Shown here in pieces: positions 1 to 64,000 of a stretch of 64,000 nt of DNA. The DNA is taken from the NCBI RefSeq assembly GCF_004342065.1, contig NZ_SLZU01000006.1:62001-126000 (forward strand), in the 5' to 3' direction. Below the pieces are notes generated by a model that worked only from the letters and a program-made list of their open reading frames with translations, ran no database searches and was not told the origin of the DNA. A program made the translations under genes and the position numbers. The stretch's first letter is position 1. Every line of letters begins with the position of its first letter. This DNA is from Primorskyibacter sedentarius (GTDB lineage Bacteria > Pseudomonadota > Alphaproteobacteria > Rhodobacterales > Rhodobacteraceae).

Positions 1-1
1 A

Positions 2-814
2 GTGGTCTACCGCATCGGCGTGACCTCTGCCGGGATCCGCGTGCGCGAGCTTGACCCGGCCACGGGGCGCTATGTCGAGAAGGCGGAATTTGCGCCTGAG
101 GAAGCCGCGGCTGATCCGGTCTATGCAGAGCTGCGCGACAAAGACGACACCCGGTTCCGTATCGCGCTGGCCGAAGGCGTGACCAGCTGGCAGGTTGTGC
201 AGGAACTGTCCTCGCTCGACGTGCTGGAAGGCGAGGTAGAGGTGCCCGCAGAGGGAAGCCTTGCGCCCGACAGCTACGAGATCCGGCCCGGAGATTCGCT
301 GGCCTCGGTGATTGAACGGATGCAGACGGCGCAGGAGGCGATCCTGACCGCAGCCTGGGAAAACCGCGCGGATGATCTGCCGCTGGAGACGCCGGAAGAG
401 GCGTTGATCCTGGCCTCGATCATCGAGAAGGAAACCGGCAACGCGGAAGAGCGTGGCGTGGTCGCATCGGTCTTTACCAACCGCCTACGGGTCGACATGC
501 CGCTGCAAACCGACCCGACGGTCATCTATGGCGTGACGGAAGGCAAAGGCGTGCTTGGGCGGGGGTTGCGCCGGTCGGAACTGGACCGTGCGACACCCTG
601 GAACACCTATGTCATCAAGGGTCTGCCGCCGACGCCCATTGCCAATCCCGGCCGTGCCAGCATCGAGGCTGCGCTCAATCCGCTTGATACCGATTACATC
701 TTCTTCGTGGCGAAAACGCTCAATCCGGCGGATGGGCACCTGTTTGCCGAGACATTGGAAGAGCATAATCGCAACGTGGCGGCCTATCGGGCGCTGGAGG
801 CACAGCGCAACTAG
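2..814 (+). CDS. mltG: Endolytic murein transglycosylase MltG, 3' part
   Basis: This is the C-terminal 270 residues of a YceG/MltG-family endolytic transglycosylase, which cuts nascent glycan strands at the inner membrane to end peptidoglycan polymerisation. The conserved catalytic segment ASIIEKETG with its glutamate is visible near residue 137, followed by the family hallmarks LQTDPTVIYG, TPWNTY and GLPPTPIANPG. Full-length members are around 340 to 400 residues, so the N-terminal membrane anchor and first part of the domain lie outside the window; the first GTG at position 2 is not a true start. An intrinsic terminator follows, which separates the gene from the GTA cluster. Confidence 0.93.
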   Translation: MVYRIGVTSAGIRVRELDPATGRYVEKAEFAPEEAAADPVYAELRDKDDTRFRIALAEGVTSWQVVQELSSLDVLEGEVEVPAEGSLAPDSYEIRPGDSLASVIERMQTAQEAILTAAWENRADDLPLETPEEALILASIIEKETGNAEERGVVASVFTNRLRVDMPLQTDPTVIYGVTEGKGVLGRGLRRSELDRATPWNTYVIKGLPPTPIANPGRASIEAALNPLDTDYIFFVAKTLNPADGHLFAETLEEHNRNVAAYRALEAQRN

Positions 815-882
815 TAGCGCTTGCGAACGTTGTGGTTTCGCAAAGGTTAACCACTTCATCTAGAGGGCGACGCTATCCGTAT

Positions 883-899
883 GGGGCGCCGCCCCTTTT
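883..899 (+). terminator. Intrinsic terminator after mltG
   Basis: A short G+C stem GGGGC/GCCCC with a three-base loop (883-895) is followed by TTTT. It lies about 70 bases after the mltG stop and would isolate mltG transcription from the GTA promoter. Confidence 0.6.
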
Positions 900-922
900 G
901 CATGTCGGTCAGACGCAACGAG

Positions 923-995
923 ACGTTAAGGATTTCAGGTCGGTTCGTTAACCATTGATGTCGTGAATTAGCAAGCATTTCCAGACGCTTAACGT
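923..995. promoter_or_regulatory. Inverted repeat upstream of the GTA promoter
   Basis: The octamer ACGTTAAG at 923-930 is matched by its exact reverse complement CTTAACGT at 988-995, with a 57-base spacer holding a further GTTAACC (947-953). The right arm ends 21 bases before the -35 hexamer of the GTA promoter, a position suited to an activator or repressor. No known operator is matched with confidence. Confidence 0.35.
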
Positions 996-1016
996 ACCGT
1001 GTAAGGGGTTTCAGGC

Positions 1017-1045
1017 TTGACTCTGCGAACGGTCTTCCGTATAGG
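1017..1045 (+). promoter_or_regulatory. Sigma-70-like promoter of the GTA cluster
   Basis: TTGACT (1017-1022) and TATAGG (1040-1045) are separated by exactly 17 bases, a near-consensus housekeeping promoter. Initiation would fall near 1052, about 100 bases before the g1 start, so the transcript has a leader that contains the terminator hairpin at 1072-1106. Housekeeping-like -35/-10 elements are compatible with an activator of the GafA type working through the main RNA polymerase, but that link is inference. Confidence 0.6.
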
Positions 1046-1071
1046 TTGTGGCATGCTGGAACAGGTGGGCG

Positions 1072-1106
1072 AACGGCCCCGGGGGTGACCCCGGTGGCCG
1101 TTTTTT
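1072..1106 (+). terminator. Leader terminator/attenuator ahead of GTA g1
   Basis: The left arm runs from 1072 to 1084 and the right arm from 1089 to 1102, with a GTGA loop (1085-1088) and one bulged T at 1095. This gives 13 base pairs, followed by T residues up to 1106. It is a textbook rho-independent terminator placed about 20 bases after the predicted transcription start and 48 bases before the g1 ATG. Read-through of this structure would be required for GTA expression. Confidence 0.75.
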
Positions 1107-1153
1107 CATGCGGTTCGGGCGGAGGATCACTCAACCGAGAGGTCATCGAGCAC

Positions 1154-1483
1154 ATGACACTTATTACCCCGGAAGAAGGGTTTGCCGAACTGGAAAACGT
1201 GGCCCGCGAGGTCCGCGAAGAACTTCGGGAAGCACGAAAAGATTTGCAGGACCTGAGACAACGGGTTCGCACCGGGGAAGTCGGAACGGAAACAGAGGGC
1301 CTGAAGATACTCGCATACGTGCGATCCATGTTGAAGGCTGCCAGCGAAACGGAGGCGCAACTTGCCAAAGCACAACGAGACAGAGCCGGAATTGTCCGGG
1401 ATTACGCGATCGATTTCGACGCCGCACGATCTGAGATCGGGTGCCGCCTGGATCGCCTCCGCAGATGTTGCCGTGAGGAATGA
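1154..1483 (+). CDS. GTA small terminase subunit (g1)
   Basis: A 109-residue, highly charged, helix-rich protein. The segment from residue 15 to 65 is heptad-like and dominated by Glu, Arg and Lys, consistent with a coiled coil. Position as the first gene of the GTA cluster, just before the large terminase, and length match g1 of Rhodobacter capsulatus GTA, which has been shown to act as a small terminase that helps package host DNA in headful style. The ATG at 1154 was chosen because upstream in-frame codons run into the leader terminator. Its 3' end overlaps the start region of the large terminase gene in another frame. Confidence 0.75.
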   Translation: MTLITPEEGFAELENVAREVREELREARKDLQDLRQRVRTGEVGTETEGLKILAYVRSMLKAASETEAQLAKAQRDRAGIVRDYAIDFDAARSEIGCRLDRLRRCCREE

Positions 1484-2774
1484 GTTTTTAAACAGTATGC
1501 CCAAGGGAGAGCTTCTTGCTCTCCCTTTCATTTTCGAGTTCTGGGCCATGGATCACCAGTTGCCGCCAGAGGGCGACTGGCGGTCCTGGGTCATTCTTGG
1601 TGGGCGCGGTGCGGGCAAGACCCGCGCCGGGTCTGAATGGGTCCGGTCAATGGTAGAGGGGTCGCGTCCGCGCGATCCCGGCCGGGCGAAACGTGTGGCA
1701 CTGGTGGGCGAGACGCTGGACCAGGTGCGCGAGGTGATGGTGTTTGGCGAGAGCGGCATTCTTGCCTGCTCGCCCCCTGACCGCAGGCCGGATTGGCATG
1801 GCGGGCGCCGGACCCTGATCTGGCCGAATGGAGCCGAGGCGATGGCCTTTTCCGCGCATGAGCCCGAAGCGCTGCGCGGTCCGCAGTTTGACGCGGCCTG
1901 GGTGGATGAGTTGGCGAAGTGGAAACGCGCGCAGGATACCTGGGACATGCTGCAATTCGGATTGCGGCTGGGGGAGTGTCCGCAGCAATGCGTTACGACG
2001 ACTCCGCGCAATGTAGTGGTTCTGAAGCAGCTGCTGAAGCTGGGCTCCACCGTGGTGTCACATGCGCCGACCGAAGCGAACCGGGCCAACCTTGCGGATA
2101 GTTTTCTGGCCGAGGTGCGGGCGCGCTATGCCGGTACGCGGTTGGGGCGGCAGGAACTGGACGGTGTGTTGATGGAAGACGAGGAGGGCGCGCTCTGGAC
2201 ACATTCGTTGCTGGATGAGGTGCGTATCGAAAAGGCGGGCGCGTTTGACCGGGTGCTTGTGGCGGTCGATCCGCCGGTAAGCGGCCATGCCGGATCTGAC
2301 GAATGCGGGATCGTCGCGGTTGGTGTCACCACGCAGGGGCCGGTGCAGGACTGGCGCGCGGTCGTGCTGGAAGATGCCAGCGTGCGTGCGGCCAGCCCGA
2401 TGACATGGGCGCGCGCGGCGATCACCTGCATGGAGCACTGGGGGGCGGACCGGCTGGTGGCCGAGGTCAATCAGGGTGGCGACATGGTCGAACAGGTCAT
2501 CCGTCAGGTTGATCCGCTGGTGCCTGTAACCAAGGTGCATGCCGCCAAGGGCAAGGTCGCGCGGGCAGAGCCTGTCGCGGCGCTGTACGAGCAGGGACGT
2601 GTCAGCCACCTGCGGGGTCTGGGCGATCTGGAAGATCAGATGTGCCGGATGACCCTGCAAGGTTATCAGGGCAAAGGCTCGCCGGATCGCGTGGACGCGC
2701 TGGTCTGGGCCTTGACCGAGGGCATGATCCAGTCGGCGGCGGGGTGGCGCAAGCCGCAGTTGCGTGCGCTCTAG
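1362..2774 (+). CDS. GTA large terminase (g2)
   Basis: ATPase/nuclease that drives DNA packaging into GTA heads. With the start used here, the Walker A motif GGRGAGKT lies at residues 80-87, the Walker B with its catalytic glutamate (AAWVDE) at 178-183, and the RNase H-like nuclease domain begins near 295 with the first metal-binding aspartate in AVDPP (residue 303). The start is uncertain. TTG at 1362 has a GGAGG six bases upstream but gives a 122-base overlap with g1. TTG at 1392 and GTG at 1473 are alternatives. The stretch AAWIASA near residue 28 resembles the N-terminus of GTA homologues as I remember them and argues for a start upstream of it. Confidence 0.93.
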   Translation: MPKHNETEPELSGITRSISTPHDLRSGAAWIASADVAVRNEFLNSMPKGELLALPFIFEFWAMDHQLPPEGDWRSWVILGGRGAGKTRAGSEWVRSMVEGSRPRDPGRAKRVALVGETLDQVREVMVFGESGILACSPPDRRPDWHGGRRTLIWPNGAEAMAFSAHEPEALRGPQFDAAWVDELAKWKRAQDTWDMLQFGLRLGECPQQCVTTTPRNVVVLKQLLKLGSTVVSHAPTEANRANLADSFLAEVRARYAGTRLGRQELDGVLMEDEEGALWTHSLLDEVRIEKAGAFDRVLVAVDPPVSGHAGSDECGIVAVGVTTQGPVQDWRAVVLEDASVRAASPMTWARAAITCMEHWGADRLVAEVNQGGDMVEQVIRQVDPLVPVTKVHAAKGKVARAEPVAALYEQGRVSHLRGLGDLEDQMCRMTLQGYQGKGSPDRVDALVWALTEGMIQSAAGWRKPQLRAL

Positions 2775-2820
2775 GGGGTGCGTTCGCATTGGTTAAGCAG
2801 CCTTAACCAATAAGCCCTAG
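2771..2820 (+). repeat. Nested inverted repeat between GTA g2 and g3
   Basis: A perfect 10-base-pair stem ATTGGTTAAG/CTTAACCAAT (2788-2797 and 2802-2811) has a CAGC loop. It is enclosed by an outer pair CTAGGG (2771-2776) and CCCTAG (2815-2820), starting right at the g2 stop codon. There is no T tract, so a stabilising or processing hairpin, or a protein-binding site, is more likely than a terminator. The TTAA half-sites are 6 bases apart, not the 7 expected of a CtrA box. Confidence 0.5.
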
Positions 2821-2960
2821 GTTGGTTTCAACGGCGGCGGGCACCCTCGCCATCAGGACAGCAAGAGTGACAGGCAGGCATGACGGGCCGCGCAAACCAG
2901 CGTGACACGGGCGATGGCGGCTTGCCTGCACGGCACAGGCGGAACGAGGAGCATCACAGG

Positions 2961-4169
2961 ATGGTATTTGATTTCATGCGCAAGAGCAGGGTTCCAGAAG
3001 CTCAGGCGCAGGTGCCTGCAGCGCCTGAGGCCAAGGCCAGCGCCGTGGGTCGCGTGATCGCCATGCAGGGCGCGGGGCGTGTGGCCTGGAGCCCTCGTGA
3101 CACGGTTTCGCTGACGCGCACCGGCTTTGCCGGGAACCCGGTCGGGTTTCGCGCGGTGAAGCTGATCGCCGAGGCCGCAGCGGCGCTGCCGCTGGTGCTT
3201 CAGGATGCGGAGCGGCGCTATGAAAGCCATCCGGTTCTGTCGCTTTTGTCCGCGCCCAACCCCGCGCAGCGCCGGGCCGAGTTGCTGGAGTCGCTTTACG
3301 GTCAGATCCTGCTGTCGGGCAATGGTTATGTCGAGGCGGTCAACAGCGACCTAGGCGACTTGGCCGAGCTGCACGTCCTGCGCTCTGACCGGTTGTCTGT
3401 GATCCCGGGCCCGGACGGTTGGCCGGTGGGCTATGAATATGCCGTGGGCGGGCGCAAGCATCGGTTTGATGCGACGGGGCCGGTCTCTCCGATCTGCCAT
3501 ATCAAGAGCTTCCATCCGCAGGACGACCATTACGGGCTAAGCCCGATGCATGCCGCAGCGATGGCGCTTGATGTCCACAGCAGCGCGTCCCGCTGGTCAA
3601 AAGCGCTTCTGGACAATGCCGCGCGGCCGTCCGGGGCGATTGTCTACAAGGGTGCCGAGGGGCAGGGCAGTCTGGGTCAGGACCAGTATGACCGGCTGGT
3701 GAGCGAGATGGAAAGCTATCACCAGGGCGCGCGAAACGCCGGGCGGCCGATGCTTCTGGAAGGTGGCCTGGACTGGAAGCCGATGGGGTTCAGCCCCTCG
3801 GATATGGAGTTCCAGAAGACCAAGGAAAGTGCGGCGCGGGAGATTGCGCTCGCCTTCGGGGTGCCGCCCATGTTGATGGGTATTCCCGGCGACGCGACCT
3901 ATGCGAATTACCAGGAAGCCAATCGCGCCTTCTACCGGCTGACGGTCCTGCCGCTGGCAATGCGGGTGGCGGCAGCGCTGAGCGGCTGGCTGGGGGCGCA
4001 TATGGGCGAAGGGTTCGAGCTGAAGCCGGATCTGGATCAGGTGCCTGCGCTCAGCGCCGAACGTGACGCGCAGTGGAAGCGCGTGACCGGGGCGGAATTT
4101 CTGACCGTCGCCGAGAAACGCGCGATGCTTGGCCTGCCTGCGCTGGCGGAGGATGAGGACGATGGCTGA
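2961..4169 (+). CDS. GTA portal protein (g3)
   Basis: A 402-residue HK97-type phage portal protein, the dodecameric ring at the head vertex through which DNA enters and to which the tail attaches. Family features include the N-terminal segment RTGFAGNPVGFRAVKLIAEA, the motif SGNGYVE near residue 117, and the C-terminal stretch PPMLMGIPGDATYANYQEAN that is typical of this family. ATG 2961 is preceded by GAGGAG at a spacing of 9. An in-frame upstream ATG at 2880 has no such site and adds residues that are not portal-like. The stop overlaps the g3.5 start by 8 bases. Confidence 0.93.
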   Translation: MVFDFMRKSRVPEAQAQVPAAPEAKASAVGRVIAMQGAGRVAWSPRDTVSLTRTGFAGNPVGFRAVKLIAEAAAALPLVLQDAERRYESHPVLSLLSAPNPAQRRAELLESLYGQILLSGNGYVEAVNSDLGDLAELHVLRSDRLSVIPGPDGWPVGYEYAVGGRKHRFDATGPVSPICHIKSFHPQDDHYGLSPMHAAAMALDVHSSASRWSKALLDNAARPSGAIVYKGAEGQGSLGQDQYDRLVSEMESYHQGARNAGRPMLLEGGLDWKPMGFSPSDMEFQKTKESAAREIALAFGVPPMLMGIPGDATYANYQEANRAFYRLTVLPLAMRVAAALSGWLGAHMGEGFELKPDLDQVPALSAERDAQWKRVTGAEFLTVAEKRAMLGLPALAEDEDDG

Positions 4170-4383
4170 TGGCCGGGGCGTTCCCTTTGATTGTGCGCCG
4201 TCGCTCAAGCTGGAGGCGCATGAGCGCCTGGCCCGGATGCAGTTCGAGGCGGCCGAAAGACGGGTCGACAAGATCGAAGTGCTGATGGAGCGGCTTGAGC
4301 GGCGGTTGTGGCTGGCGGTTTACGGCGTGGTGGGCGTGATCCTGGCTCAGGCTGTTCAAGGCCTGATGGCCGCCGCCCCCTGA
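4162..4383 (+). CDS. GTA g3.5 small membrane-anchored-like protein
   Basis: A 73-residue protein in the position of g3.5 of the R. capsulatus GTA cluster. Residues 12-48 form a charged, probably coiled-coil helix (repeated LE/ERR pattern), followed by one hydrophobic segment around residues 49-70 that could be a transmembrane helix. Translation is probably coupled to the portal gene, because its ATG lies inside the last codons of g3. Its role in particle formation is not established from sequence. Confidence 0.75.
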   Translation: MADGRGVPFDCAPSLKLEAHERLARMQFEAAERRVDKIEVLMERLERRLWLAVYGVVGVILAQAVQGLMAAAP

Positions 4384-4415
4384 GGCCGGAATTCGAGATG
4401 ATGGAAGGACAAGAC

Positions 4416-4970
4416 ATGCAGACGGATTACGGGCTGGAGCAGAAATTCTGCCGTTTCGAGACCGAGGTTTCGGTGACCGATGGCAGCCGGATCGAGGGCT
4501 ATGCCTCGCTTTTCGGCGCCTGCGATCAGGGTGGAGATGTCGTCGAGGCGGGCGCCTACAAGGCATCGCTGAAGCGCATGGCCGAGGAACGCCGCGCGGT
4601 GAAAATGCTGTGGCAGCACGACCCGGCAACGCCGATTGGCATCTGGGACGAGGTGCGCGAGGACGGCCGCGGGCTATACGTCAAGGGCCGGTTGCTGGAC
4701 AGCACCCAGAAGGGCCGCGAGGCGGCGGCCCTGATCGCGGCCGGAGCGATTGACGGGCTGTCGATCGGCTACCGCACGGTGAAGGCCACGAAGAACGACA
4801 GGGGCCAGCGGCTTCTGACGGAACTGGAGCTTTGGGAGGTGTCGCTTGTCACTTTCCCGATGCTGCCCAGTGCGCGGGTGGCGGCCAAGGGCGATGCCCC
4901 GGCCGAGGCCATGCTGCGTGAATTGGCGCAGGCGCTGGAAGGCGCACGCCGGAACCTGACGCGCGACTGA
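4416..4970 (+). CDS. GTA prohead protease (g4)
   Basis: A 184-residue serine protease of the HK97 prohead family (U35/S78 type) that removes the N-terminal scaffold region of the capsid protein during head maturation. The triad candidates are well placed: His68 in LWQHDP, Ser116 in GLSIGY and Glu141 in LWEVSL, close to the positions known for HK97 gp4. Of three in-frame ATGs (4398, 4401, 4416) the last is chosen because GGAAGGA precedes it by 6 bases. The gene stands immediately before the capsid gene, the usual order for this module. Confidence 0.92.
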   Translation: MQTDYGLEQKFCRFETEVSVTDGSRIEGYASLFGACDQGGDVVEAGAYKASLKRMAEERRAVKMLWQHDPATPIGIWDEVREDGRGLYVKGRLLDSTQKGREAAALIAAGAIDGLSIGYRTVKATKNDRGQRLLTELELWEVSLVTFPMLPSARVAAKGDAPAEAMLRELAQALEGARRNLTRD

Positions 4971-4998
4971 CGCGCCAAGCCACTACAGGACCAACGCC

Positions 4999-6180
4999 AT
5001 GAGCAAGACCGAGACGACCTCTCGGATCGGGGAAGATCTGTCTCCGGTCACCCAAGTGAAATCCGCGATTGCGGGTTTCGTCGGGGATTTCAAGACCTTT
5101 CAGGACGACATGTCCGCACGACTTCAACAACAGGAAGAGCGACTGACCATGCTTGATCGTAAATCTCATACTGCCTACCGCCCCGCACTGGCCATGACGG
5201 CCGATGCCGAGGTGCCGCATCAGAAGGCGTTCAACGCCTATTTGCGGTCGGGCGACGACGATGGGCTTCGTGGCCTGGAGCTGGAAGGCAAGGCGATGTC
5301 CACGGCGGTGAACGGAGACGGTGGCTATCTGGTGGATCCGGTGACCTCTGCGTCGGTCAATTCGGTGCTGTCGACCACAGCGTCGATCCGGGCCATCGCC
5401 AATGTCGTGAATGTCGAAGCTACGTCCTATGACGTGCTGATCGACACGTCTGAAATAGGCGCGGGCTGGGCATCCGAGACCGGCTCTTCGACCGAGACGG
5501 GCACGCCGATCGTTGACCGTATTGCCATCCCGCTGCACGAGCTTTCGGCGCTGCCCAAAGCGTCCCAGCGTTTGCTGGACGATGCCGCGTTCGACATCGA
5601 AGGCTGGCTGGCGGGCCGCATTGCGGACAAATTTGCCCGCGCAGAGGCCGCAGCGTTCATCAGCGGTGATGGCAATGACAAGCCCACCGGTTTCCTGACC
5701 CATCCTGCTGTCGACAACGATGTCTGGAGCTGGGGCAATATCGGCTATGTGCCGACAGGTGCGGACGGGGCCTTTGCCGGTGCCGATGCGCTGATCGACC
5801 TCGTCTATGCTCTGGGTGCAGAATACCGCGCCAACGGCACTTTCGTGATGAACTCGAAGACGGCCGGCCTGGTGCGCAAGATGAAGGACGCGGACGGACG
5901 CTTCTTGTGGTCCGACGGTCTGGCGGCGGCAGAGCCCGCGCGTCTGCTGGGCTACCGCGTGTTGATCGCCGAAGACATGCCCGATGTGGCCTCTGGCGCC
6001 GACGCGATTGCCTTTGGCGACTTCGGCACCGGTTATACTGTCGCCGAACGTCCCGACCTGCGCGTTCTGCGCGATCCGTTCTCGGCCAAGCCGCATGTCC
6101 TGTTCTACGCGACCAAGCGTGTCGGTGGCGACGTGAGCGACTTTGCCGCGATCAAGCTTCTGCGTTTCGCCGTCTCTTAA
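4999..6180 (+). CDS. GTA major capsid protein (g5)
   Basis: A 393-residue HK97-fold major capsid protein. Residues 1 to about 95 form the charged, coiled-coil-like delta domain expected to be removed by the g4 protease. The mature part begins near the segment GKAMSTAVNGDGGYLVDP. Further family features are the E-loop region rich in SETGSSTETGTP, the helix RADKFARAE-like spine (here RIADKFARAEAAAFI) and the C-terminal strand VGGDVSDFAAIKLLRF. It is followed by a 159-base non-coding gap, the second largest inside the cluster after the 186-base gap between g2 and g3, which holds terminator-like structures. Confidence 0.95.
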   Translation: MSKTETTSRIGEDLSPVTQVKSAIAGFVGDFKTFQDDMSARLQQQEERLTMLDRKSHTAYRPALAMTADAEVPHQKAFNAYLRSGDDDGLRGLELEGKAMSTAVNGDGGYLVDPVTSASVNSVLSTTASIRAIANVVNVEATSYDVLIDTSEIGAGWASETGSSTETGTPIVDRIAIPLHELSALPKASQRLLDDAAFDIEGWLAGRIADKFARAEAAAFISGDGNDKPTGFLTHPAVDNDVWSWGNIGYVPTGADGAFAGADALIDLVYALGAEYRANGTFVMNSKTAGLVRKMKDADGRFLWSDGLAAAEPARLLGYRVLIAEDMPDVASGADAIAFGDFGTGYTVAERPDLRVLRDPFSAKPHVLFYATKRVGGDVSDFAAIKLLRFAVS

Positions 6181-6196
6181 GGCGCGGCGGATGGGT

Positions 6197-6212
6197 GGCG
6201 GGGTAACCCGCC
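6197..6212 (+). repeat. Hairpin directly after the capsid gene
   Basis: Perfect 6-base-pair stem GGCGGG/CCCGCC with a GTAA tetraloop (a GNRA loop), beginning 17 bases after the capsid stop. It could protect the 3' end of the capsid message. Confidence 0.5.
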
Positions 6213-6217
6213 GCTCT

Positions 6218-6294
6218 GGCGCGCGCCGCATCAGACTTGCGTTGTCCAACTGCTCCCCTCCGTTCGAGCAACGTGAGTGGCGCGCGCCTTTTTT
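6218..6294 (+). terminator. Duplicated palindrome with T tract after the capsid gene
   Basis: The 10-base palindrome GGCGCGCGCC occurs at 6218-6227 and again at 6279-6288, the second copy being followed at once by TTTTTT (6289-6294). The two copies can pair with each other to make a long-loop stem with a terminal T tract, the layout of an intrinsic terminator, located between the capsid gene and g6. Partial termination here would give more capsid than tail transcripts. Confidence 0.5.
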
Positions 6295-6339
6295 GCCAGA
6301 AAAGCTCCCGCGGAGGGGCAGGATGTTTGGAGACGATCC

Positions 6340-6936
6340 ATGATGTTGATCGAAGAAACCACGGTGCCGCAGGCGGTGCTACCGGTTGCGGGGCTGCGGA
6401 GCCACCTGCGGCTGGGGTCGGGCTTTGCCGAGGAGAGCCTGCAGGATGGCTTGCTCGAAGGCTTTCTGCGAGCGGCGATGGCCGCCATCGAAGCGCGCAT
6501 CGGAAAAGCGTTGATCGCACGTGATTACACCTGGACTGTTGAACGCTGGAACGATGCCGGGCAGGGATTGCCGATTGCGCCCGTAAGCGCCGTTCTGCAA
6601 CTGTCCATTGCCGGACGGGACGGCGTGCCGGCCGTGATCGACCCTGCCAGATACCGGTTGGTGCAGGATGCGGTGCGCCCGGTCCTGGCGCCGGTTGGAA
6701 GCTGCCTGCCGACGATCCCCGAGGGTGGCCGCGCAGTGCTGCGCCTGACCGCCGGTATGTCGCCTGACTGGGGCAACCTGCCCGCAGATATTGCGCAAGC
6801 GGCGATGTTGCTGGCCGCGCATTATTACGAATACCGGGACGAAACCTCTTTAGGCCGTGGATGCATGCCATTTGGTGTGACCAGCCTGATCGAGCGCTAC
6901 CGCCCGGTGCGGATCGGCCTGGGAGCAGGGCAATGA
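6340..6936 (+). CDS. GTA head-tail connector adaptor (g6)
   Basis: A 198-residue protein of the HK97 gp6-like adaptor family that forms a ring below the portal. The N-terminus MMLIEETTVP and the segment LRLGSGFAEE, followed by the conserved DIAQAAMLLAAHYYEYRD helix, match GTA g6 proteins. ATG 6340 has GGAGA at a spacing of 6; a farther upstream in-frame ATG lies within the post-capsid structured region and is not supported. Its stop codon overlaps the g7 start in ATGA fashion. Confidence 0.88.
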   Translation: MMLIEETTVPQAVLPVAGLRSHLRLGSGFAEESLQDGLLEGFLRAAMAAIEARIGKALIARDYTWTVERWNDAGQGLPIAPVSAVLQLSIAGRDGVPAVIDPARYRLVQDAVRPVLAPVGSCLPTIPEGGRAVLRLTAGMSPDWGNLPADIAQAAMLLAAHYYEYRDETSLGRGCMPFGVTSLIERYRPVRIGLGAGQ

Positions 6937-7271
6937 GTACCCTCGGGTTGAACCGCCCGCTGGTGCTGGAGGCGCCTCTGGTGACGGCAAACGGGTCTGG
7001 CGGCTATGACGTAGGCTGGGCCGCACTTGGCACGCTTTGGGCCGAGGTCATACCGCGGACCGGGCGCGAAGTGAAAGGGCCCGCGTCCTCTGCCTCGGTC
7101 ATGGGGTTCAAGATCACGGTGCGCGGCGCCCCGGTGGGCAGCGCAATGCGCCCGCAGGCAGGCCAGCGGTTCCGCGAAGGGACCCGACATTACCGCATCG
7201 AGGCGGTCAGCGAGCGCGATCCGCGCGGCCGTTTCCTGGTTTGCTTTGCCGAAGAAGAGGTGGCGGCATGA
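6933..7271 (+). CDS. GTA head closure protein (g7)
   Basis: A 112-residue protein related to phage head-tail joining/stopper proteins (SPP1 gp16/HK97 gp7 type). The segment GTLWAEVIPRTGREV and the C-terminal YRIEAVSERD are characteristic beta-barrel elements. It closes the portal after packaging and forms the tail attachment surface. It overlaps g6 and g8 by four bases each, so translation of the connector proteins is probably coupled. Confidence 0.85.
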   Translation: MSTLGLNRPLVLEAPLVTANGSGGYDVGWAALGTLWAEVIPRTGREVKGPASSASVMGFKITVRGAPVGSAMRPQAGQRFREGTRHYRIEAVSERDPRGRFLVCFAEEEVAA

Positions 7272-7678
7272 GCCATGCGCTTTCCGCACCGCTTCAAGCG
7301 GCCGTCTATCAGTACCTCCTTGCGGATGCCGGGGTGCAGGCCAGCATCGGGGCGCATCTCTATGATGCGCTGCCTTCGGGCCGGGTGCCGGATCTTTATG
7401 CGACGCTGGGTGCAGAGGTCGTGCGGGACAAATCCGACGCGTCGGGGGCAGGTGCAGAGCACGATCTGACGATCAGCGTCGTGACGGGTGCCTCCGGGTT
7501 CCAGCAGGCTAAGGAAGCGGCGGCCGCGATCAGCGATGCGCTTGACGATCCGGTCTTGACCCTAAGCCGCGGGCGTCTGGTGGGGATGCGGTTCCTCAAG
7601 GCGCAGGCGGCACGTGTCGGAACCGGAACAATCCGCCGCATCGATCTGAAATTCCGCGCCCGCGTGGAAGACAACTGA
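7268..7678 (+). CDS. GTA tail terminator, DUF3168 (g8)
   Basis: A 136-residue DUF3168 protein, the family that includes tail-completion/terminator proteins capping the tail tube at the head end. Visible family signals are LQAAVYQYLLAD at the start, HLYDALPSG, HDLTISVVTG and the end strand RRIDLKFRARVED. ATG 7268 overlaps the g7 stop; the longer upstream reading frame is only antisense-like extension over g7. Confidence 0.85.
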   Translation: MSHALSAPLQAAVYQYLLADAGVQASIGAHLYDALPSGRVPDLYATLGAEVVRDKSDASGAGAEHDLTISVVTGASGFQQAKEAAAAISDALDDPVLTLSRGRLVGMRFLKAQAARVGTGTIRRIDLKFRARVEDN

Positions 7679-7701
7679 ACATCATCAACGGAGTAAATGC
7701 C

Positions 7702-8115
7702 ATGGGTGCCCAGAACGGCAAGGACATGCTTATCAAGGTGGACCTGACCGGGGACGGTCAGTTCCGCACGCTGGCGGGGCTGCGTGCCACGCGCGTCAGC
7801 TTTAACGCCGAAACGGTTGACGTGACCTCTTTGGAAAGCTCGGGGGGGTGGCGCGAGTTGCTGGGTGGGGCCGGTGTGAAATCCGCCTCGCTGTCCGGTT
7901 CGGGGGTGTTTCGCGATGACTCCACAGACGAACGTGCGCGCCAGATCTTCTTTGACGGTGAAACGCCGGAATTCCAGGTCATCATCCCGGATTTCGGAAC
8001 GGTTGAAGGGCCGTTTCTGGTTACGGCAATCGAATATGCGGGCTCGCATAACGGCGAGGCGACTTACGAATTGTCCCTGGCCTCGGCCGGCCAGCTGACC
8101 TTCACGGCGCTGTAA
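7702..8115 (+). CDS. GTA major tail protein (g9)
   Basis: A 137-residue tail tube protein (TP901-1/lambda gpV-like major tail family). The start MGAQNGKDMLIKVDL, the segment ETVDVTSLESSGGWRELL and ISxSGxGxFRD-like GVFRDDSTDE are typical of this family, whose hexamers stack into the tail tube. The gene follows g8 after 23 bases with an ACGGAG site. A 4-base gap separates it from g10. Confidence 0.9.
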   Translation: MGAQNGKDMLIKVDLTGDGQFRTLAGLRATRVSFNAETVDVTSLESSGGWRELLGGAGVKSASLSGSGVFRDDSTDERARQIFFDGETPEFQVIIPDFGTVEGPFLVTAIEYAGSHNGEATYELSLASAGQLTFTAL

Positions 8116-8119
8116 GCCG

Positions 8120-8446
8120 ATGACCAATCCGTGGAGAGGGGAAGTCGCGCTCGAAATCGAGGGGGTGCAGCACCAGCTGCGCCTGACCTTGGGCGCGCTG
8201 GCAGAATTGGAAGCCGGGTTGGAAAGCGGGTCCTTGATGGATCTCGTCAGCAGGTTTGAAAGCGGCAAGGTCAGCAGCCGGGATGTACTGGCCTTGGTCG
8301 TTGCCGGGCTGCGCGGCGGTGGCTGGCAAGGGCGGGCATCGGATCTTTTGTCAGCGGAAATCACGGGGGGGCCGATGGCGGCCGCCCGTGCAGCGGCAGA
8401 GCTTTTGACGCGCGCCTTCCTGCCGCCGGAAGAGATAGCGCCTTGA
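8120..8446 (+). CDS. GTA tail assembly chaperone-like protein (g10)
   Basis: A 108-residue protein in the position of the tail assembly chaperone (lambda gpG-like) between the major tail protein and tape measure. It has the family pattern of a short beta segment (VALEIEGVQHQLRLTLGALAELE) followed by helices. In phages this role is to coat the tape measure protein before tube assembly. It is followed by a second small chaperone-like gene that overlaps it by four bases and starts with TTG. Confidence 0.78.
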   Translation: MTNPWRGEVALEIEGVQHQLRLTLGALAELEAGLESGSLMDLVSRFESGKVSSRDVLALVVAGLRGGGWQGRASDLLSAEITGGPMAAARAAAELLTRAFLPPEEIAP

Positions 8447-8652
8447 GCGGGCTCGACTGGCCGGCGCTGATGCGCGCCGGCCTGCAAGGGCTGGGTCTGC
8501 GCCCGTCGGAATTCTGGGCGCTTACACCGGCGGAACTGCGGGTGATGCTGGGCGAGCGGGCCAGCGCAACGGCACTGGGGCGCGACGGGCTCGAGGCGTT
8601 GATCCGGGCCTGTCCGGACAGTCATGAAAGGGCAGAAGATGGCAGATGTTGA
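8443..8652 (+). CDS. GTA small tail chaperone-like protein, DUF2376 (g10.1)
   Basis: A 69-residue protein starting at TTG 8443, which overlaps the g10 stop (TTGA). The segment FWALTPAELRVML is the recognisable core of the short GTA/phage tail proteins found just before the tape measure gene. The pair g10/g10.1 is arranged like the G and T reading frames of phage tail chaperones, but here the second frame appears to be started independently by an overlapping start rather than by an obvious slippery frameshift site. It overlaps the tape measure start. Confidence 0.7.
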   Translation: MSGLDWPALMRAGLQGLGLRPSEFWALTPAELRVMLGERASATALGRDGLEALIRACPDSHERAEDGRC

Positions 8653-9301
8653 TGCGGCTGAAACGCTGGAAAATCAGATGGATGCCTTGGAGAGTTCACT
8701 CTCTTCGGCAACCGGGATGGCAGCCGGATTCGACGCAGAGCTGCGCCGCATCCACCAAACGTTCAGCGCTACCGGAAAAGGCGTCGCTGCGCTGGAGAAT
8801 TCGCTGAGCCGCGGATTGAAGAACGCGATCGACGGCGTCGTCTTCGACGGGATGAAGCTGTCTGACGCGCTGGAGACGGTTGCGCGATCGATGATCGGAA
8901 CAGCCTATAATGCGGCAGTGAAACCGGTGACCGACCAGGTCGGCAGCCTGCTGGCGGGCAGTGTCTCGGGTCTCTTTGGTGGGGTATCGCCCTTTGCCGA
9001 TGGCGCGGCCTTCGGTCAGGGCCGCGTGATGCCCTTTGCAAAGGGCGGCGTCGTGACGAGCCCTACGAATTTTCCGATGCGGGGCGGCACTGGCCTGATG
9101 GGCGAAGCGGGGCCTGAGGCCATCATGCCATTGACCCGCGGGGCAGACGGGAAGCTGGGTGTGCAGGCGCAGGGTGGCGGTGCCGCCACGACGGTCGTGA
9201 TGAATATCACGACTCCGGATGTCGACGGATTCCGCCGCAGCCAAACGCAGGTCGCTGCCCAGATGAGCCGTGCGTTGAGCCGCGGCCAACGCAATCGCTA
9301 A
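8639..9301 (+). CDS. GTA tape measure protein (g11)
   Basis: A 220-residue tape measure protein, very short compared with those of siphophages (often over 700 residues), in keeping with the short GTA tail. The glycine-rich, membrane-active C-terminal part has the typical PFAKGGVV and TGLMGEAGPEAIMPL motifs. ATG 8639 is preferred over ATG 8624, because AAAGGG lies 6 bases before it and the protein then starts MADVDA, as in GTA homologues. The first 14 bases overlap g10.1. Confidence 0.88.
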   Translation: MADVDAAETLENQMDALESSLSSATGMAAGFDAELRRIHQTFSATGKGVAALENSLSRGLKNAIDGVVFDGMKLSDALETVARSMIGTAYNAAVKPVTDQVGSLLAGSVSGLFGGVSPFADGAAFGQGRVMPFAKGGVVTSPTNFPMRGGTGLMGEAGPEAIMPLTRGADGKLGVQAQGGGAATTVVMNITTPDVDGFRRSQTQVAAQMSRALSRGQRNR

Positions 9302-9311
9302 GGAGGATCAG

Positions 9312-9944
9312 ATGGCATTTCACGAGGTCAGATTTCCGGCCAACCTGAGCTTTGGGTCGGTCGGCGGACCCGAGCGGCGCACTGACGTGGTGACGCTTGC
9401 CAACGGGTTCGAAGAGCGCAACACGCCCTGGGCGCATTCGCGCAGGCGATATGACGCGGGTCTGGGCCTGCGGTCCCTTGACGATATCGGCGAACTGATT
9501 GCGTTTTTCGAAGCGCGGCAGGGACAGCTATTCGGCTTTCGGTGGAAAGACTGGGCCGATTACAAGAGCTGCCGGGCGTCGCGGAAGGTGCGGTTTGACG
9601 ATCAGGTCATCGCGCGCGGTGACGGAGAAACGGTCTCGTTTCAGCTGATCAAGCGCTATCGGTCGGGGGATGCGTTCTATGACCGTCCGTTGAAGAAGCC
9701 GGTGAGAGGCACTGTCCGCGCAGGCGTTCAGGGTGACGAATTGCTGGACGGTGTCCATTACGAGGTCGACCTGTCCAGCGGTGTAATCACCTTTGCCGAA
9801 CCGCCGCTGGCGGAGGCCGAGGTGACCGCAGGGTTCGAGTTCGACGTGCCGGTGCGCTTTGACACCGACAGTATCCGCACGAGCGTTTCCAGCTTTCAGG
9901 CGGGCGAGATCCCCGATGTTCCGGTGGTGGAGGTGCGGGTCTGA
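9312..9944 (+). CDS. GTA distal tail protein, DUF2460 (g12)
   Basis: A 210-residue DUF2460 protein, the distal tail (Dit-like) component that links tube and baseplate. The signature region AFHEVRFPANLSFGSVGGPER with WAHSRRRYD-like residues and GQLFGFRWKDWADYKS is clear. A strong AAGGAGG precedes the ATG. Its TGA overlaps the g13 ATG by one base, so the baseplate genes g12 to g15 form a compact sub-unit. Confidence 0.9.
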   Translation: MAFHEVRFPANLSFGSVGGPERRTDVVTLANGFEERNTPWAHSRRRYDAGLGLRSLDDIGELIAFFEARQGQLFGFRWKDWADYKSCRASRKVRFDDQVIARGDGETVSFQLIKRYRSGDAFYDRPLKKPVRGTVRAGVQGDELLDGVHYEVDLSSGVITFAEPPLAEAEVTAGFEFDVPVRFDTDSIRTSVSSFQAGEIPDVPVVEVRV

Positions 9945-10828
9945 TGACGTTTCACGAGGGGTTGAAAACGCATCTTCAGAGCGGATGCACCACCATTTCC
10001 CGCGCCTGGAGCGTGACGCGGCGCGACGGAGTTCAGATGGGCTTTACCGATCACGACTGTGATCTGACCTTCGGCGGCATGGTCCATCGCGCCGATACCG
10101 GTTTGACGGCGCGCGCCTTGCAGCAAAGCACCGGTCTGTCGGTCGATAACAGCGAGGCGACCGGCGCATTGTCCTCATCCGCCATCAGCGAAGCGGATAT
10201 CGCCGCCGGCCGGTTTGACGGGGCAGAGGTTGCCTCCTGGATCGTGAACTGGGCCAATCCCGACGAGCGGCAACTGCTTTTTCGTGGAACGTTGGGAGAG
10301 ATCCGTCGGTCGGGCGGGGCCTTCGAAGCAGAACTGCGGGGCCTGAGCGAAGCCCTTAACCGTCCGTTGGGGCGGGTCTTCCAGAAACCCTGCACGGCGG
10401 TGCTGGGCGATGGGGCCTGCGGTTTCGATGTCTCCACGCCGGGCTACGCCCATACTGCTGTGATCGAGACGATCAAGGACCGCCGCGTCTTTCAGTTTGC
10501 AGAGCCGGGTGGGTTCGAGCCGGGCTGGTTCCAGCGCGGGCGTCTGGAGGTTCTTTCGGGCGGGGCGCAGGGCCTGACCGGCGCGATCAAACGGGATCGT
10601 TCCGAAGGCGGCTCTCGGGTGATCGAGCTTTGGGAAGCCATGCGGGCCGACATCGTGGCTGGGGACGAGATCCGCATCGTCGCGGGCTGCGACAAGCGGT
10701 TCGAGACCTGCCGTCTGAAATTCGCCAACCAGCTGAACTTTCAAGGCTTCCCGGATATACCCGAAGAGGATTGGGTGATGGTTCATCCCTCGGTCGCTAC
10801 CGCGAAAGCCGGGGGGAGCCGCCGATGA
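9944..10828 (+). CDS. GTA tail hub protein, DUF2163 (g13)
   Basis: A 294-residue DUF2163 (phage_BR0599-like) protein, a hub component at the distal end of the tail. The cysteines in FQKPCTAVLGDGACGFDV (around residues 148 and 156) and in VAGCDKRFETC (around 249 and 255) are conserved in this family and match the iron-sulfur/cysteine-rich hub described for the R. capsulatus particle. Its stop codon overlaps the g14 start by four bases. Confidence 0.88.
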   Translation: MTFHEGLKTHLQSGCTTISRAWSVTRRDGVQMGFTDHDCDLTFGGMVHRADTGLTARALQQSTGLSVDNSEATGALSSSAISEADIAAGRFDGAEVASWIVNWANPDERQLLFRGTLGEIRRSGGAFEAELRGLSEALNRPLGRVFQKPCTAVLGDGACGFDVSTPGYAHTAVIETIKDRRVFQFAEPGGFEPGWFQRGRLEVLSGGAQGLTGAIKRDRSEGGSRVIELWEAMRADIVAGDEIRIVAGCDKRFETCRLKFANQLNFQGFPDIPEEDWVMVHPSVATAKAGGSRR

Positions 10829-11265
10829 CAACTGCGTCGCCGGATATCGTGGCTGCCGCGCGTGGCTGGCTGGGGACGCCCTATCGGCATCAGGCGTCGG
10901 TGCGCGGCGCGGGGACCGATTGCCTGGGCCTGCTGCGCGGCGTCTGGCGCGAAGTGATCGGGCCAGAGCCGGTGACCGTTCCTGCCTATTCCTACGACTG
11001 GTCTGAACCCCAGGGCGAAGAACGTCTGTGGGACGCCGCATTGGCCCATCTGCAGGATGCGGGCGCGGATCTTGTGCCGGGCGATGTGCTGCTGTTCCGG
11101 ATGCGGAACGGGTCGGTCGCCAAGCACCTTGGCATTCTGTCGGAGGCTCGCGAACTGCCCGCCTTCATTCACGCATATACGGGGCACGGGGTGGTCGAAA
11201 GCCCGCTGAGCGCGCCCTGGAGACGCCGCATCGTGGCGCGTTTCCGCTTTCCTTTGGAGGGGTAA
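10825..11265 (+). CDS. GTA NlpC/P60 tail peptidase (g14)
   Basis: A 146-residue NlpC/P60 cysteine peptidase expected to cut cell wall peptide bridges of the recipient during DNA entry. Cys33 in GTDCLGLL is the nucleophile and the histidine in KHLGIL (near residue 100) the base. The family segment YRHQASVRGAGTDC is complete. The start at 10825 overlaps the end of g13, and the next gene begins two bases after its stop, just behind a GGAGG inside its last codons. Confidence 0.9.
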   Translation: MTTASPDIVAAARGWLGTPYRHQASVRGAGTDCLGLLRGVWREVIGPEPVTVPAYSYDWSEPQGEERLWDAALAHLQDAGADLVPGDVLLFRMRNGSVAKHLGILSEARELPAFIHAYTGHGVVESPLSAPWRRRIVARFRFPLEG

Positions 11266-11267
11266 TC

Positions 11268-14200
11268 ATGGCGACGATTCTGCTGTCGGCCGCGGGTGCG
11301 GCGCTTGGGAGCTCTGTCGGCGGGAGCATGCTTGGTCTGTCCATGACCGCCGTGGGCCGGTTCGCCGGGGCCACGCTTGGCCGGGCGATTGACCAGCGGC
11401 TTATGGGGCAGGGTTCCGAGACTGTCGAGACAGGGCGGGTGGATCGGTTCCGCCTGACAGGTGCGGGCGAAGGCGCGCCGGTGGCCCAAGTCTATGGTCG
11501 GATGCGCGTGGGCGGTCACGTGATCTGGGCCACGGAATTTCAGGAGCATGTGACGACCAGTGGCGGCGGTGGTGGCGGCGGCGGCAAGGGCGCGCCGAGC
11601 CAGCCCAAGGTCAAAAGCTACAGCTATTCTGTCAGCCTCGCGCTCGCACTGTGCGAGGGTGAGATCACCGGCGTTCACCGGGTCTGGGCCGATGGCGCTG
11701 AGATTCCTCTGAGCGAAGTGACCATGCGGGTCTATCCCGGCAGTCGGGATCAGTTGCCCGACCCCAAGATCGCCGCAATGGAGGGCGCCGACAACGTGCC
11801 CGCCTATCGTGGCACGGCCTATGTCGTTTTCGAGGATCTGGCGCTGGAGCGGTTCGGCAATCGCATCCCTCAGTTCAGCTTCGAGGTGACGCGACCCGAT
11901 CATGACAAGGCTGATCCTGCAAGCGTGGCCCACGGTGTCAGCGGAGTCGCACTGATGCCCGGCACAGGGGAATATGCGCTGGCCACGAAACCGGTGCATT
12001 TCAAATATGGCGGCGGCAAATCGTCGATTGCCAATGTCAACACGGCGTCGGCGCAGCCAGACATCCTGCAGTCGCTTGACATGCTGGAAGCAGAGCTTCC
12101 CAACGCACGCGCCGTATCGCTGGTGGTCAGCTGGTTCGGCAATGACTTGCGCTGTGGTCGGTGCAGTTTGCGCCCGCGCGTTGAACAGGCTTCGTATGAC
12201 GCCTCGAACATGGCGTGGAAAGTCGCGGGTAAGAGCCGCTCGACGGCGGGCGTTGTGCCAAAGGTCGAGGGCCGGCCCGTCTATGGTGGCACGCCCTGCG
12301 ACACCTCGGTGGTTCAGGCGATCCGCGAAATGAATGAGCGCGGGCAGAAGGTGATGTTCTACCCGTTCATCCTGATGGACCAGCAGGCCGACAACACTTT
12401 GCCCGATCCTTGGACCGGCGCGGAAGGCCAGCCGCCCTTGCCGTGGCGGGGACGGATCACATTGCCGGCGGCGCCCGGCCAGGAAGGCTCGCCCGATGGC
12501 ACCGCTGCGGCAGATGCGCAAGTCGCCGCCTTTTTTGGCTCCGCGAGAGCCGACGATTTCAGTATCTCGAACGGCAAGGTGAGCTATTCCGGCCCCGCCG
12601 AGTGGGGGTTCCGGCGCTTCATCCTGCATTACGCCGCCCTGTGCGCGGCATCCGGAGGGGTGGAGTCCTTCTGTATCGGGTCGGAAATGCGTGGGCTGAC
12701 CACAATCCGCGGTGAGTCGGGATATCCGGCGGTCGCAGAGCTCAAGCTGCTCGCCGCCGAGGTGCGCACCCTTCTGGGCAACGATTGCAAGATCGGCTAC
12801 GCGGCGGATTGGTCGGAGTATTTCGGCCACCACCCGCAGGACGGTTCGGGCGATCTGCGTTTCCACCTCGATCCGCTTTGGGGCGATGAGAATATCGATT
12901 TCATCGGTATCGACAACTACATGCCGCTGTCGGATTGGCGCGACGGGCATGAGCATGCCGATGCGCATTGGGGGGCCATTCACGACCAGACCTACCTTGA
13001 ATCCAATATCGAGGGCGGAGAGGGCTATGACTGGTATTACCCCACGCAGGAGGCGCGGGACGCACAGCGGCGCGTGCCCATCACGGACGAGGCCCATCAC
13101 GAGCCCTGGGTCTGGCGCTACAAGGATATTCGCAACTGGTGGTCAAACACGCATCACGAGCGCATCGGCGGCGAACGACAGGCGCAGCCGACGGCCTGGG
13201 TGCCTGGATCAAAGCCGGTCTGGTTTACCGAATATGGCTGTGCAGCCATCGACAAGGGGACCAACCAACCCAACAAATTCCTTGATCCCAAAAGCTCCGA
13301 ATCCGCTCTGCCGCGATATTCCGACGCCCGCCGTGACGAGCTGATCCAGCATCAATATCTTCGGGCCATGCATGGCTACTGGCGAAACCCGGAGCATAAC
13401 CCGGTTTCCGAGATCTATGGCGGGCCGATGATCGATATGGACCGGGCCTTTGTTTGGGCTTGGGACGCGCGGCCCTATCCCTGGTTCCCTGCGAACCGGG
13501 CGCTGTGGTCGGATGGTGCCAACTACCTGCGCGGTCATTGGTTGAGCGGGCGTGCTTCGGGACGGCGCCTGTCCAGCGTTGTTGCAGAGATCTGCGAACG
13601 TGCGGGACTGCGCGATTATGACGTGTCGGGCCTGCATGGCCTCGTGCGTGGCTATTCCATGCCGGATGTCGCTGCGGCGCGAAACGCCTTGCAACCCCTG
13701 ATGCTGGCCTACGGCTTTGACGCCGTGGAACGCGATGGAGCTATCTGCTTTGTCATGCGGGCGCAGGGCAAGCCGCTGTTGCTGGAAGGTGAGGCATTCG
13801 CTGAAAGCGACGAGTTTAATGGCACCGTCGAACAGACCCGCGCGGCCGAGGTCGAGATATCTGGCCGGGTGCGCGTGCGCTTTGTGCAGGCCGATGGCGA
13901 TTACGATACCGTGGCCGAGGAAACAGTTCTTCCCGATGACACGACCCATTCGGTTGCAGAGACCGAACTGGCGCTGTCGCTGACCCGGGCAGAGGGTCGC
14001 CAGACCGCCGAACGCTGGCTGTCGGAGGCCCGCCTGTCGCGCGACGCCGTGCGCTTTGTCCTTCCGCCGTCGCGGATGGAGCTTGGCGCGGGGGATGTCG
14101 TGTCGCTGGAAGAGGAGGGCGCGCTATACCGCGTCGACCGGATCGAGCATGGCAATGGTCAGATGATCGAGGCCGTGCGTGTGGACCCTGATGTCTACCA

Positions 14201-15179
14201 GCCTTCCGAATTCCCTGACGATTCCGCCAGCATGCGCCCGTTCATCGCGCCCGTGCCGGTCTTGCCCCTGTTCCTTGATCTGCCGCTTCTTACGGGGGAT
14301 GAGGTGGTGCATGCGCCGCATCTTGCGCTGACAGCTGATCCATGGCCGGGCAGCGTGGCGGTTTATGATGCCGTCAGCGACGAGGATTTCGCGCTCAATC
14401 AGGTCATTGCGGCAAGATCGACGGTCGGGGTCACGCAGACGCCGCTATTTGCCGCCCCCGCAGGCCGTTTCGATCGTGGCAATGCCCTGCAGGTCAAGCT
14501 TACCTCTGGCGCGCTGCAAAGCGTCAGCGATGCGGCGTTGCTTTCTGGCGCGAACACGGCTGCAATCGGTGACGGTACGCCCGGTGGTTGGGAAGTGTTC
14601 CAGTTCCGTGATGCCGAGCTGTTGGACGAAGACACGTGGCTTCTGTCGCACAGGCTGAGGGGACAGGCGGGAAGCGACGGCATCCTGCCGGATGTCTGGC
14701 CTGCCGGGTCGTGGGTGGTGATGCTGGATGGCACGCCGCAGCAGATCGAACTGAAAACCGCGTCGCGCGGGCTGGCACGGCATTACCGGATCGGACCGGC
14801 GAAGCGCGGATATGACGATCCCAGCTATGTCCATGAGGTCCATGCCTTCAGCGGGATAGGGCTGAGGCCATACCGGCCCGCGCATCTGCGGCTGACACCT
14901 TCGGGGGGCGGCTATGATGTCAGCTGGATTCGCCGTACGCGGACCGAAGGCGACATCTGGGAAACGCCGGAAGTGCCGATTGGCGAAGAACAGGAAGCCT
15001 ATATATTGCGCGTGATGCAGGGCCAGAACGTGCTGAGGGAAGTGTCGCTGAACAGTCCGGCATGGCACTACAGCGCCGCAGAACGGGCCGCCGATGGGCC
15101 GGATGTGACAATCGCGGTGGCGCAGGTGTCAGCGCGGTTCGGGCCCGGCCCCTTCGCGACGGTCTCGACGCTGCTATGA
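11268..15179 (+). CDS. GTA megatron, host-recognition baseplate protein (g15)
   Basis: A 1303-residue protein, the largest of the cluster and equal in size to the R. capsulatus baseplate megatron. The N-terminal 70 residues are a glycine/alanine-rich hydrophobic segment, followed by a hub-like part, a glycine stretch near residue 100, the GTA TIM-barrel domain from about residue 350 to 700 (YPFILMDQQ, GSEMRGLT, DYWGxD-like IDNYMPLSDWRDG) and phage-tail domains in the C-terminal half. It forms the spike tip and probably penetrates and digests the recipient envelope. ATG 11268 has GGAGG at a spacing of 6. This is the last gene of the structural cluster. Confidence 0.95.
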   Translation: MATILLSAAGAALGSSVGGSMLGLSMTAVGRFAGATLGRAIDQRLMGQGSETVETGRVDRFRLTGAGEGAPVAQVYGRMRVGGHVIWATEFQEHVTTSGGGGGGGGKGAPSQPKVKSYSYSVSLALALCEGEITGVHRVWADGAEIPLSEVTMRVYPGSRDQLPDPKIAAMEGADNVPAYRGTAYVVFEDLALERFGNRIPQFSFEVTRPDHDKADPASVAHGVSGVALMPGTGEYALATKPVHFKYGGGKSSIANVNTASAQPDILQSLDMLEAELPNARAVSLVVSWFGNDLRCGRCSLRPRVEQASYDASNMAWKVAGKSRSTAGVVPKVEGRPVYGGTPCDTSVVQAIREMNERGQKVMFYPFILMDQQADNTLPDPWTGAEGQPPLPWRGRITLPAAPGQEGSPDGTAAADAQVAAFFGSARADDFSISNGKVSYSGPAEWGFRRFILHYAALCAASGGVESFCIGSEMRGLTTIRGESGYPAVAELKLLAAEVRTLLGNDCKIGYAADWSEYFGHHPQDGSGDLRFHLDPLWGDENIDFIGIDNYMPLSDWRDGHEHADAHWGAIHDQTYLESNIEGGEGYDWYYPTQEARDAQRRVPITDEAHHEPWVWRYKDIRNWWSNTHHERIGGERQAQPTAWVPGSKPVWFTEYGCAAIDKGTNQPNKFLDPKSSESALPRYSDARRDELIQHQYLRAMHGYWRNPEHNPVSEIYGGPMIDMDRAFVWAWDARPYPWFPANRALWSDGANYLRGHWLSGRASGRRLSSVVAEICERAGLRDYDVSGLHGLVRGYSMPDVAAARNALQPLMLAYGFDAVERDGAICFVMRAQGKPLLLEGEAFAESDEFNGTVEQTRAAEVEISGRVRVRFVQADGDYDTVAEETVLPDDTTHSVAETELALSLTRAEGRQTAERWLSEARLSRDAVRFVLPPSRMELGAGDVVSLEEEGALYRVDRIEHGNGQMIEAVRVDPDVYQPSEFPDDSASMRPFIAPVPVLPLFLDLPLLTGDEVVHAPHLALTADPWPGSVAVYDAVSDEDFALNQVIAARSTVGVTQTPLFAAPAGRFDRGNALQVKLTSGALQSVSDAALLSGANTAAIGDGTPGGWEVFQFRDAELLDEDTWLLSHRLRGQAGSDGILPDVWPAGSWVVMLDGTPQQIELKTASRGLARHYRIGPAKRGYDDPSYVHEVHAFSGIGLRPYRPAHLRLTPSGGGYDVSWIRRTRTEGDIWETPEVPIGEEQEAYILRVMQGQNVLREVSLNSPAWHYSAAERAADGPDVTIAVAQVSARFGPGPFATVSTLL

Positions 15180-15212
15180 AACGCGCCCCGTGCAAGGCGC
15201 GGGGCCGCTTTC
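15178..15212. terminator. Hairpin between convergent g15 and dksA-like gene
   Basis: An imperfect stem pairs GAAA and GCCCC (starting 15178) with GGGGC and CTTTC (ending 15212) around a three-base internal loop. It sits exactly in the 31-base gap between the convergent stop codons and can serve both strands as a terminator. Confidence 0.45.
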
Positions 15213-15543
15213 ATCCAGAGGCGCAACTGATACAGCGGGTGGCGGTCAGATCGACCTCCAGCCGCTTGTCGGCGATTTCCTCGCCGCAATCCTCGCACCA
15301 GCCGAACTCGTCCTGCTCCATCCGTGCCAGGGCCCTGTGCAGCCGCTGCGTTTCGGCATCGCGTCTTGCCTGCGTGGCCCGCGCCATCGCCTGCGACTGC
15401 AGGGCGTCCATGCGGCTGAGGCGGCCAACCGCTTGCTGGTCAAGCTCGACCACCGCCTGTCCTTCCAGGCCGCGCGAATCTTCTGCCGACAGTTCGGCCA
15501 GCCGCGCCATTATCAACCTGCGGAAACGGTCATTCCTGTTCAT
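15211..15543 (-). CDS. Small DksA/TraR-type zinc-finger protein
   Basis: A 110-residue protein with a predicted coiled-coil N-terminal two thirds and a C4 zinc finger CEDC...CISC at the end, the TraR/DksA signature. It is shorter than canonical DksA (about 150 residues), like the small DksA paralogues of alphaproteobacteria, and so may modulate RNA polymerase through its secondary channel. ATG 15543 was chosen because GGAGG lies 5 bases before it; an upstream GTG codon lies within the same short 5' region without a better site. It is divergent from cysE and convergent with the GTA cluster. Confidence 0.85.
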   Translation of the reverse strand: MNRNDRFRRLIMARLAELSAEDSRGLEGQAVVELDQQAVGRLSRMDALQSQAMARATQARRDAETQRLHRALARMEQDEFGWCEDCGEEIADKRLEVDLTATRCISCASG

Positions 15544-15568
15544 GATCTCCTCCATCACGGCTTTGCAA

Positions 15569-15596
15569 TTGGCGTCGCGCGCCTATCTGGTATAGT
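15569..15596 (+). promoter_or_regulatory. Candidate cysE promoter
   Basis: TTGGCG (15569-15574) and TATAGT (15591-15596) are spaced by 16 bases in the 79-base gap between the divergent dksA-like gene and cysE, with the GGAGG of cysE about 15 bases downstream of the -10 element. Confidence 0.45.
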
Positions 15597-15622
15597 CAAG
15601 CACGGCCCAAGGAGGAAACGCC

Positions 15623-16432
15623 ATGCCAACCACCCGCGCCAAACTGGCCGAGCTTGACCCGGTCTGGAGCCAGATTATCGAGGAAGGCCATGTCGCCATC
15701 CGTGACGAACCGCTTCTGGGCGGTCTGATCCATTCCAGCGTGCTGCACCACGGCACGATCGAGGCGGCGCTGGCCTATCGCACGTCTTTGAAGCTGGCCT
15801 CGGGCGAGATGTCCGAGCAGATCCTGCGCGAGATTTGCGATCAGGCCTATTCCGAAGACCCTGAATTGGCCGCAGCGGCGCGGGCCGATATCGTGGCCGT
15901 TTACGACCGTGACCCGGCCTGCCACCGGTTCCTGCAACCGCTGATGTTCTTCAAGGGCTTCCAGGCGGTGCAAAGCTACCGGGTCGCCAACTGGCTGTGG
16001 CGTCAGGGGCGCAAGGATCTTGCCTATTTCTTCCAGATGCGCTGCTCCGAAGCGTTCGGGGTCGATATCCACCCCGCCGCACGGATTGGCCGGGGCATCA
16101 TGATCGACCACGCGCATTCCATCGTCATCGGCGAGACGGCAGTCGTGGGCGACAACGTGTCGATGCTGCATTCGGTGACGCTGGGCGGGACCGGCAAGGA
16201 AGAAGAGGACCGGCATCCCAAGATCGGCGACGGCGTGCTGATCGGGGCAGGGGCCAAGGTTCTGGGCAATATCCATGTCGGCAACTGCTCGCGCATCGCG
16301 GCGGGATCTGTGGTGCTGGACGAGGTGCCCGCTTGCAAGACCGTGGCGGGTGTTCCTGCGCGGATCGTGGGCGAGGCGGGCTGCGACCAGCCCTCCATGT
16401 CCATGGATCAGATCCTGCGATCCGGCGCCTGA
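15623..16432 (+). CDS. cysE: Serine O-acetyltransferase
   Basis: A 269-residue CysE that makes O-acetylserine from serine and acetyl-CoA, the first step of cysteine synthesis. It has the N-terminal helical domain of the family (to about residue 140) and the left-handed beta-helix formed by hexapeptide repeats with the signatures FGVDIHPAARIGRGIMIDH and SMLHSVTLGGTGKE. The conserved active-site histidines lie in IDHAHSIVIGE and MLHSVTLGG. A GGAGG stands 7 bases before the ATG. The gene directly follows the GTA region. Confidence 0.95.
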   Translation: MPTTRAKLAELDPVWSQIIEEGHVAIRDEPLLGGLIHSSVLHHGTIEAALAYRTSLKLASGEMSEQILREICDQAYSEDPELAAAARADIVAVYDRDPACHRFLQPLMFFKGFQAVQSYRVANWLWRQGRKDLAYFFQMRCSEAFGVDIHPAARIGRGIMIDHAHSIVIGETAVVGDNVSMLHSVTLGGTGKEEEDRHPKIGDGVLIGAGAKVLGNIHVGNCSRIAAGSVVLDEVPACKTVAGVPARIVGEAGCDQPSMSMDQILRSGA

Positions 16433-16493
16433 ACCGGGCAACCGGCATGTCCCCATCGCGGGGCACCAGACACATGATTTTTGTTTGCACGCA

Positions 16494-16529
16494 AGGGCGT
16501 AAGGCGGTTTCGAAGCTGCTTTACGCCCT
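16494..16529. repeat. Inverted repeat downstream of cysE and pdhC
   Basis: AGGGCGTAA (16494-16502) pairs with TTACGCCCT (16521-16529), leaving an 18-base apical part that can pair further. It lies between the convergent ends of cysE and pdhC without a clear T tract, and may be a shared 3' structure. Confidence 0.4.
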
Positions 16530-16580
16530 CGATGTCTGTTCAGGTCGCAGGACGTCCTGCGGATCGTGGCGCCGGTCGCG

Positions 16581-17885
16581 TCACGCCAGCATAGTTAGCG
16601 GGTTTTCCAGATTGTCCTTGATTGCGGCCAGCAGTTCCGCACCAAGCGCGCCGTCGATGACCCGGTGATCGACGCTGAGCGTGACGGACATGACCGTGGC
16701 GGTGGTTAACTCCCCATCCTTGCCGACGACGGGTTTGCGGATCCCGGCGCCGACCGCGAGGATCGCCCCGTGAGGCGGGTTGATCACCGCGTCGAAATTC
16801 TCGATCCCGAACATTCCAAGGTTGGAAATCGCAAAGCTGCCGCCCTGATATTCATGCGGGGCGAGCTTGCGGTCGCGGGCACGGCTTGCGAGGTCTTTCA
16901 TCTCGGCCGAAAGGGCCGACAGGGTCTTTTGATCGGCATCTTTCAGCACTGGCGTGAACAGCCCGCCCTCGATCGCCACGGCCACGGCGACGTCCGAAGG
17001 GGTGAGTTGCAGGATGCGGTCCCCCGCCCAGACGGCGTTTGCCGCAGGCACTTGTTGCAGGGCCACGGCGCAGGCCTTGATGATGAAGTCGTTGATGCTG
17101 AGCTTGATGCCGCGCGCGCTGAGCTGTTCGTTCAGCTGGGCGCGGAATGTCATCAGGGCATCAAGGTGGATGTCCCGGCGCAGGTAGAAATGCGGGATCT
17201 GCTGTTTGGCTTCGGTCAGGCGCGCGGCGATCGTTTTTCGCATGCCGTCCAGCGCGACTTCGGTATGGGGACGGTCGGCATAGATTTTCGCGACCTGCGA
17301 AGAGGAGATTGATGGGGCGGGCGCGGCGGCAGGTTCAGATGTTTGTGGCTCCGCAGCGGGTGTTGCGGTCGTGGAGCTGGGCTGCGCGTTTTCGACATCC
17401 GCGCGGATGATCCGCCCATGCGGGCCAGAGCCGGTGATCTGCGCCAGATCGATGCCCTTTTGTGCCGCGATGCGACGGGCCAGCGGCGAGGCGAAGATCC
17501 GGCGGCCATCGGCTGCCTTTGGTGCGGGAGCGACATCAGCCTGCGGCGCGGTCGCAGGCGCGGTCGCAGGCGCGGGCGCCGTACCGGGCGCGGCCATTGG
17601 TTCCGGCGCGCTGGCAGCGGCGCCGATGTCAGCAGCGCTTTCGCCCTCTTCCAGAAGCACCGCGATCGGGGTGTTGACCTTCACCCCTTCGGTGCCCTCT
17701 GTGATCAGGATGCGCCCCAGAACGCCTTCGTCAACGGCTTCGAATTCCATCGTGGCCTTGTCGGTTTCGATCTCCGCAAGGATATCGCCAGAGGCCACCG
17801 TGTCGCCTTCCTTGACCAACCATTTGGCAAGCGTGCCTTCCTCCATCGTCGGGCTGAGGGCGGGCATCAGGATTTCTGTCGGCAT
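16581..17885 (-). CDS. pdhC: Pyruvate dehydrogenase E2, dihydrolipoamide acetyltransferase
   Basis: A 434-residue E2 core subunit that transfers acetyl groups to CoA. Domain order: lipoyl domain at residues 1-80 with the modified lysine in TDKAT (Lys43), an Ala/Pro-rich linker, the peripheral subunit-binding domain around 130-170 ([18 protein letters not shown]), a second linker and the catalytic CAT domain from about 200 with the terminal [14 protein letters not shown] active-site motif. One lipoyl domain is present. It is the last gene of the pdhA-VOC-pdhB-orf-pdhC unit. Confidence 0.95.
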
Positions 17886-17888
17886 CGG

Positions 17889-18242
17889 TCAGGTCCTCTT
17901 TGACGGTGCGCCGTGGGTGGACGGCAGGACATGGGGGCCAGCCCCCACAGCCCCGGAATTTGTTTGCCAGCAAGAGGCAGGGGCATCTTCGATCAGGGTC
18001 AGGATGTCGTAAGGTCGGCGCGGGGTGCCGCCTTGCGCAAGCTCTTTGATGGCGCGGCGTAGGGCCTGGCGGTGAGCCGCGATCCACTCATAGGCTTCCT
18101 GATGGGACGGGCGGCTGCCGGGGCGCAGGCTCGGGATCAGGCATTCCGGCAACCAGGCGCGCACAGTCGCGTCCTGCACGCGGATGCACAGGCGGTAGGC
18201 TTCGCGGGCGGGATCGCGGCCCTGAACCTCGACCCCTGTCAT
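17889..18242 (-). CDS. Hypothetical protein inside the pdh operon
   Basis: A 117-residue protein located between pdhB and pdhC, 3 bases before the pdhC start. Residues 1 to about 88 look like a real, compact protein (GRDPAREAYRLCIRVQ, PSHQEAYEWIAAHRQALRRAI) and resemble, as far as I recall, an uncharacterised Rhodobacterales family found at this place. The last 29 residues are of low-complexity type and are encoded by a stretch containing a perfect 7-base-pair G/C inverted repeat (17932-17947), suggesting that the coding region was lengthened into a structured intergenic element. No domain is recognised. Confidence 0.6.
   Translation of the reverse strand: MTGVEVQGRDPAREAYRLCIRVQDATVRAWLPECLIPSLRPGSRPSHQEAYEWIAAHRQALRRAIKELAQGGTPRRPYDILTLIEDAPASCWQTNSGAVGAGPHVLPSTHGAPSKRT
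17932..17947. repeat. GGGGGC inverted repeat at the 3' end of the pdh hypothetical gene
   Basis: TGGGGGC and GCCCCCA face each other across a two-base centre. It lies in the last 50 bases of the hypothetical gene before pdhC and may affect the E1 to E2 expression ratio. Confidence 0.4.
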
Positions 18243-18279
18243 GGTCGCGATCCAGCGGTTTGAGGGGCGCGCGCCAGTC

Positions 18280-19650
18280 TCATCGGTAGGTAACCTTGCG
18301 CACGGCGTCGATAACCTCCTCGGTCGTCAGAAGCGCATGCCTTTCGAGGTTGGCGGCATAGGGCATCGGGACATCCTTGCCGGTGCAGTTGATGACCGGC
18401 GCATCAAGCCAGTCGAACGCCTCTTGCATCAGAACGGCAGAGATGTGGTTGCCAATGGCGCCTACGGGGAAGCCTTCCTCGACGGTCACGCAACGGTTTG
18501 TCTTCTGGACCGAGGCGATAACAGTGGCAGTGTCCATCGGGCGCAGGGTCCGCAGATCAATCACTTCTGCATCAATCCCGTCTTCGGCAAGTTTTTCAGC
18601 GGCTTCCAGCGCGTAGCTCATCCCGATACCAAAGCTGACAATGGTCACGTCGGACCCTTCGCGCCAGATCCGGGCCTTACCGAAAGGAACGGTGAAATCA
18701 TCAAGTTTCGGCACATCGAAACTGCGCCCGTAGAGGATTTCATTCTCAAGGAAGATCACCGGGTTCGGGTCGCGGATCGCGCTTTTCAGCAGGCCCTTCG
18801 CATCGGATGCGGAATAGGGCATGACGACTTTCAGCCCGGGGATATGCGCGTACCATGCCGCGTAATCCTGACTGTGCTGGGCGCCGACACGGGCGGCCGC
18901 ACCGTTCGGGCCACGAAAGACGATGGGACATCCCATCTGGCCGCCGGACATATACAGCGTCTTGGCGGCAGAGTTGATGATCTGGTCAATCGCCTGCATG
19001 GCGAAGTTGAAGGTCATGAACTCGACAATGGGCCGCAGCCCGCCAAAAGCCGAACCCACGGCGATGCCGGTAAAGCCATGTTCCGTAATCGGCGTGTCGA
19101 TCACCCGTTTGGAGCCGAACTCGTCAAGCAATCCCTGGCTGATCTTGTAGGCGCCCTGATACTCGGCAACTTCTTCGCCCATCAGGAACACCTCGCCGTC
19201 GCGGCGCATCTCTTCGGCCATGGCGTCGCGCAGGGCTTCGCGCACGGTCTGTTGCCGCAGCTCCGTGCCTTCGGGCCAATCGGGGATCAGGTCGGGCTCT
19301 GGATGGGTCTTCGCAGCGGCCGGCGCGCTTTCCGAAGTAAGGGTCTTGTCGGCGGGGGCGGGTTGCTGGCTTTGCGCGCTGTCGACCGTGGCAGAGGCGG
19401 CATCTTCGCCTTCCTCCACCAGCATGGCGATCGGGGTGTTGACCTTCACACCCTCGGTTCCTTCGGCAATCAGGATGCGGCCCAGAATGCCCTCATCGAC
19501 GGCTTCGAATTCCATCGTGGCCTTGTCGGTCTCGATCTCCGCGATAATGTCGCCGCTGCTGACGGTATCGCCTTCCTTTACCAGCCATTTGGCGAGCGTG
19601 CCTTCCTCCATCGTGGGCGACAGGGCGGGCATGAGGATTTCGGTGGCCAT
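18280..19650 (-). CDS. pdhB: Pyruvate dehydrogenase E1 beta subunit with lipoyl domain
   Basis: A 456-residue E1 beta subunit that binds thiamine diphosphate together with PdhA. It begins with a complete lipoyl domain (residues 1-78, lysine in TDKAT at 43), joined by a Ala/Ser/Pro linker to the transketolase-like E1 beta region from about residue 130 ([40 protein letters not shown]) and the C-terminal domain. A lipoylated E1 beta is a known alphaproteobacterial trait. The first 78 residues are nearly identical to those of PdhC. It starts two bases after the VOC gene stop. Confidence 0.95.
19415..19650 (-). repeat. Lipoyl-domain coding repeat shared by pdhB and pdhC
   Basis: The 5' 236 bases of pdhB and those of pdhC (17650-17885) encode almost the same lipoyl domain, differing in only a few residues (for example MATEI versus MPTEI, VSSGDII versus VASGDIL). 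This direct repeat about 1.8 kb apart is a possible substrate for recombination or gene conversion. Confidence 0.7.
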
Positions 19651-19652
19651 GA

Positions 19653-20036
19653 TTACTCTTCTCCCTCGGCGGGCGTGATGAAGCCCACGATATTGCCTTC
19701 GCCATCTTCGACATAGGCTGCACGACCGATGCCGGGATAGTCGGTGGGCGGCAGCGCCTCGGCCCCGCCATGCGCCAGTGCCCAGGTATAGCGGTCATCG
19801 CAATCCGCCACCTCGAACGTCAGGGTACACCCGCGCACCGGCATGCCCGGTTCGGGGGCGGGGCCCATACGCTTCATCAGACCGCCCGACAGAGGTGCCG
19901 CTATGCCGGGGCCAGAGATCAAGGAATACTCTACCTCTTCCGCGCCGCGCATCGGGTCGAATTTCCAGCCGAAGAGCCCGGTATAGAACGCCTTGGCGCG
20001 GGCCGTGTCCGTGGCGTGAATTTCGAAATGCGGCAT
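19653..20036 (-). CDS. VOC/glyoxalase-fold protein within the pdh operon
   Basis: A 127-residue vicinal-oxygen-chelate (glyoxalase/bleomycin resistance) superfamily protein. It has the paired beta-alpha-beta-beta-beta modules: [22 protein letters not shown] at the start, and [12 protein letters not shown] near the end. Candidate metal ligands are His6 and the glutamate in YVEDGEG. It overlaps the pdhA stop by one base (TGATG) and ends two bases before pdhB, so it is an internal member of the operon. Its substrate is unknown; a link with 2-oxoacid or methylglyoxal chemistry is only suggested by position. Confidence 0.8.
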
Positions 20037-21034
20037 CAGGTGGCCTCCGCGTAAATATCGGTCCAAAGCTCCTCGAGCGCGGGTTCCGGGCTTTCCTTCG
20101 CAAATTCGGCGCTGGCATTGACGACGGCCTTGATCTCCTTGTCGATCGCCTTGAGATCGTCCTCGCTCGCATGCTTGCCCTCGATCAGCATGATGCGCAC
20201 ATGCTCGATCGGGTCGCGTTCTTCGCGCATCTTCTGCACCTCTTCGCGGGTGCGGTACTTTGCGGGGTCGGACATGGAATGCCCGCGATAGCGATAGGTT
20301 TTGATCTCAAGGATATAGGGGCCTTTGCCCGCCCGGCAGTGGCCGACAGCCGTCTTGCCCGCGACCTTGACAGCCAGAACATCCATGCCGTCCACGACCT
20401 CTCCGGGGATGCCGAACGCCTCGCCGCGGGTGTGCAGATCGGGGGTGGAGGTGGAGCGTTGCTGTGCAGTCCCCATCGCGTACTGGTTGTTTTCAATGAC
20501 AAAAACCACCGGCAGCTTCCACAGTGCGGCCATGTTGAACGTCTCGTAAACTTGGCCCTGATTGGCCGCACCATCGCCGAAATAGGTGAAGGTCACGCGG
20601 CCATTGTCGCGGTACTTGTCCGAGAATGCGAGCCCTGCGCCAAGCGGAACCTGCGCACCGACGATGCCGTGGCCGCCGTAGAAATGTTTCTCCTTGGAGA
20701 ACATGTGCATGGAGCCGCCCTTGCCCTTGGAATAGCCGCCTTCACGGCCCGTCAGCTCTGCCATGACGCCGTTGGGATCCATGCCGCAGGCCAGCATGTG
20801 GCCGTGGTCTCGGTAGGAGGTGATGCGTTTGTCGCCATCCTCTGCCGCGGCCTCCAGCCCGACCACGACGGCCTCCTGTCCGATGTAGAGATGGCAAAAG
20901 CCGCCGATCAGTCCCATGCCATAAAGCTGGCCGGCCTTTTCTTCGAACCTGCGGATCAAGAGCATGTCGCGATAGAATTGCGTCAGCTCTTCGGACGAGA
21001 CATTGGGCTTGGGGGTGGTTTTCCGGGCAGCCAT
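20036..21034 (-). CDS. pdhA: Pyruvate dehydrogenase E1 alpha subunit
   Basis: A 332-residue E1 alpha that decarboxylates pyruvate with thiamine diphosphate. The ThDP/Mg motif begins with FGDGAANQGQ and ends with ENNQYAMGT, and the phosphorylation-loop-like region TYRYRGHSMSDP is complete. The N-terminus carries a short basic tail. It is the first gene of the operon; about 200 non-coding bases separate it from the upstream ftsB-like gene and would hold the promoter. Confidence 0.95.
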   Translation of the reverse strand: MAARKTTPKPNVSSEELTQFYRDMLLIRRFEEKAGQLYGMGLIGGFCHLYIGQEAVVVGLEAAAEDGDKRITSYRDHGHMLACGMDPNGVMAELTGREGGYSKGKGGSMHMFSKEKHFYGGHGIVGAQVPLGAGLAFSDKYRDNGRVTFTYFGDGAANQGQVYETFNMAALWKLPVVFVIENNQYAMGTAQQRSTSTPDLHTRGEAFGIPGEVVDGMDVLAVKVAGKTAVGHCRAGKGPYILEIKTYRYRGHSMSDPAKYRTREEVQKMREERDPIEHVRIMLIEGKHASEDDLKAIDKEIKAVVNASAEFAKESPEPALEELWTDIYAEAT

Positions 21035-21235
21035 GTGCGAGCCCCTCCATCGGCTGAATGGTTTAACCTTAAGCGTTTTTCATCAGCGTAGTGGGGCGTG
21101 GCAGAACTGACAAGTCCGATGCGCGGGAATTCGGTTGCAAGCATGGGGGATGAGCGCTTTGCGGCCGCCAGATATGTGTCGGGGCGACGAGGGGCCCCCA
21201 CCCGGAACACGGGCGCGGGGAACGGCGTTGGGCGG

Positions 21236-21538
21236 TCAGCGCACCACGATTTCGTCGGCGCGGATCAGGCCCAGCACATCGCGGGCCTGTTCATCCAGCA
21301 GATCGAGGTCAAGGAAATCATCCGACAGCCTGCGGGTCAGGTTCTGCATCCGCGCGACCTCTGCTTCAAGCTCTGCAAGCTCTTCGGCAAGGTGCTGCGC
21401 TTCGACATTGATCTCTGCACGGCGGAAAAGACCATAGTCCCCCTGAACCGCCGCAAACGTGAAGTAGATGCCAAGGCTGAAGGCCACGGCAAAAAAGATC
21501 AGGACGCCAAAGGCGGGACGGTTTCTAAGGATGCTCAT
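21236..21538 (-). CDS. FtsB/DivIC-like septum formation initiator
   Basis: A 100-residue bitopic membrane protein: short basic N-terminus (MSILRNRP), one transmembrane helix at about residues 9-28, then a leucine/glutamate-rich coiled coil (VEAQHLAEELAELEAEVARM) and a short C-terminal part with the family pattern RLSDDFLDLDLLDEQARDVLGLI. This is the DivIC/FtsB architecture, expected to act with FtsL and FtsQ at the divisome. Alphaproteobacterial members often stand upstream of pdhA, as here. ATG 21538 was chosen over an upstream start because it gives the typical short cytoplasmic tail. Confidence 0.85.
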   Translation of the reverse strand: MSILRNRPAFGVLIFFAVAFSLGIYFTFAAVQGDYGLFRRAEINVEAQHLAEELAELEAEVARMQNLTRRLSDDFLDLDLLDEQARDVLGLIRADEIVVR

Positions 21539-21665
21539 GCTCTGCCTCACTGCGCTTCTCTGAGCGCTTTCAGGCACTATTGCACGGGCGAATCATGCTT
21601 GTGAATCTTTCTCGGATGCAGAATCCCGAAAAAAATTCCCCGTGTTTTTGTGGCAACTATGGAAG

Positions 21666-21710
21666 GGCCCGGCGCAGGCGCTGGTCATTACACAATGCGT
21701 GCGCCGGGCC
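21666..21710 (-). terminator. Long hairpin after the aldolase gene
   Basis: GGCCCGGCGCA (21666-21676) and TGCGCCGGGCC (21700-21710) form a perfect 11-base-pair stem with a 23-base loop, 7 bases after the fba stop on the - strand. The following T content is low, so it may be a stabilising 3' structure or a weak terminator. Confidence 0.5.
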
Positions 21711-21716
21711 GGGGGA

Positions 21717-22646
21717 TCAGCCGCGTCCCTTGTAGATTTCGATCAGCTTTCCAAGCATGTCGAGCGCGTCTTCACGCGAGCGCTGGAAGCTGTTGCGCCC
21801 GATGATCGACCCGTTGCCGCCGCCGTCGCGGATGGCGCGCGCATCGTCATACACGCTGTCGGCGCCTTTCTTGGCCCCGCCCGAGAACACCATGATCCGG
21901 CGTCCGGCAAAGGCGGAATCCATGCAGTGACGGACCCGTGCGGCCTGGGTCGCGATGTCGATGCCTTCGGATTCGTAGACCTTCTTGGCTTCGGGCAGGG
22001 ACAGGTGGTCGGTCGAAAGCTTGATCTTGATGACATGGGCGCCCAGCAATGCCGCGATCTGTGCAGCATAGGCGGCGATGTCGATGGCGGTTTCGCCGTC
22101 CTTGTCCAGCGCTTCGCCGCGCGGGTAGGACCAGATCACCGTGGCGATGCCTTTGGCGGCGGCTTCGCGGCGCATCTCGGCGATTTCCTCGAACATGCCA
22201 AGGCCCGCGGAAGAGCCGGGATAGATGGTAAAGCCGATGCAGCCCGCACCGATCCGCAGGGCGTCATCCACGCTGGCGGTGATGGCCTGGGATTTGGGCT
22301 GCTCGGACGGCATCAGCGAATTGGCGCTGTTGACCTTCAGGATGGTGGGGATCTGGCCTGCAAACGTGTCCGCGCCTGCCTCCAGCATGCCCAGGGGGGC
22401 AGCAAATGCGTTCAGCCCGGCATCGATGGCCAGCTTGTAATGGTAATGCGGGTCATAGGCCGGCGCGTTCGGGGCAAAGCTGCGCGCAGGCCCGTGTTCG
22501 AAACCCTGATCGACGGGCAGGATGATCATCTTGCCGGTGCCGCCCAGCTTGCCGGTCATAAGCATCCGGTTGAGGTTGGCCTTCACACCGGGTGTCTCGC
22601 CTTCATAATTGGCCAGGATCTTTTGAACGGTACGCGTGGATTTCAT
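21717..22646 (-). CDS. Class I fructose-bisphosphate aldolase
   Basis: A 309-residue aldolase of the DhnA/FbaB (archaeal-type class I) family, which cleaves or forms fructose 1,6-bisphosphate using a Schiff-base lysine. The segments IILPVDQGFEHGPARSF, GAGCIGFTIYPGS, VIKIKLSTDHLS (with the probable catalytic lysine) and FSGGAKKGADSVYDDARAI are diagnostic. It is separated from pgk by a terminator and so has its own promoter, in a region with two degenerate copies of the palindrome found at zwf and eno. Confidence 0.92.
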   Translation of the reverse strand: MKSTRTVQKILANYEGETPGVKANLNRMLMTGKLGGTGKMIILPVDQGFEHGPARSFAPNAPAYDPHYHYKLAIDAGLNAFAAPLGMLEAGADTFAGQIPTILKVNSANSLMPSEQPKSQAITASVDDALRIGAGCIGFTIYPGSSAGLGMFEEIAEMRREAAAKGIATVIWSYPRGEALDKDGETAIDIAAYAAQIAALLGAHVIKIKLSTDHLSLPEAKKVYESEGIDIATQAARVRHCMDSAFAGRRIMVFSGGAKKGADSVYDDARAIRDGGGNGSIIGRNSFQRSREDALDMLGKLIEIYKGRG

Positions 22647-22723
22647 GACTTTCGTGCCCTTTTCGCAGCAGCAGTGAATTCAATACCTTTCGCATAGGCG
22701 GAGGCTGCGCGGCTTGCAACGAT

Positions 22724-22756
22724 GGTGGCGCTAACAGTGCAAGTGTTTGCGCCAAC
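22724..22756 (-). promoter_or_regulatory. Two degenerate CceR-like operators upstream of the aldolase gene
   Basis: GGTGGCGCTAAC (22724-22735) and GTTTGCGCCAAC (22745-22756) each match the 12-base palindrome GTTAGCGCTAAC at 10 positions. Their centres are exactly 21 bases apart, two helical turns, as expected for cooperative binding of a dimeric LacI-family protein. They lie about 80-110 bases before the aldolase ATG. Confidence 0.5.
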
Positions 22757-22805
22757 AGTGTTAATCTGTGGCAAGAGACCGGTGAGCGGGCGGGTTTACC
22801 CAAGG

Positions 22806-22833
22806 AAAAGGCCGGTATGACCCGGCCCTTTTT
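22806..22833 (-). terminator. Intrinsic terminator after pgk
   Basis: GGCCGG (22810-22815) pairs with CCGGCC (22822-22827). On the - strand the stem is followed by TTTT; on the + strand by CTTTTT, so it can work in both directions. It lies about 30 bases after the pgk stop. Confidence 0.7.
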
Positions 22834-22861
22834 GGTGCTGCATTTTGCAAGATTTGTTAGG

Positions 22862-24049
22862 TCAGCCCAACGCCGCGACGCCGGGCAGGGTCTTGCCTTC
22901 CATCCATTCCAGAAACGCACCGCCCGCGGTGGAGATATAGGTGAAATCCTCTGCCGCCCCGGCCTTGTTCAGCGCGGCTACCGTATCGCCACCGCCCGCG
23001 ACAGAGGTCAGCTGACCTGCGCGGCTAAGCTCTGCGGCCTTGGCAGCAGCGGCATTGGTCGCGGTATCAAAGGGTTCGATTTCGAAGGCGCCGAGCGGCC
23101 CGTTCCAGATCAGCGTCTTGGCGCTTTCCAGAGCCGTTGCGATGCGGGCCACCGTGTCGGGGCCTGCGTCAAGGATCATGGCATCTGCAGGGCAGTCGCC
23201 TGCAGCCACGGTCTCATTCTCCGCCCCGGCCTTGAATTCGCGCGCCACGACGACGTCAGAGGGCAGGATGATCTCGCAGCCCGCAGCCTTGGCCTTTTCG
23301 ACGATCTCCAGTGCGGTCGGTGCCATTTCATGTTCGCAAAGCGATTTGCCAACATCCACGCCTTGGGCGGCGAGGAAAGTGTTGGCCATGCCGCCGCCGA
23401 TGACCAGATGGTCGACCTTGGCCACCAGATTGCCCAGCAGATCAAGCTTCGTCGAGACTTTGGCGCCGCCGACCACCGCCACGACAGGGCGTTGCGGCTG
23501 GCCTAGTGCCGCCTCCAACGCGCTGAGTTCAGCCTGCATCAGGCGACCGGCGCAGGAGGGCAGCAGCCGGGCCAGCGCCTCGGTCGAGGCATGCGCGCGG
23601 TGAGCGGCGGAAAAGGCGTCGTTGCAGTAGACGTCGCCAAGCCTCGCCATCTGGGCGGCAAGCTCCGCGTCGTTCTTTTCCTCGCCGGCGTGGAACCGGG
23701 TATTCTCGCACAGAAGGACCTGTCCGGCCTGCAGCGCATCAACGGCCGCCTCTGCCGCGGCGCCCACGCAATCGGCGACAAAGACGACATCCGCGCCAAA
23801 CGCAGCTTCAAGCGCGGGCACAAGCGGTTGCAGGCTCATCTCCGGCACGCGCTTGCCCTTGGGGCGCCCGAAATGCGCCAGCAGGATCGGCTTGCCGCCC
23901 GCATCCAGAATGTCGCGCACGGTGGGGACGATCCGTTCGATCCGGGTGGCGTCGGTGACGCGGCCATCCTCGACCGGCACGTTGATATCCACACGCACCA
24001 GCACGCGCTTGCCATTGATGTCCATTTGATCGAGCGTTTTCCAGGCCAT
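22862..24049 (-). CDS. pgk: Phosphoglycerate kinase
   Basis: A 395-residue PGK converting 1,3-bisphosphoglycerate and ADP to 3-phosphoglycerate and ATP. The substrate-binding signature [15 protein letters not shown] at the N-terminus, SxLG-like [14 protein letters not shown], the hinge [17 protein letters not shown] and the nucleotide-binding [14 protein letters not shown] are all present. Length is as usual for the family. It stands alone with a terminator behind it and is divergent from the cyclophilin genes. Confidence 0.96.
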
Positions 24050-24178
24050 GGGGCGTTCCTTTTCTGCCTTGGGTTGCCCTTGTTCTGACCAACACGGGCG
24101 GGCAGGTCAATGCACACGCTTGGCAATTGCGCGCAGCAGGCTTAGGTAACACGCCAAATGCATGAGAGGAGCCAGACA

Positions 24179-24685
24179 ATGGCAGACATCAAAGACCCCG
24201 AAAACACCATCCTGATCGAGCTGAAGGGTGGCACCGTCACCATCGAGCTGCTGGCCGACGTGGCGCCGAAACATGCCGAGCGCATGAAAGAGCTGGCGCG
24301 CGCGGGCGCCTATGACAACGTGGCCTTCCACCGCGTGATCGACGGTTTCATGGCACAGACCGGTGACGTGCAGCACGCCAACATGGAAAAGGATTACAAT
24401 CCGGGCCGCGCGGGCACCGGCGGATCGGACCTGCCGGACCTGCCTGCCGAATTCTCCAAGCTGCCGCATGACCGGGGCACTCTTGGCGCCGCACGCAGCC
24501 AGAACCCGAATTCGGCCAATTCGCAGTTCTTCATCAACTTCAAGGACAACCATTTCCTGAATGGTCAGTACACGGTTTACGGCCGCGTGATCGAAGGCAT
24601 GGAACATGTCGACGATATCACCAAGGGCGAGCCGCCGGCGAATCCCGACCGTATGATCTCTGTCAAGGTGGCCGCAGATGCGTAA
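24179..24685 (+). CDS. Cytoplasmic cyclophilin-type peptidyl-prolyl isomerase
   Basis: A 168-residue cyclophilin without signal peptide. The active-site pattern FHRVIDGFMAQTGD and the segment NSANSQFFINF (Arg, Phe, Met, Gln residues of the catalytic pocket) are intact. It catalyses cis-trans isomerisation at proline during folding. ATG 24179 is preceded by GAGAGGAG at a spacing of about 8. Its last eight bases overlap the next, paralogous gene. Confidence 0.93.
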   Translation: MADIKDPENTILIELKGGTVTIELLADVAPKHAERMKELARAGAYDNVAFHRVIDGFMAQTGDVQHANMEKDYNPGRAGTGGSDLPDLPAEFSKLPHDRGTLGAARSQNPNSANSQFFINFKDNHFLNGQYTVYGRVIEGMEHVDDITKGEPPANPDRMISVKVAADA

Positions 24686-25223
24686 ACTCGCATTGGCCCT
24701 GATGCTGGCAGGCTCGCCGGTATTGGCCACGGAAATGACGATCGAGGTTGCGGGCGGCACCAGCGGCACCGTGACGATCGACCTTTTCGAGGATGTGGCC
24801 CCCAAACATGTGGAGCGTATCGCGACACTGGCAGAGCAGGGCGCCTATGACGGCGTGGTGTTCCACCGCGTGATCGATGGGTTCATGGCCCAGACCGGTG
24901 ATGTCGAATTCGGCAAGCTGGGCGGCGATATGCGCATGGCCGGGCGCGGCGGATCGGATATGCCAAACCTGCCTGCGGAATTCTCTGACCGGCCATTCGA
25001 ACGCGGTGTCATTGGCATGGCGCGGTCGCAATCGCCCGACAGTGCCAATTCGCAGTTCTTCATCATGTTCGCGCCGGGTGATTTCCTGAACGGTCAGTAC
25101 ACGGTCGTCGGAAAGGTCACCTCTGGCATGGATGTGGTTGACGCGATCAAGCGCGGCGAAGGCCCAAATGGCGCGGTGATCGGAGAGCCTGACCGCATGG
25201 CGAAAGTCACCGTCTCCCGCTAG
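24678..25223 (+). CDS. Periplasmic cyclophilin-type peptidyl-prolyl isomerase
   Basis: A 181-residue paralogue of the preceding protein with an added N-terminal signal peptide (MRKLALALMLAGSPVLA, cleavage likely after VLA at residue 17). The catalytic segment FHRVIDGFMAQTGD is the same, and NSANSQFFIMF differs by one residue from the cytoplasmic copy. The arrangement looks like a tandem duplication in which one copy was given an export signal. A terminator follows. Confidence 0.92.
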   Translation: MRKLALALMLAGSPVLATEMTIEVAGGTSGTVTIDLFEDVAPKHVERIATLAEQGAYDGVVFHRVIDGFMAQTGDVEFGKLGGDMRMAGRGGSDMPNLPAEFSDRPFERGVIGMARSQSPDSANSQFFIMFAPGDFLNGQYTVVGKVTSGMDVVDAIKRGEGPNGAVIGEPDRMAKVTVSR

Positions 25224-25247
25224 GGTTTGCCAATCTGGAAACGAAAG

Positions 25248-25280
25248 GCCGCGTCCGGGTCGTCCGGGTGCGGCTTTTTT
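25248..25280 (+). terminator. Intrinsic terminator after the cyclophilin pair
   Basis: GCCGC (25248-25252) and GCGGC (25270-25274) enclose a loop that has its own CCGG repeats, followed by TTTTTT (25275-25280). Confidence 0.7.
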
Positions 25281-25340
25281 CTGTCAAATGGCCTCGCGCC
25301 CATTGGGCGGAGCGTCTTACAATGACAGCCGTCGCGGCGA

Positions 25341-25979
25341 TCAGTCTATGAATGCCCGGCACAGACGCGCGGCGGCGGTCACGCCGTCAATCACGTTGAC
25401 AGAGAGCTTGCGGCGCATCTCCTCCACGATTGTCACCGCGCCGGAACAGCCCAGGATGATGTTTTCAATCCCCTCGGGCAGGGTGCGGGCTGCGGCCTCG
25501 AATGCTTGAGCTGCCTGGTGCGGGTCGTGATCCAACATCAGGACCGGAACATCCGCCGCCAGAACCTGCCGGACGGTCGCAGTCTGGCCCTGCGCGCGGA
25601 TATTGGCCTTGATCACCGGGACGGCAGCCTTCACGGTGGTGACCACCGCTGTCGGGCCCGACAGGAGGCTCGCCAGAATATAGCTTGCCTGACCGATCCC
25701 GATCACCGGACATTCTGCGATCTTCTGGGCCTGCTCCAGCCCGGTATCGTCGAAACAGGCAAGGATGATGGCCGATGCCCCGCCGTCCGAGGCTTGCCGC
25801 ACGAGATCGAGCAGCGGCGGCACGGCCAGCGCGCCATCTTCGGCCCCTTCAATGGCGGCCGGCCCGTAGTCAGAGGTCCAGCCCTCGAATTCAATTTCCG
25901 GCGCGGCCTTGCGCGCGGCGGCCAGCGCGCTTTGCGTCATCGCCTTCGTGCTGTTGGGGTTGATCACGAACACGGTCAT
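25341..25979 (-). CDS. Hydantoin/Asp-Glu racemase-family protein
   Basis: A 212-residue member of the Asp/Glu/hydantoin racemase superfamily. The two catalytic cysteines are Cys75 (ILACFDDTG) and Cys178 (ILGCSGA), and the N-terminal INPNST motif is typical of the hydantoin racemase branch. It probably racemises or isomerises a small amide or amino acid imported by the adjoining ABC transporter: its start is 3 bases after the permease stop, and it is the last gene of that operon. The exact substrate cannot be read from the sequence. Confidence 0.82.
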   Translation of the reverse strand: MTVFVINPNSTKAMTQSALAAARKAAPEIEFEGWTSDYGPAAIEGAEDGALAVPPLLDLVRQASDGGASAIILACFDDTGLEQAQKIAECPVIGIGQASYILASLLSGPTAVVTTVKAAVPVIKANIRAQGQTATVRQVLAADVPVLMLDHDPHQAAQAFEAAARTLPEGIENIILGCSGAVTIVEEMRRKLSVNVIDGVTAAARLCRAFID

Positions 25980-25982
25980 GGC

Positions 25983-26819
25983 TCAGACCATCCCCTTGCC
26001 CGCGTCAGAGCTGCGATCCTTCCGGCGGGAGGCAAGCCAGACGGTCAGAAAGAAGATCCCGATCACGACGAGCGAGAAGAGGGTCGTGAGCGTCCCCAGC
26101 GCAAAGATCACGGGTGTGGTCACATTGGTGGTCATGCCGAAAATCTCCAGCGGGAGCGTGTTGTAGCTGCCCGCTGTCAGAAGCGTGCGCGCAAATTCAT
26201 CATAGCTGAGCGTGAAGCCGAACAGCGCGACACCGAGCAGGGAGGGCGCGATGATGGGCAGAACGACATGCGCAAAGGTTTGCCAGGGCGTTGCGCCAAG
26301 ATCGCGGGCGGCCTCCTCATAGCTTTTGTCGAAGCGGTTGAAGACGGCGAACATGATCAACAGGCCAAACGGGATGGTCCAGGTCAACTGGCTGCCAAAA
26401 CCGGAGCTGGACCAATGCACGGGAAACCCAAGCTGGTTGAAGATCAGCCCGACCCCGAGGGAGATCAGGATCGACGGGATCACCAGTGATGCAATGGTCA
26501 GGTAAAAGAGCATCGTCGCCCCCCGGAACCGTTTGCGGAACGCCAGCCCCCCCAGCACGGAGACCACCACGGTCGTCACCATCACCATCAGCCCAAGCGC
26601 GAAGGACCGGCGGAAACTGCCCCAGATGTCACCGACCGCCTGTTCCTCGAACAGGTTGCGGAACCAATGCAGGGAGACGCCGTTCATCGGGAATGTCAGC
26701 CCGCCCTGCGGCCCCTGAAAGCTGAGAATGCCTATCGTGATGATGGGACCGTAAAGAAACAGGACGAACAGACCGAAAAAGGCGGCAAGGATATAAAAGC
26801 TGCGGCTGCGCGACCCCAT
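25983..26819 (-). CDS. ABC transporter permease, PotC-type
   Basis: A 278-residue inner membrane permease of the spermidine/putrescine (PotC) group with about six hydrophobic segments. The EAA loop is visible as EEAARDLGATPWQTFAHVVLP (about residues 165-185), the contact site for the ATPase. It starts 3 bases after the other permease and forms with it the membrane channel of the importer. Confidence 0.9.
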   Translation of the reverse strand: MGSRSRSFYILAAFFGLFVLFLYGPIITIGILSFQGPQGGLTFPMNGVSLHWFRNLFEEQAVGDIWGSFRRSFALGLMVMVTTVVVSVLGGLAFRKRFRGATMLFYLTIASLVIPSILISLGVGLIFNQLGFPVHWSSSGFGSQLTWTIPFGLLIMFAVFNRFDKSYEEAARDLGATPWQTFAHVVLPIIAPSLLGVALFGFTLSYDEFARTLLTAGSYNTLPLEIFGMTTNVTTPVIFALGTLTTLFSLVVIGIFFLTVWLASRRKDRSSDAGKGMV

Positions 26820-26822
26820 GGC

Positions 26823-27671
26823 TCAAAGCTCCTTTCGGATGTCGACCAGCCGCAACAGCAGTGCGATCACGATCAGGACGGTGCAGAGAAGAACTACCGC
26901 GGTGGCGGAGGCCGAAGGGTATTGCAGCAGGCTGATGTCATTCGAAATCAGGCGCCCGACATTGGCGCGTTGCGATCCGGACATGAAGCGGACGGTGATG
27001 AAATCACCCATGACCAGCGTGGTGACGAAGATGGTACCAATCATGATCCCCGGCTTGCATAGCGGGATGATGACATGGCGCAGGGTCTGCGCGGCACTGG
27101 CCCCGTTGTCGCGCGCAGCCTCGATCAGCGCGCGGTCGATCCGCATCATGGAATTGAAGATCGGCACCACCATGAACAGCGTGTAAAGATGCACGAAGGC
27201 CAGTATCACGCTGAAATCGCTGAATAACAGCCATTCAAGCGGCTCGTCGATGACACCCCAGCTGATCAGCGTGGAATTGGCCAGACCGTTGCGCCCCAGG
27301 AAGGGAATCCAGCTGATCATGCGGATGATGTTTGAGGTCCAGAACGGGATCGTGCACAGAAGGAAAAGGGCTATCTGCCATTTCAGCGTGCGTACTTCGA
27401 AGGCAAGGAAATAGGCCACCGTGAACCCGATCAGCAGGGTCAGCGCCCAGGTGATGGCGGCATATTTGAACGTGTTCAGGAACACGGCATAGGTGACGGG
27501 TGAGCCGAACAGGAACTGGTAATTGTCGAACTGGAAGGCAGGGTAGATCGAATATTCGGTTGCCCCCCAGAAACTGACGATGACGATCATGACAATCGGG
27601 GCCACGAGGAACCCCACCATGACAAGCGCCATCGGGGCGGCCTGAAGCCAGGCGGTGATCTGTCTGCTCAT
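26823..27671 (-). CDS. ABC transporter permease, PotB-type
   Basis: A 282-residue permease (MSRQITAW start) with six hydrophobic segments and the EAA motif EAARDNGASAAQTLRHVIIP in its last third. Upstream in-frame codons would extend it over the binding-protein gene's 3' region, and are rejected. Together with the following PotC-type subunit it completes a spermidine/putrescine/opine-type importer. A 9-base-pair hairpin stands just upstream. Confidence 0.9.
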   Translation of the reverse strand: MSRQITAWLQAAPMALVMVGFLVAPIVMIVIVSFWGATEYSIYPAFQFDNYQFLFGSPVTYAVFLNTFKYAAITWALTLLIGFTVAYFLAFEVRTLKWQIALFLLCTIPFWTSNIIRMISWIPFLGRNGLANSTLISWGVIDEPLEWLLFSDFSVILAFVHLYTLFMVVPIFNSMMRIDRALIEAARDNGASAAQTLRHVIIPLCKPGIMIGTIFVTTLVMGDFITVRFMSGSQRANVGRLISNDISLLQYPSASATAVVLLCTVLIVIALLLRLVDIRKEL

Positions 27672-27698
27672 ATTCCGGTGTCCGGTCTGTCTGGGAAA

Positions 27699-27719
27699 GC
27701 AGGGGCGATCCGCCCCTGC
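27699..27719 (-). repeat. Perfect hairpin between binding-protein and permease genes
   Basis: GCAGGGGCG and CGCCCCTGC pair perfectly over 9 bases with a three-base loop, 10 bases after the binding-protein stop on the - strand. Such hairpins stabilise the abundant binding-protein message relative to that of the permeases. Confidence 0.65.
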
Positions 27720-27729
27720 AGATGCGCGA

Positions 27730-29004
27730 TCAAGCGGCGAGGAATTCGTTCCACTTGCGGACCATGTACTGATTTTCCTCCATGACGGAGTTCCAGCACG
27801 CGACAGCGCCCATGCGGTCCTCGAAGGAGCCGCCATCGCGGGTCTCGCCCGCACCGGCCAGCTTGTCTCCGAAGGGCGAGGTGATGTCGCCTGTCGCCTC
27901 TTTGCCCTCGAACCAGTAGCCCCATTCGTTTTCGGACATGAATTCCTTGGAGGTTTCCGGCACGGCCGAATAATAGCCCTGACGCATCAGGAAGCCGCCG
28001 ACCCAGCCCGAAAGATACCAGTTGATGTATTCATAGGCTGCGTCCAGTTCCATCCCTGAAAGCGAGGTCGACAGGCCGATGCCGCCGCCCCAGCTGCGAT
28101 AGCCTTCCTTGAGGGGTTGGTAGACGCAAGGAATGCCGCGCGAGCGTACGGCGGTGATGGCGGGTGACCACATTGACTGGATCACCACCTCACCCGAGGC
28201 CATCAGGTTCACGCTTTCATCGAAGGTTTTCCAGAAGGCGCGGAACTGGCCGTTCTGTTTGGCCGCAGTGAAGATCGCGAAGGTCTTGTCGATCTCCTCG
28301 CGGGTCATGTTGCCCTTGTCGCCATACTGGATCTCGCCCATCGCTTCGCAGACCATGGCCATGTCCATGATGCCGATCGAAGAAATGTCGAGGATCGAGG
28401 CCTTGCCCTTGAATTCCGGGTTCAGAAGCTCTGCCCAGCTTTCGATCGGACGGCCGATCAGGTCAGGGCGGATGCCCAGCGTGTCGGCATTGTAGATCGT
28501 GGGGATCAGCGTCATCCATCCGCTTTCATTGTCCACGAATTCCTTGCCTGCCGGGCCCTCGACAAAACCCACCGTGTGGGGCGCCGTACCTTGTGCAATC
28601 GTGCTGTCCGGTGTCAGCTTGCCATTGCGGAAGATGCCGACGATCTTGTCGTAATTCGCGATCCGGCTGGCATCCATTGCCTGAAGATTGCCTGTGGGCC
28701 AGACCTTCTTGCAGACGAAATACTCGATATCGGCAATGTCGAAACTGTCGGGCTGGGTGGCGGCGCGCTGTGTCACGCTGTCGGTGTCCAGCGCGGTCAT
28801 TTCCAGCGTGATGCCAAGGTCTTCCTTCACCTTGGTCGCCACTTCGTTGAGGTTGGACACGCCGGTGCCGAACTGGCGCAGGGTGATATTCTTGGTTTCC
28901 TGACCCCAGACCATCGGGGCGGGCAGCGCTGAGGCTGCCACGGCGGCGGCACCGGATTTCAGCAAAGACCGGCGGCTGTAACGAACTTTGGAGATGGTTG
29001 TCAT
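27730..29004 (-). CDS. ABC transporter substrate-binding protein, Tat-exported
   Basis: A 424-residue periplasmic binding protein of the PotD/spermidine-putrescine type. A twin-arginine signal is clear (SRRSLLK at residues 10-16, hydrophobic stretch, then a likely cut after the APMVWGQ region). Tat export is unusual for many polyamine-binding proteins but common in alphaproteobacterial members of this group. Segments such as YINWYLSGWVGGFLM and NEWGYWFEG are not diagnostic of a ligand. Confidence 0.88.
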   Translation of the reverse strand: MTTISKVRYSRRSLLKSGAAAVAASALPAPMVWGQETKNITLRQFGTGVSNLNEVATKVKEDLGITLEMTALDTDSVTQRAATQPDSFDIADIEYFVCKKVWPTGNLQAMDASRIANYDKIVGIFRNGKLTPDSTIAQGTAPHTVGFVEGPAGKEFVDNESGWMTLIPTIYNADTLGIRPDLIGRPIESWAELLNPEFKGKASILDISSIGIMDMAMVCEAMGEIQYGDKGNMTREEIDKTFAIFTAAKQNGQFRAFWKTFDESVNLMASGEVVIQSMWSPAITAVRSRGIPCVYQPLKEGYRSWGGGIGLSTSLSGMELDAAYEYINWYLSGWVGGFLMRQGYYSAVPETSKEFMSENEWGYWFEGKEATGDITSPFGDKLAGAGETRDGGSFEDRMGAVACWNSVMEENQYMVRKWNEFLAA

Positions 29005-29043
29005 GTAAAGTCCTCTCTGTTGGAGCGTTTTTCGTTGTGGTGA

Positions 29044-30027
29044 TCAGGACGCCAGCGGATGTGCCGCGATGTCGTCCCAACCCAACCCGATGACCTCGCC
29101 CGGGGCCTTGGGTGTCTCAAAGAACTGTGCTTCGGGAATAAGCGCCGTCACATCCTGGCTACCCGCGATCTGGGCGGTCAGCGCGACATGGGTGCCCTGG
29201 TACTCCACACCGGTGATGCGCCCGTCGACCCGGCCGGCCTTTGCAGGCATGACGATCATCTGGTCGGATCTGAGCGCGACCTTGCCCTGCGGCAGGTCCA
29301 GCACGTTATGCCCGCCCATGAAACGCGCCACGAAGGCCGTTTTGGGGGCGTTGAACACGTCGCGCGCAGGTCCGGCCTGCTCAATCCGGGCGTCGTTCAT
29401 CACGATGATCTCGTCGGCCAGCGCCAGCGCCTCGTCCTGCCCATGGGTGACATGGATGAAGCTGATGCCAAGCTCGCGTTGCAGCCGCTTGAGCTCTGCC
29501 CGCATGCGGATGCGCAGGAACGGGTCGAGCGCCGAAAGCGGTTCGTCCAGCAGCAAAACCTGTGGCCGCGTGATCAGCGCGCGGGCCAGCGCCACCCGCT
29601 GTTGCTGCCCGCCGGAAAGCTGATCGGGCTTTCGGTCGGCCAGTGCCGTCATCTCGACCAGTTCGAGCATCTCATCCGCGCGCCGGTCGCGTGTTACCTT
29701 GTCCGTCCCGGCCATGCGCAGGCTGAAGCCCACATTGTCGCGCACGCTGAGATGGGGAAACAGCGCGTAGCTTTGGAACATCATCGCCGTTCCGCGCTTG
29801 GCCGGTGGCAGGTGCGAGACGTCTTTCCCGCCCAGCAGGATCGACCCGTCGCTGACAGTTTCATGGCCTGCGATCATCCGCAGGGTCGAGGATTTTCCGC
29901 ATCCCGAAGGGCCAAGGAGGCAGGCATAGACGCCCGCCTTGAAATGATGCGCGATGGCATCGACGGCCACGGTCCCTGAATAGCGCTTGGTCAGGGCGAC
30001 CAACTCAAGATCTGCGTTCTTCGTCAT
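29044..30027 (-). CDS. ABC transporter ATPase, PotA-type
   Basis: A 327-residue nucleotide-binding subunit. Walker A GPSGCGKS is at residues 39-46, the signature LSGGQQQRV at 138-146 and Walker B VLLLDEP at 157-163, followed by a C-terminal TOBE-like regulatory domain (from about 235). ATG 30027 was chosen; an upstream extension would cross the regulatory region shared with the divergent gntR-type gene. It is the first gene of the importer operon. Confidence 0.92.
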
Positions 30028-30120
30028 GCGGCGCTCGCTTTTGTTGTCGTTGCAAACAAGGCGCGAACTCCGGGGCGGGAACAAAACACAAATCGGTTTG
30101 CGCCCGTGCCAGACCGCTGT

Positions 30121-30139
30121 CTGCCTGAAAAACAGGCAG
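30121..30139. repeat. Inverted repeat in the ABC/gntR intergenic region
   Basis: CTGCCTG and CAGGCAG (30121-30127 and 30133-30139) flank AAAAA. It lies about 100 bases before the ATPase start and may be an operator or leader hairpin. Confidence 0.4.
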
Positions 30140-30173
30140 GTTGGTGCTTGGGTGACTTTGAATTGTTCACAAT

Positions 30174-30185
30174 ATTGTATGCAAT
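30174..30185. promoter_or_regulatory. Candidate GntR-family operator
   Basis: ATTGTATGCAAT is palindromic except at its central four bases and resembles the TTGTATACAA-type sites of FCD-class GntR regulators. It lies between the divergent importer operon and the regulator gene, about 80 bases before the regulator ATG. Confidence 0.5.
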
Positions 30186-30263
30186 TTTGGATACGACACG
30201 GTTTTGCGGTGCAGTCCCTTGCCGCGGATTCGCGCAGCGTCCATCTGGGGGAGAGGAGGCCGC

Positions 30264-30974
30264 ATGACACAGTTCCCCGATACGCCCGATTTCATCCAAC
30301 CCACCGTGACCGGCCCCACTGCCGGGCTTGTGGCCTCTCTGAGCCGTGCCATCCACGAACACCGCCTGCTTCCCGGCACCAAGTTGGGCGAGGATGAGCT
30401 GAGCGAGATCTACAAAGTGTCGCGCACCGTGGTCAGATCGGCCCTTCAGGCGCTGTCACATGTGCAACTGGTCGAGCATCGGCGCAATCGCGGCGCCTTC
30501 GTGTCTCAGCCCACGATGCGCGAGGCCCGGGAGGTCTTTGAGGCGCGATCCCTGCTGGAGCCGGGCTCTGCCCGTTCGGCGGCAGAGCGCATGACCCCGG
30601 AGGCGCTGGCCCGTCTGGACGAACATATCGAAGCCGAACACGCCGCGATGGCCGCGGGCGAGGCGGGCCGGGCGCTGCGCCTTTCCGGGCAGTTCCATAT
30701 CGAGATTTCGCGGATCGCCGATCAGACCATCATTGCCGGCATCATCGAACGGCTGGTCGCGCGGTCGTCGCTGATCATAGCGCTTTACTGGAAACGTCAG
30801 AGCGCGCTTTGCGAGGAGCACGCGCATCACGCACTGGTCGAGGCCTTCCGCCGGGGGGACGGGCAGCAGGCGCAGGCTTTGATGGCCCGTCACCTGGCAG
30901 ATATCGTGGCGGCGCTGGATCTGAGCGATACGCCTCAGCCCAGTGTCAACCTCAAGGACATTCTATCGCCCTGA
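30264..30974 (+). CDS. GntR-family (FCD) transcriptional regulator
   Basis: A 236-residue regulator: winged helix at about residues 15-80 ([33 protein letters not shown]) and an all-helical FCD ligand-binding domain beyond about 85, including the metal-site type histidine in FHIEISRIA. It most likely controls the divergent importer operon in response to the imported compound or its catabolite. ATG 30264 has a strong GAGAGGAGG four bases upstream; the first ATG in frame at 30204 has none. Confidence 0.88.
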
Positions 30975-31089
30975 CCCCGCAACATTAGGCAAGAGCGGCC
31001 TTTCACGCACAGCGGATCCCCGGTGACGCGGGATCACGATCGCGTTGGGTGACTTCTCAAACCGCGATGCGATGGGGCAAGCTGCGGGG

Positions 31090-32049
31090 ATGATACGTCT
31101 TGCTCTTGTCCTGCTGTTGTTGCCAAGGCTCCTTTGGGCCGACCCGTCTGTCTGGCGCCAGGAATGGCCGGATACGGATTTCTCGCAAAGCGCCGTTCCG
31201 GACTGGGCAGAGATCATGTCGGGTGGCCCGCCCAAGGACAGTATCCCCGCCATCGACGCGCCGCTCTTCATCCCCGTAGCAGAAGAAACCCGCATCGAGG
31301 ACGAAGAGCCCGTCATCACGGTTGAGCTCGGCGGCCAGACCCCGCGCGCGTATCCGGTCCGCTACCTGATGTGGCATGAGATCGTGAATGATACCGTGGG
31401 AGGCGTGCCGGTCGCAGTCACCTTTTGCCCCTTGTGCAATTCCGGCATAACCTTTGATCGGCGCGTGGCCGGGCGGGTGCTGAGCTTTGGCGTATCGGGC
31501 AAACTGCGCAATTCAGACATGGTGATGTATGACCGCGAAACGCAAAGCTGGTGGCAGCAGGCTATTGGCGAGGCCGTCGTGGGTGACCTGACCGGCACAC
31601 AGCTGCGACAGGTGCCGACATGGATGGAAAGCTGGGCAGAGTATCGCACCCGCAACCCCGGGGCGCTGGTGATGGCAGAGCCGCCGCATAACCGCGCCTA
31701 TGGGACGAACCCCTACCGGAATTATGACAGCTCTCGTCGGCCGTTCCTGTATAATGGCGAGATGCCCCCGCACGGGATAGCGCCTTTGGCGCGGGTCGTG
31801 CGGGTGGGGTCGCGCGCCTGGCCACTGGATCGTCTGGCCGAGATGCAGGAAATCAGCGAAACGGGGCTGGTGCTGACATGGCGGGCAGGGCAGGCCTCTG
31901 CGCTGGACACCGGCCAGATTGCAGCCGGGCGCGATGTTGGCAGCGTACGGGTGCTGGACGAGGGCGGCGAGAATGTTGCGCATGATGTCATGTTCGCCTT
32001 TGCCTTTCATGCCTTCTGGCCGGATGGCGAATGGATGCTGGGGCGCTGA
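31090..32049 (+). CDS. Secreted DUF3179 protein
   Basis: A 319-residue DUF3179 protein with an N-terminal signal peptide (MIRLALVLLLLPRLLWA). The family core is clear: YPVRYLMWHEIVNDTVGG, VTFCPLCNSGITFDR with a CPLC pair, FGVSGKLRNSDMVMYD and SWWQQAIGEAVVG. The function of the family is not established. The ATG at 31090 gives the signal peptide directly at the N-terminus, so the longer upstream reading frame is rejected. It stands between a regulator gene and a convergent GNAT-like gene. Confidence 0.85.
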   Translation: MIRLALVLLLLPRLLWADPSVWRQEWPDTDFSQSAVPDWAEIMSGGPPKDSIPAIDAPLFIPVAEETRIEDEEPVITVELGGQTPRAYPVRYLMWHEIVNDTVGGVPVAVTFCPLCNSGITFDRRVAGRVLSFGVSGKLRNSDMVMYDRETQSWWQQAIGEAVVGDLTGTQLRQVPTWMESWAEYRTRNPGALVMAEPPHNRAYGTNPYRNYDSSRRPFLYNGEMPPHGIAPLARVVRVGSRAWPLDRLAEMQEISETGLVLTWRAGQASALDTGQIAAGRDVGSVRVLDEGGENVAHDVMFAFAFHAFWPDGEWMLGR

Positions 32050-32061
32050 CGTCACCGTGCT

Positions 32062-32988
32062 TCAGGCGGCCAGAGCGGATGGCAGGCGGCGCGCAATCGG
32101 CGCCAGAGCCGACAGGTGCAGCCATGTCCCGCCAAGGGGCAGGGCGCGCGCCCCGGTCCCAAGCTTGAACCGCGCCAGACCCGCCGCGTCCTGCGTGTTG
32201 ATCGTGCCCAGATCCAGCGAGCGGTGCCCACGCTCTGCCAGCCAGCACATGGCGCGCCACATCAGCAGGTTATGCGCGTTGAGCGCACGTGCGTCGGGCT
32301 TGGCGTGGCCCAAGTGATACGTTGCCATCTGCCCGTGCCGTAAGAACAGCATCGCGGCCACCGGCCTGCCATCCAATCGCGCACAGAATAGTCGCGCATC
32401 GCCGGGATTGGCGCGGGCATAGGCTACGGTGAAGGCGCGTGGCAGCCCGCCATAGCGCCGGCGGCGCCTTTGATCCTCTTCCGCGGCCAGCAGCCAATGT
32501 GCAGGATCGCCGTTGAAGACCGTTGCCTGCACAGTCAGCTTGCCCGCCTCCGCGCGGCTCAGACGATTGCGCCATTTCTGGGAAAGGCCGACGCGCATAG
32601 CCCCGCGCTCTGCAAGCGGCAGGACCGCCACGCTGGCACCGGACATGAGAGGCCAGAACCCGGCCTTCTGCAGCCCGCCCGGCGCGATTGGTCCGGCGTT
32701 CAGCAAAAATGGGCGCGCCGGTTCAGCGCGCAGCCAATTGCGCAACCAGTCGGCTGTCAGGGATGGTGCATCCTCTGCCCAGACGGGCCCGCGCGAGATC
32801 ATCCTGACCTCGCCAAGCGCGCGCAGTTTGCGGGTCTGTATCTGGCACCATCCCGTGTTGCGCCCGAGTGTCATGCTCTGAACCGACGCGCCCATCATCC
32901 CTAGCGCGCGCGCATATTGCGGCGATTGTTGCAGGGGCAGGGGCAGCGTTTCGGGAAAACCGGGTGTCATTGCCGCAGTTAACGGCAT
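32062..32988 (-). CDS. FemAB/GNAT-fold acetyltransferase-like protein
   Basis: A 308-residue protein with the C-terminal BioF2/FemAB-like acyltransferase pattern: RLDGRPVAAMLFLRHGQMATYHLG, NAHNLLMWRAMCWLAERG and LDLGTINTQDAAGLARFKLGTG. Such proteins transfer acyl or aminoacyl groups to small molecules or envelope components; the acceptor here is unknown. It converges on the DUF3179 gene with a 12-base gap. Confidence 0.75.
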   Translation of the reverse strand: MPLTAAMTPGFPETLPLPLQQSPQYARALGMMGASVQSMTLGRNTGWCQIQTRKLRALGEVRMISRGPVWAEDAPSLTADWLRNWLRAEPARPFLLNAGPIAPGGLQKAGFWPLMSGASVAVLPLAERGAMRVGLSQKWRNRLSRAEAGKLTVQATVFNGDPAHWLLAAEEDQRRRRRYGGLPRAFTVAYARANPGDARLFCARLDGRPVAAMLFLRHGQMATYHLGHAKPDARALNAHNLLMWRAMCWLAERGHRSLDLGTINTQDAAGLARFKLGTGARALPLGGTWLHLSALAPIARRLPSALAA

Positions 32989-33016
32989 GGAAACCTAAAT
33001 CGAGGTTAATGCGTGC

Positions 33017-33142
33017 ATGGCCATAAAGACTGTAAGGGGCGTCGCCGCGCCGCGCCCAAGACCAACCCGCGCTGCGGCGCTCTTGCTGGCTATGGTCCTG
33101 TCGATCCCGGCGGCGATCTGCGCCGTGCTAGAATTTTTTTAG
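33017..33142 (+). CDS. Possible 41-residue single-span membrane peptide
   Basis: A short reading frame in the 213-base gap between the GNAT-like gene and tyrS. The product has a basic N-terminal half (MAIKTVRGVAAPRPRPTR) and a 20-residue hydrophobic segment (AALLLAMVLSIPAAICAVLE) ending in FF, an orientation expected for a small inner-membrane protein with a cytoplasmic N-terminus. A GAGG is found 11 bases upstream of the ATG, a little far. No homologue is recognised; chance ORF cannot be excluded. Confidence 0.4.
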   Translation: MAIKTVRGVAAPRPRPTRAAALLLAMVLSIPAAICAVLEFF

Positions 33143-33201
33143 GGGCCAGAGGCAGGCATGCGCCACTGATCGGCGCACACCTTGTGTATACTGGCTTGGC
33201 G

Positions 33202-34455
33202 TCAGCCTGCGACGCGCACCAGCGCATGGCGCTTGCGCCCGGCCGAGAGCTTGACCGGAGAGGACAGCGCGGCCCGGTCCAGCATCAGCCCGGCATCCGT
33301 CAGCGGCGCATCGTCGATCCGCGCGCCATTCTCTGCGATCAGGCGCTTGGCCTCCTTGCCGGATTTCGCAAGGCCAGCCCGGACGATAAGCTGCACGATA
33401 GAAATGCCATCTGCGACTTCCTCGGACGAAAGCTCCAGCGTGGGCAGATCATCTCCGACGCCGCCTTTTTCGAAGACCTCGCGCGCGGTCGCTTCCGCCG
33501 CCGCAGCAGCATCGGCGCCGTGGCAAAGCGTTGTGACCTCGTTGGCCAGAATAATCTTGGCCTCGTTGATCTCTGCCCCGGCGAGCGCGCCAAGCCGGTT
33601 GCATTCGTCCAGCGGCATCTCTGTATAAAGCTTCAGGAACCGGCCCACATCGGCATCGGTGGAATTGCGCCAGAACTGCCAGAACTCGTAGGGCGCCAGC
33701 ATGTCCGCGTTCAACCACATGGCACCGCCCTGGCTCTTGCCCATCTTGCGCCCGTCCGACGTGGTCAGCAGGGGCGATGTCAGGCCAAAGATCTCTTGAT
33801 CCAGCACGCGGCGTGTCAGGTCGATCCCGTTGATGATGTTGCCCCACTGATCCGACCCGCCCATCTGCAGGACGCAGCCGTAGCGGCGGTTCAGCTCCAG
33901 GAAGTCATAGGCCTGAAGGATCATGTAGTTGAATTCGAGGAATGACAGCGACTGTTCGCGATCGAGCCGTGATTTCACGGATTCGAAGGCGAGCATCCGG
34001 TTGACGCTGAAATGCTTGCCGATATCGCGCAGGAAATCGAGGTAGTTGAGCCCGTCCAGCCATTCGGCATTGTTGAGCATCAAGGCATCGCTCTTGCCGT
34101 CACCATAGGTGAGGTACTTGGCAAAAACCTGCTTCATCCCGTCGATATTCGCATCGATCTGCTCTGGCCCCAGAAGCGGGCGTTCGTCCGACCGGAAGGA
34201 CGGGTCGCCCACTTTCGTGGTCCCACCGCCCATCAGCGTGATCGGTCTGTGGCCGGTCTTTTGAAGCCAGCGCAGCATCATGATGTTCAGAAGATGCCCG
34301 ACATGCAGCGACTGCGCGGTCGCATCATAGCCGATATAAGCGGTCACCACCCCCGACATCAGCGCCTCGTCAAGGCCCTGATAATCGGTGCAGTCGGCAA
34401 GGTAGCCGCGCGTCATCATGACGTGCATGAAGTCCGATTTGGGGTGGTAGGTCAT
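33202..34455 (-). CDS. tyrS: Tyrosyl-tRNA synthetase
   Basis: A 417-residue class I aminoacyl-tRNA synthetase. The HIGH-type motif is HVGH at residues 51-54, the KMSKS-type loop is KMGKS at 237-241, and tyrosine-binding residues are in YIGYDATA and QAYDFLELN. The C-terminal S4-like RNA-binding domain covers about 350-417 ([17 protein letters not shown]). ATG 34455 was chosen; an upstream in-frame start lacks homology-like sequence. The gene order is convergent with nothing else and stands alone. Confidence 0.95.
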
Positions 34456-34531
34456 GGTTTGTCCAATTCTTGCCAGAGTTTCCGGTGGCTTCGTGTATCC
34501 CACCGTCGGGCCGGGCTTCAAGGCGCAAAGA

Positions 34532-34558
34532 AAAGGCCCGGGGACTGCCCGGGCCTTT
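34532..34558 (-). terminator. Intrinsic terminator after the VPLPA-CTERM gene
   Basis: AAAGGCCCGGG (34532-34542) and CCCGGGCCTTT (34548-34558) form a perfect 11-base-pair stem with a five-base loop. On the - strand it lies about 30 bases after the stop and ends in TTTT. Confidence 0.75.
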
Positions 34559-34589
34559 CGTCAATTATGCTGGATCCCTGTCGGAGAGA

Positions 34590-35267
34590 TCAGGCCTTGC
34601 TGCGCTTGCGGCGTATCAGGGCGATGCCACCCAGACCGGTCAGCAGGAGGGGAAGCCCTGCGGGCACCGGAACGGGCGCAACATTGGTGGAGAAGTCTGC
34701 GCTGACGAGCGACTGGTTGGTGTCGCTGTCAAGGAAGGTCAGCTTGTAGCCGCCGGTCGCGGAACCGAGGTTGTCAAGGAAGCTTTGGCCCTGCGCTGCT
34801 GCTCTGCTGGTGACGGAAAAGGCACCGGAGGACAGGTCGTAGCTGTTGCCCGACGACTCTTCGACGATTTCCCACAGCGCCAGCTGGAAGCCCGCGTTGC
34901 GCGTGTTGTCGCTGCCAAGCGAGGCGTAGTGGCTGGTGAACAGGCGGTCGATGTCCTTGACAGCCGTGTCGCTGAACCAGCCATCCGCAAGGGTCGTCAC
35001 CTTGTAGGCAACGCCGTCCGCGATGTGGTGGGCGAGGTCAAGACAATAGGCCAAGAAGCTTTCGCCTGCGGTGGTTTCCATCTTGAACTGTGCCGCCAGA
35101 ACGCTCATGCGTCCCTGCGAGGAAGCGTCAATTCTTGTGTAGGCATTTGCGCCCACAGAATAGTCTGCCGTAACTGTCGAAGCAGACGCACCGGTTGCCA
35201 GGACGCCTGTCAGCACACAAGCGGAAGCCGCCAAGGCAAAAGATCTTCTGAACTTGTTAGTTTTCAT
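34590..35267 (-). CDS. VPLPA-CTERM sorted protein with Cys/Gln thioester-like signature
   Basis: A 225-residue secreted protein: signal peptide at residues 1-29 (cleavage near GASA/STV), a mature domain, and a C-terminal sorting signal from about 196 (VPVPAGLPLLLTGLGG, then basic RRKRSKA), the VPLPA-CTERM type handled by an exosortase. The mature part has a cysteine in AYCLDL (Cys75) and a glutamine in FQLALW (Gln128), the spacing and contexts of bacterial thioester domains that bond covalently to host or substrate surfaces. That reading is inference. Its - strand promoter would lie in the gap before anmK. Confidence 0.8.
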   Translation of the reverse strand: MKTNKFRRSFALAASACVLTGVLATGASASTVTADYSVGANAYTRIDASSQGRMSVLAAQFKMETTAGESFLAYCLDLAHHIADGVAYKVTTLADGWFSDTAVKDIDRLFTSHYASLGSDNTRNAGFQLALWEIVEESSGNSYDLSSGAFSVTSRAAAQGQSFLDNLGSATGGYKLTFLDSDTNQSLVSADFSTNVAPVPVPAGLPLLLTGLGGIALIRRKRSKA

Positions 35268-35653
35268 TTCAATTTTCTCACTTGTTACCAATCGCACCAT
35301 TCGCGAGTTTTTCCGCTAGTGTCTTGCGGGTTAAGACCGTCGCGATACGCTCACGTAGATACATTTAACCTACCTCGCTCTTATAGGGGGAAATCCCTTA
35401 AAACTTTAGCTTTCCGCTGCGTCAGAACGGGCTCACGGGCCGACTGTGGCCGATTTGCAGAGTTTGCGTCCGTAAAGTTACCTATGTATTCGCGCCATGC
35501 GTGTGTTGGCGGCGTAAATGCTCGTGAGGTTTCTTTGGAATCGCCGGGCTTGGCGGCGGAAAATAAGGACGAATCATGTGTCGGGACTTGCATAACTGCG
35601 GTCTTCGTTTCAGATCGAACCAGGATGTGGGATCGGACAGAGGCGGCGACAGG
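35268..35653. other. Divergent intergenic region before the VPLPA-CTERM gene and anmK
   Basis: The 386 bases hold no convincing gene. They are A+T-richer near the VPLPA-CTERM start (35268-35400) and contain TTAAG and TTAACC motifs, and a GGGGGAAATCCC inverted repeat near 35386. Promoters for both genes must lie here, but I cannot assign them with confidence. The anmK ATG has only a weak ribosome site (ACAGG). Confidence 0.5.
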
Positions 35654-36745
35654 ATGAAGAAAAGCGGCAGCATCATGGCTTTGGGGGCCATGTCCGGAAC
35701 CTCTTTGGATGGCGTCGATGCGGCCATGCTTCTGACCGACGGTGTCGAGATCCAGAGCTTTGGCACCACCGATTACCGGCCCTATTCGGCAGAGGAAGTC
35801 ACCGCTTTGCGGGCGGCGCTTGGAAAGTGGCCGGAGGACGATCTGGGACAGGCGCCAGAGGTGACACATTCAGCCCATCTGGATCTTCTGTCACGTTTTG
35901 AGGGGGCAGAGGTGGTTGGGTTTCACGGCCAGACGCTCGCGCATGATCCGCAGGGGCGGGGCACCCATCAGATGGGCGACGGGGCGTCGCTGTCACGGTC
36001 GCTGGGCGTGCCGGTCGTGTGGGATTTTCGCAGCAAGGATGTGGCATCGGGCGGCGAAGGCGCGCCGCTTGCGCCGTTTTTTCACTTCGCCTGCGCGCGG
36101 TGGATCGGGGCGGATGCGCCGATGTGCTTTCTCAACCTCGGAGGGGTCGGCAATCTGACATGGATCGACCCGACGAAATCCGCGCCCGAGGAAGAGGGCG
36201 CCTTGCTCGCCTTCGATACCGGGCCCGCGAACGCGCCTCTCAATGATCTCATGATGCGGCGCCGGGGGCTTAATTGTGATCGGGACGGGGCCTTGGCAGC
36301 CTCTGGCAAAGTGTCTGAACGGGCCTTGGGGGCATTTCTCAAAAACGCATTCTTTGCCAAACGCCCGCCAAAATCTCTCGACAGGGACGACTTTAACGAA
36401 GCGCTGAGCCTGACAGAGACGCTGGAGGATGCCGACGCGGCGGCGACGCTGACGGCGATGTCGGCCGCGGCGGTCAAGCAGGGCATGTCATTCTGCCCAA
36501 GCCCGCCGGACCGCGTGCTTGTGACAGGGGGTGGGCGGCTAAACCCCGTCATGATGCAGATGTTGCAGGAGATGCTGGGATGCCCCGTCATGCCTGTTGA
36601 AACGGTCGGGCTGGACGGAGATATGCTTGAGGCGCAGGCCTTTGCCTACCTGGCCGTCCGTGTCCTGCGGGGTCTGCCGACCTCTGCCCCTTCGACGACA
36701 GGGGTCGGCGTGCCCGTGGTCGGCGGCACGGTCAGCATGCCCTGA
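35654..36745 (+). CDS. anmK: Anhydro-N-acetylmuramic acid kinase
   Basis: A 363-residue sugar kinase of the hexokinase/actin fold that phosphorylates and opens 1,6-anhydro-N-acetylmuramate in cell-wall recycling. Family motifs: [16 protein letters not shown] near the start, [34 protein letters not shown] and CVTGGG-like [15 protein letters not shown]. Length is as usual. The start at MKKSGS was chosen over an upstream frame that lacks family resemblance. Confidence 0.93.
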
Positions 36746-36962
36746 TCAAGGGATATCATCGCTTGACGCGCCCTTGCGTGCCGTCGCGATTCGCCTGATT
36801 GCCCTTGTGCCTGCCGGTTGATCCCGAAAGGTCATCTTTTTGTTCTTTACGAGCGTCAAGGTATAGTAAGAATGTCACCATCAAGCGGTTTGTTGCATGA
36901 AGGCCGCAAGACAGGCTAAACCGGTGTTAGACTCTTGATCGAGGATGCGGTAGAGAACCCTC

Positions 36963-36974
36963 GTTAGCGCTAAC
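36963..36974. promoter_or_regulatory. CceR-type operator upstream of zwf
   Basis: The perfect 12-base palindrome GTTAGCGCTAAC lies 53 bases before the zwf ATG. It is identical to the site upstream of eno and agrees with the TTAGCGCTAA-type motif reported for CceR/PckR, LacI-family regulators of central carbon metabolism in alphaproteobacteria. Confidence 0.75.
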
Positions 36975-37027
36975 GTGCGCGATGCGTAGACCCGCAATCG
37001 CGTCCTATAATCGGAGCCCGAGACCAG

Positions 37028-38482
37028 ATGGTATCCCGCGTCATCCCTGTTGAGCCATTCGATCTTGTCATATTCGGCGGCACCGGCGACCTGGCCCGCC
37101 GCAAGATCTTGCCCGGCCTGTTCCGCAGATTCTGCGCAGGCCAGATGCCCGACGAGGCCCGCATCATCGGCGCGGCCCGTTCCGATATCGACGATGATGG
37201 CTATCGCAAGATGGTCGCCGAGGCGATCACCGAATTCGGCAATGGCTTTACCTGCGAAGCCAAGACCCTGGACGCGTTTCTTGAACGCATCGGCTATGTC
37301 GCTGTGGACGCGACCGGCACCGGAGGCTGGGACGAGCTGACCAGTCGCATCCGCGATGGCGTTGTGCATGCCTTCTATTTCTCGGTCGGGCCGTCGTTGT
37401 TTGGTGACATCGCGGAGCGGCTGCATTCCCACGGTCTGGCCAGGGAAGACGCGCGCATCGTCGTGGAAAAACCCTTTGGCCGCGACCTGCAATCGGCCCG
37501 CGCGCTGAATGCCACGCTGGCAGAGCATTTCCGCGAAGATCAGATTTACCGGATCGATCACTATCTGGGCAAGGAAACGGTCCAGAACCTGATGGCTGTG
37601 CGCTTTGGCAACGTGCTGTTCGAACCGCTGTGGAACGCGCAATACGTGGACCACATCCAGATCACCGTGGCCGAAACCGTCGGTGTTGGCGGGCGCGGGG
37701 GGTATTACGACAAATCCGGCGCCATGCGGGACATGGTGCAAAACCACCTGATGCAGCTTTTGTGCCTCATCGCGATGGAGCCGCCCTCGAAGTTTGAACC
37801 GGACGAGGTGCGCGACGAAAAGCTCAAGGTGATCCGCGCGCTGGAACCGGTGGACCCGCATCATATCGTGCGCGGGCAATATGCGGCAGGCGGCGACGAG
37901 GCCAGCTACCGCGAACATGCCGAAGATCCGCGTTCGACGACGGAAAGCTTTATTGCGCTGAAGGCCCATATCTCTAACTGGCGATGGGCGGGAACGCCCT
38001 TCTACCTGCGCACCGGCAAGCGGCTGAAGGCCCGGACCTCTGAGATCGCGGTTGTGTTCAAGGACGCGCCCCATTCGATTTTCGGCGTAGATGCCGGCCG
38101 GCACCGCAATGTGCTGGCGATCCGGTTGCAACCGAATGAAGGCATGACGCTGGACGTCACCATCAAGGAGCCGGGCCCGGGCGGCATGCGCCTGATCGAT
38201 GTGCCGCTGGACATGAGCTTTGCCGACGCGCTTGGTGAAGAGGCGGAAGAGGTGACAGATGCCTATGAACGCCTCATCATGGATGTGATCCGTGGCAACC
38301 AGACGCTGTTCATGCGCGGCGACGAGGTCGAGGCCGCCTGGGCCTGGACCGATCCGCTGATCGAAGGCTGGCAGAACCGTGGTGACGTGCCCAAACCTTA
38401 TGACCCCGGCACATCCGGCCCCGACGATTCGATGATGCTGATGCATCGCGACGGGCGCCGCTGGAGGGAGCTGAAAAAGTGA
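37028..38482 (+). CDS. zwf: Glucose-6-phosphate 1-dehydrogenase
   Basis: A 484-residue G6PDH, first step of the Entner-Doudoroff and oxidative pentose phosphate routes. The nucleotide motif GGTGDLA is at residues 17-23 and the substrate signature RIDHYLGKE at about 175-183. The C-terminal half holds the usual RTGKRL and FKDAPHS segments. A perfect CceR-type palindrome stands just upstream, and the stop codon overlaps the pgl start, so zwf, pgl and pgi form one operon. Confidence 0.97.
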   Translation: MVSRVIPVEPFDLVIFGGTGDLARRKILPGLFRRFCAGQMPDEARIIGAARSDIDDDGYRKMVAEAITEFGNGFTCEAKTLDAFLERIGYVAVDATGTGGWDELTSRIRDGVVHAFYFSVGPSLFGDIAERLHSHGLAREDARIVVEKPFGRDLQSARALNATLAEHFREDQIYRIDHYLGKETVQNLMAVRFGNVLFEPLWNAQYVDHIQITVAETVGVGGRGGYYDKSGAMRDMVQNHLMQLLCLIAMEPPSKFEPDEVRDEKLKVIRALEPVDPHHIVRGQYAAGGDEASYREHAEDPRSTTESFIALKAHISNWRWAGTPFYLRTGKRLKARTSEIAVVFKDAPHSIFGVDAGRHRNVLAIRLQPNEGMTLDVTIKEPGPGGMRLIDVPLDMSFADALGEEAEEVTDAYERLIMDVIRGNQTLFMRGDEVEAAWAWTDPLIEGWQNRGDVPKPYDPGTSGPDDSMMLMHRDGRRWRELKK

Positions 38483-39150
38483 AGCTGATCGAATATCCGG
38501 ACCGCGAAATGCTGGCGATCGACCTGGCGGACAAGCTGGCGTCGGAACTGCGCGCCGCGCTGGAAAGCCACGACCGCGTCACCCTGGCTGTGCCGGGTGG
38601 AACCTCGCCCGGCCCGGTCTTTGACGCGCTGTGCGGCGTCCGGCTGGATTGGGGCCGCGTCGACGTGATGCTGACCGATGAACGCTGGGTGCCAGAGGTT
38701 CACGAACGCTCCAACACCCGGTTGCTGCGCGAGCGCCTTCTGACCGGACACGCGTCAGAGGCGCGCCTCGTGCCGCTTTACGCCGAATCCCGCGCGCCAG
38801 AGGATGTTCTGGTCGAGATCGAGCATGACATCGTGCCGCGCCTGCCGCTGAACATCGTTCTGCTTGGCATGGGCGCGGATATGCACACGGCCTCGATCTT
38901 TCCGGGTGCGGACCTTCTGGAAGAGGCGCTGGCACCGGATGCGCCGGTTCTGCTGCCGATGCGCGCGCCCGGCGCGCCGGAGCCGCGCATCACGATCACC
39001 GCGCATGTGCTCAACGGCGCGCTGGCCAAACATCTGCTGATATTCGGGACCGAAAAGCGCGAAGCGCTGGAAAGGGCCCGTCACCTTTCACCGTCCGAGG
39101 CCCCGATTGCGGCCGTGCTTGACGGGATGACAGTTCACTGGGCGGAGTAG
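38479..39150 (+). CDS. pgl: 6-Phosphogluconolactonase
   Basis: A 223-residue lactonase of the DevB/Pgl family that hydrolyses 6-phosphogluconolactone. Motifs: VPGGTSPGPVFDAL, DVMLTDERWVPEVHERSN and GMGADMHTASIFPGA. The start is GTG at 38479, overlapping the zwf TGA (GTGA), which implies translational coupling between two sequential enzymes of the pathway. Confidence 0.95.
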   Translation: MKLIEYPDREMLAIDLADKLASELRAALESHDRVTLAVPGGTSPGPVFDALCGVRLDWGRVDVMLTDERWVPEVHERSNTRLLRERLLTGHASEARLVPLYAESRAPEDVLVEIEHDIVPRLPLNIVLLGMGADMHTASIFPGADLLEEALAPDAPVLLPMRAPGAPEPRITITAHVLNGALAKHLLIFGTEKREALERARHLSPSEAPIAAVLDGMTVHWAE

Positions 39151-39156
39151 ACTTCG

Positions 39157-40764
39157 ATGACTTGGGACGATCTGAAAGACGCGGCCGAAGCGGTCCGCAC
39201 CCGGCACATGCTGACCCTGTTCGAGGACGACACCCGCGCGGACGGGTTCAGCCTGGATGCGCTGGGGATGCGGTTCGACTATTCCAAGACCAATATTGAT
39301 GCCGCCGCACGGGCCATGCTGATCGAGATCGCGCGTGAAGCGCGGGTCGAGGCCAAGCGTGACGAAATGTTCGCCGGTGCCAAGATCAACGACACCGAGG
39401 GCCGCGCCGTGCTGCACACCGCGCTGCGCAATCTTGACGGTGACCCGGTCATTGTTGACGGGGCCGACGTGATGCCCGGCGTGCTGGACGGGCTGGACAA
39501 GACAGTGGCCTTTGCCGAGGCGGTCCGCGACGGCAGCTTTACGGGGCAGGGCGGCAAGATCACGGATGTGGTCAATATCGGCATCGGCGGGTCTGACCTT
39601 GGCCCCGCAATGGCGACACTGGCGCTGGCACCTTATCATGACGGGCCGCGCTGCCACTTCGTCTCGAACGTTGATGGCGCGCATATCGCCGACACGCTGC
39701 GCGGGCTGGACCCGACCACGACGCTGGTGATCGTGGCCTCAAAGACATTCACCACGATCGAGACGATGACCAACGCGCGCACCGCCAAAGCGTGGATGTC
39801 CGAGAAAGTCACGGACCCGGCGGCGCAATTTGCGGCCGTCTCCACCTCGCTTGAGAAAACCGGCGATTTCGGCATCGCGTCGGAACGTGTCTTTGGCTTC
39901 GAGGATTGGGTCGGCGGGCGCTATTCGATGTGGGGGCCGATCGGTCTTGCGCTGATGATTGCAATTGGTGGCGACGCTTTCCGCGCCTTCCTGCGGGGCG
40001 CGCAGGCGATGGATACGCATTTCCGGGCAACCAAGCTGGAAGAGAATATGCCGGTGCTGCTCGCGCTGGTGGGGATCTGGCACAATCAGGGCTGCGGCTA
40101 TGCCACCCGCGCCGTGTTGCCCTATGATCAGCGGCTGTCGCGGCTGCCCGCCTATCTGCAACAGCTGGAGATGGAGAGCAACGGCAAGCGTGTCGCGATG
40201 GATGGCTTTACGCTCGATGTCGATTCCGGCCCCGTTGTCTGGGGCGAACCCGGCACGAACGGCCAGCACGCCTTCTACCAGTTGATCCATCAGGGCACGC
40301 GGGTAATCCCGTGTGAATTCATGGTCGCCGCCGAAGGGCACGAGCCGGAGCTTGCGCATCACCATACGCTGCTGATTGCCAACTGCCTTGCCCAGTCAGA
40401 GGCGCTTCTGCGCGGTCGTTCGCTGGACGAAGCACGCAAGATGATGGCGGACAAGGGATTTACCGGCGACGAGCTGGAGCGTCAGGCCCGCCACCGCGTC
40501 TTCCCCGGCAACCGCCCCTCAACCACGCTTGTCTACCCGCAGTTGACGCCAGAAATGCTGGGCCAGATCGTGGCGCTGTACGAACATCGGGTGTTCGTCG
40601 AAGGCGTGATCCTTGGCATCAACTCGTTTGACCAATGGGGCGTGGAACTGGGCAAGGAACTGGCCACGTCGCTTGGTCCGGTTGTCGCGGGCGAGACCGG
40701 CGCAGAGGGCAAGGATGCCTCCACCCGGACGCTCGTGGAATTTGTTCTCAGACATCGCGGCTGA
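39157..40764 (+). CDS. pgi: Glucose-6-phosphate isomerase
   Basis: A 535-residue phosphoglucose isomerase. Signature segments include [35 protein letters not shown], the lysine/glutamate/histidine region [16 protein letters not shown] and [13 protein letters not shown]. It starts 6 bases after the pgl stop and ends the zwf-pgl-pgi operon. Length agrees with the E. coli-type enzyme. Confidence 0.97.
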
Positions 40765-40803
40765 CCGGATCGGCAGACAGCCAGATCATCGTCAACGTTA
40801 AAG

Positions 40804-40828
40804 AAGGGGCACGCTGATGCCCCTTTTT
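40804..40828 (+). terminator. Intrinsic terminator after pgi
   Basis: GGGGCA (40806-40811) pairs with TGCCCC (40818-40823), flanked by AA and TTTTT so that the stem can be extended. The run TTTTT (40824-40828) follows at once, 40 bases after the pgi stop. Confidence 0.85.
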
Positions 40829-41020
40829 CTTTATTTGCGCTTTATTTTCACGGCTCTATTGGGGGGATGATGACGGTCGAATGCCGACAGACCGGACTCA
40901 AACCTACCCAATTGAATAGCGTGCATACCCTGAATGCAGGATGGCTATCCGGTTGCGGAGGTCAAAATATCAAGGGGGAAAGAATAATAAAGAATAACCT
41001 TTGATCCAAAATATAGCTGG

Positions 41021-41035
41021 ATGGGTATTACCCAT
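41021..41035. promoter_or_regulatory. Perfect palindrome upstream of the orphan gene
   Basis: ATGGGTATTACCCAT is an exact palindrome around the central T. It ends 28 bases before the ATG of the orphan gene and is preceded by an A+T-rich stretch (40970-41010) suited to a promoter. No known operator is recognised. Confidence 0.55.
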
Positions 41036-41063
41036 ATGTACGCCAGTAGATGAACGAGTGGGG

Positions 41064-41306
41064 ATGGATATGAAGAATTCACAGGAAACCTGGATTTTCG
41101 ATGTGCTGTACGATCTTGTGAAAGCGTCGATGAAAAGCGGAAATTATACGCTTTGCGAAGATCTGGCATCCATCGCGCGGGCCTATGACAGGCGAATTCA
41201 TCGGGTCAGCAAGCTGGATGAAATCACCATGAATGTCCAACAATTGGCACAATTTACGTCGGCCGTGAATGCGGATGTCGCACCAAAGTTTGTAATGTCG
41301 GACTGA
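41064..41306 (+). CDS. Orphan 80-residue protein in an A+T-rich island
   Basis: A small acidic-to-neutral, helix-rich protein: WIFDVLYDLVKASMKSGNYT and LCEDLASIARAYDRRIHR read as two amphipathic helices, followed by a less regular end. The general look (a short protein with LYDL and a second helix) recalls small alphaproteobacterial proteins of unknown function, but no family is assigned. ATG 41064 was chosen, with ATG 41070 as an alternative; TTG 41001 would put the palindrome inside the gene. Codon use and base composition are A+T-richer than the neighbours pgi and eno, which suggests transfer or relaxed selection. An inverted repeat follows its stop. Confidence 0.6.
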   Translation: MDMKNSQETWIFDVLYDLVKASMKSGNYTLCEDLASIARAYDRRIHRVSKLDEITMNVQQLAQFTSAVNADVAPKFVMSD

Positions 41307-41318
41307 ATAGGATGTCAA

Positions 41319-41351
41319 TTAACGTGTTAGATAAAACCTCTAACAAGTTAA
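41319..41351 (+). repeat. Imperfect inverted repeat after the orphan gene
   Basis: TTAACGTGTTAGA (41319-41331) and TCTAACAAGTTAA (41339-41351) pair over 13 bases with one mismatch and a seven-base loop, beginning 13 bases after the stop. No T tract follows; it may be a rho-independent-like end, a processing stem or an operator. Confidence 0.5.
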
Positions 41352-41359
41352 AATATAGA

Positions 41360-41388
41360 AAGGGCCCTGCCGTAATGGCGGGGCCCTT
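41360..41388 (-). terminator. Terminator after eno
   Basis: AAGGGCCC (41360-41367) and GGGCCCTT (41381-41388) with an inner GCC/GGC pair form a strong stem 25 bases after the eno stop. On the - strand it runs into CTTTCTATATTTT, so termination is plausible; on the + strand it would also close the orphan gene transcript. Confidence 0.7.
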
Positions 41389-41412
41389 CTGATCTCAGCA
41401 AAGGGTCCGGAC

Positions 41413-43706
<2,294 letters not shown>

Positions 43707-43820
43707 GAAACGGCCTTTGTCGGTCAGAGGGCAGGGCAGTCAATGCCTCGCCCTAGACCAGCGCAGCCGGAATGGCCAGTGCGCCGGGCGCACAACCTGA
43801 CCTGCGTCAGGGCACAGGGC

Positions 43821-44243
43821 TCAGCCGCGTTTGCGCGGCGTGATCGGCACGCCGTAAAGCTCCATCCGGTGGCCCTTCAGGCGATAGCCAAGCTTTTCGG
43901 CGATCTTTTCCTGCAGCGCCTCGATATCCGGGTCGACGAATTCGATCACTTCGCCGGATTGCATGTCGATCAGGTGGTCGTGGTGGTCGCGTTCCGCATC
44001 CTCGTATCGCGCGCGGCCATCGCCAAATTCCAGCCGCTCCAGAATGCCTGCCTCTTCAAACAGCTTGACCGTCCGGTAAACGGTCGCGATCGAAATGGCC
44101 GCGTCACGCGCACTGGCCCGCGCATAAAGCTCTTCCACATCCGGGTGGTCGGTGGCCTCTTCCAGCACCTGCGCGATTGTCCGGCGCTGGTCGGTCATGC
44201 GCAGGCCATTGGCCTCGCAGCGTGCGATGATCGTGTCGGTCAT
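43821..44243 (-). CDS. Fur-family metal regulator, probably Mur type
   Basis: A 140-residue Fur-superfamily repressor: winged helix at about residues 10-80 (LRMTDQRRTIAQVLEEA, SIATVYRTVKLFEEAGIL) and a dimerisation domain with the metal-binding HHDH at 87-90. The CxxC zinc motifs of many Fur proteins are missing (the only cysteine is Cys9), the pattern seen in alphaproteobacterial Fur orthologues that act as manganese regulators (Mur). That assignment is inference. It is transcribed away from the helicase gene. Confidence 0.85.
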   Translation of the reverse strand: MTDTIIARCEANGLRMTDQRRTIAQVLEEATDHPDVEELYARASARDAAISIATVYRTVKLFEEAGILERLEFGDGRARYEDAERDHHDHLIDMQSGEVIEFVDPDIEALQEKIAEKLGYRLKGHRMELYGVPITPRKRG

Positions 44244-44655
44244 CAGAACTTCCCCGGTTTCGTGGCCTCGACGTTTAACGAATACCCATGCTGGGGGCCA
44301 AGCCTAAATTTCCGCCCCCATGCGACTTCCTGCCGGATGACATTGGGACGTGGCCCCCAGGGCACGACATGGCCGGGCCTCGCGCGGCGGTCCCACGCCG
44401 GGTTGACTTTGCGGGGCCGTGCCCTCATATGCCTGCTAACGGTACTCCCTGCCGCGTGAGCAGGACGGGCCGCGCCCAATGTGGCGCCCCTGATCGGAGT
44501 GCCGGGAATGCTTCCACGATCACGCATGGGGCAGCGGAGTTGAAGGGCAGGCGGGCAATCGGCTCGGCCGCCGGTTTTATCTCCGACCACCATGAGGGTG
44601 CCTCTGCGTGCCCGACCACGGCTGCGCATGTCGCGTGGCCAGAGAAGGATTTTCC
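44244..44655 (+). other. Gap between the Fur gene and the RNA helicase gene
   Basis: 412 bases in which I see no convincing gene: reading frames on both strands are proline/arginine-rich and lack family resemblance. TTGACT (44403-44408) with the -10-like TCATAT (44425-44430) at a 16-base spacing is a weak promoter candidate for the helicase, leaving a leader of about 215 bases. AGGGCACG (44359-44366) and CGTGCCCT (44418-44425) form an inverted repeat over this promoter. Confidence 0.45.
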
Positions 44656-45930
44656 TTGACGACTTTTGAATCCATGGGCCTTCCGGCCCAGTTGCTGAAA
44701 CGACTTGCTGACCTTGGGCTGGAAACACCCACCCCCATTCAGGAAAAAGCCATCCCCGAGGCGCTGAGCGGCCGCGACGTGATGGGCCTTGCCCAGACCG
44801 GCACCGGCAAGACCGCAGCTTTTGGCCTGCCGCTTGTCACCGCGATGCTGGCAGAGCCGGGCAAGCCTGCGCCCAAGACCGTGCGCGGCCTTGTACTGGC
44901 CCCGACCCGCGAGCTGGTCAACCAGATCGCGGCCACTTTGAAAGGCCTGACCGATGGCACACCGATCAAGGTGAACATCGTTGTGGGCGGCGCCTCGATC
45001 AATGCCCAGATCAACCGTCTGGCGCGCGGCACTGACCTTTTGGTTGCCACGCCGGGCCGCCTGATCGACCTGCTGGACCGTCGTGCCCTGGATCTGTCCA
45101 AGGCACGCTTTCTGGTGTTGGACGAAGCTGACCAGATGCTCGACATGGGCTTCATCCATGCGCTGCGCCGGATCACGCCGCACCTGTCCAAGGACCGCCA
45201 GTCCATGCTGTTCTCGGCCACCATGCCCAAGCAGATGGAAGAGCTTTCCGCAGGTTACCTGACCAACCCGGTCAAGGTGCAGGTTTCGCCTCCGGGCAAG
45301 GCTGCAGACAAGATCGACCAATGCATCCACTTTGTCGCCAAGGCGGAAAAGCCCGCGTTCCTTGTCGAACAGCTTGATGCCCACCGCGACGAACTGGCGC
45401 TGGTCTTCACTCGCACCAAGCACGGCGCTGACCGTCTGCTCAAGACGCTGGACAAGGCGGGTTATTCCGCGGCGGCCATTCACGGCAACAAGAGCCAGGG
45501 CCAGCGTGATCGCGCATTGCAGGCGTTCCGCGATGGCAAGATCAAGGTTCTGGTGGCGACGGATGTCGCGGCCCGTGGTCTGGACATCCCTGCCGTACGT
45601 CATGTCTATAACTTCGACCTGCCGAACGTGCCTGACAACTATGTGCACCGCATCGGACGCACGGCGCGCGCCGGGGCATCCGGCAAGGCTGTCGCCTTCT
45701 GCGCGCCTGACGAGATGGGCGAATTGAAGGCCATCCAGAAGGTGATGAAAGTCACCATTCCGGTGGCGTCCGGTCGCCCATGGGAACCTATTCCCGGTGC
45801 AGAGAAGGCCAAGCCGAAATCCGGTCAGCGTCGTCGTCGGTCCGGCGGTGGCGGTGGTGCCGGTGGCAATGGCGGCAACCGCGCCAAAAGCGGCAATGGC
45901 GGCGGACGCCAGCGCCGTCGCGCTGCCTGA
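44656..45930 (+). CDS. DEAD-box ATP-dependent RNA helicase, RhlE type
   Basis: A 424-residue DEAD-box helicase. Motifs in order: Q motif PTPIQEKAIPEAL, I AQTGTGKTA, Ia PTRELVNQI, Ib TPGRLID, II DEAD (VLDEADQML), III SAT, IV LVFTRTK, V ARGLDIPAV and VI HRIGRTARAG, followed by a basic Arg/Gly-rich tail of about 35 residues. It remodels RNA, for example during ribosome assembly or cold shock. TTG 44656 was chosen because AGAAGGA lies 6 bases upstream; ATG 44674 is the alternative start. Confidence 0.94.
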   Translation: MTTFESMGLPAQLLKRLADLGLETPTPIQEKAIPEALSGRDVMGLAQTGTGKTAAFGLPLVTAMLAEPGKPAPKTVRGLVLAPTRELVNQIAATLKGLTDGTPIKVNIVVGGASINAQINRLARGTDLLVATPGRLIDLLDRRALDLSKARFLVLDEADQMLDMGFIHALRRITPHLSKDRQSMLFSATMPKQMEELSAGYLTNPVKVQVSPPGKAADKIDQCIHFVAKAEKPAFLVEQLDAHRDELALVFTRTKHGADRLLKTLDKAGYSAAAIHGNKSQGQRDRALQAFRDGKIKVLVATDVAARGLDIPAVRHVYNFDLPNVPDNYVHRIGRTARAGASGKAVAFCAPDEMGELKAIQKVMKVTIPVASGRPWEPIPGAEKAKPKSGQRRRRSGGGGGAGGNGGNRAKSGNGGGRQRRRAA

Positions 45931-46181
45931 TAAATCTGGGGGCATCGCCGGTATATCTCCGGCGGTGCCCTCAACATTTTGCTGCCCGGGATCTGTTTGG
46001 GGACGTTTTGGCAAACCTTCGGTTTGCAGGGTCTCAGGGTTCAAGCCCCACCAGACGCAGATCGCGGCAGGTACAGCGGTCAGACGGCCCGGGTGCGGCT
46101 GTCGCGCGCGCCTTGTTTTACATTTCGCGCCAGAGCCAACAGCCACCCGGTAAGAAACGCCAGTTCATCCAAAAATACGGT
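45931..46181. other. Structured gap between the helicase gene and hisD-like gene
   Basis: 251 bases with at least two stable structures and no gene: GGGCATCGCCGG/CCGGCGGTGCCC (45940-45951 and 45959-45970, one G-T pair) just after the helicase stop, and GCAAAC/GTTTGC around CTTCG near 46013-46029. A tRNA T-arm-like string GGTTCAAGCCCCACCA follows but does not make a complete tRNA. The first structure may terminate both convergent units. Confidence 0.5.
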
Positions 46182-47459
46182 TCAGGCCACTCGCGGCCGC
46201 AGACGCAGCTCTGCCGAACGGGCGTGACCCTCCATCCCCTCCATCCGACTGATCCGCGCGGTTCGAAGCGCCAATTCGTGCGAGGCGGCCGCGTCACAGC
46301 GTTGCCACGTCACGGTCTTGGTGAACTTGTGCACGGACAGACCGCCCGTATAGCGCGCGGCGCCACTGGTTGGCAGAACATGGTTCGGACCCGACGTCTT
46401 GTCCCCGAAAGCCACGGTCGTTTCCGCTCCCAGAAACAGCGAGCCATAGGCGGATAAACGCCCCAGCCACCACTCCAGATCCCCGGCCTGCACCTGAAGA
46501 TGTTCGGGTGCGTAGCGGTCTGAAACCTCTGCGGCCTCTTCCCGGCTGTCGCACAGGATCACCTCGGCGCGTTCATTCCACGCAATCCGCGCGGCAGAGG
46601 CGTTTGGCTCTGGCAAGCTGTCGATCAGGGATGAGACGCGGGCCAGAACGGCCTTGGCCAATGGCTCGTCGGTGGCGACCAGCCAGACCGGGCTGTCAGT
46701 GCCATGCTCGGCTTGGCTCACAAGGTCCCATGCCACGGTTTCAGCAGAGGCGGTGTGATCCGCAATGATCAGCGAATCCGTCGGCCCCGCAAACATGTCG
46801 ATGCCCACCTCGCCAAACAGCATCCGCTTGGCCTCTGCCACATAGCTGTTGCCGGGGCCGACAAGGATATCGGCTGGTTTGCCACCGAAAAGCCCCTTGG
46901 ACATGGCGGCAATCCCCTGCACACCGCCGAGGTTCAGGATCAGGTCCGCGCCACACAGATCCATCGCAAACACGATTGGATCCGGTATCCCGATATTGGG
47001 CCGCGTGGGCGACACGGCGGTGATATGCGGCACGCCTGCGACCTTGGCGGTCGTGATCGTCATCAGGGCGCTTGCGATGTGGCTGTAACGCCCCCCCGGC
47101 ACATAGCATCCGGCGCTGGAAACGGGGATCTGTTTCTGCCCCGCGATCAGGCCGGGGATCACCTCGACCTCGCATTCGCCCATGGTTGCCTTCTGCGCCT
47201 CTGCAAAGCGCTGAATATTGGCCTGCGCAAAACGGATGTCATCTTTCAGGCTCTCGGGCACACGGTCGCAGGCAGCCTCGCGGGCCGCGTCCGACAGCAC
47301 GATCTCTCCGGTCCAGCCGTCCAGCTTTTCGGCATAGTCGCGCACGGCCGCCTCGCCACCGCTTTCGATATTGGCCAGCATAATGGCGACGATATCCCGG
47401 ATATCCTTGTTTTCGACAGCGGGCCGGGGGGGCGCGGTTTTCAAATAGGTGATGGCCAT
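46182..47459 (-). CDS. HisD-paralogue zinc dehydrogenase
   Basis: A 425-residue member of the histidinol dehydrogenase family. The catalytic Glu319-His320 pair is in YAPEHLQV, and zinc ligand candidates are Gln249, His252 (SQAEHG), Asp353 and His412. The family oxidises an alcohol next to an amino or hydroxyl carbon to a carboxylate by two NAD-dependent steps; Roseobacter paralogues such as HpsN use sulfonates. Its place as last gene of an operon with a racemase, an aminotransferase and a CuyA-like lyase argues against a role in histidine synthesis. Its actual substrate is unknown. Confidence 0.85.
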   Translation of the reverse strand: MAITYLKTAPPRPAVENKDIRDIVAIMLANIESGGEAAVRDYAEKLDGWTGEIVLSDAAREAACDRVPESLKDDIRFAQANIQRFAEAQKATMGECEVEVIPGLIAGQKQIPVSSAGCYVPGGRYSHIASALMTITTAKVAGVPHITAVSPTRPNIGIPDPIVFAMDLCGADLILNLGGVQGIAAMSKGLFGGKPADILVGPGNSYVAEAKRMLFGEVGIDMFAGPTDSLIIADHTASAETVAWDLVSQAEHGTDSPVWLVATDEPLAKAVLARVSSLIDSLPEPNASAARIAWNERAEVILCDSREEAAEVSDRYAPEHLQVQAGDLEWWLGRLSAYGSLFLGAETTVAFGDKTSGPNHVLPTSGAARYTGGLSVHKFTKTVTWQRCDAAASHELALRTARISRMEGMEGHARSAELRLRPRVA

Positions 47460-47463
47460 GGGG

Positions 47464-48165
47464 TCAACTCGTTCTCGTCAGGGAATGGTCGTGGATTGCA
47501 TCTGCCAGCACATCGATCGTGTCGATGATCGGCACCGGGGCAGTGAGGGTGGGGGAGAGCAGCGAAAATTCCGAACATGCGACAAAGAGCATTGCCGCGC
47601 CGTTGCCCGCCAGTTCATCCGCAGCCTCTGACAGGATGCGTTGCGCGTCTGGCGTGACACCGTTGGCCTTGATATCGCGGATCGCGACGAGCATCCAGTC
47701 GGTATCCTGTGGCCAGAGCGCGTGCAGGCCCGCGCGGTCAAGATAGGGATCAAACACCCCGGTGCGCAGAACGGCGGGCGAGGCGAGGATTCCGATGCCA
47801 GCGCCCTTGCTGACGCGTTGCGCCGCGCGGGCCACCGACAGCTCCACCATGTTCAGCAGCGGGATATCTACGGCGGCCTGGATCTGTGGCGCGTAGTGAT
47901 GCGCGGTGTTGCAGGGCATGCCAAGCGCGGTGGCCCCGGCAGCCTCCAGCCGTTTGGCCATTTCGGCCATGACGGGCGAAGGGTCCGGGCCTGTACCTTC
48001 GATCAGATGCGCGATGCGAGAGGGCACCTGCGGGTTCATGTCGATGAGAAGCGGCAGGTGGTCCGCATCATCCGCAGCACAAACCGTCGCCATTACGCGC
48101 TGTTGCAGCAGGATGGTCGCCTCTGGCCCCATGCCGCCCAAAATGCCGGTGACATTGCGGCTCAT
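47464..48165 (-). CDS. Asp/Glu racemase-family protein
   Basis: A 233-residue amino acid racemase of the aspartate/glutamate type with both catalytic cysteines: Cys85 (GMPCNTAHH) and Cys197 (FVACSEFS). The N-terminal GILGGMGPEAT is typical. It is cofactor-independent and would interconvert D and L forms of an acidic amino acid, which in this operon could be cysteate. It overlaps the aminotransferase stop (ATGA) and ends 4 bases before the HisD-like gene. Confidence 0.9.
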   Translation of the reverse strand: MSRNVTGILGGMGPEATILLQQRVMATVCAADDADHLPLLIDMNPQVPSRIAHLIEGTGPDPSPVMAEMAKRLEAAGATALGMPCNTAHHYAPQIQAAVDIPLLNMVELSVARAAQRVSKGAGIGILASPAVLRTGVFDPYLDRAGLHALWPQDTDWMLVAIRDIKANGVTPDAQRILSEAADELAGNGAAMLFVACSEFSLLSPTLTAPVPIIDTIDVLADAIHDHSLTRTS

Positions 48166-49355
48166 GCCGCCACCTCGCTGACGGATTCGCAGATCAGCTC
48201 GCCAATCAGCGCGCAATCCGCTTCGGAGAAGCTGAGAGGCAGGCGCATGTCGAACAGCGTGCCCATGATGCGGTCGGTCTGCGGCAGGTCCTGCGCCGCC
48301 ACGTAGCGCCATGAATGGTGGGACGAGGTGAACCCCTTCGGCTCTTGCGCGCCGAACCATTTCAGCTCCACCCCGCGGGTCGCGGCGGCGTCGAGCGTCG
48401 CGCGGCATTGATCGGCAGTAAAATCCGGCAGCCGGAACTGGATGGAAGAGCCGACATGCTGCTCTGCCTCGGGCAGCGCGATCGTGGCGATGCGGTTATG
48501 GCCTTTCAGGGCACGTTCGACGACCTCGTAACGCGCATTCCAGCGGGTGATATTGCTGTCGAGGGCGCCAAGCTGCGGGCGCAGGATGGCGGCGCGCAAC
48601 GCGTCCATCCGGGCCGAGCAATTGGGCATCTCGTAGCGCGCGGCGTCAAAATCTTCGGGCGCAGGCCCGGCACCGTGCCGCCCGTACAGCATGTAGCTGC
48701 CCGAAAGGATCGTCGCCCGCGCCGCCAACTGTGGATCATTGGTGGTCAGGAACCCGCCTTCGCCGGAATTCATGTGCTTGTAGGTCTGGGTGGAAAAACA
48801 CGCAACTTTCCCGAAGTTTCCAGACCGCGTGCCGTGCCAGCGCGCACCCATCGTATGGGCGCAATCCTCGATCACGGTGACCTGTGCTGCGTCACAGATC
48901 TGCATCAGCCTGTTCATGTCGCACAGATGGCCACGCATATGGGAGAGCAGCAGAAACCGCGCGCCGGAGGCTTTGACTCTGGTGGTCAGATCGTCCAGAT
49001 CGAGCCGCAAGTTTTCGTCGATCTCCACCAGAACGGCCTTGCCACCCACGGCGTTGATGGCCCCGGGGACCGGCGCCAATGTAAAGCCATTGGTCAGGAT
49101 CGCGTCGCCGGGTTCAACCCCGCAGGCCCGCAATGCGATCTGGATCGCCTGACCACCGGAGGTGAGCGCAAGGCAATAGTCACTGCCTTGCCAATCGCGG
49201 TATTCCGCCTCCAGCAGCGCAACCTCACCCGCCTCGCCGGGGGTGAGGTTGTAGCGATGCAAACGGCCCGACTGCAGGACGGCAACAGCGGCGTCTATTG
49301 CCTCTGCGGGGATCGGCTCTTGCTGGGTGAACGAACCGGAAAACCTGCGTGCCAC
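48162..49355 (-). CDS. DegT/DnrJ/EryC1-family PLP aminotransferase
   Basis: A 397-residue fold-type I PLP enzyme. Lys193 in TYKHMNSGEGG is the Schiff-base lysine and Asp164 in VIEDCAHTMGA the pyridine contact. Members usually transaminate sugar nucleotides, but other substrates are known. Here no sugar-nucleotide genes are near; it belongs to the operon with the HisD-like and CuyA-like proteins. The start MARRFSG was taken as given by the reading frame, 14 bases after the CuyA-like stop. Confidence 0.88.
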   Translation of the reverse strand: MARRFSGSFTQQEPIPAEAIDAAVAVLQSGRLHRYNLTPGEAGEVALLEAEYRDWQGSDYCLALTSGGQAIQIALRACGVEPGDAILTNGFTLAPVPGAINAVGGKAVLVEIDENLRLDLDDLTTRVKASGARFLLLSHMRGHLCDMNRLMQICDAAQVTVIEDCAHTMGARWHGTRSGNFGKVACFSTQTYKHMNSGEGGFLTTNDPQLAARATILSGSYMLYGRHGAGPAPEDFDAARYEMPNCSARMDALRAAILRPQLGALDSNITRWNARYEVVERALKGHNRIATIALPEAEQHVGSSIQFRLPDFTADQCRATLDAAATRGVELKWFGAQEPKGFTSSHHSWRYVAAQDLPQTDRIMGTLFDMRLPLSFSEADCALIGELICESVSEVAA

Positions 49356-49369
49356 GGCTGCGCCCTTTC

Positions 49370-50383
49370 CTAGATGGTGACCCAGCGGTCGGAATTGTCG
49401 AAGGCGAAATCATACCCGCCAAGTGCCGCGGCACCGCCCGTGTGCAGAAAGACGATCCGTTCATCCTTGAATGCGCCCTTGCGCGCCAGATCGATCAGAC
49501 CGGCCGCGCCCTTGGCGGAATAGCAGGGATCCAGAAGTATGCCTTCCAGCTCTGCGAACATGCGGATCGCCTCGATCCCGCTTTCGGTGGGCAGGCCGTA
49601 GCCGTCGCCGACATAATCGGTATTTGCCACGACATCCTCGCGTTTCACCACACCGGCGCAGCCCAGTTTCTCGGCCGTCTTGCAGGCAAGGTCATAGACC
49701 ATCTGTTCCTGTTTGGGCTGCGGTGCGCGTGTGCCGATGCCAAGGATGGGGATCTGCGCGTTCATGGCGCACATGCCGGTCACCAGCCCCGCCTGCGTGC
49801 CCGAAGACCCGGTAGCATGCACGACACGGTCAATCCGCATCCCGGAATTGTTAACCTGCGCAAGCAGTTCAAAGGCGCAGTTCACGTAGCCCAAAGCGCC
49901 GGTCGGGTTGGACCCGCCCCCGGGGATGACATAGACATTGCGCCCCTCGGCGCGCTTCTTTTCGGCCGCGCGTTCCATTTCGCCGGGCATGTCGTGGCCA
50001 TTGGCGAATTTCTGGGTCGTGGCGCCGTGCAGATGGTCCAGCAGGACATTGCCGTTGGAGTTGTAATTGGCATCGTTATAGCCGGTGCGATCCTCAAGAA
50101 GGATGTGGCAGTCCAGCCCAAGCTTGGCAGCATAGGCGGCGGTCTGGCGGCCGTGATTGGTTTGGGTCGCGCCCTGTGTCATGACCATGTCGGCGCCCTG
50201 TTCGATCGCCTCGGCCATCAGGAATTCCAGCTTGCGGGTCTTGTTGCCCCCCGTCGACATGCCGGTGCAATCGTCCCGTTTTATCCAGACTTCAACGCCA
50301 AGCTCCTTGGACAGGCGTTTCATAGGCTCCAGCGGGGTGGGCAGATGTGCGAGGTGAACGCGCGGAAAGCGGGACAGGTGCAT
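49370..50383 (-). CDS. CuyA-like L-cysteate sulfo-lyase / D-cysteine desulfhydrase
   Basis: A 337-residue fold-type II PLP enzyme (ACC deaminase/D-cysteine desulfhydrase family). The motif [12 protein letters not shown] near residues 44-53 holds the PLP lysine; [15 protein letters not shown] and [15 protein letters not shown] bind the phosphate. The overall sequence closely follows Roseobacter CuyA, which splits L-cysteate to pyruvate, sulfite and ammonium; family members that use D-cysteine cannot be excluded. ATG 50383 was chosen for the MHLSRFPR start; an AAGGAT precedes it. Its 5' end overlaps the end of the upstream regulator gene. Confidence 0.88.
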
Positions 50384-51377
50384 GGGTGGATCCTTGTGGT
50401 TGTGAGTGGGAGTGGGAGGGCATTTCCTTGCCGGAAAGCTGCGCCCGCTGCCGCGAGGGCGTGATGCCGAATTCGGCCGTATAGAGTTTTGCAAAACCCG
50501 ATGGGCTTCCAAAGCCGCATGCGACAGAGATCTCTGCAATCGGCAATATTGTCTTTTCGATCAGCGTCCTGGCCCGGCGCAGGCGAAGCCCCCTGTAGAA
50601 GGCTGCCGGGGTTTGACCAAGGCAGGATTTGAATTTGCGTTCAAGCTGCCGGATCGACAGCCCGGCACATTTGGCAAGCTCTGCCAGTCGCAGCGGCTCT
50701 TCAATGTGATCTTCCATCGCCAGGATCACCGTCTCGATCCTGGCCAGGCGCAGGGCGTCGACATCGTTTTCGCTGCGCGGCTGCTGGGATTGGCCATCGC
50801 GGATACGCTCCATCAGCATGACGTTGCCAACGGCCTGTGCGAGCCGGGCAGAGCGCGGCGCGACGATCAGGCTGAGGATGACATCGGCTGTCGACAACAT
50901 ACCCGCCGCTGTGGTGATGCGACCGGTCCGCGTGAACAAGGGGCGCGTGCCGCCCTGTCCACAGGTCGCGATGGTCCGGACCTGCTGATCTTCCCAATGG
51001 GTGGTGATCTTGTCAACCTCGGGATGGAGCCGCTGCCATTGCGTGGCCGCGTCCGATAGCAGGATGATGTCCTGCCCCATACGTTCAAACCCGCGTAGCC
51101 TTGTGCGGATCTTCTCAAACCGCGCTGCAATACCTGCGCCGCCCAGCACCACAAGATGATCGGGCAAGGCAGCATCCCGGCGTGGCGGCGCCTGCGCGCG
51201 CACAAACATGCCGCCGATGCCTTCGACCTCCCCGGTCTGTGCGGTTGTGCAAAGCCGGATGTCAAAGCCGATCCCCTGACCAAGCCTGCCCGCGATGCGC
51301 AGCACGTCCTGCACCAGCGCAAGTTCAGTGGGCACAAAGCCCGGTTCGACAAGAATGCTGACCTGAACCGGCGTCAT
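50292..51377 (-). CDS. GlxA-type AraC-family regulator
   Basis: A 361-residue regulator: N-terminal DJ-1/PfpI-like domain (about residues 1-190, with HLVVLGGAG and IATCGQGG) and C-terminal AraC helix-turn-helix pair ([42 protein letters not shown]). Such proteins often sense methylated amines or related catabolites. The last 44 residues after SGKEM are proline/serine-rich, unlike the family, and overlap the cuyA-like gene by 92 bases, suggesting loss of the original stop. It starts 7 bases after the oxidoreductase stop. Confidence 0.88.
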
Positions 51378-51384
51378 GCTGGGG

Positions 51385-53820
51385 TCATCCGCGCATCCGG
51401 CTGTAGTCGGGATCGTAGGGGCTGGGCGCGATAACCTCGGCCGCGACCAGATCGCCATACATGTCCAGCTGCATCGTGCTGCCGGGGGTGGAAAGCTCTG
51501 GCGCGACAAAGCCGTAGGCCAGGTTCATGCCGACCCGGTGGCCCCAGTCGCCCGACGTGATCGTGCCCACAACCGTGTCGCCCTGCATGAGGGACGCACC
51601 GCCATGGGCGGGGGCATGGGTGGCGTCGATCCTGAGCGTGACGAGCTTCTTGCGCGGGCCGTCTTCGCGGCGTTGCAACAGCGCCTCTTTGCCGATGAAA
51701 TCGTCTTTCCCGGGCTTCACGAAGCGGTCAAGCGATGTTTCGAACGGGTCGAATTCGGTGATGAGATCGGCCTTCCAATGCAGGAAGCCTTTTTCCATCC
51801 GCATCGACTCCACCGCGCGCGCGCCAAAGAGCTTCAGCCCATGCGCCTCGCCTGCTTTGCGCAAGGCAAGGTAGGCCGCGTAGACAGAGGCGTTGGGAAC
51901 GTGGATTTCGTAGGCCAGTTCGCCCGAGAAGCTGACGCCAAGAACGGTGGCAGGGGCAAAGCCTACGAAACATTCGCGGACGCTGAGCCACGGGAACGCC
52001 TCTTTCGACCAATCACCGCGGGAGCAGGCGGACAGGACGGCGCGCGCCTTGGGGCCGGCCAGAACAAGGATCGTCTGATCGTTGGTCAGGCTGCGGATCT
52101 GCACATCCTCATCCGGGTCCAGATGCGCGGTCAGCCAGTCCATGTCGTGATACTCGCTGGCGGCCGCAGACCCGTACCAGACCCGCGCAGGGCCGCGATC
52201 AGACGCTGGCAGGTTGGCGATGGTGGCCTCGCCCTTGATGTTGCCATGGTGGTTCAAAAGGTATCCCAGACCCACGCGGCCATCGCGCCTTGTCACCGCG
52301 CCGCAGAACATCCGGTCAAGGAAAGCGTGGCGGTCGGCGCCGGTAATCTCGAACCCGTTGAACCCGTTGACCTCGCAGAGGCCCACGTTTTCCTGCACGT
52401 TCTTCACCTCGGCCGCGACCAGATCGAAAGCTTCGTCGAAATTGAAGCTGAGCGTGGGGTGAAAATCCGGGTCGGGCTTGATGTAATCCACGCGTTCCCA
52501 GCCATTGACCACGGTGAACTCTGCGCCCTCGGCGGCAAGGATGGGCGTCAGCGGTGTGGTCTTGGCAGGGCGCCCGGCGGGGCGGTGTTCATGCGGGAAG
52601 TGAAAACGGAATTCGTTCTGATAATCCTCTATCGCCTTCAGCGCGGTCAGTTCCACATTCGCGTGGCCGGTAAAGCGGCGCGGATCGATGCACCACGTGT
52701 CATAGCATGCCTCGCCATGCACGATCTGCTGCGCCAGCATCCAGCCGTGGCCACCGCCTTCGCCCAGACCGGCCCGCAACCCGATGATGCAGAAAGCGTT
52801 GCGCTTTCCGGGAATGGGTCCAACCAGCGGCGCCCCGTCGATCGTATAGGTGATGGGGCCGTTCACGACCGCGCGGATCCCGGTTTCCTGAAGCGCGGGC
52901 ATCCGTTCAAACGCGCCTTCCAGCACGTCCATCACACGGTCCAGATCGTCCGGGCACAGCGCGTTGACGAATTTCGGGTCGATCCCGTCCATGCCCCAGG
53001 TCTTGCAGCCCTGTTCATAGAAGCCGACCAGCAGCCCGCCCTTTTCCTGACGGCTGTAGTAATCCGAGATCGGGCAGCGCAGAAGCGGCATCCGGTGGCC
53101 AGCCACGGCAATGGCGGGGATGTCTTCGGTCAGGAAATACTGGTGCTCCATCGAGGCGACGGGGTGATGCACCCCCATCATCGCGCCGACCTCGTTCACA
53201 CGGTAGCCACAGGCATTGACCACGATGTCGCAATCGATATCGCCCTTTTCCGTATGGACCGTCCAGGTGTCATCCTTGTGCTGGGTCAGGGCCGTGACGG
53301 GGGTTTCGCGATAGACCTCTGCCCCGGCCTTGCGGGCGTGATAGGCCAGCGCCTGACACAGCTGCGCCGGGTCGATATCGCCATCCAGCGGGTCCCAAAG
53401 CCCGCCCAGAAGATTGGTGGTCGAGATCAGCGGATGACGGCGGGCGCATTCCTCTGCATCGATCACTTCGAATTCAACACCCATGCCGCGCGCCATAGAG
53501 GCAAAGTGCCGATAGCCCTGCATCTGCGCCTCGGTATTGGCCAGCCGGATGCCGCCATCCGCATGATGATAGTTGATCGGATATTCCGGATCTTCGGAGA
53601 GCCGTTTGTAAAGCTCGATCGAATGCGTCTTCAGCCCCACCATCGTCTGGTTGGCGCCGAAATTCGTCACCTGCGCGGCAGAGTGCCATGTGGTGCCCGA
53701 GGTCAGCTCGTTCCGCTCGACCAGCACCACATCTGTCCAGCCTTCCTGAGTAAGATGGTAGAGCGTCGAACAACCGGCGATACCGCCACCGATGACAACA
53801 ACCTTGGTCCGCGATTTCAT
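51385..53820 (-). CDS. FAD-dependent oxidoreductase fused to GcvT domains (DMGDH/sarcosine dehydrogenase type)
   Basis: An 811-residue protein. The N-terminal FAD-binding oxidoreductase (VVVIGGGIAGCSTLYHLTQEG, GxGxxG fold) extends to about residue 400, followed by a linker domain and GcvT-like folate-binding domains from about 440 to the end (NGFNGFEITGADRHAFLDRM, FGARAVESMRMEKGFLHW). This layout is that of dimethylglycine and sarcosine dehydrogenases, which remove N-methyl groups and transfer them to tetrahydrofolate. It is the first gene of the operon, after a LysR gene. Confidence 0.9.
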   Translation of the reverse strand: MKSRTKVVVIGGGIAGCSTLYHLTQEGWTDVVLVERNELTSGTTWHSAAQVTNFGANQTMVGLKTHSIELYKRLSEDPEYPINYHHADGGIRLANTEAQMQGYRHFASMARGMGVEFEVIDAEECARRHPLISTTNLLGGLWDPLDGDIDPAQLCQALAYHARKAGAEVYRETPVTALTQHKDDTWTVHTEKGDIDCDIVVNACGYRVNEVGAMMGVHHPVASMEHQYFLTEDIPAIAVAGHRMPLLRCPISDYYSRQEKGGLLVGFYEQGCKTWGMDGIDPKFVNALCPDDLDRVMDVLEGAFERMPALQETGIRAVVNGPITYTIDGAPLVGPIPGKRNAFCIIGLRAGLGEGGGHGWMLAQQIVHGEACYDTWCIDPRRFTGHANVELTALKAIEDYQNEFRFHFPHEHRPAGRPAKTTPLTPILAAEGAEFTVVNGWERVDYIKPDPDFHPTLSFNFDEAFDLVAAEVKNVQENVGLCEVNGFNGFEITGADRHAFLDRMFCGAVTRRDGRVGLGYLLNHHGNIKGEATIANLPASDRGPARVWYGSAAASEYHDMDWLTAHLDPDEDVQIRSLTNDQTILVLAGPKARAVLSACSRGDWSKEAFPWLSVRECFVGFAPATVLGVSFSGELAYEIHVPNASVYAAYLALRKAGEAHGLKLFGARAVESMRMEKGFLHWKADLITEFDPFETSLDRFVKPGKDDFIGKEALLQRREDGPRKKLVTLRIDATHAPAHGGASLMQGDTVVGTITSGDWGHRVGMNLAYGFVAPELSTPGSTMQLDMYGDLVAAEVIAPSPYDPDYSRMRG

Positions 53821-53914
53821 GGGTCAGCCTCTGATGCGATTTTGCCAGAGTAGGACCGAAAATCAGTGCAATCTCAAAGCCGTTTCCGATCCTTGGTAAA
53901 ATAACGAAATAAGG

Positions 53915-53927
53915 TTTCGATAATTTG
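53915..53927. promoter_or_regulatory. Shared LysR-site candidate upstream of the oxidoreductase operon
   Basis: TTTCGATAATTTG occurs about 95 bases before the oxidoreductase ATG. The same 13 bases recur, inverted, at 55065-55077 upstream of the lysR gene, as expected for autoregulation and target control by the same protein. Confidence 0.55.
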
Positions 53928-54027
53928 ATAGTTGCGCGGAAGAGGTGGGCCGTCGCTTCGGGGGCCGGGCGGCGCAGGGCAGGGGCTGCATGTGTCGACA
54001 GCGCCAGTTTTCGGCAGATTTGGTCGT

Positions 54028-55002
54028 TCAGGTCAGAAGTTTGAAACTGTCCGAAAGCCATGGGTCGCTTTGATGAAAGGGCGTGATGGCGCGATCCCGG
54101 ATCAGGCTGCGGATCTTGGCATCGACCAGCTCGATCACCGATTGCGAACAGTCCGGCGTCGAGACAAGCAGCAGCGTCCGCGAGAAGCTTTTCCCCGGAA
54201 AGCGCCGCATCTGCACCTTGGGGTGGAACCGTTTTGCGCGTGAGAATAGCAGGGGCGTGGTGATCGTCCACCCCGCTTCGGCCGCGACCATTGCCATCAG
54301 CGTCTGGTTGTTGCTGCATTCGAACCGGTGCGGGGAGGACACCCCGATGCGGCGAAGCTGCGATTCAATCTGCCGCGCGATCATCAGGCTGGCTGAAAAC
54401 CGCAGGAAGGGCAGTTTCGTGCGTCCAGCCACGACGTCTTCGAGCGACTCTTCGCATCCTCTGGGCAGGACCACGACAAACGGATCACGCAGAAGGGTGC
54501 GATCCTGCAGATCGGTCAGGCTGTCCGTGGGGGCGGTGATAATGCCCAGATCAAGCTGCCGGTTGCGCAGCATCTCGATGATCATATGGCTGGAATCGGT
54601 GTGATACATGAAGTTGCAGGCGGGCATGCTGGAGGAAAGAAATACCGCCAGTTCCGGCACGATATCGCTGTCGAAATCCTCGATCGTGCCAAGCCGGAGG
54701 TTGCGGGCCTCGGTCACGCTGCCTGCCGACGCTTCGGCCTTGGCCTTGCGGATCGACAACAGCGCGTCGTCGATATTGCGCAGAAACGCGCGGCCCTTCG
54801 GCGTCAGGACCATGGGCCGCCGGGCATGGTTGAACAGCTCCACCCCCAGATTGTCCTCCAGGTTGCGCAGGTGGTGCGACACGGTGCTCAACGTCAGCCC
54901 GGTTTCCTGCGAGGCCGCCTGAAGCGAGCCTTTGCGGGCGCAGATCTGGAACAGCTCCAGCGATTTGAGGCTGAGGTCTTTGGGGGCGGATTTGCGAGGC
55001 AT
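54028..55002 (-). CDS. LysR-family transcriptional regulator
   Basis: A 324-residue LysR protein. The winged helix lies at about residues 10-70 (LKSLELFQICARKGSLQAASQETGLTLSTVSHHLRNLEDNLGVELF) and the periplasmic-binding-like effector domain beyond 95. It is transcribed in the same direction as, and 207 bases before, the oxidoreductase operon, with a 13-base element repeated in front of both. It probably controls that operon. Confidence 0.92.
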   Translation of the reverse strand: MPRKSAPKDLSLKSLELFQICARKGSLQAASQETGLTLSTVSHHLRNLEDNLGVELFNHARRPMVLTPKGRAFLRNIDDALLSIRKAKAEASAGSVTEARNLRLGTIEDFDSDIVPELAVFLSSSMPACNFMYHTDSSHMIIEMLRNRQLDLGIITAPTDSLTDLQDRTLLRDPFVVVLPRGCEESLEDVVAGRTKLPFLRFSASLMIARQIESQLRRIGVSSPHRFECSNNQTLMAMVAAEAGWTITTPLLFSRAKRFHPKVQMRRFPGKSFSRTLLLVSTPDCSQSVIELVDAKIRSLIRDRAITPFHQSDPWLSDSFKLLT

Positions 55003-55064
55003 GGACGGTCGGAACTTTGTTTGGACCGGGGCAGGTTACTTGCAAATCCTGATAATAGACATCG

Positions 55065-55077
55065 CAAATTATCGAAA
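55065..55077. promoter_or_regulatory. Inverted copy of the LysR-site candidate upstream of lysR
   Basis: CAAATTATCGAAA, the exact reverse complement of 53915-53927, lies 63 bases before the lysR ATG. A related TGCAAATCCTGATAAT at 55040-55055 may be a second, weaker site. Confidence 0.55.
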
Positions 55078-55275
55078 ACTCTGGTCTTCGCGCGCCCTGC
55101 GCCGCAGGCGCATCGAAAACGGCAGGGGCGTCTGGATTTTTCATGTCGCGTCTGCCGCGTTCTTAACGAGGCACAGCGCGCGATTCTTGCTGCGGCGTCT
55201 GCGCCGACGAACCGTGCGTTTACAGGGCAAGTCCCGCATCAGCCACCCGACAGGTCACCGGGCGGCCTGTTGGTA

Positions 55276-56631
55276 TCAGGACGCTCGCGCCCTGCGCGGC
55301 TCTGTCAGGTAGATCACGCATTCAACGGCCGCCAGCACGATCAGGGTCAGGCCGACAAGCGGAAAGAAAATCCCGGCAGCAACCGCTATCAGCAGCACCG
55401 TGCGCGGGATACGCCAGTCGGTTGGGATTTGCGGCGTGCCCAGAGCACCCGCCGGACGGCGTTTCCACCACATCACCCCCGCGGCGACCGACATGACCAT
55501 CATCGCCACGCAGACCAGCAGCAACACGATCTGGTTCGCCAGCCCCCAGGCCTGTCCCATATGGATCGAAACGCCCCATTCTGCCGCCCAGCCAAGCGCG
55601 CCAAGATCGCCTAGCCCGGCATCATAAAGAACGTCGCCGGTGTATTGATCAAGGTGGATCACCCGTTCTTGCGTGATGTCGTCAGGATAGACAGAGGCCG
55701 AAAAGACGCCCGCTTCACCCGATGGCATATTCACTGCATAACCCGGTGCGATGCCCAGCCCCTCGACCGTCGCAACGATCTGGTCAAGCCCCGCCGGAAC
55801 ACCCGACGTCGCGCCCGATATCGGCATCGGTTGCTGCTCCATGATCCAGGGGGTTCGGTCCAGCGCCTCTGCGGTCAGGACGGTGGATTGAGGTGTTTTC
55901 GACCAGTAGCCATCCGGCATTCCCAGACCAAGCGCATAGGCACTGTCGTAGAAATACCCGCCCCAGACCGACGACCACGGCAGACCTGTCATAGCGAGAA
56001 ACACGATGAACGCGGCAGAGTAGATGCCCGTCACCGCGTGCAGGTCCCGCCACCATGGCCGACCCTTGGTAGCCTTGATCGTGGCAGTGCCGAGTTTCTT
56101 GCCCCGAGGCCACCAAAGGTAGATGCCCGTCGCGGTCAGGAGCACCATCCAGCCCGCCACCGCCTCGATGATCCGGTTGCCGACCCACCCGACATATTCA
56201 AGCGAATGCAGCTTGCGCACAACATACATCGCGGGCGTGCCCGAGGCCCCCGCGTCCCACAGGCTGCCCAGCACGTCGCCGGTATAGGGGTTCACGAATA
56301 TGGAGTTTTTCAGCCCGTCTTCGCCAAGGATATTCACCTCTGCCGCACGGTCGGCTGTCGGGGCAGGCTGATAGGCCTTCAACACACCGGGATGCGCGGC
56401 CAGTGCATTTGCGGTGATCTGCGAGGCCGCAAGTGGCGCGGTATCGGCAGGCGCGACAATGCGCAGGTCGCGATAGGCGGCGTTGTTGATCTCGTCCTTG
56501 AACAGGTAGATGCCGCCGGTCAGGGCGATGATGAAGACGAAGGGCAATATCAGCAGCCCCGCAATGAAATGCCAACGCCAGACGGCGCGGTAAAGGGCGG
56601 AAGAGCCCGCCTGTCTGGTTGTGTCAGGCAT
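55276..56631 (-). CDS. PepSY-associated membrane protein
   Basis: A 451-residue inner-membrane protein of the PepSY-associated TM family with about four hydrophobic segments (residues about 20-45, 170-195, 220-245, 375-400 and a C-terminal pair) and two PepSY-like periplasmic regions. Typical pieces are RWHFIAGLLILPFVFIIALTG near the start, WWPRGKKLG and WWRDLHAVTGIYSAAFIVFLAMTGLPW. Members are often linked with siderophore or heme uptake and ferric reduction, and act as partner reductases. The start at 56631 excludes an upstream extension with poor resemblance. Confidence 0.88.
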   Translation of the reverse strand: MPDTTRQAGSSALYRAVWRWHFIAGLLILPFVFIIALTGGIYLFKDEINNAAYRDLRIVAPADTAPLAASQITANALAAHPGVLKAYQPAPTADRAAEVNILGEDGLKNSIFVNPYTGDVLGSLWDAGASGTPAMYVVRKLHSLEYVGWVGNRIIEAVAGWMVLLTATGIYLWWPRGKKLGTATIKATKGRPWWRDLHAVTGIYSAAFIVFLAMTGLPWSSVWGGYFYDSAYALGLGMPDGYWSKTPQSTVLTAEALDRTPWIMEQQPMPISGATSGVPAGLDQIVATVEGLGIAPGYAVNMPSGEAGVFSASVYPDDITQERVIHLDQYTGDVLYDAGLGDLGALGWAAEWGVSIHMGQAWGLANQIVLLLVCVAMMVMSVAAGVMWWKRRPAGALGTPQIPTDWRIPRTVLLIAVAAGIFFPLVGLTLIVLAAVECVIYLTEPRRARAS

Positions 56632-56782
56632 TGAGAATCCCCTCCGTCGCGGTGGGTGTCTTGGCGGCATGCGCAGGCACGTATGTCCCGCAAGTGGGGG
56701 CCTGTTGGCCGGTCTGCGCCGCGCATCTTTTGTCCGGGGTCGCATGCAGGGTTTTGGCATGGCCCGAGTGAATTGGTTGCAT
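56624..56782 (-). CDS. Possible 52-residue protein overlapping the PepSY gene start
   Basis: A short reading frame with GGAGA six bases before its ATG and an end that overlaps the PepSY gene start by 8 bases, as for coupled genes. The product has three cysteines and several histidines (MQPIHSGHAKTLHATPDKRC at the start), which would suit metal binding. No homology is known to me and chance cannot be excluded. Confidence 0.35.
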   Translation of the reverse strand: MQPIHSGHAKTLHATPDKRCAAQTGQQAPTCGTYVPAHAAKTPTATEGILNA

Positions 56783-56884
56783 AGGTTTCTCCATCGAAGC
56801 GCGCGCACGGACGCACCGCTGCCCGCGCTGTCAGGCGGCTTTCTTGCCGCGTTTCTGGTCGGATGGCCCTGTTTCGAGCCGCGA

Positions 56885-57232
56885 TCAGAGGATGGAGGGA
56901 GGAGCCCTTGGTGACCGGGCATGATCCCGCGCCTGTGCCGCGCGGTAAAGGTCAGCGGCCAGTTTCCAGGCCATCACGGATTGCAACCGCGTCTCCAGCC
57001 CGGATGGGCAGGGCATTGGGGTATCAGCCAGCAGGTGACAATACGGGCATCGGTGATCGTGACCGGGAGCCTCTCCACAGATGTCATTGGCGTTCATCCC
57101 CAGCACGGACAGCTGAGCAAGAGCAGCCTCTGCGCGGTCCGGCGCCAGCATCGCTGCGGACGTGACGCTGGTCACCGCCAGAAGCAGTGCCGCGAAATAG
57201 ACCCTCAGGTGGTGGAAAGCCATGCCGTTCAT
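56885..57232 (-). CDS. Secreted CPYC protein, DUF2946-like
   Basis: A 115-residue protein with an N-terminal hydrophobic signal or anchor (FHHLRVYFAALLLAVTSVTS) and a periplasmic part with HDHRCPYCHLLADTP, a CxxC flanked by histidines. This resembles DUF2946-type proteins that accompany TonB-dependent and PepSY-linked metal (often copper) genes. The exact start is uncertain (ATG 57232 or 57223; neither has a good ribosome site). It stands upstream of the PepSY gene. Confidence 0.6.
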   Translation of the reverse strand: MNGMAFHHLRVYFAALLLAVTSVTSAAMLAPDRAEAALAQLSVLGMNANDICGEAPGHDHRCPYCHLLADTPMPCPSGLETRLQSVMAWKLAADLYRAAQARDHARSPRAPPSIL

Positions 57233-57412
57233 GCCCGGTGTTATACCGTGGTTATTGTCGGGCGCACCAGTGCTTTCAACGTTCGGTATAGGTCGCATCA
57301 CCGATCCGAAGTCATCGGCGCGCTTTGGGCGGGCATTTGCGGTCTTCATATCCCGCGCCGGACAAAGATCACCCGGCGGTTTGCCGTGAGGGTGCGGCAA
57401 TCGCGGCGGGGT

Positions 57413-58066
57413 CTAGCTGTGTGGGACCTTCAGCAGCACAGCCGCCACCGTCAGGAACCACGCAATCGCCCCAAGCCCGAAAATCGCGCCCGCCATGTCA
57501 GCCAATGCGGGAATGATCGTGACCAGCCCGCCCAGACCAGTAAGCAGGCCCAGCACCGAGATTGGTCTGGGCAAGGCGCGCATCCCCCTTGCGCCGAAGC
57601 TTACGCAGGCGATCCAGATCCCCCCTGCGATTTCATTGCCCCCACCAAGGCCCAGTTCCACGCTGTGCAACACCTGCCACCGCGCGGCTGCCGCCTCTGG
57701 GTCGGCCGGATACAGATGGCCGGAGCGTGCGACAGCGACATTGGCAATCATGCCTGCGCCCAGCACAAGTGTTGCCCAAATCAGGCCAAAGGCGCGCGTC
57801 AGTGCTGCCCAGTCCGAAGGGGACAATCGTTCGGCCAGGGCGACTACAAGCACCACAAGCGCCAGTGCGTTCACGATATAGATCGTGGTGTTCCAGGCGA
57901 TCAGCACGCCGGGGCGGGCGTGGATAAAGGCGGTGACAGCAACGGGATCGATCGCCGCGCTGCCATATCCCAGCGGTGCCAGCAGCGTCACGAGAAGGTC
58001 AAAACCGATGAGGTAGGTGGCGGCGCAGGTCAGCGCGGCGAAACCGCCGAGGCGGGTCAGGGTCAT
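57413..58066 (-). CDS. Integral membrane protein of unknown function
   Basis: A 217-residue hydrophobic protein with six probable transmembrane helices (for example VLIAWNTTIYIVNALALVVLVVAL, LIWATLVLGAGMIANVAV, MAGAIFGLGAIAWFLTVAAVLL). It resembles DUF4386-type or related small membrane proteins. It is the last gene of a three-gene unit; its ATG overlaps the stop of the NmrA-like gene (ATGA). Confidence 0.75.
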   Translation of the reverse strand: MTLTRLGGFAALTCAATYLIGFDLLVTLLAPLGYGSAAIDPVAVTAFIHARPGVLIAWNTTIYIVNALALVVLVVALAERLSPSDWAALTRAFGLIWATLVLGAGMIANVAVARSGHLYPADPEAAAARWQVLHSVELGLGGGNEIAGGIWIACVSFGARGMRALPRPISVLGLLTGLGGLVTIIPALADMAGAIFGLGAIAWFLTVAAVLLKVPHS

Positions 58067-58917
58067 GTGTGCTCTCCTCTGACCGATGATGCAAAATGAT
58101 CTTTCAGGCGGCGGGTGCCGCAGGCTTGCCCGACCATGTCCATGCCCATCGCGGTCAGGAAAAACTGTGCAGGCCCGTGTATCCGGCGCGGGCTGACCAT
58201 GGGAAGCAGCCTGAACGTCAGCCGACGGAGCCAGTCAGGCAACAGGGTGACGCGCGGCGGACGTCCGACCGCGGCTGCGGCCAGATGGGCCAGTTCAATA
58301 TGAGTGAAGGTGTCAGGCCCGCCGACATCGCGCCACGCCATCCCCGCATCCGTCGCATCGGCCGTGGCAGCGGCCAGATCGGCGCCGTGGATCGGATTGA
58401 TGCGACGGGTTCCGGGTGCAAACAACCAGACCCGCCCGGACCGGGCCATCGACAGGAAATCACCCATGTCCGAGAAATACCCCGAAGGCGCGATCACCGT
58501 AGAGGGGAGAGGCGAGGCTTGCAGCGCCTGAACAAACTCCGCCTTCGCGGCAACCAGCGGGACGTGGCGCATGGCATCAGCGTTCAGCACATGCACATAG
58601 GCAAAGCGGCCCACACCCGCGCGCTCTGCCTCCAGCAGCAGGTTAAGGTTGGCCTGATAGTCGACGTCACGATAGCTTAGCCGGTCCGCCTGCCGCGTGA
58701 TCCCAAGGGCCGAGACAACCAGATCCGCGCCCTCCATGATGCCCTGCAGGGTGGCGGGCACAGTCGCTTCGGCCTCCACCAGTTGATCGGCAGTCAGGTC
58801 TGACGCGCGGGCGCGGCTGCGCACAAGGGCAGTCACATACCAACCGCGCCGCGCATATTCCGCGCAAAGGTAGCGCCCCAGGTAACCGGTCGCCCCGGCG
58901 ACAAGAACGGTTTTCAT
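58063..58917 (-). CDS. NmrA-like NAD(P)-binding oxidoreductase
   Basis: A 284-residue atypical short-chain dehydrogenase. The N-terminal Rossmann motif GATGYLGRYLCAEYARRGW is followed by VVSALGITRQ and GRFAYVHVLNADAMRHVPL. The fold is that of NAD(P)H-binding, NmrA/YwnB-like proteins, which sense redox or reduce a small substrate. It overlaps both neighbours by four bases, so translation of the three genes is likely coupled. The partner membrane proteins give no further clue. Confidence 0.85.
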   Translation of the reverse strand: MKTVLVAGATGYLGRYLCAEYARRGWYVTALVRSRARASDLTADQLVEAEATVPATLQGIMEGADLVVSALGITRQADRLSYRDVDYQANLNLLLEAERAGVGRFAYVHVLNADAMRHVPLVAAKAEFVQALQASPLPSTVIAPSGYFSDMGDFLSMARSGRVWLFAPGTRRINPIHGADLAAATADATDAGMAWRDVGGPDTFTHIELAHLAAAAVGRPPRVTLLPDWLRRLTFRLLPMVSPRRIHGPAQFFLTAMGMDMVGQACGTRRLKDHFASSVRGEHT

Positions 58918-59300
58918 GGCGCGAATCCTCCAGCTGCAACGCCGATTGCTGCGACGCTCATGGCGAATGTGACCGGCCCCCATAGCATGCGCTCTGGTCG
59001 GGACGGGGTGATGCCGTTGGCAAGCGCGGTCAGCAGAGTCAGCGCCAGCGCCAGCCAGAATGCGGCATCGGGCAGCTCTGTGGACAGGACGCCACCCCGG
59101 TCCAGAACCGCGCAGCCCATCGCCAGCAGAAGAGCGGCCTGCACCAGTGCCAGCCCGCGCCACGCGCAGGGAAGACGTCCGGAAAAGCGCCCGCCAACCG
59201 TAATCCGGCCAAGCGGCGCACCAAGGCTAAGCGCGATATGCATGGCCATCGGAAGTGCCGCGAGGGCTGCGTAGATGATGGCGAGGGTTTGGGCTGACAT
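58914..59300 (-). CDS. Small four-helix membrane protein
   Basis: A 128-residue hydrophobic protein with about four transmembrane helices (LAIIYAALAALPMAMHIALSL, LVQAALLLAMGCAVLDRG, AFWLALALTLLTALANGI, AMSVAAIGVAAGGF). It is the first gene of the unit with the NmrA-like and second membrane protein, and its stop overlaps the NmrA-like start. No family is assigned. Confidence 0.7.
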   Translation of the reverse strand: MSAQTLAIIYAALAALPMAMHIALSLGAPLGRITVGGRFSGRLPCAWRGLALVQAALLLAMGCAVLDRGGVLSTELPDAAFWLALALTLLTALANGITPSRPERMLWGPVTFAMSVAAIGVAAGGFAP

Positions 59301-59324
59301 GGCGGTGATCCTTTTTGGCAGGGT

Positions 59325-59690
59325 TTAACCTACGACGCGGTGGCCCCGGCCGCGAAGACATTCAACCACGATTTCCTCGCGCCTTTCGCTTGCATTGACA
59401 GCCCCGGAAACGCCGCCCGCCAGAGCACCCGCGATCGCCCCGCCAAGGGCGCTGCCGTCTTCATCCGCAGCGCCCAGAAGCGCCCCGGCACCTGCGCCCA
59501 AACCGGCTGCAGCGGCCGTTTCGTGATCGAATTGCCGCTGATCGCGCGCCAGCATCTGACAGGCGGACAGATCGCTTTGAAAGGCGGGCGTGGTGGGGCC
59601 GTCAAGGATGGGGGTGTAATTGGCACCGCTGTCGGCACAGGCCGACAGGATCAAGGTTCCGGCGCAGAGCGTGATAATGGTTTGATTCAT
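59325..59690 (-). CDS. Glycine-zipper lipoprotein
   Basis: A 121-residue lipoprotein: signal sequence with the lipobox LSAC (Cys18), then a central helix AAGLGAGAGALLGAADEDGS and GGAIAGALAGGVSGAVNASE with glycine-zipper spacing, and a C-terminal REEIVVECLRGRGHRVVG. Proteins of this kind (related to the SlyB/17 kDa surface antigen group) insert into or associate with the outer membrane. It stands alone at the end of the preceding operon in the same strand. Confidence 0.82.
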   Translation of the reverse strand: MNQTIITLCAGTLILSACADSGANYTPILDGPTTPAFQSDLSACQMLARDQRQFDHETAAAAGLGAGAGALLGAADEDGSALGGAIAGALAGGVSGAVNASERREEIVVECLRGRGHRVVG

Positions 59691-60220
59691 GGTCCTATTT
59701 CCCAAATGCGTTGTTTGATGCGCAGGACATAGACGGCACAAAGCCAGACCGGCATGACCGCAACGATCAAGGATTTGACCCTGGGTATCAATCTTGGACA
59801 TCGGGAGGCGGGCAGAACTGCCCAGACCAGCCGTGGGGCTCTTGCCAGTCCTATGGCGGCGCGAAGATAGGGATTTCATGGAGAAGGAAGTGGCGACTTC
59901 GATCTGATTACAGCGGCAAACGGAGGTTGTGAGAGGCGCCGGTACGAAATGGAAATCAACGCGCCCGTCTCCTGAAGCCGCAGATGGTCACCATAACGCC
60001 TACGACGCGTCGACGGGCGCCTGACCCAAAGGGCGCCGCCTCAACGGGCCGATGCTGATACGGGATACATATCAGACGCTTGCGGGACGCGCGTAATGCA
60101 CGAAAGACCAAATGCGATCCAGCCTACGCATTGCACCGAAAACAGGCCGTGGTGCAGAAAAGCAAACGGCCCCGCCATTGCTGGTCGGGGCCGGGAGTGG
60201 TGGTGAGTGGTGTCTCGGGA
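59691..60220. other. 530-base gap before the iron-binding protein gene
   Basis: No convincing gene is seen. The notable structures are an inverted repeat GCGCCCGTC (59961-59969) / GACGGGCGC (60012-60020) and the binding-protein terminator at its right end. The region downstream of the lipoprotein gene start on the + side has low coding quality in all frames. Confidence 0.5.
60167..60193 (-). terminator. Terminator after the ferric-binding protein gene
   Basis: CGGCCCCG (60167-60174) and CGGGGCCG (60186-60193) form a perfect 8-base-pair stem, followed on the - strand by TTTGCTTTT, about 28 bases after the stop. Confidence 0.75.
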
Positions 60221-61228
60221 TTAGCCGTCGAAATCGACTTCTTCGGTGATCTTCAGGGCCGCGGCGCGGTGGGCGGCGATGGCCATCAGGTTGGTCTCAT
60301 CGGCAGTGAATGTGCCCCAACCCTTGACGATATCATCCGCTTCGGTGCCTTCCGCGATGGGATATTCATAGTTGGCATGCGCATAGATTTCCTGCGCCTT
60401 GGGCGAGGTCAGGAATTCCATCATCTTGATGGCGTTTTCCTTGTTGGGTGCCGATTTCGTCAGCGCCACGCCCGAGATGTTCACATGGGTGCCGCCATCT
60501 TCGAATTCCGGGAAGAGGACGTTGACCGAATTGGCCCATTCTGTCTGCTCGGGATCTTCCAGCATCTTGCCCATGTAATAGGTGTTGCCGATGGCGATAT
60601 CGCATTCGCCCGCCCAGATCGCCTTGACCTGTGCGCGGTCATTGCCCTGCGGCTTGCGTGCCAGGTTGTTCTTCACGCCTTGCAGCCATTCCTTGGCGGC
60701 TTCTTCGCCCTGATGCTCGATCACGGCAGAGGTCAGCGCGACGTTATAGGCATGGGTCCCGGAACGGGTGCAGATGCGACCTTCCCATTTCGGATCGGCC
60801 AGATCTTCGTAGGTGGTGACTTCGGCCGGATCGACACGATCCTTGGAGGCATAGACGATCCGCGCGCGGGTGGTCAGACCGTACCAGTTGCCATCGGGGT
60901 CGCGATATTGCGCGGGCACGTTTGTCGTCAGCGTTTCGGTCTCAACAGGCTGCGTCAGCCCGGCATCGACCACTGCGGACAGGCGCGAGATGTCGACGGT
61001 CAGCACCATGTCGGCGGGGGAACGGTCACCTTCGGCCTGAAGACGCTCGACCATGCCTTTTTCCAGATAGGCGACGTTGACCTCGATGCCTGTCTCTTCG
61101 GTGAAGGCCTCTGTCAGCGGGGCGATCAGTTCGGGCTGGCGGTAAGAGTAGATATTGACCACACCTTCGGCCATTGCAGGCAGGGCGGTAGAGAGCATCA
61201 GCGCGGTGGCGCAAGTCAGGCGATACAT
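60221..61228 (-). CDS. Periplasmic ferric-iron-binding protein, FbpA/FutA type
   Basis: A 335-residue periplasmic binding protein with a signal peptide (MYRLTCATALMLSTALPAMA). The mature start VVNIYSYRQPELIAPL, the segment DGNWYGLTTRARIVYAS and the tyrosines near the end (NTYYMGK) are typical of FbpA/FutA/AfuA proteins that bind Fe(III) for import. ATG 61228 was chosen because it gives the signal peptide; an upstream frame adds a lysine-rich stretch. No permease or ATPase gene of the system is found next to it in this window. Confidence 0.9.
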   Translation of the reverse strand: MYRLTCATALMLSTALPAMAEGVVNIYSYRQPELIAPLTEAFTEETGIEVNVAYLEKGMVERLQAEGDRSPADMVLTVDISRLSAVVDAGLTQPVETETLTTNVPAQYRDPDGNWYGLTTRARIVYASKDRVDPAEVTTYEDLADPKWEGRICTRSGTHAYNVALTSAVIEHQGEEAAKEWLQGVKNNLARKPQGNDRAQVKAIWAGECDIAIGNTYYMGKMLEDPEQTEWANSVNVLFPEFEDGGTHVNISGVALTKSAPNKENAIKMMEFLTSPKAQEIYAHANYEYPIAEGTEADDIVKGWGTFTADETNLMAIAAHRAAALKITEEVDFDG

Positions 61229-61312
61229 CGGACATCCTTTCGAGTACGCGAAATTTGCGGCCTGTCTAACCCGAGTCTTTTTCTTGGTCAATCGAATACC
61301 CAAACAAATTAG

Positions 61313-62131
61313 TCAGGGTTTCCGTTCGCGCAGCTTTTCCGCATCCCAAAGCGCGTCCATCTCGGCCAGATCCGAATCCTCAGGGCGTTTGCCCTTCGCT
61401 GCAAGAGCGCGCTCTATCCCCTTGAACCGGCGCGTGAACTTGGCATTCGCGCTGCGCAGAGCGGCCTCTGGATCTATGTCCAGATGGCGGGCGAGATTGG
61501 CCATGACAAACAGCAGATCGCCCAGCTCTTCCTCGGTATGGGCCTTGTCGCCAGAGGCCGCAGCCTCGCGCAATTCGGCGCATTCCTCGGCGATCTTGTC
61601 CAGAACCTGCTCTGTCTCCGGCCAGTCAAACCCCACGCGCGCGGCCCGCTTTTGCAGTTTCACCGCCCGAAGAAGCGCAGGCAGACCAACGGCAACGCCG
61701 TCCAGCGCGCCGGTCTGGGCCTTCGCCGCGCGTTCGGCGGCCTTGGTCTTTTCCCAGTCGATGGTCTGCTGCTCGGCGCTCTTGGCGTTGGATTCGTCAC
61801 CAAAGACATGCGGATGCCGGGCGACCATCTTGTCCGACATCGTGTCGGCCACGTCTTCAAAGGTGAACATCCCCGCATCTTCGGCCATCTGCGCGTGGAA
61901 CACAGATTGGAACAGCAGGTCGCCCAGCTCTCCTTTCAACTCGTCCCATGCTTCGCGCTCGATCGCGTCGGCCACCTCATAGGCCTCTTCGATCGTATAG
62001 GGCGCGATGGTGGCGAAGGTCTGCTCGATATCCCAGGGGCATCCGGTTTCAGGGTCGCGCAGGCGTCGCATGATTTCGCGCAGGCGCGGCATGCCGCCAT
62101 GTGGGTCGGTGATCAGGTCATCTTCGGGCAT
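61313..62131 (-). CDS. mazG: Nucleoside triphosphate pyrophosphohydrolase MazG
   Basis: A 272-residue MazG with two tandem NTP-PPase domains. Metal-binding glutamates are in EEAYEVADAIE and ELGDLLFQSVFHAQMAED (first domain, about residues 35-90), and in EELGDLLFVMANLARHL (second, about 190-230). It hydrolyses NTPs to NMPs and pyrophosphate, cleaning the nucleotide pool. ATG 62131 was chosen because the shared promoter region with the divergent gene begins just beyond. Confidence 0.95.
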   Translation of the reverse strand: MPEDDLITDPHGGMPRLREIMRRLRDPETGCPWDIEQTFATIAPYTIEEAYEVADAIEREAWDELKGELGDLLFQSVFHAQMAEDAGMFTFEDVADTMSDKMVARHPHVFGDESNAKSAEQQTIDWEKTKAAERAAKAQTGALDGVAVGLPALLRAVKLQKRAARVGFDWPETEQVLDKIAEECAELREAAASGDKAHTEEELGDLLFVMANLARHLDIDPEAALRSANAKFTRRFKGIERALAAKGKRPEDSDLAEMDALWDAEKLRERKP

Positions 62132-62193
62132 TGCAGAGGTCCGTGGTTTCGCGTCAGATGCAACCTGACAACACCGCCCCAAGGAGTCCACCC

Positions 62194-63369
62194 ATGCCCG
62201 TCATCAACCGCATCGCTGGTTTTGCAGAAGAGATGGCGGCGTGGCGGCGACACCTCCACCAGATGCCGGAGCTGCGCTTTGACTGCCACAAGACAGCGGC
62301 CTTTGTGGTCGAACGTGTGCGCGAATTTGGCATCACTGAGATCCACGAAGGCATCGCGACCAGCGGCGTGGTGGCAATGATCGACGGGCAGGGGCCGGGC
62401 GACGTGATCGGGTTACGCGCCGATATGGATGCGCTTCCGATGGAGGAAACCGGAACCCCCGATTGGAAAAGCCGTGTGCCGGGCGCGATGCATGCCTGCG
62501 GGCATGACGGGCACACCGCGATGCTACTGGGGGCGGCGAAATACCTGGCGGAGACGCGCAACTTCTCGGGTCGGGTGGCGCTGATCTTTCAGCCTGCCGA
62601 AGAAAATGGCGGCGGGGCAGAGGTGATGGTCAACGAGGGCGTGCTCGACCGTTTCGGCGTCTCGCAGGTCTATGCGCTGCATAATGGGCCGAACCTGCCA
62701 GAGGGGCATTTCTTCACCACGCCCGGCCCGATCATGGCGGCGGCGGACGAGTTCCGGTTCCATGTGACCGGGCAGGGCGGCCACGGCGCCATGCCGCACG
62801 AGACGCGCGACCCGGTGGTTGCCGCCTGCGGCATCGTGCAGGCGATCCAGACCATCGTCAGCCGGAACAATTCCGCGCTGGATGACCTCGTGATCTCTGT
62901 CACGCAGATCCATACCGGCAGCGCGGATAACGTGATCCCCGATACCGCGTTCATCAACGGGACCGTGCGCAGCTTCGTACCCCATGTGCGTGACATGGCC
63001 GAAAGGCGGCTGGCAGAAATCGTGGCGGGGCAGGCGCAAAGCTATGGCGTCACGGCAGAGCTGTCCTATGTGCGCGGCTACCCGCCCACGGTGAACCATG
63101 CAGAGGGCGCCAGCTTTGCCGCTGATGTCGCGGCGGAGGTCGTGGGCGCCGAGGCCGTGGAGCCGGCGATGAAGCGCGAGATGGGCGCCGAGGATTTCGC
63201 CTATATGCTGCAGGCGCGGCCCGGAGCCTATCTTTTCCTCGGGCAGGGGCCGGGGGCGGGGTTGCACCAGACCGATTATGATTTCAACGACGCCGTGGCC
63301 CCTGTTGGCGCATCCTTCTTCGCGCGGCTGGTAGAGCGCGCGCAACCCTCAACAAAAAAGGTGGCCTGA
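62194..63369 (+). CDS. M20D-type amidohydrolase (hippurate hydrolase-like)
   Basis: A 391-residue M20 family metallopeptidase of the HipO/amidohydrolase group. The metal-binding motifs are clear: ADMDALPMEE, MHACGHDGHTAMLLG (Cys and His ligands), PAEENGGGAEVMV and the C-terminal EDFAYML; the dimerisation domain is inserted at about residues 190-300. It removes acyl groups from N-acyl amino acids or related amides. It starts with AAGGAG at a spacing of 7 and its stop overlaps the start of an agmatinase-like gene (TGATG). Confidence 0.92.
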   Translation: MPVINRIAGFAEEMAAWRRHLHQMPELRFDCHKTAAFVVERVREFGITEIHEGIATSGVVAMIDGQGPGDVIGLRADMDALPMEETGTPDWKSRVPGAMHACGHDGHTAMLLGAAKYLAETRNFSGRVALIFQPAEENGGGAEVMVNEGVLDRFGVSQVYALHNGPNLPEGHFFTTPGPIMAAADEFRFHVTGQGGHGAMPHETRDPVVAACGIVQAIQTIVSRNNSALDDLVISVTQIHTGSADNVIPDTAFINGTVRSFVPHVRDMAERRLAEIVAGQAQSYGVTAELSYVRGYPPTVNHAEGASFAADVAAEVVGAEAVEPAMKREMGAEDFAYMLQARPGAYLFLGQGPGAGLHQTDYDFNDAVAPVGASFFARLVERAQPSTKKVA

Positions 63370-64000
63370 TGGCGCTTGAAGACGCAAAAACCCAGATTGA
63401 CCATGCCTTCACGCGCGACGACCCAAGGGGGCTGAGCTACGAGAATGCCTTTGGCGGCGCACCGTCCTTCCTGCGGCGGCGTTACACCAAGGACCTGACC
63501 GGCGTCGATATTGCCGTGACGGGCGTGCCTTTCGATCAGGCCGTGACCAACCGGCCGGGCACACGGCTTGGCCCGCGCGCGATTCGCGAGGCGAGCCTCC
63601 TGCAACCCTATGACCCGCCCTATGGCTGGGGTTTCGATCCGCTGAGCGAAATGACCGTGGTGGATTATGGTGACCTGGCCTTTGACTATGCCAAAGTGTC
63701 GGAATTCCCGGCAGCCCTGGAGGCGCATGCGACAAAGATCGTGGGTTCTGGCGCGGCGATGGTCACGCTGGGGGGCGATCACTTCATCACCCTGCCGCTG
63801 TTGAAGGCGCATGTGGCAAAGCATGGCCCGCTCGCGCTGGTGCAATTCGATGCCCATTCCGACAGCTGGGCCGATGACGACATGGACCGGATCGACCACG
63901 GTACATTCGTCTACAAGGCGGTGAAACTGGGGTTGATCGACCCGGCGCGCTCTGTCCAGATCGGTATCCGGACGACGAATCCCGACACGATGGGCCTAAA
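63369..64000 (+). CDS. Agmatinase/ureohydrolase family, 5' part
   Basis: The N-terminal about 210 residues of a ureohydrolase (agmatinase, guanidinobutyrase or related), running off the window edge. The manganese-binding motif GGDHFITLPLLK and DAHSD are visible, with the substrate and metal residues DHG at RIDHGTFVYK. The ATG at 63369 overlaps the M20 gene stop by one base, so the two enzymes are co-expressed and may act on one nitrogen compound. Confidence 0.88.
   Translation, partial: MALEDAKTQIDHAFTRDDPRGLSYENAFGGAPSFLRRRYTKDLTGVDIAVTGVPFDQAVTNRPGTRLGPRAIREASLLQPYDPPYGWGFDPLSEMTVVDYGDLAFDYAKVSEFPAALEAHATKIVGSGAAMVTLGGDHFITLPLLKAHVAKHGPLALVQFDAHSDSWADDDMDRIDHGTFVYKAVKLGLIDPARSVQIGIRTTNPDTMGL

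Follow-up and report, generated by a model that had tools for sequence, protein, structure and literature searches.

Within the 64,000-nucleotide stretch of Primorskyibacter sedentarius DNA that we analyzed (the window), our ORF check found six ORFs from 46182 to 53820, all on the minus strand (Table 1). In transcription order, the gaps between them are 7, −92, 14, −4, and 4 bases, in line with the original prediction of a six-gene operon with genes that overlap or lie no more than 14 bases apart. The text of that prediction names five enzymes; the sixth gene encodes an AraC-family regulator, and the gap of −92 is its overlap with cuyA, which is kept in 11 loci (77 to 89 bases over the aligned part). 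Among 80 CuyB loci that we compared, the dehydrogenase gene lies beside the racemase gene in 28 and the complete six-gene order is found in 8 (in two of them an end gene is truncated where the contig stops), so the operon arrangement is beyond chance. A LysR-type regulator gene, located 207 bases upstream of the operon on the same strand, possibly controls it; homologues with 42% to 79% identity occur in 26 of the 28 loci in which CuyB and the dehydrogenase adjoin. We named the dehydrogenase (P0001) HpsN2, a name coined here for a clade apart from canonical HpsN.

Table 1. Genes of the operon and the adjoining regulator gene in the window
Gene product	Position	Strand	Assignment or remark
HpsN2 (P0001)	46182..47459	-	HisD superfamily, predicted Zn/NAD-dependent sulfonate-alcohol dehydrogenase
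CuyB, cysteate racemase	47464..48165	-	NF052483
DegT/DnrJ-family PLP aminotransferase	48162..49355	-	GTG start; PF01041
CuyA, D-cysteate sulfo-lyase (PLP)	49370..50383	-	NF052482
AraC-family regulator, GbdR-like	50292..51377	-	PF12833
DMGDH-like FAD + folate-binding N-demethylase	51385..53820	-	DAO + FAO_M + GCV_T + GCV_T_C
LysR-type regulator	54028..55002	-	PF00126/PF03466

P0001 had been described as a HisD paralogue. It does belong to the HisD superfamily, and model TIGR00069 alone would call it HisD (418 bits, cut-off 243.8). Against solved structures, P0001 scored 533 bits (61.2% identity) with the (R)-DHPS dehydrogenase 8wwe, which the literature assigns to R. pomeroyi, and 488 bits (54.5%) with CpHpsN of C. 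pinatubonensis (8v35), but 242 bits or less with any solved HisD. According to PMC11382572, the motif G-R-Y-A/S-H, with the sulfonate- and Zn-binding His126, marks HpsN, whereas HisD has G-S-A-P-L; P0001 carries GRYSH at this place (GGRYSH at 122-127). By these scores and the signature motif, P0001 is an HpsN rather than a HisD, that is, a member of the HpsN branch of the HisD family, predicted to oxidize sulfonated alcohols. HisD relatives acting on such alcohols are already known as HpsN, a precedent that the original prediction did not mention. What P0001 would share with HisD is the proposed chemistry, in which an amino alcohol gives up four electrons to become an amino acid. Another gene of this genome, with 36% identity, presumably encodes the HisD of histidine biosynthesis.

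The active site agrees with this placement. E319, H320, D353, K354, H360, and H412 are present in P0001, and the HpsN residues Glu318, His319, and Asp352, with the Zn ligands Gln248, His251, and His411, are all conserved; HpsN Ser226 is replaced by Thr, likewise in 8wwe. After removal of 18 of 99 sequences as redundant, the His of the GRY[AS]H type was found in 51/51 Cuy-linked and 13/13 HpsP-linked sequences, and all 51 Cuy-linked homologues kept each of the nine positions that we compared for Zn binding, catalysis, and sulfonate binding.

The racemase, predicted earlier as cysteine-type, was a racemase of a more specific kind: it scored 277.3 bits on the cysteate racemase model NF052483 (cut-off 190), and no other gene of the genome matches at E 1e-30. 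Cys85 and Cys197, which we take to be the two catalytic cysteines, were found as a motif pair in 78 of 79 CuyB copies of over 200 aa. Similarly, the CuyA-like lyase was confirmed as a member of the cysteate-specific family, with 520.3 bits on NF052482 (cut-off 450) and no second match above that cut-off in the genome. On the three D-cysteine desulfhydrase equivalogs it reached 305.8, 279.2, and 279.0 bits, below their respective cut-offs of 429, 469, and 610. It passes the broader subfamily TIGR01275 (329.1 bits, cut-off 289.4), and may have a side activity on D-cysteine.

Our sample comprised 61 genomes of the family, own genome included, not selected for Cuy genes. Eight of 13 HpsN2 genes lay beside CuyB, seven of these also beside CuyA, as against 0 of 15 canonical HpsN genes beside Cuy; HpsP showed the reverse pattern, adjoining 13 of 15 canonical HpsN and none of the 13 HpsN2 genes (Fisher 4e-4 for CuyB linkage and 3e-6 for HpsP linkage, relatedness ignored). 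The remaining five HpsN2 genes had no Cuy neighbor, and four of those genomes lacked CuyB at E 1e-30. In the set of 80 CuyB loci, an HpsN-family gene was present within 4 kb in 48 (28 adjacent, 20 at 2 to 4 kb), while the other 32 had none in the stretch examined, some of which end at contig ends. HpsP was found in none of the 80 loci, nor in the window, although the same query detected it beside 13 HpsN genes. In the tree, canonical HpsN, which takes in the HpsP-linked sequences together with 8wwe at support 99, separated from a second clade in which all 51 Cuy-linked sequences fall and whose support of 88 is moderate (a quick tree, with long-branch warnings); a single change divides the HpsP-linked from the Cuy-linked labels. 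HpsN2 shares the signature and the Zn, catalytic, and sulfonate-binding residues of the solved HpsN enzymes, but forms a separate clade that adjoins CuyA/CuyB, often together with a taurine-type ABC transporter, and not HpsP. The taurine-type binding protein was present in 33 of the 80 loci, all 33 with an HpsN-family gene. The hpsN2-cuyB-cuyA trio recurs without HpsP. In one locus (L046), CuyA, DegT, CuyB, a betaine-type ABC transporter, HpsN2, and a YeiH-like exporter form a single run; YeiH was not found in our genome. No transporter or exporter adjoins the operon of the window; a TauABC set lies elsewhere in the genome.

Taking these data into account, we think that the operon is probably a degradation module for cysteinolate (2-amino-3-hydroxypropanesulfonate), and we infer its substrate, direction, and stereochemistry as follows. 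HpsN2 would take the primary alcohol of cysteinolate through two successive NAD-dependent oxidations to L-cysteate, like HisD acting on histidinol and HpsN acting on R-DHPS. CuyB would convert L-cysteate to D-cysteate, the form preferred by CuyA, which would then release pyruvate, NH4+, and sulfite. The DegT and DMGDH-like enzymes would be accessories, perhaps broadening the substrate range or linking pools. Against this reading count the five HpsN2 genes with no Cuy neighbor, the 32 CuyB loci with no HpsN-family gene, and the lack of a transporter or exporter gene next to the operon. An HpsN-type dehydrogenase, CuyB, and CuyA, with pyruvate, ammonia, and sulfite as products, are also features of the CuyA pathway of DHPS/sulfolactate in R. 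pomeroyi and Roseovarius nubinhibens (PMC11382572). Unlike that pathway, the CuyB loci are devoid of HpsP, and the proposed module has a direct dehydrogenase-to-cysteate step that avoids sulfolactate and sulfopyruvate.

HpsN2 could instead be a second DHPS dehydrogenase, with DHPS passing through sulfolactate, sulfopyruvate (by SlcD, a membrane-bound sulfolactate dehydrogenase), and cysteate (by an aminotransferase, perhaps DegT) before reaching CuyB and CuyA. The described HpsN enzymes act on R-DHPS and have the same active-site residues as HpsN2. Further, no aminotransferase has been assigned to the CuyA route in R. pomeroyi (PMC11382572), and the gene for DegT lies between cuyA and cuyB. 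However, DegT was detected in only 28 of the 80 CuyB loci and not found in 52, and among the HpsN-bearing loci a taurine-type binding protein recurs, with no match to a DHPS-type TRAP transporter. In addition, P. sedentarius has a separate HpsN-HpsP-TRAP cluster elsewhere in the genome, so that HpsN2 is not needed for DHPS; no HpsO follows HpsP directly in that cluster, as judged without an HpsO reference sequence. With three usable own-genome queries, and with L140 not used, GlcD/SlcD-like genes were found in none of the 80 loci. They were likewise missing beside canonical HpsN in L119 to L136, six HpsP-linked loci included, so this absence does not discriminate and is weak evidence against the DHPS route. 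The lack of HpsP from all 80 CuyB loci also speaks against a DHPS function of HpsN2, which we consider rather unlikely.

DegT itself scored 188 bits on PF01041 and has the motif TYKHMN with Lys193, while its best solved relative, 3-amino-5-hydroxybenzoate synthase, reached only 103 bits. Candidate roles are transamination between sulfopyruvate and cysteate or between 2-oxo-3-hydroxypropanesulfonate and cysteinolate. A sugar aminotransferase is disfavored by the recurring place between cuyA and cuyB. In two loci with DegT and CuyB but without HpsN2 (L032 and L050), we saw no obvious substitute dehydrogenase by eye.

We compared HpsP-linked with Cuy-linked sequences and found that they differ at Y48W, C142V, Y378F, T321Q/H, and F205Y (CpHpsN numbering). 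W49, V143, and F379 are fixed in HpsN2, unlike in alphaproteobacterial HpsN, but CpHpsN, a proven DHPS enzyme, already has W, V, and F; we therefore did not count Y48W, C142V, and Y378F as substrate-determining. This comparison yielded no feature that separates cysteinolate from DHPS as the substrate of HpsN2. CpHpsN binds L-cysteate in its product site in the same way as R-sulfolactate (PMC11382572), so the site at the Zn has room for an amino group. As the known HpsN enzymes are R-selective, the step expected by analogy would be R-cysteinolate to L-cysteate, with which the name of the natural compound, "D-cysteinolate", needs to be squared.

Another alternative is that the operon acts on cysteinolate (or cysteate) in N-methylated or betaine form, which the DMGDH-like enzyme, helped in some genomes by an MttB-like methyltransferase, would demethylate ahead of HpsN2, CuyB, and CuyA. 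The FAD/GcvT protein has the DAO, FAO_M, GCV_T, and GCV_T_C domains of dimethylglycine dehydrogenase over its whole length and scored 487 bits with solved mitochondrial DMGDH; it differs in sitting inside a cysteate operon. Its DAO+GcvT (DMGDH-type) architecture is not of the GlcD type, and we rejected it as SlcD. DMGDH was found in 22 of the 28 loci with adjacent HpsN2, and MttB-like proteins in 6 of them, but DMGDH in none of the 20 loci with HpsN at 2 to 4 kb. The AraC regulator is GbdR-like, but below the cut-off (119.7 bits, cut-off 480). A cluster in another genome (G004) combines MttB-like, DMGDH (65%), betaine-type ABC, HpsN, and SDR genes, and betaine-type ABC adjoins HpsN2 in L046. 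On the other hand, of 19 genomes in the 61 sampled that have close DMGDH homologues, only three (G000, G007, and G004) have them by Cuy or HpsN genes, and in L186 the homologue lies beside a BCCT-type transporter and a Rieske-type enzyme (recognized by eye). In other genomes the gene is usually unlinked to the Cuy module, and the protein may be an ordinary dimethylglycine dehydrogenase. Our genome has four other matches to it (39% identity or less), and its MttB-like gene has no obvious betaine cluster adjoining, by ORF heads. The substrates of the full operon would then be N-methylated cysteinolates up to cysteinolate betaine, a marine zwitterionic sulfobetaine, but our literature search found no record of a cysteate or cysteinolate betaine, and we consider this reading improbable.

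According to PMC11631085, a sulfur aminolipid of roseobacters carries cysteinolic acid as its headgroup; the original paper gives an aminopropane sulfonic acid (PMC8319176). Turnover of this headgroup, or action of HpsN2 on a different sulfonated amino alcohol, has in our view only a very slight chance of being correct, as a gene linked to CuyA, CuyB, and importers is more in keeping with the breakdown of a compound taken up from outside.

In microalgae, cysteinolic acid is reported to reach cellular levels similar to those of DMSP and DHPS, and the authors who discovered it there suggest bacteria as possible consumers (PMC8703288). Our literature search found no paper naming cysteinolate catabolic genes; a 2022 cysteinolic acid review and a paper on CuyB (J. 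Biol. Chem., 2024) may say more. If cysteinolate is indeed the substrate, a precise prediction for the enzyme follows, namely that HpsN2 is a dehydrogenase of amino alcohols whose substrate is a sulfonate. The hpsN2-cuyB-cuyA trio would then be a three-gene marker for cysteinolate turnover in ocean data, and some of the HpsN-family matches now taken for DHPS genes may in fact belong to cysteinolate degradation.

We consider it fairly probable that this operon takes cysteinolate to L-cysteate (dehydrogenase), L- to D-cysteate (CuyB) and D-cysteate to pyruvate, ammonium and sulfite (CuyA). In transcription order, its six genes are spaced by 7, -92, 14, -4 and 4 bases, bearing out the predicted operon with gaps of at most 14 bases or overlaps, and 207 bases upstream there is a LysR gene in the same orientation. 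The AraC/cuyA overlap (50292-50383, 92 bases) is kept in 11 related loci, at 77-89 bases across the aligned part, and may couple translation of regulator and enzyme.

Genes of the operon (window positions 46182-53820) in transcription order
Order	Product	Length	Coordinates	Strand
First	DMGDH-like FAD/GcvT protein	811 aa		minus
Second	AraC-type regulator	361 aa, counted from ATG at 51377		minus
Third	CuyA	337 aa		minus
Fourth	DegT	397 aa		minus
Fifth	CuyB (P0002)	233 aa	47464-48165	minus
Sixth	HpsN-like dehydrogenase (P0001)	425 aa	46182-47459	minus

Searching the genome collection with the racemase, we used the best 80 of 359 CuyB loci. Among these, the dehydrogenase directly adjoins the racemase in 28/80, with CuyA in 28/28 and DegT in 17/28. 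The DMGDH-like gene is present in 22/28 such loci, compared with 0/20 whose HpsN-family gene is 2-4 kb away and 2/32 having none. The full six-gene order recurs in 8 of the best 80 (L006, L007, L013, L022, L023, L027, L030 and L031).

P0001 had been taken for a HisD paralogue, and NCBIfam models alone would say HisD. Against solved relatives, it scored 533 bits with the (R)-DHPS dehydrogenase 8wwe (61.2% identity), 488 with CpHpsN, the HpsN of C. pinatubonensis (54.5%), and at most 242 with true HisD. As described in PMC11382572, HpsN has the motif G-R-Y-A/S-H, versus G-S-A-P-L in HisD, and the key residues His126, Glu318, His319, Asp352 and Zn ligands. P0001 carries GRYSH and the key residues, ruling out HisD; motif type and residues are kept in 51/51 Cuy-linked and 13/13 HpsP-linked homologues, all of which, like P0001, have Thr at the Ser226 position. 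Because of this ranking, motif and residue set, P0001 is, judged by sequence, an HpsN-family enzyme and not HisD; what survives of the earlier assignment is a HisD-related family of alcohol oxidisers. A third HisD-like group, 44-50% identical to P0001, is represented in the same genome (L086:7543-8973, contig C13), adjoining a sugar-type ABC transporter and with GGKFPM replacing GGRYSH. Its identity band was matched in 26/61 family genomes, and the HpsN His was missing in 7/7 sequences compared, true HisD included.

In a quick tree of 81 sequences, with long-branch warnings that flag CpHpsN among others, a 16-row group with support 99 held the HpsP-linked sequences and 8wwe, and a second group, of 56 rows and support 88, took in every one of the 51 Cuy-linked sequences; one change suffices for these labels. 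We named the clade holding P0001 HpsN2, the other being canonical HpsN. Most Cuy-linked rows were retrieved by a CuyB search, and their count is therefore biased. A sample without Cuy selection, 61 family genomes including our own, held 29 HpsN-family genes (identity at least 56%): 13 adjoin HpsP, 8 CuyB (7 also CuyA), 8 neither and 0 both. HpsP and Cuy neighbours numbered 13 and 0 in the canonical clade (n=15) versus 0 and 8 in HpsN2 (n=13), one gene lying outside both; Fisher p values, which ignore relatedness, were 3e-6 (HpsP) and 4e-4 (Cuy). Leaving out the window's gene, 7/12 HpsN2 genes had Cuy neighbours. The 5/13 lacking them count against our reading, and four genomes with such genes (G031, G041, G049 and G053) gave no CuyB match at E 1e-30. 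In G049, cysteate may go another way. HpsN2 there comes right after TauABC in an apparent taurine cluster (L128:7754-13908), behind an aminotransferase identified by eye.

With the model of cysteate racemase CuyB, whose cut-off is 190, P0002 scored 277 bits; the lyase reached 520 with that of D-cysteate sulfo-lyase CuyA, where 450 is required, and fell short of D-cysteine desulfhydrase equivalog cut-offs. Both NCBIfam cut-offs are passed, in line with the predicted roles as cysteate enzymes; each is single-copy in the genome at the thresholds applied. According to PMC11382572, which cites two papers for this, L- and D-cysteate are interconverted by CuyB, and CuyA favours the D form. HpsN enzymes are R-selective. 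L-cysteate corresponds in configuration to R-sulfolactate. In the simplest scheme, HpsN2 would convert R-cysteinolate to L-cysteate, a product that would explain the need for a racemase ahead of D-preferring CuyA. The natural compound is called D-cysteinolic acid, which may or may not be the R enantiomer.

DHPS is an alternative candidate substrate. The published CuyA route from DHPS requires HpsN, HpsO, HpsP, SlcD and an aminotransferase (PMC11382572), and R. pomeroyi hpsR to slcD are SPO0590-0598 (PMC4334477). HpsP was found in 0/80 of the best 80 of 359 CuyB loci, by a query that detects it beside 13 HpsN genes. GlcD-type proteins were likewise found in 0/80 of these, and in none of L119-L136, six HpsP-linked loci included, so their absence does not discriminate. 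Our genome has a separate TRAP-HpsN-HpsP cluster, its HpsN 61% identical to P0001. CpHpsN binds L-cysteate in its product site essentially as R-sulfolactate, so the amino group is accepted at Zn; the passages of PMC11382572 consulted report no cysteinolate assay. Sequence comparison yielded no residue discriminating cysteinolate from DHPS, a point against our reading.

Cysteinolate is hydroxymethyl taurine. Among the best 80 of 359 loci, a taurine-type substrate-binding protein occurs in 15/28 with adjacent HpsN2, in 18/20 whose HpsN-family gene stands 2-4 kb off and in 0/32 lacking one. The top model of the reference protein, taurine binding protein TIGR01729, scored 161.8, below its cut-off of 304, so the ligand is a guess. 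No transporter adjoins the window's operon, which also counts against our reading; the genome encodes a TauABC set on contig C16. At L046:7722-16778, CuyA-DegT-CuyB-betaine-type ABC-HpsN2-YeiH-like exporter form one apparently self-contained run, accompanied by a LysR gene in divergent orientation; the label YeiH-like and the label choline/betaine-type both rest on models below cut-off. YeiH had no match in our own genome, an absence that proves little. Taking clade, neighbours, transport and chemistry into account, cysteinolate is the preferred predicted substrate over DHPS.

Close DMGDH homologues (at least 57%) occur in 19/61 genomes, but only 3 of these have them close to Cuy or HpsN genes, which makes an ordinary dimethylglycine dehydrogenase no less likely than a cysteinolate-specific demethylase. 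Some are paired with an MttB-like gene (4/11 loci, 1.5 kb flanks). In G004 (L168:6804-15999), MttB-like, DMGDH (65%), ProX/V/W-like betaine transporter, canonical-clade HpsN and SDR genes cluster, with no Cuy genes; an N-methylated sulfonate might there be demethylated and its alcohol group oxidised, and this combination keeps an N-methyl substrate in play. In Ruegeria pomeroyi SZCCDBG043 (L014), DMGDH lies immediately ahead of CuyB; HpsN2 and DegT are absent, and the genes for CuyA, TRAP and an alpha/beta hydrolase stand a few kb off.

DegT occurs in 28/80 of the best 80 of 359 CuyB loci, and in divergent clusters too (L122 and L125, 52-59% identity). Its TYKHMN-type motif, whose Lys is presumably the PLP site, is kept in 24/28 long copies. 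DegT may be the missing sulfopyruvate/cysteate aminotransferase of the CuyA route, or may interconvert cysteinolate and 2-oxo-3-hydroxypropanesulfonate.

In the literature searched we found no description of a direct HpsN2-CuyB-CuyA module without HpsP, which a 2022 review of cysteinolic acid may propose. The enzymes are members of known families, and the new part would be this direct module, lacking the DHPS gene HpsP.
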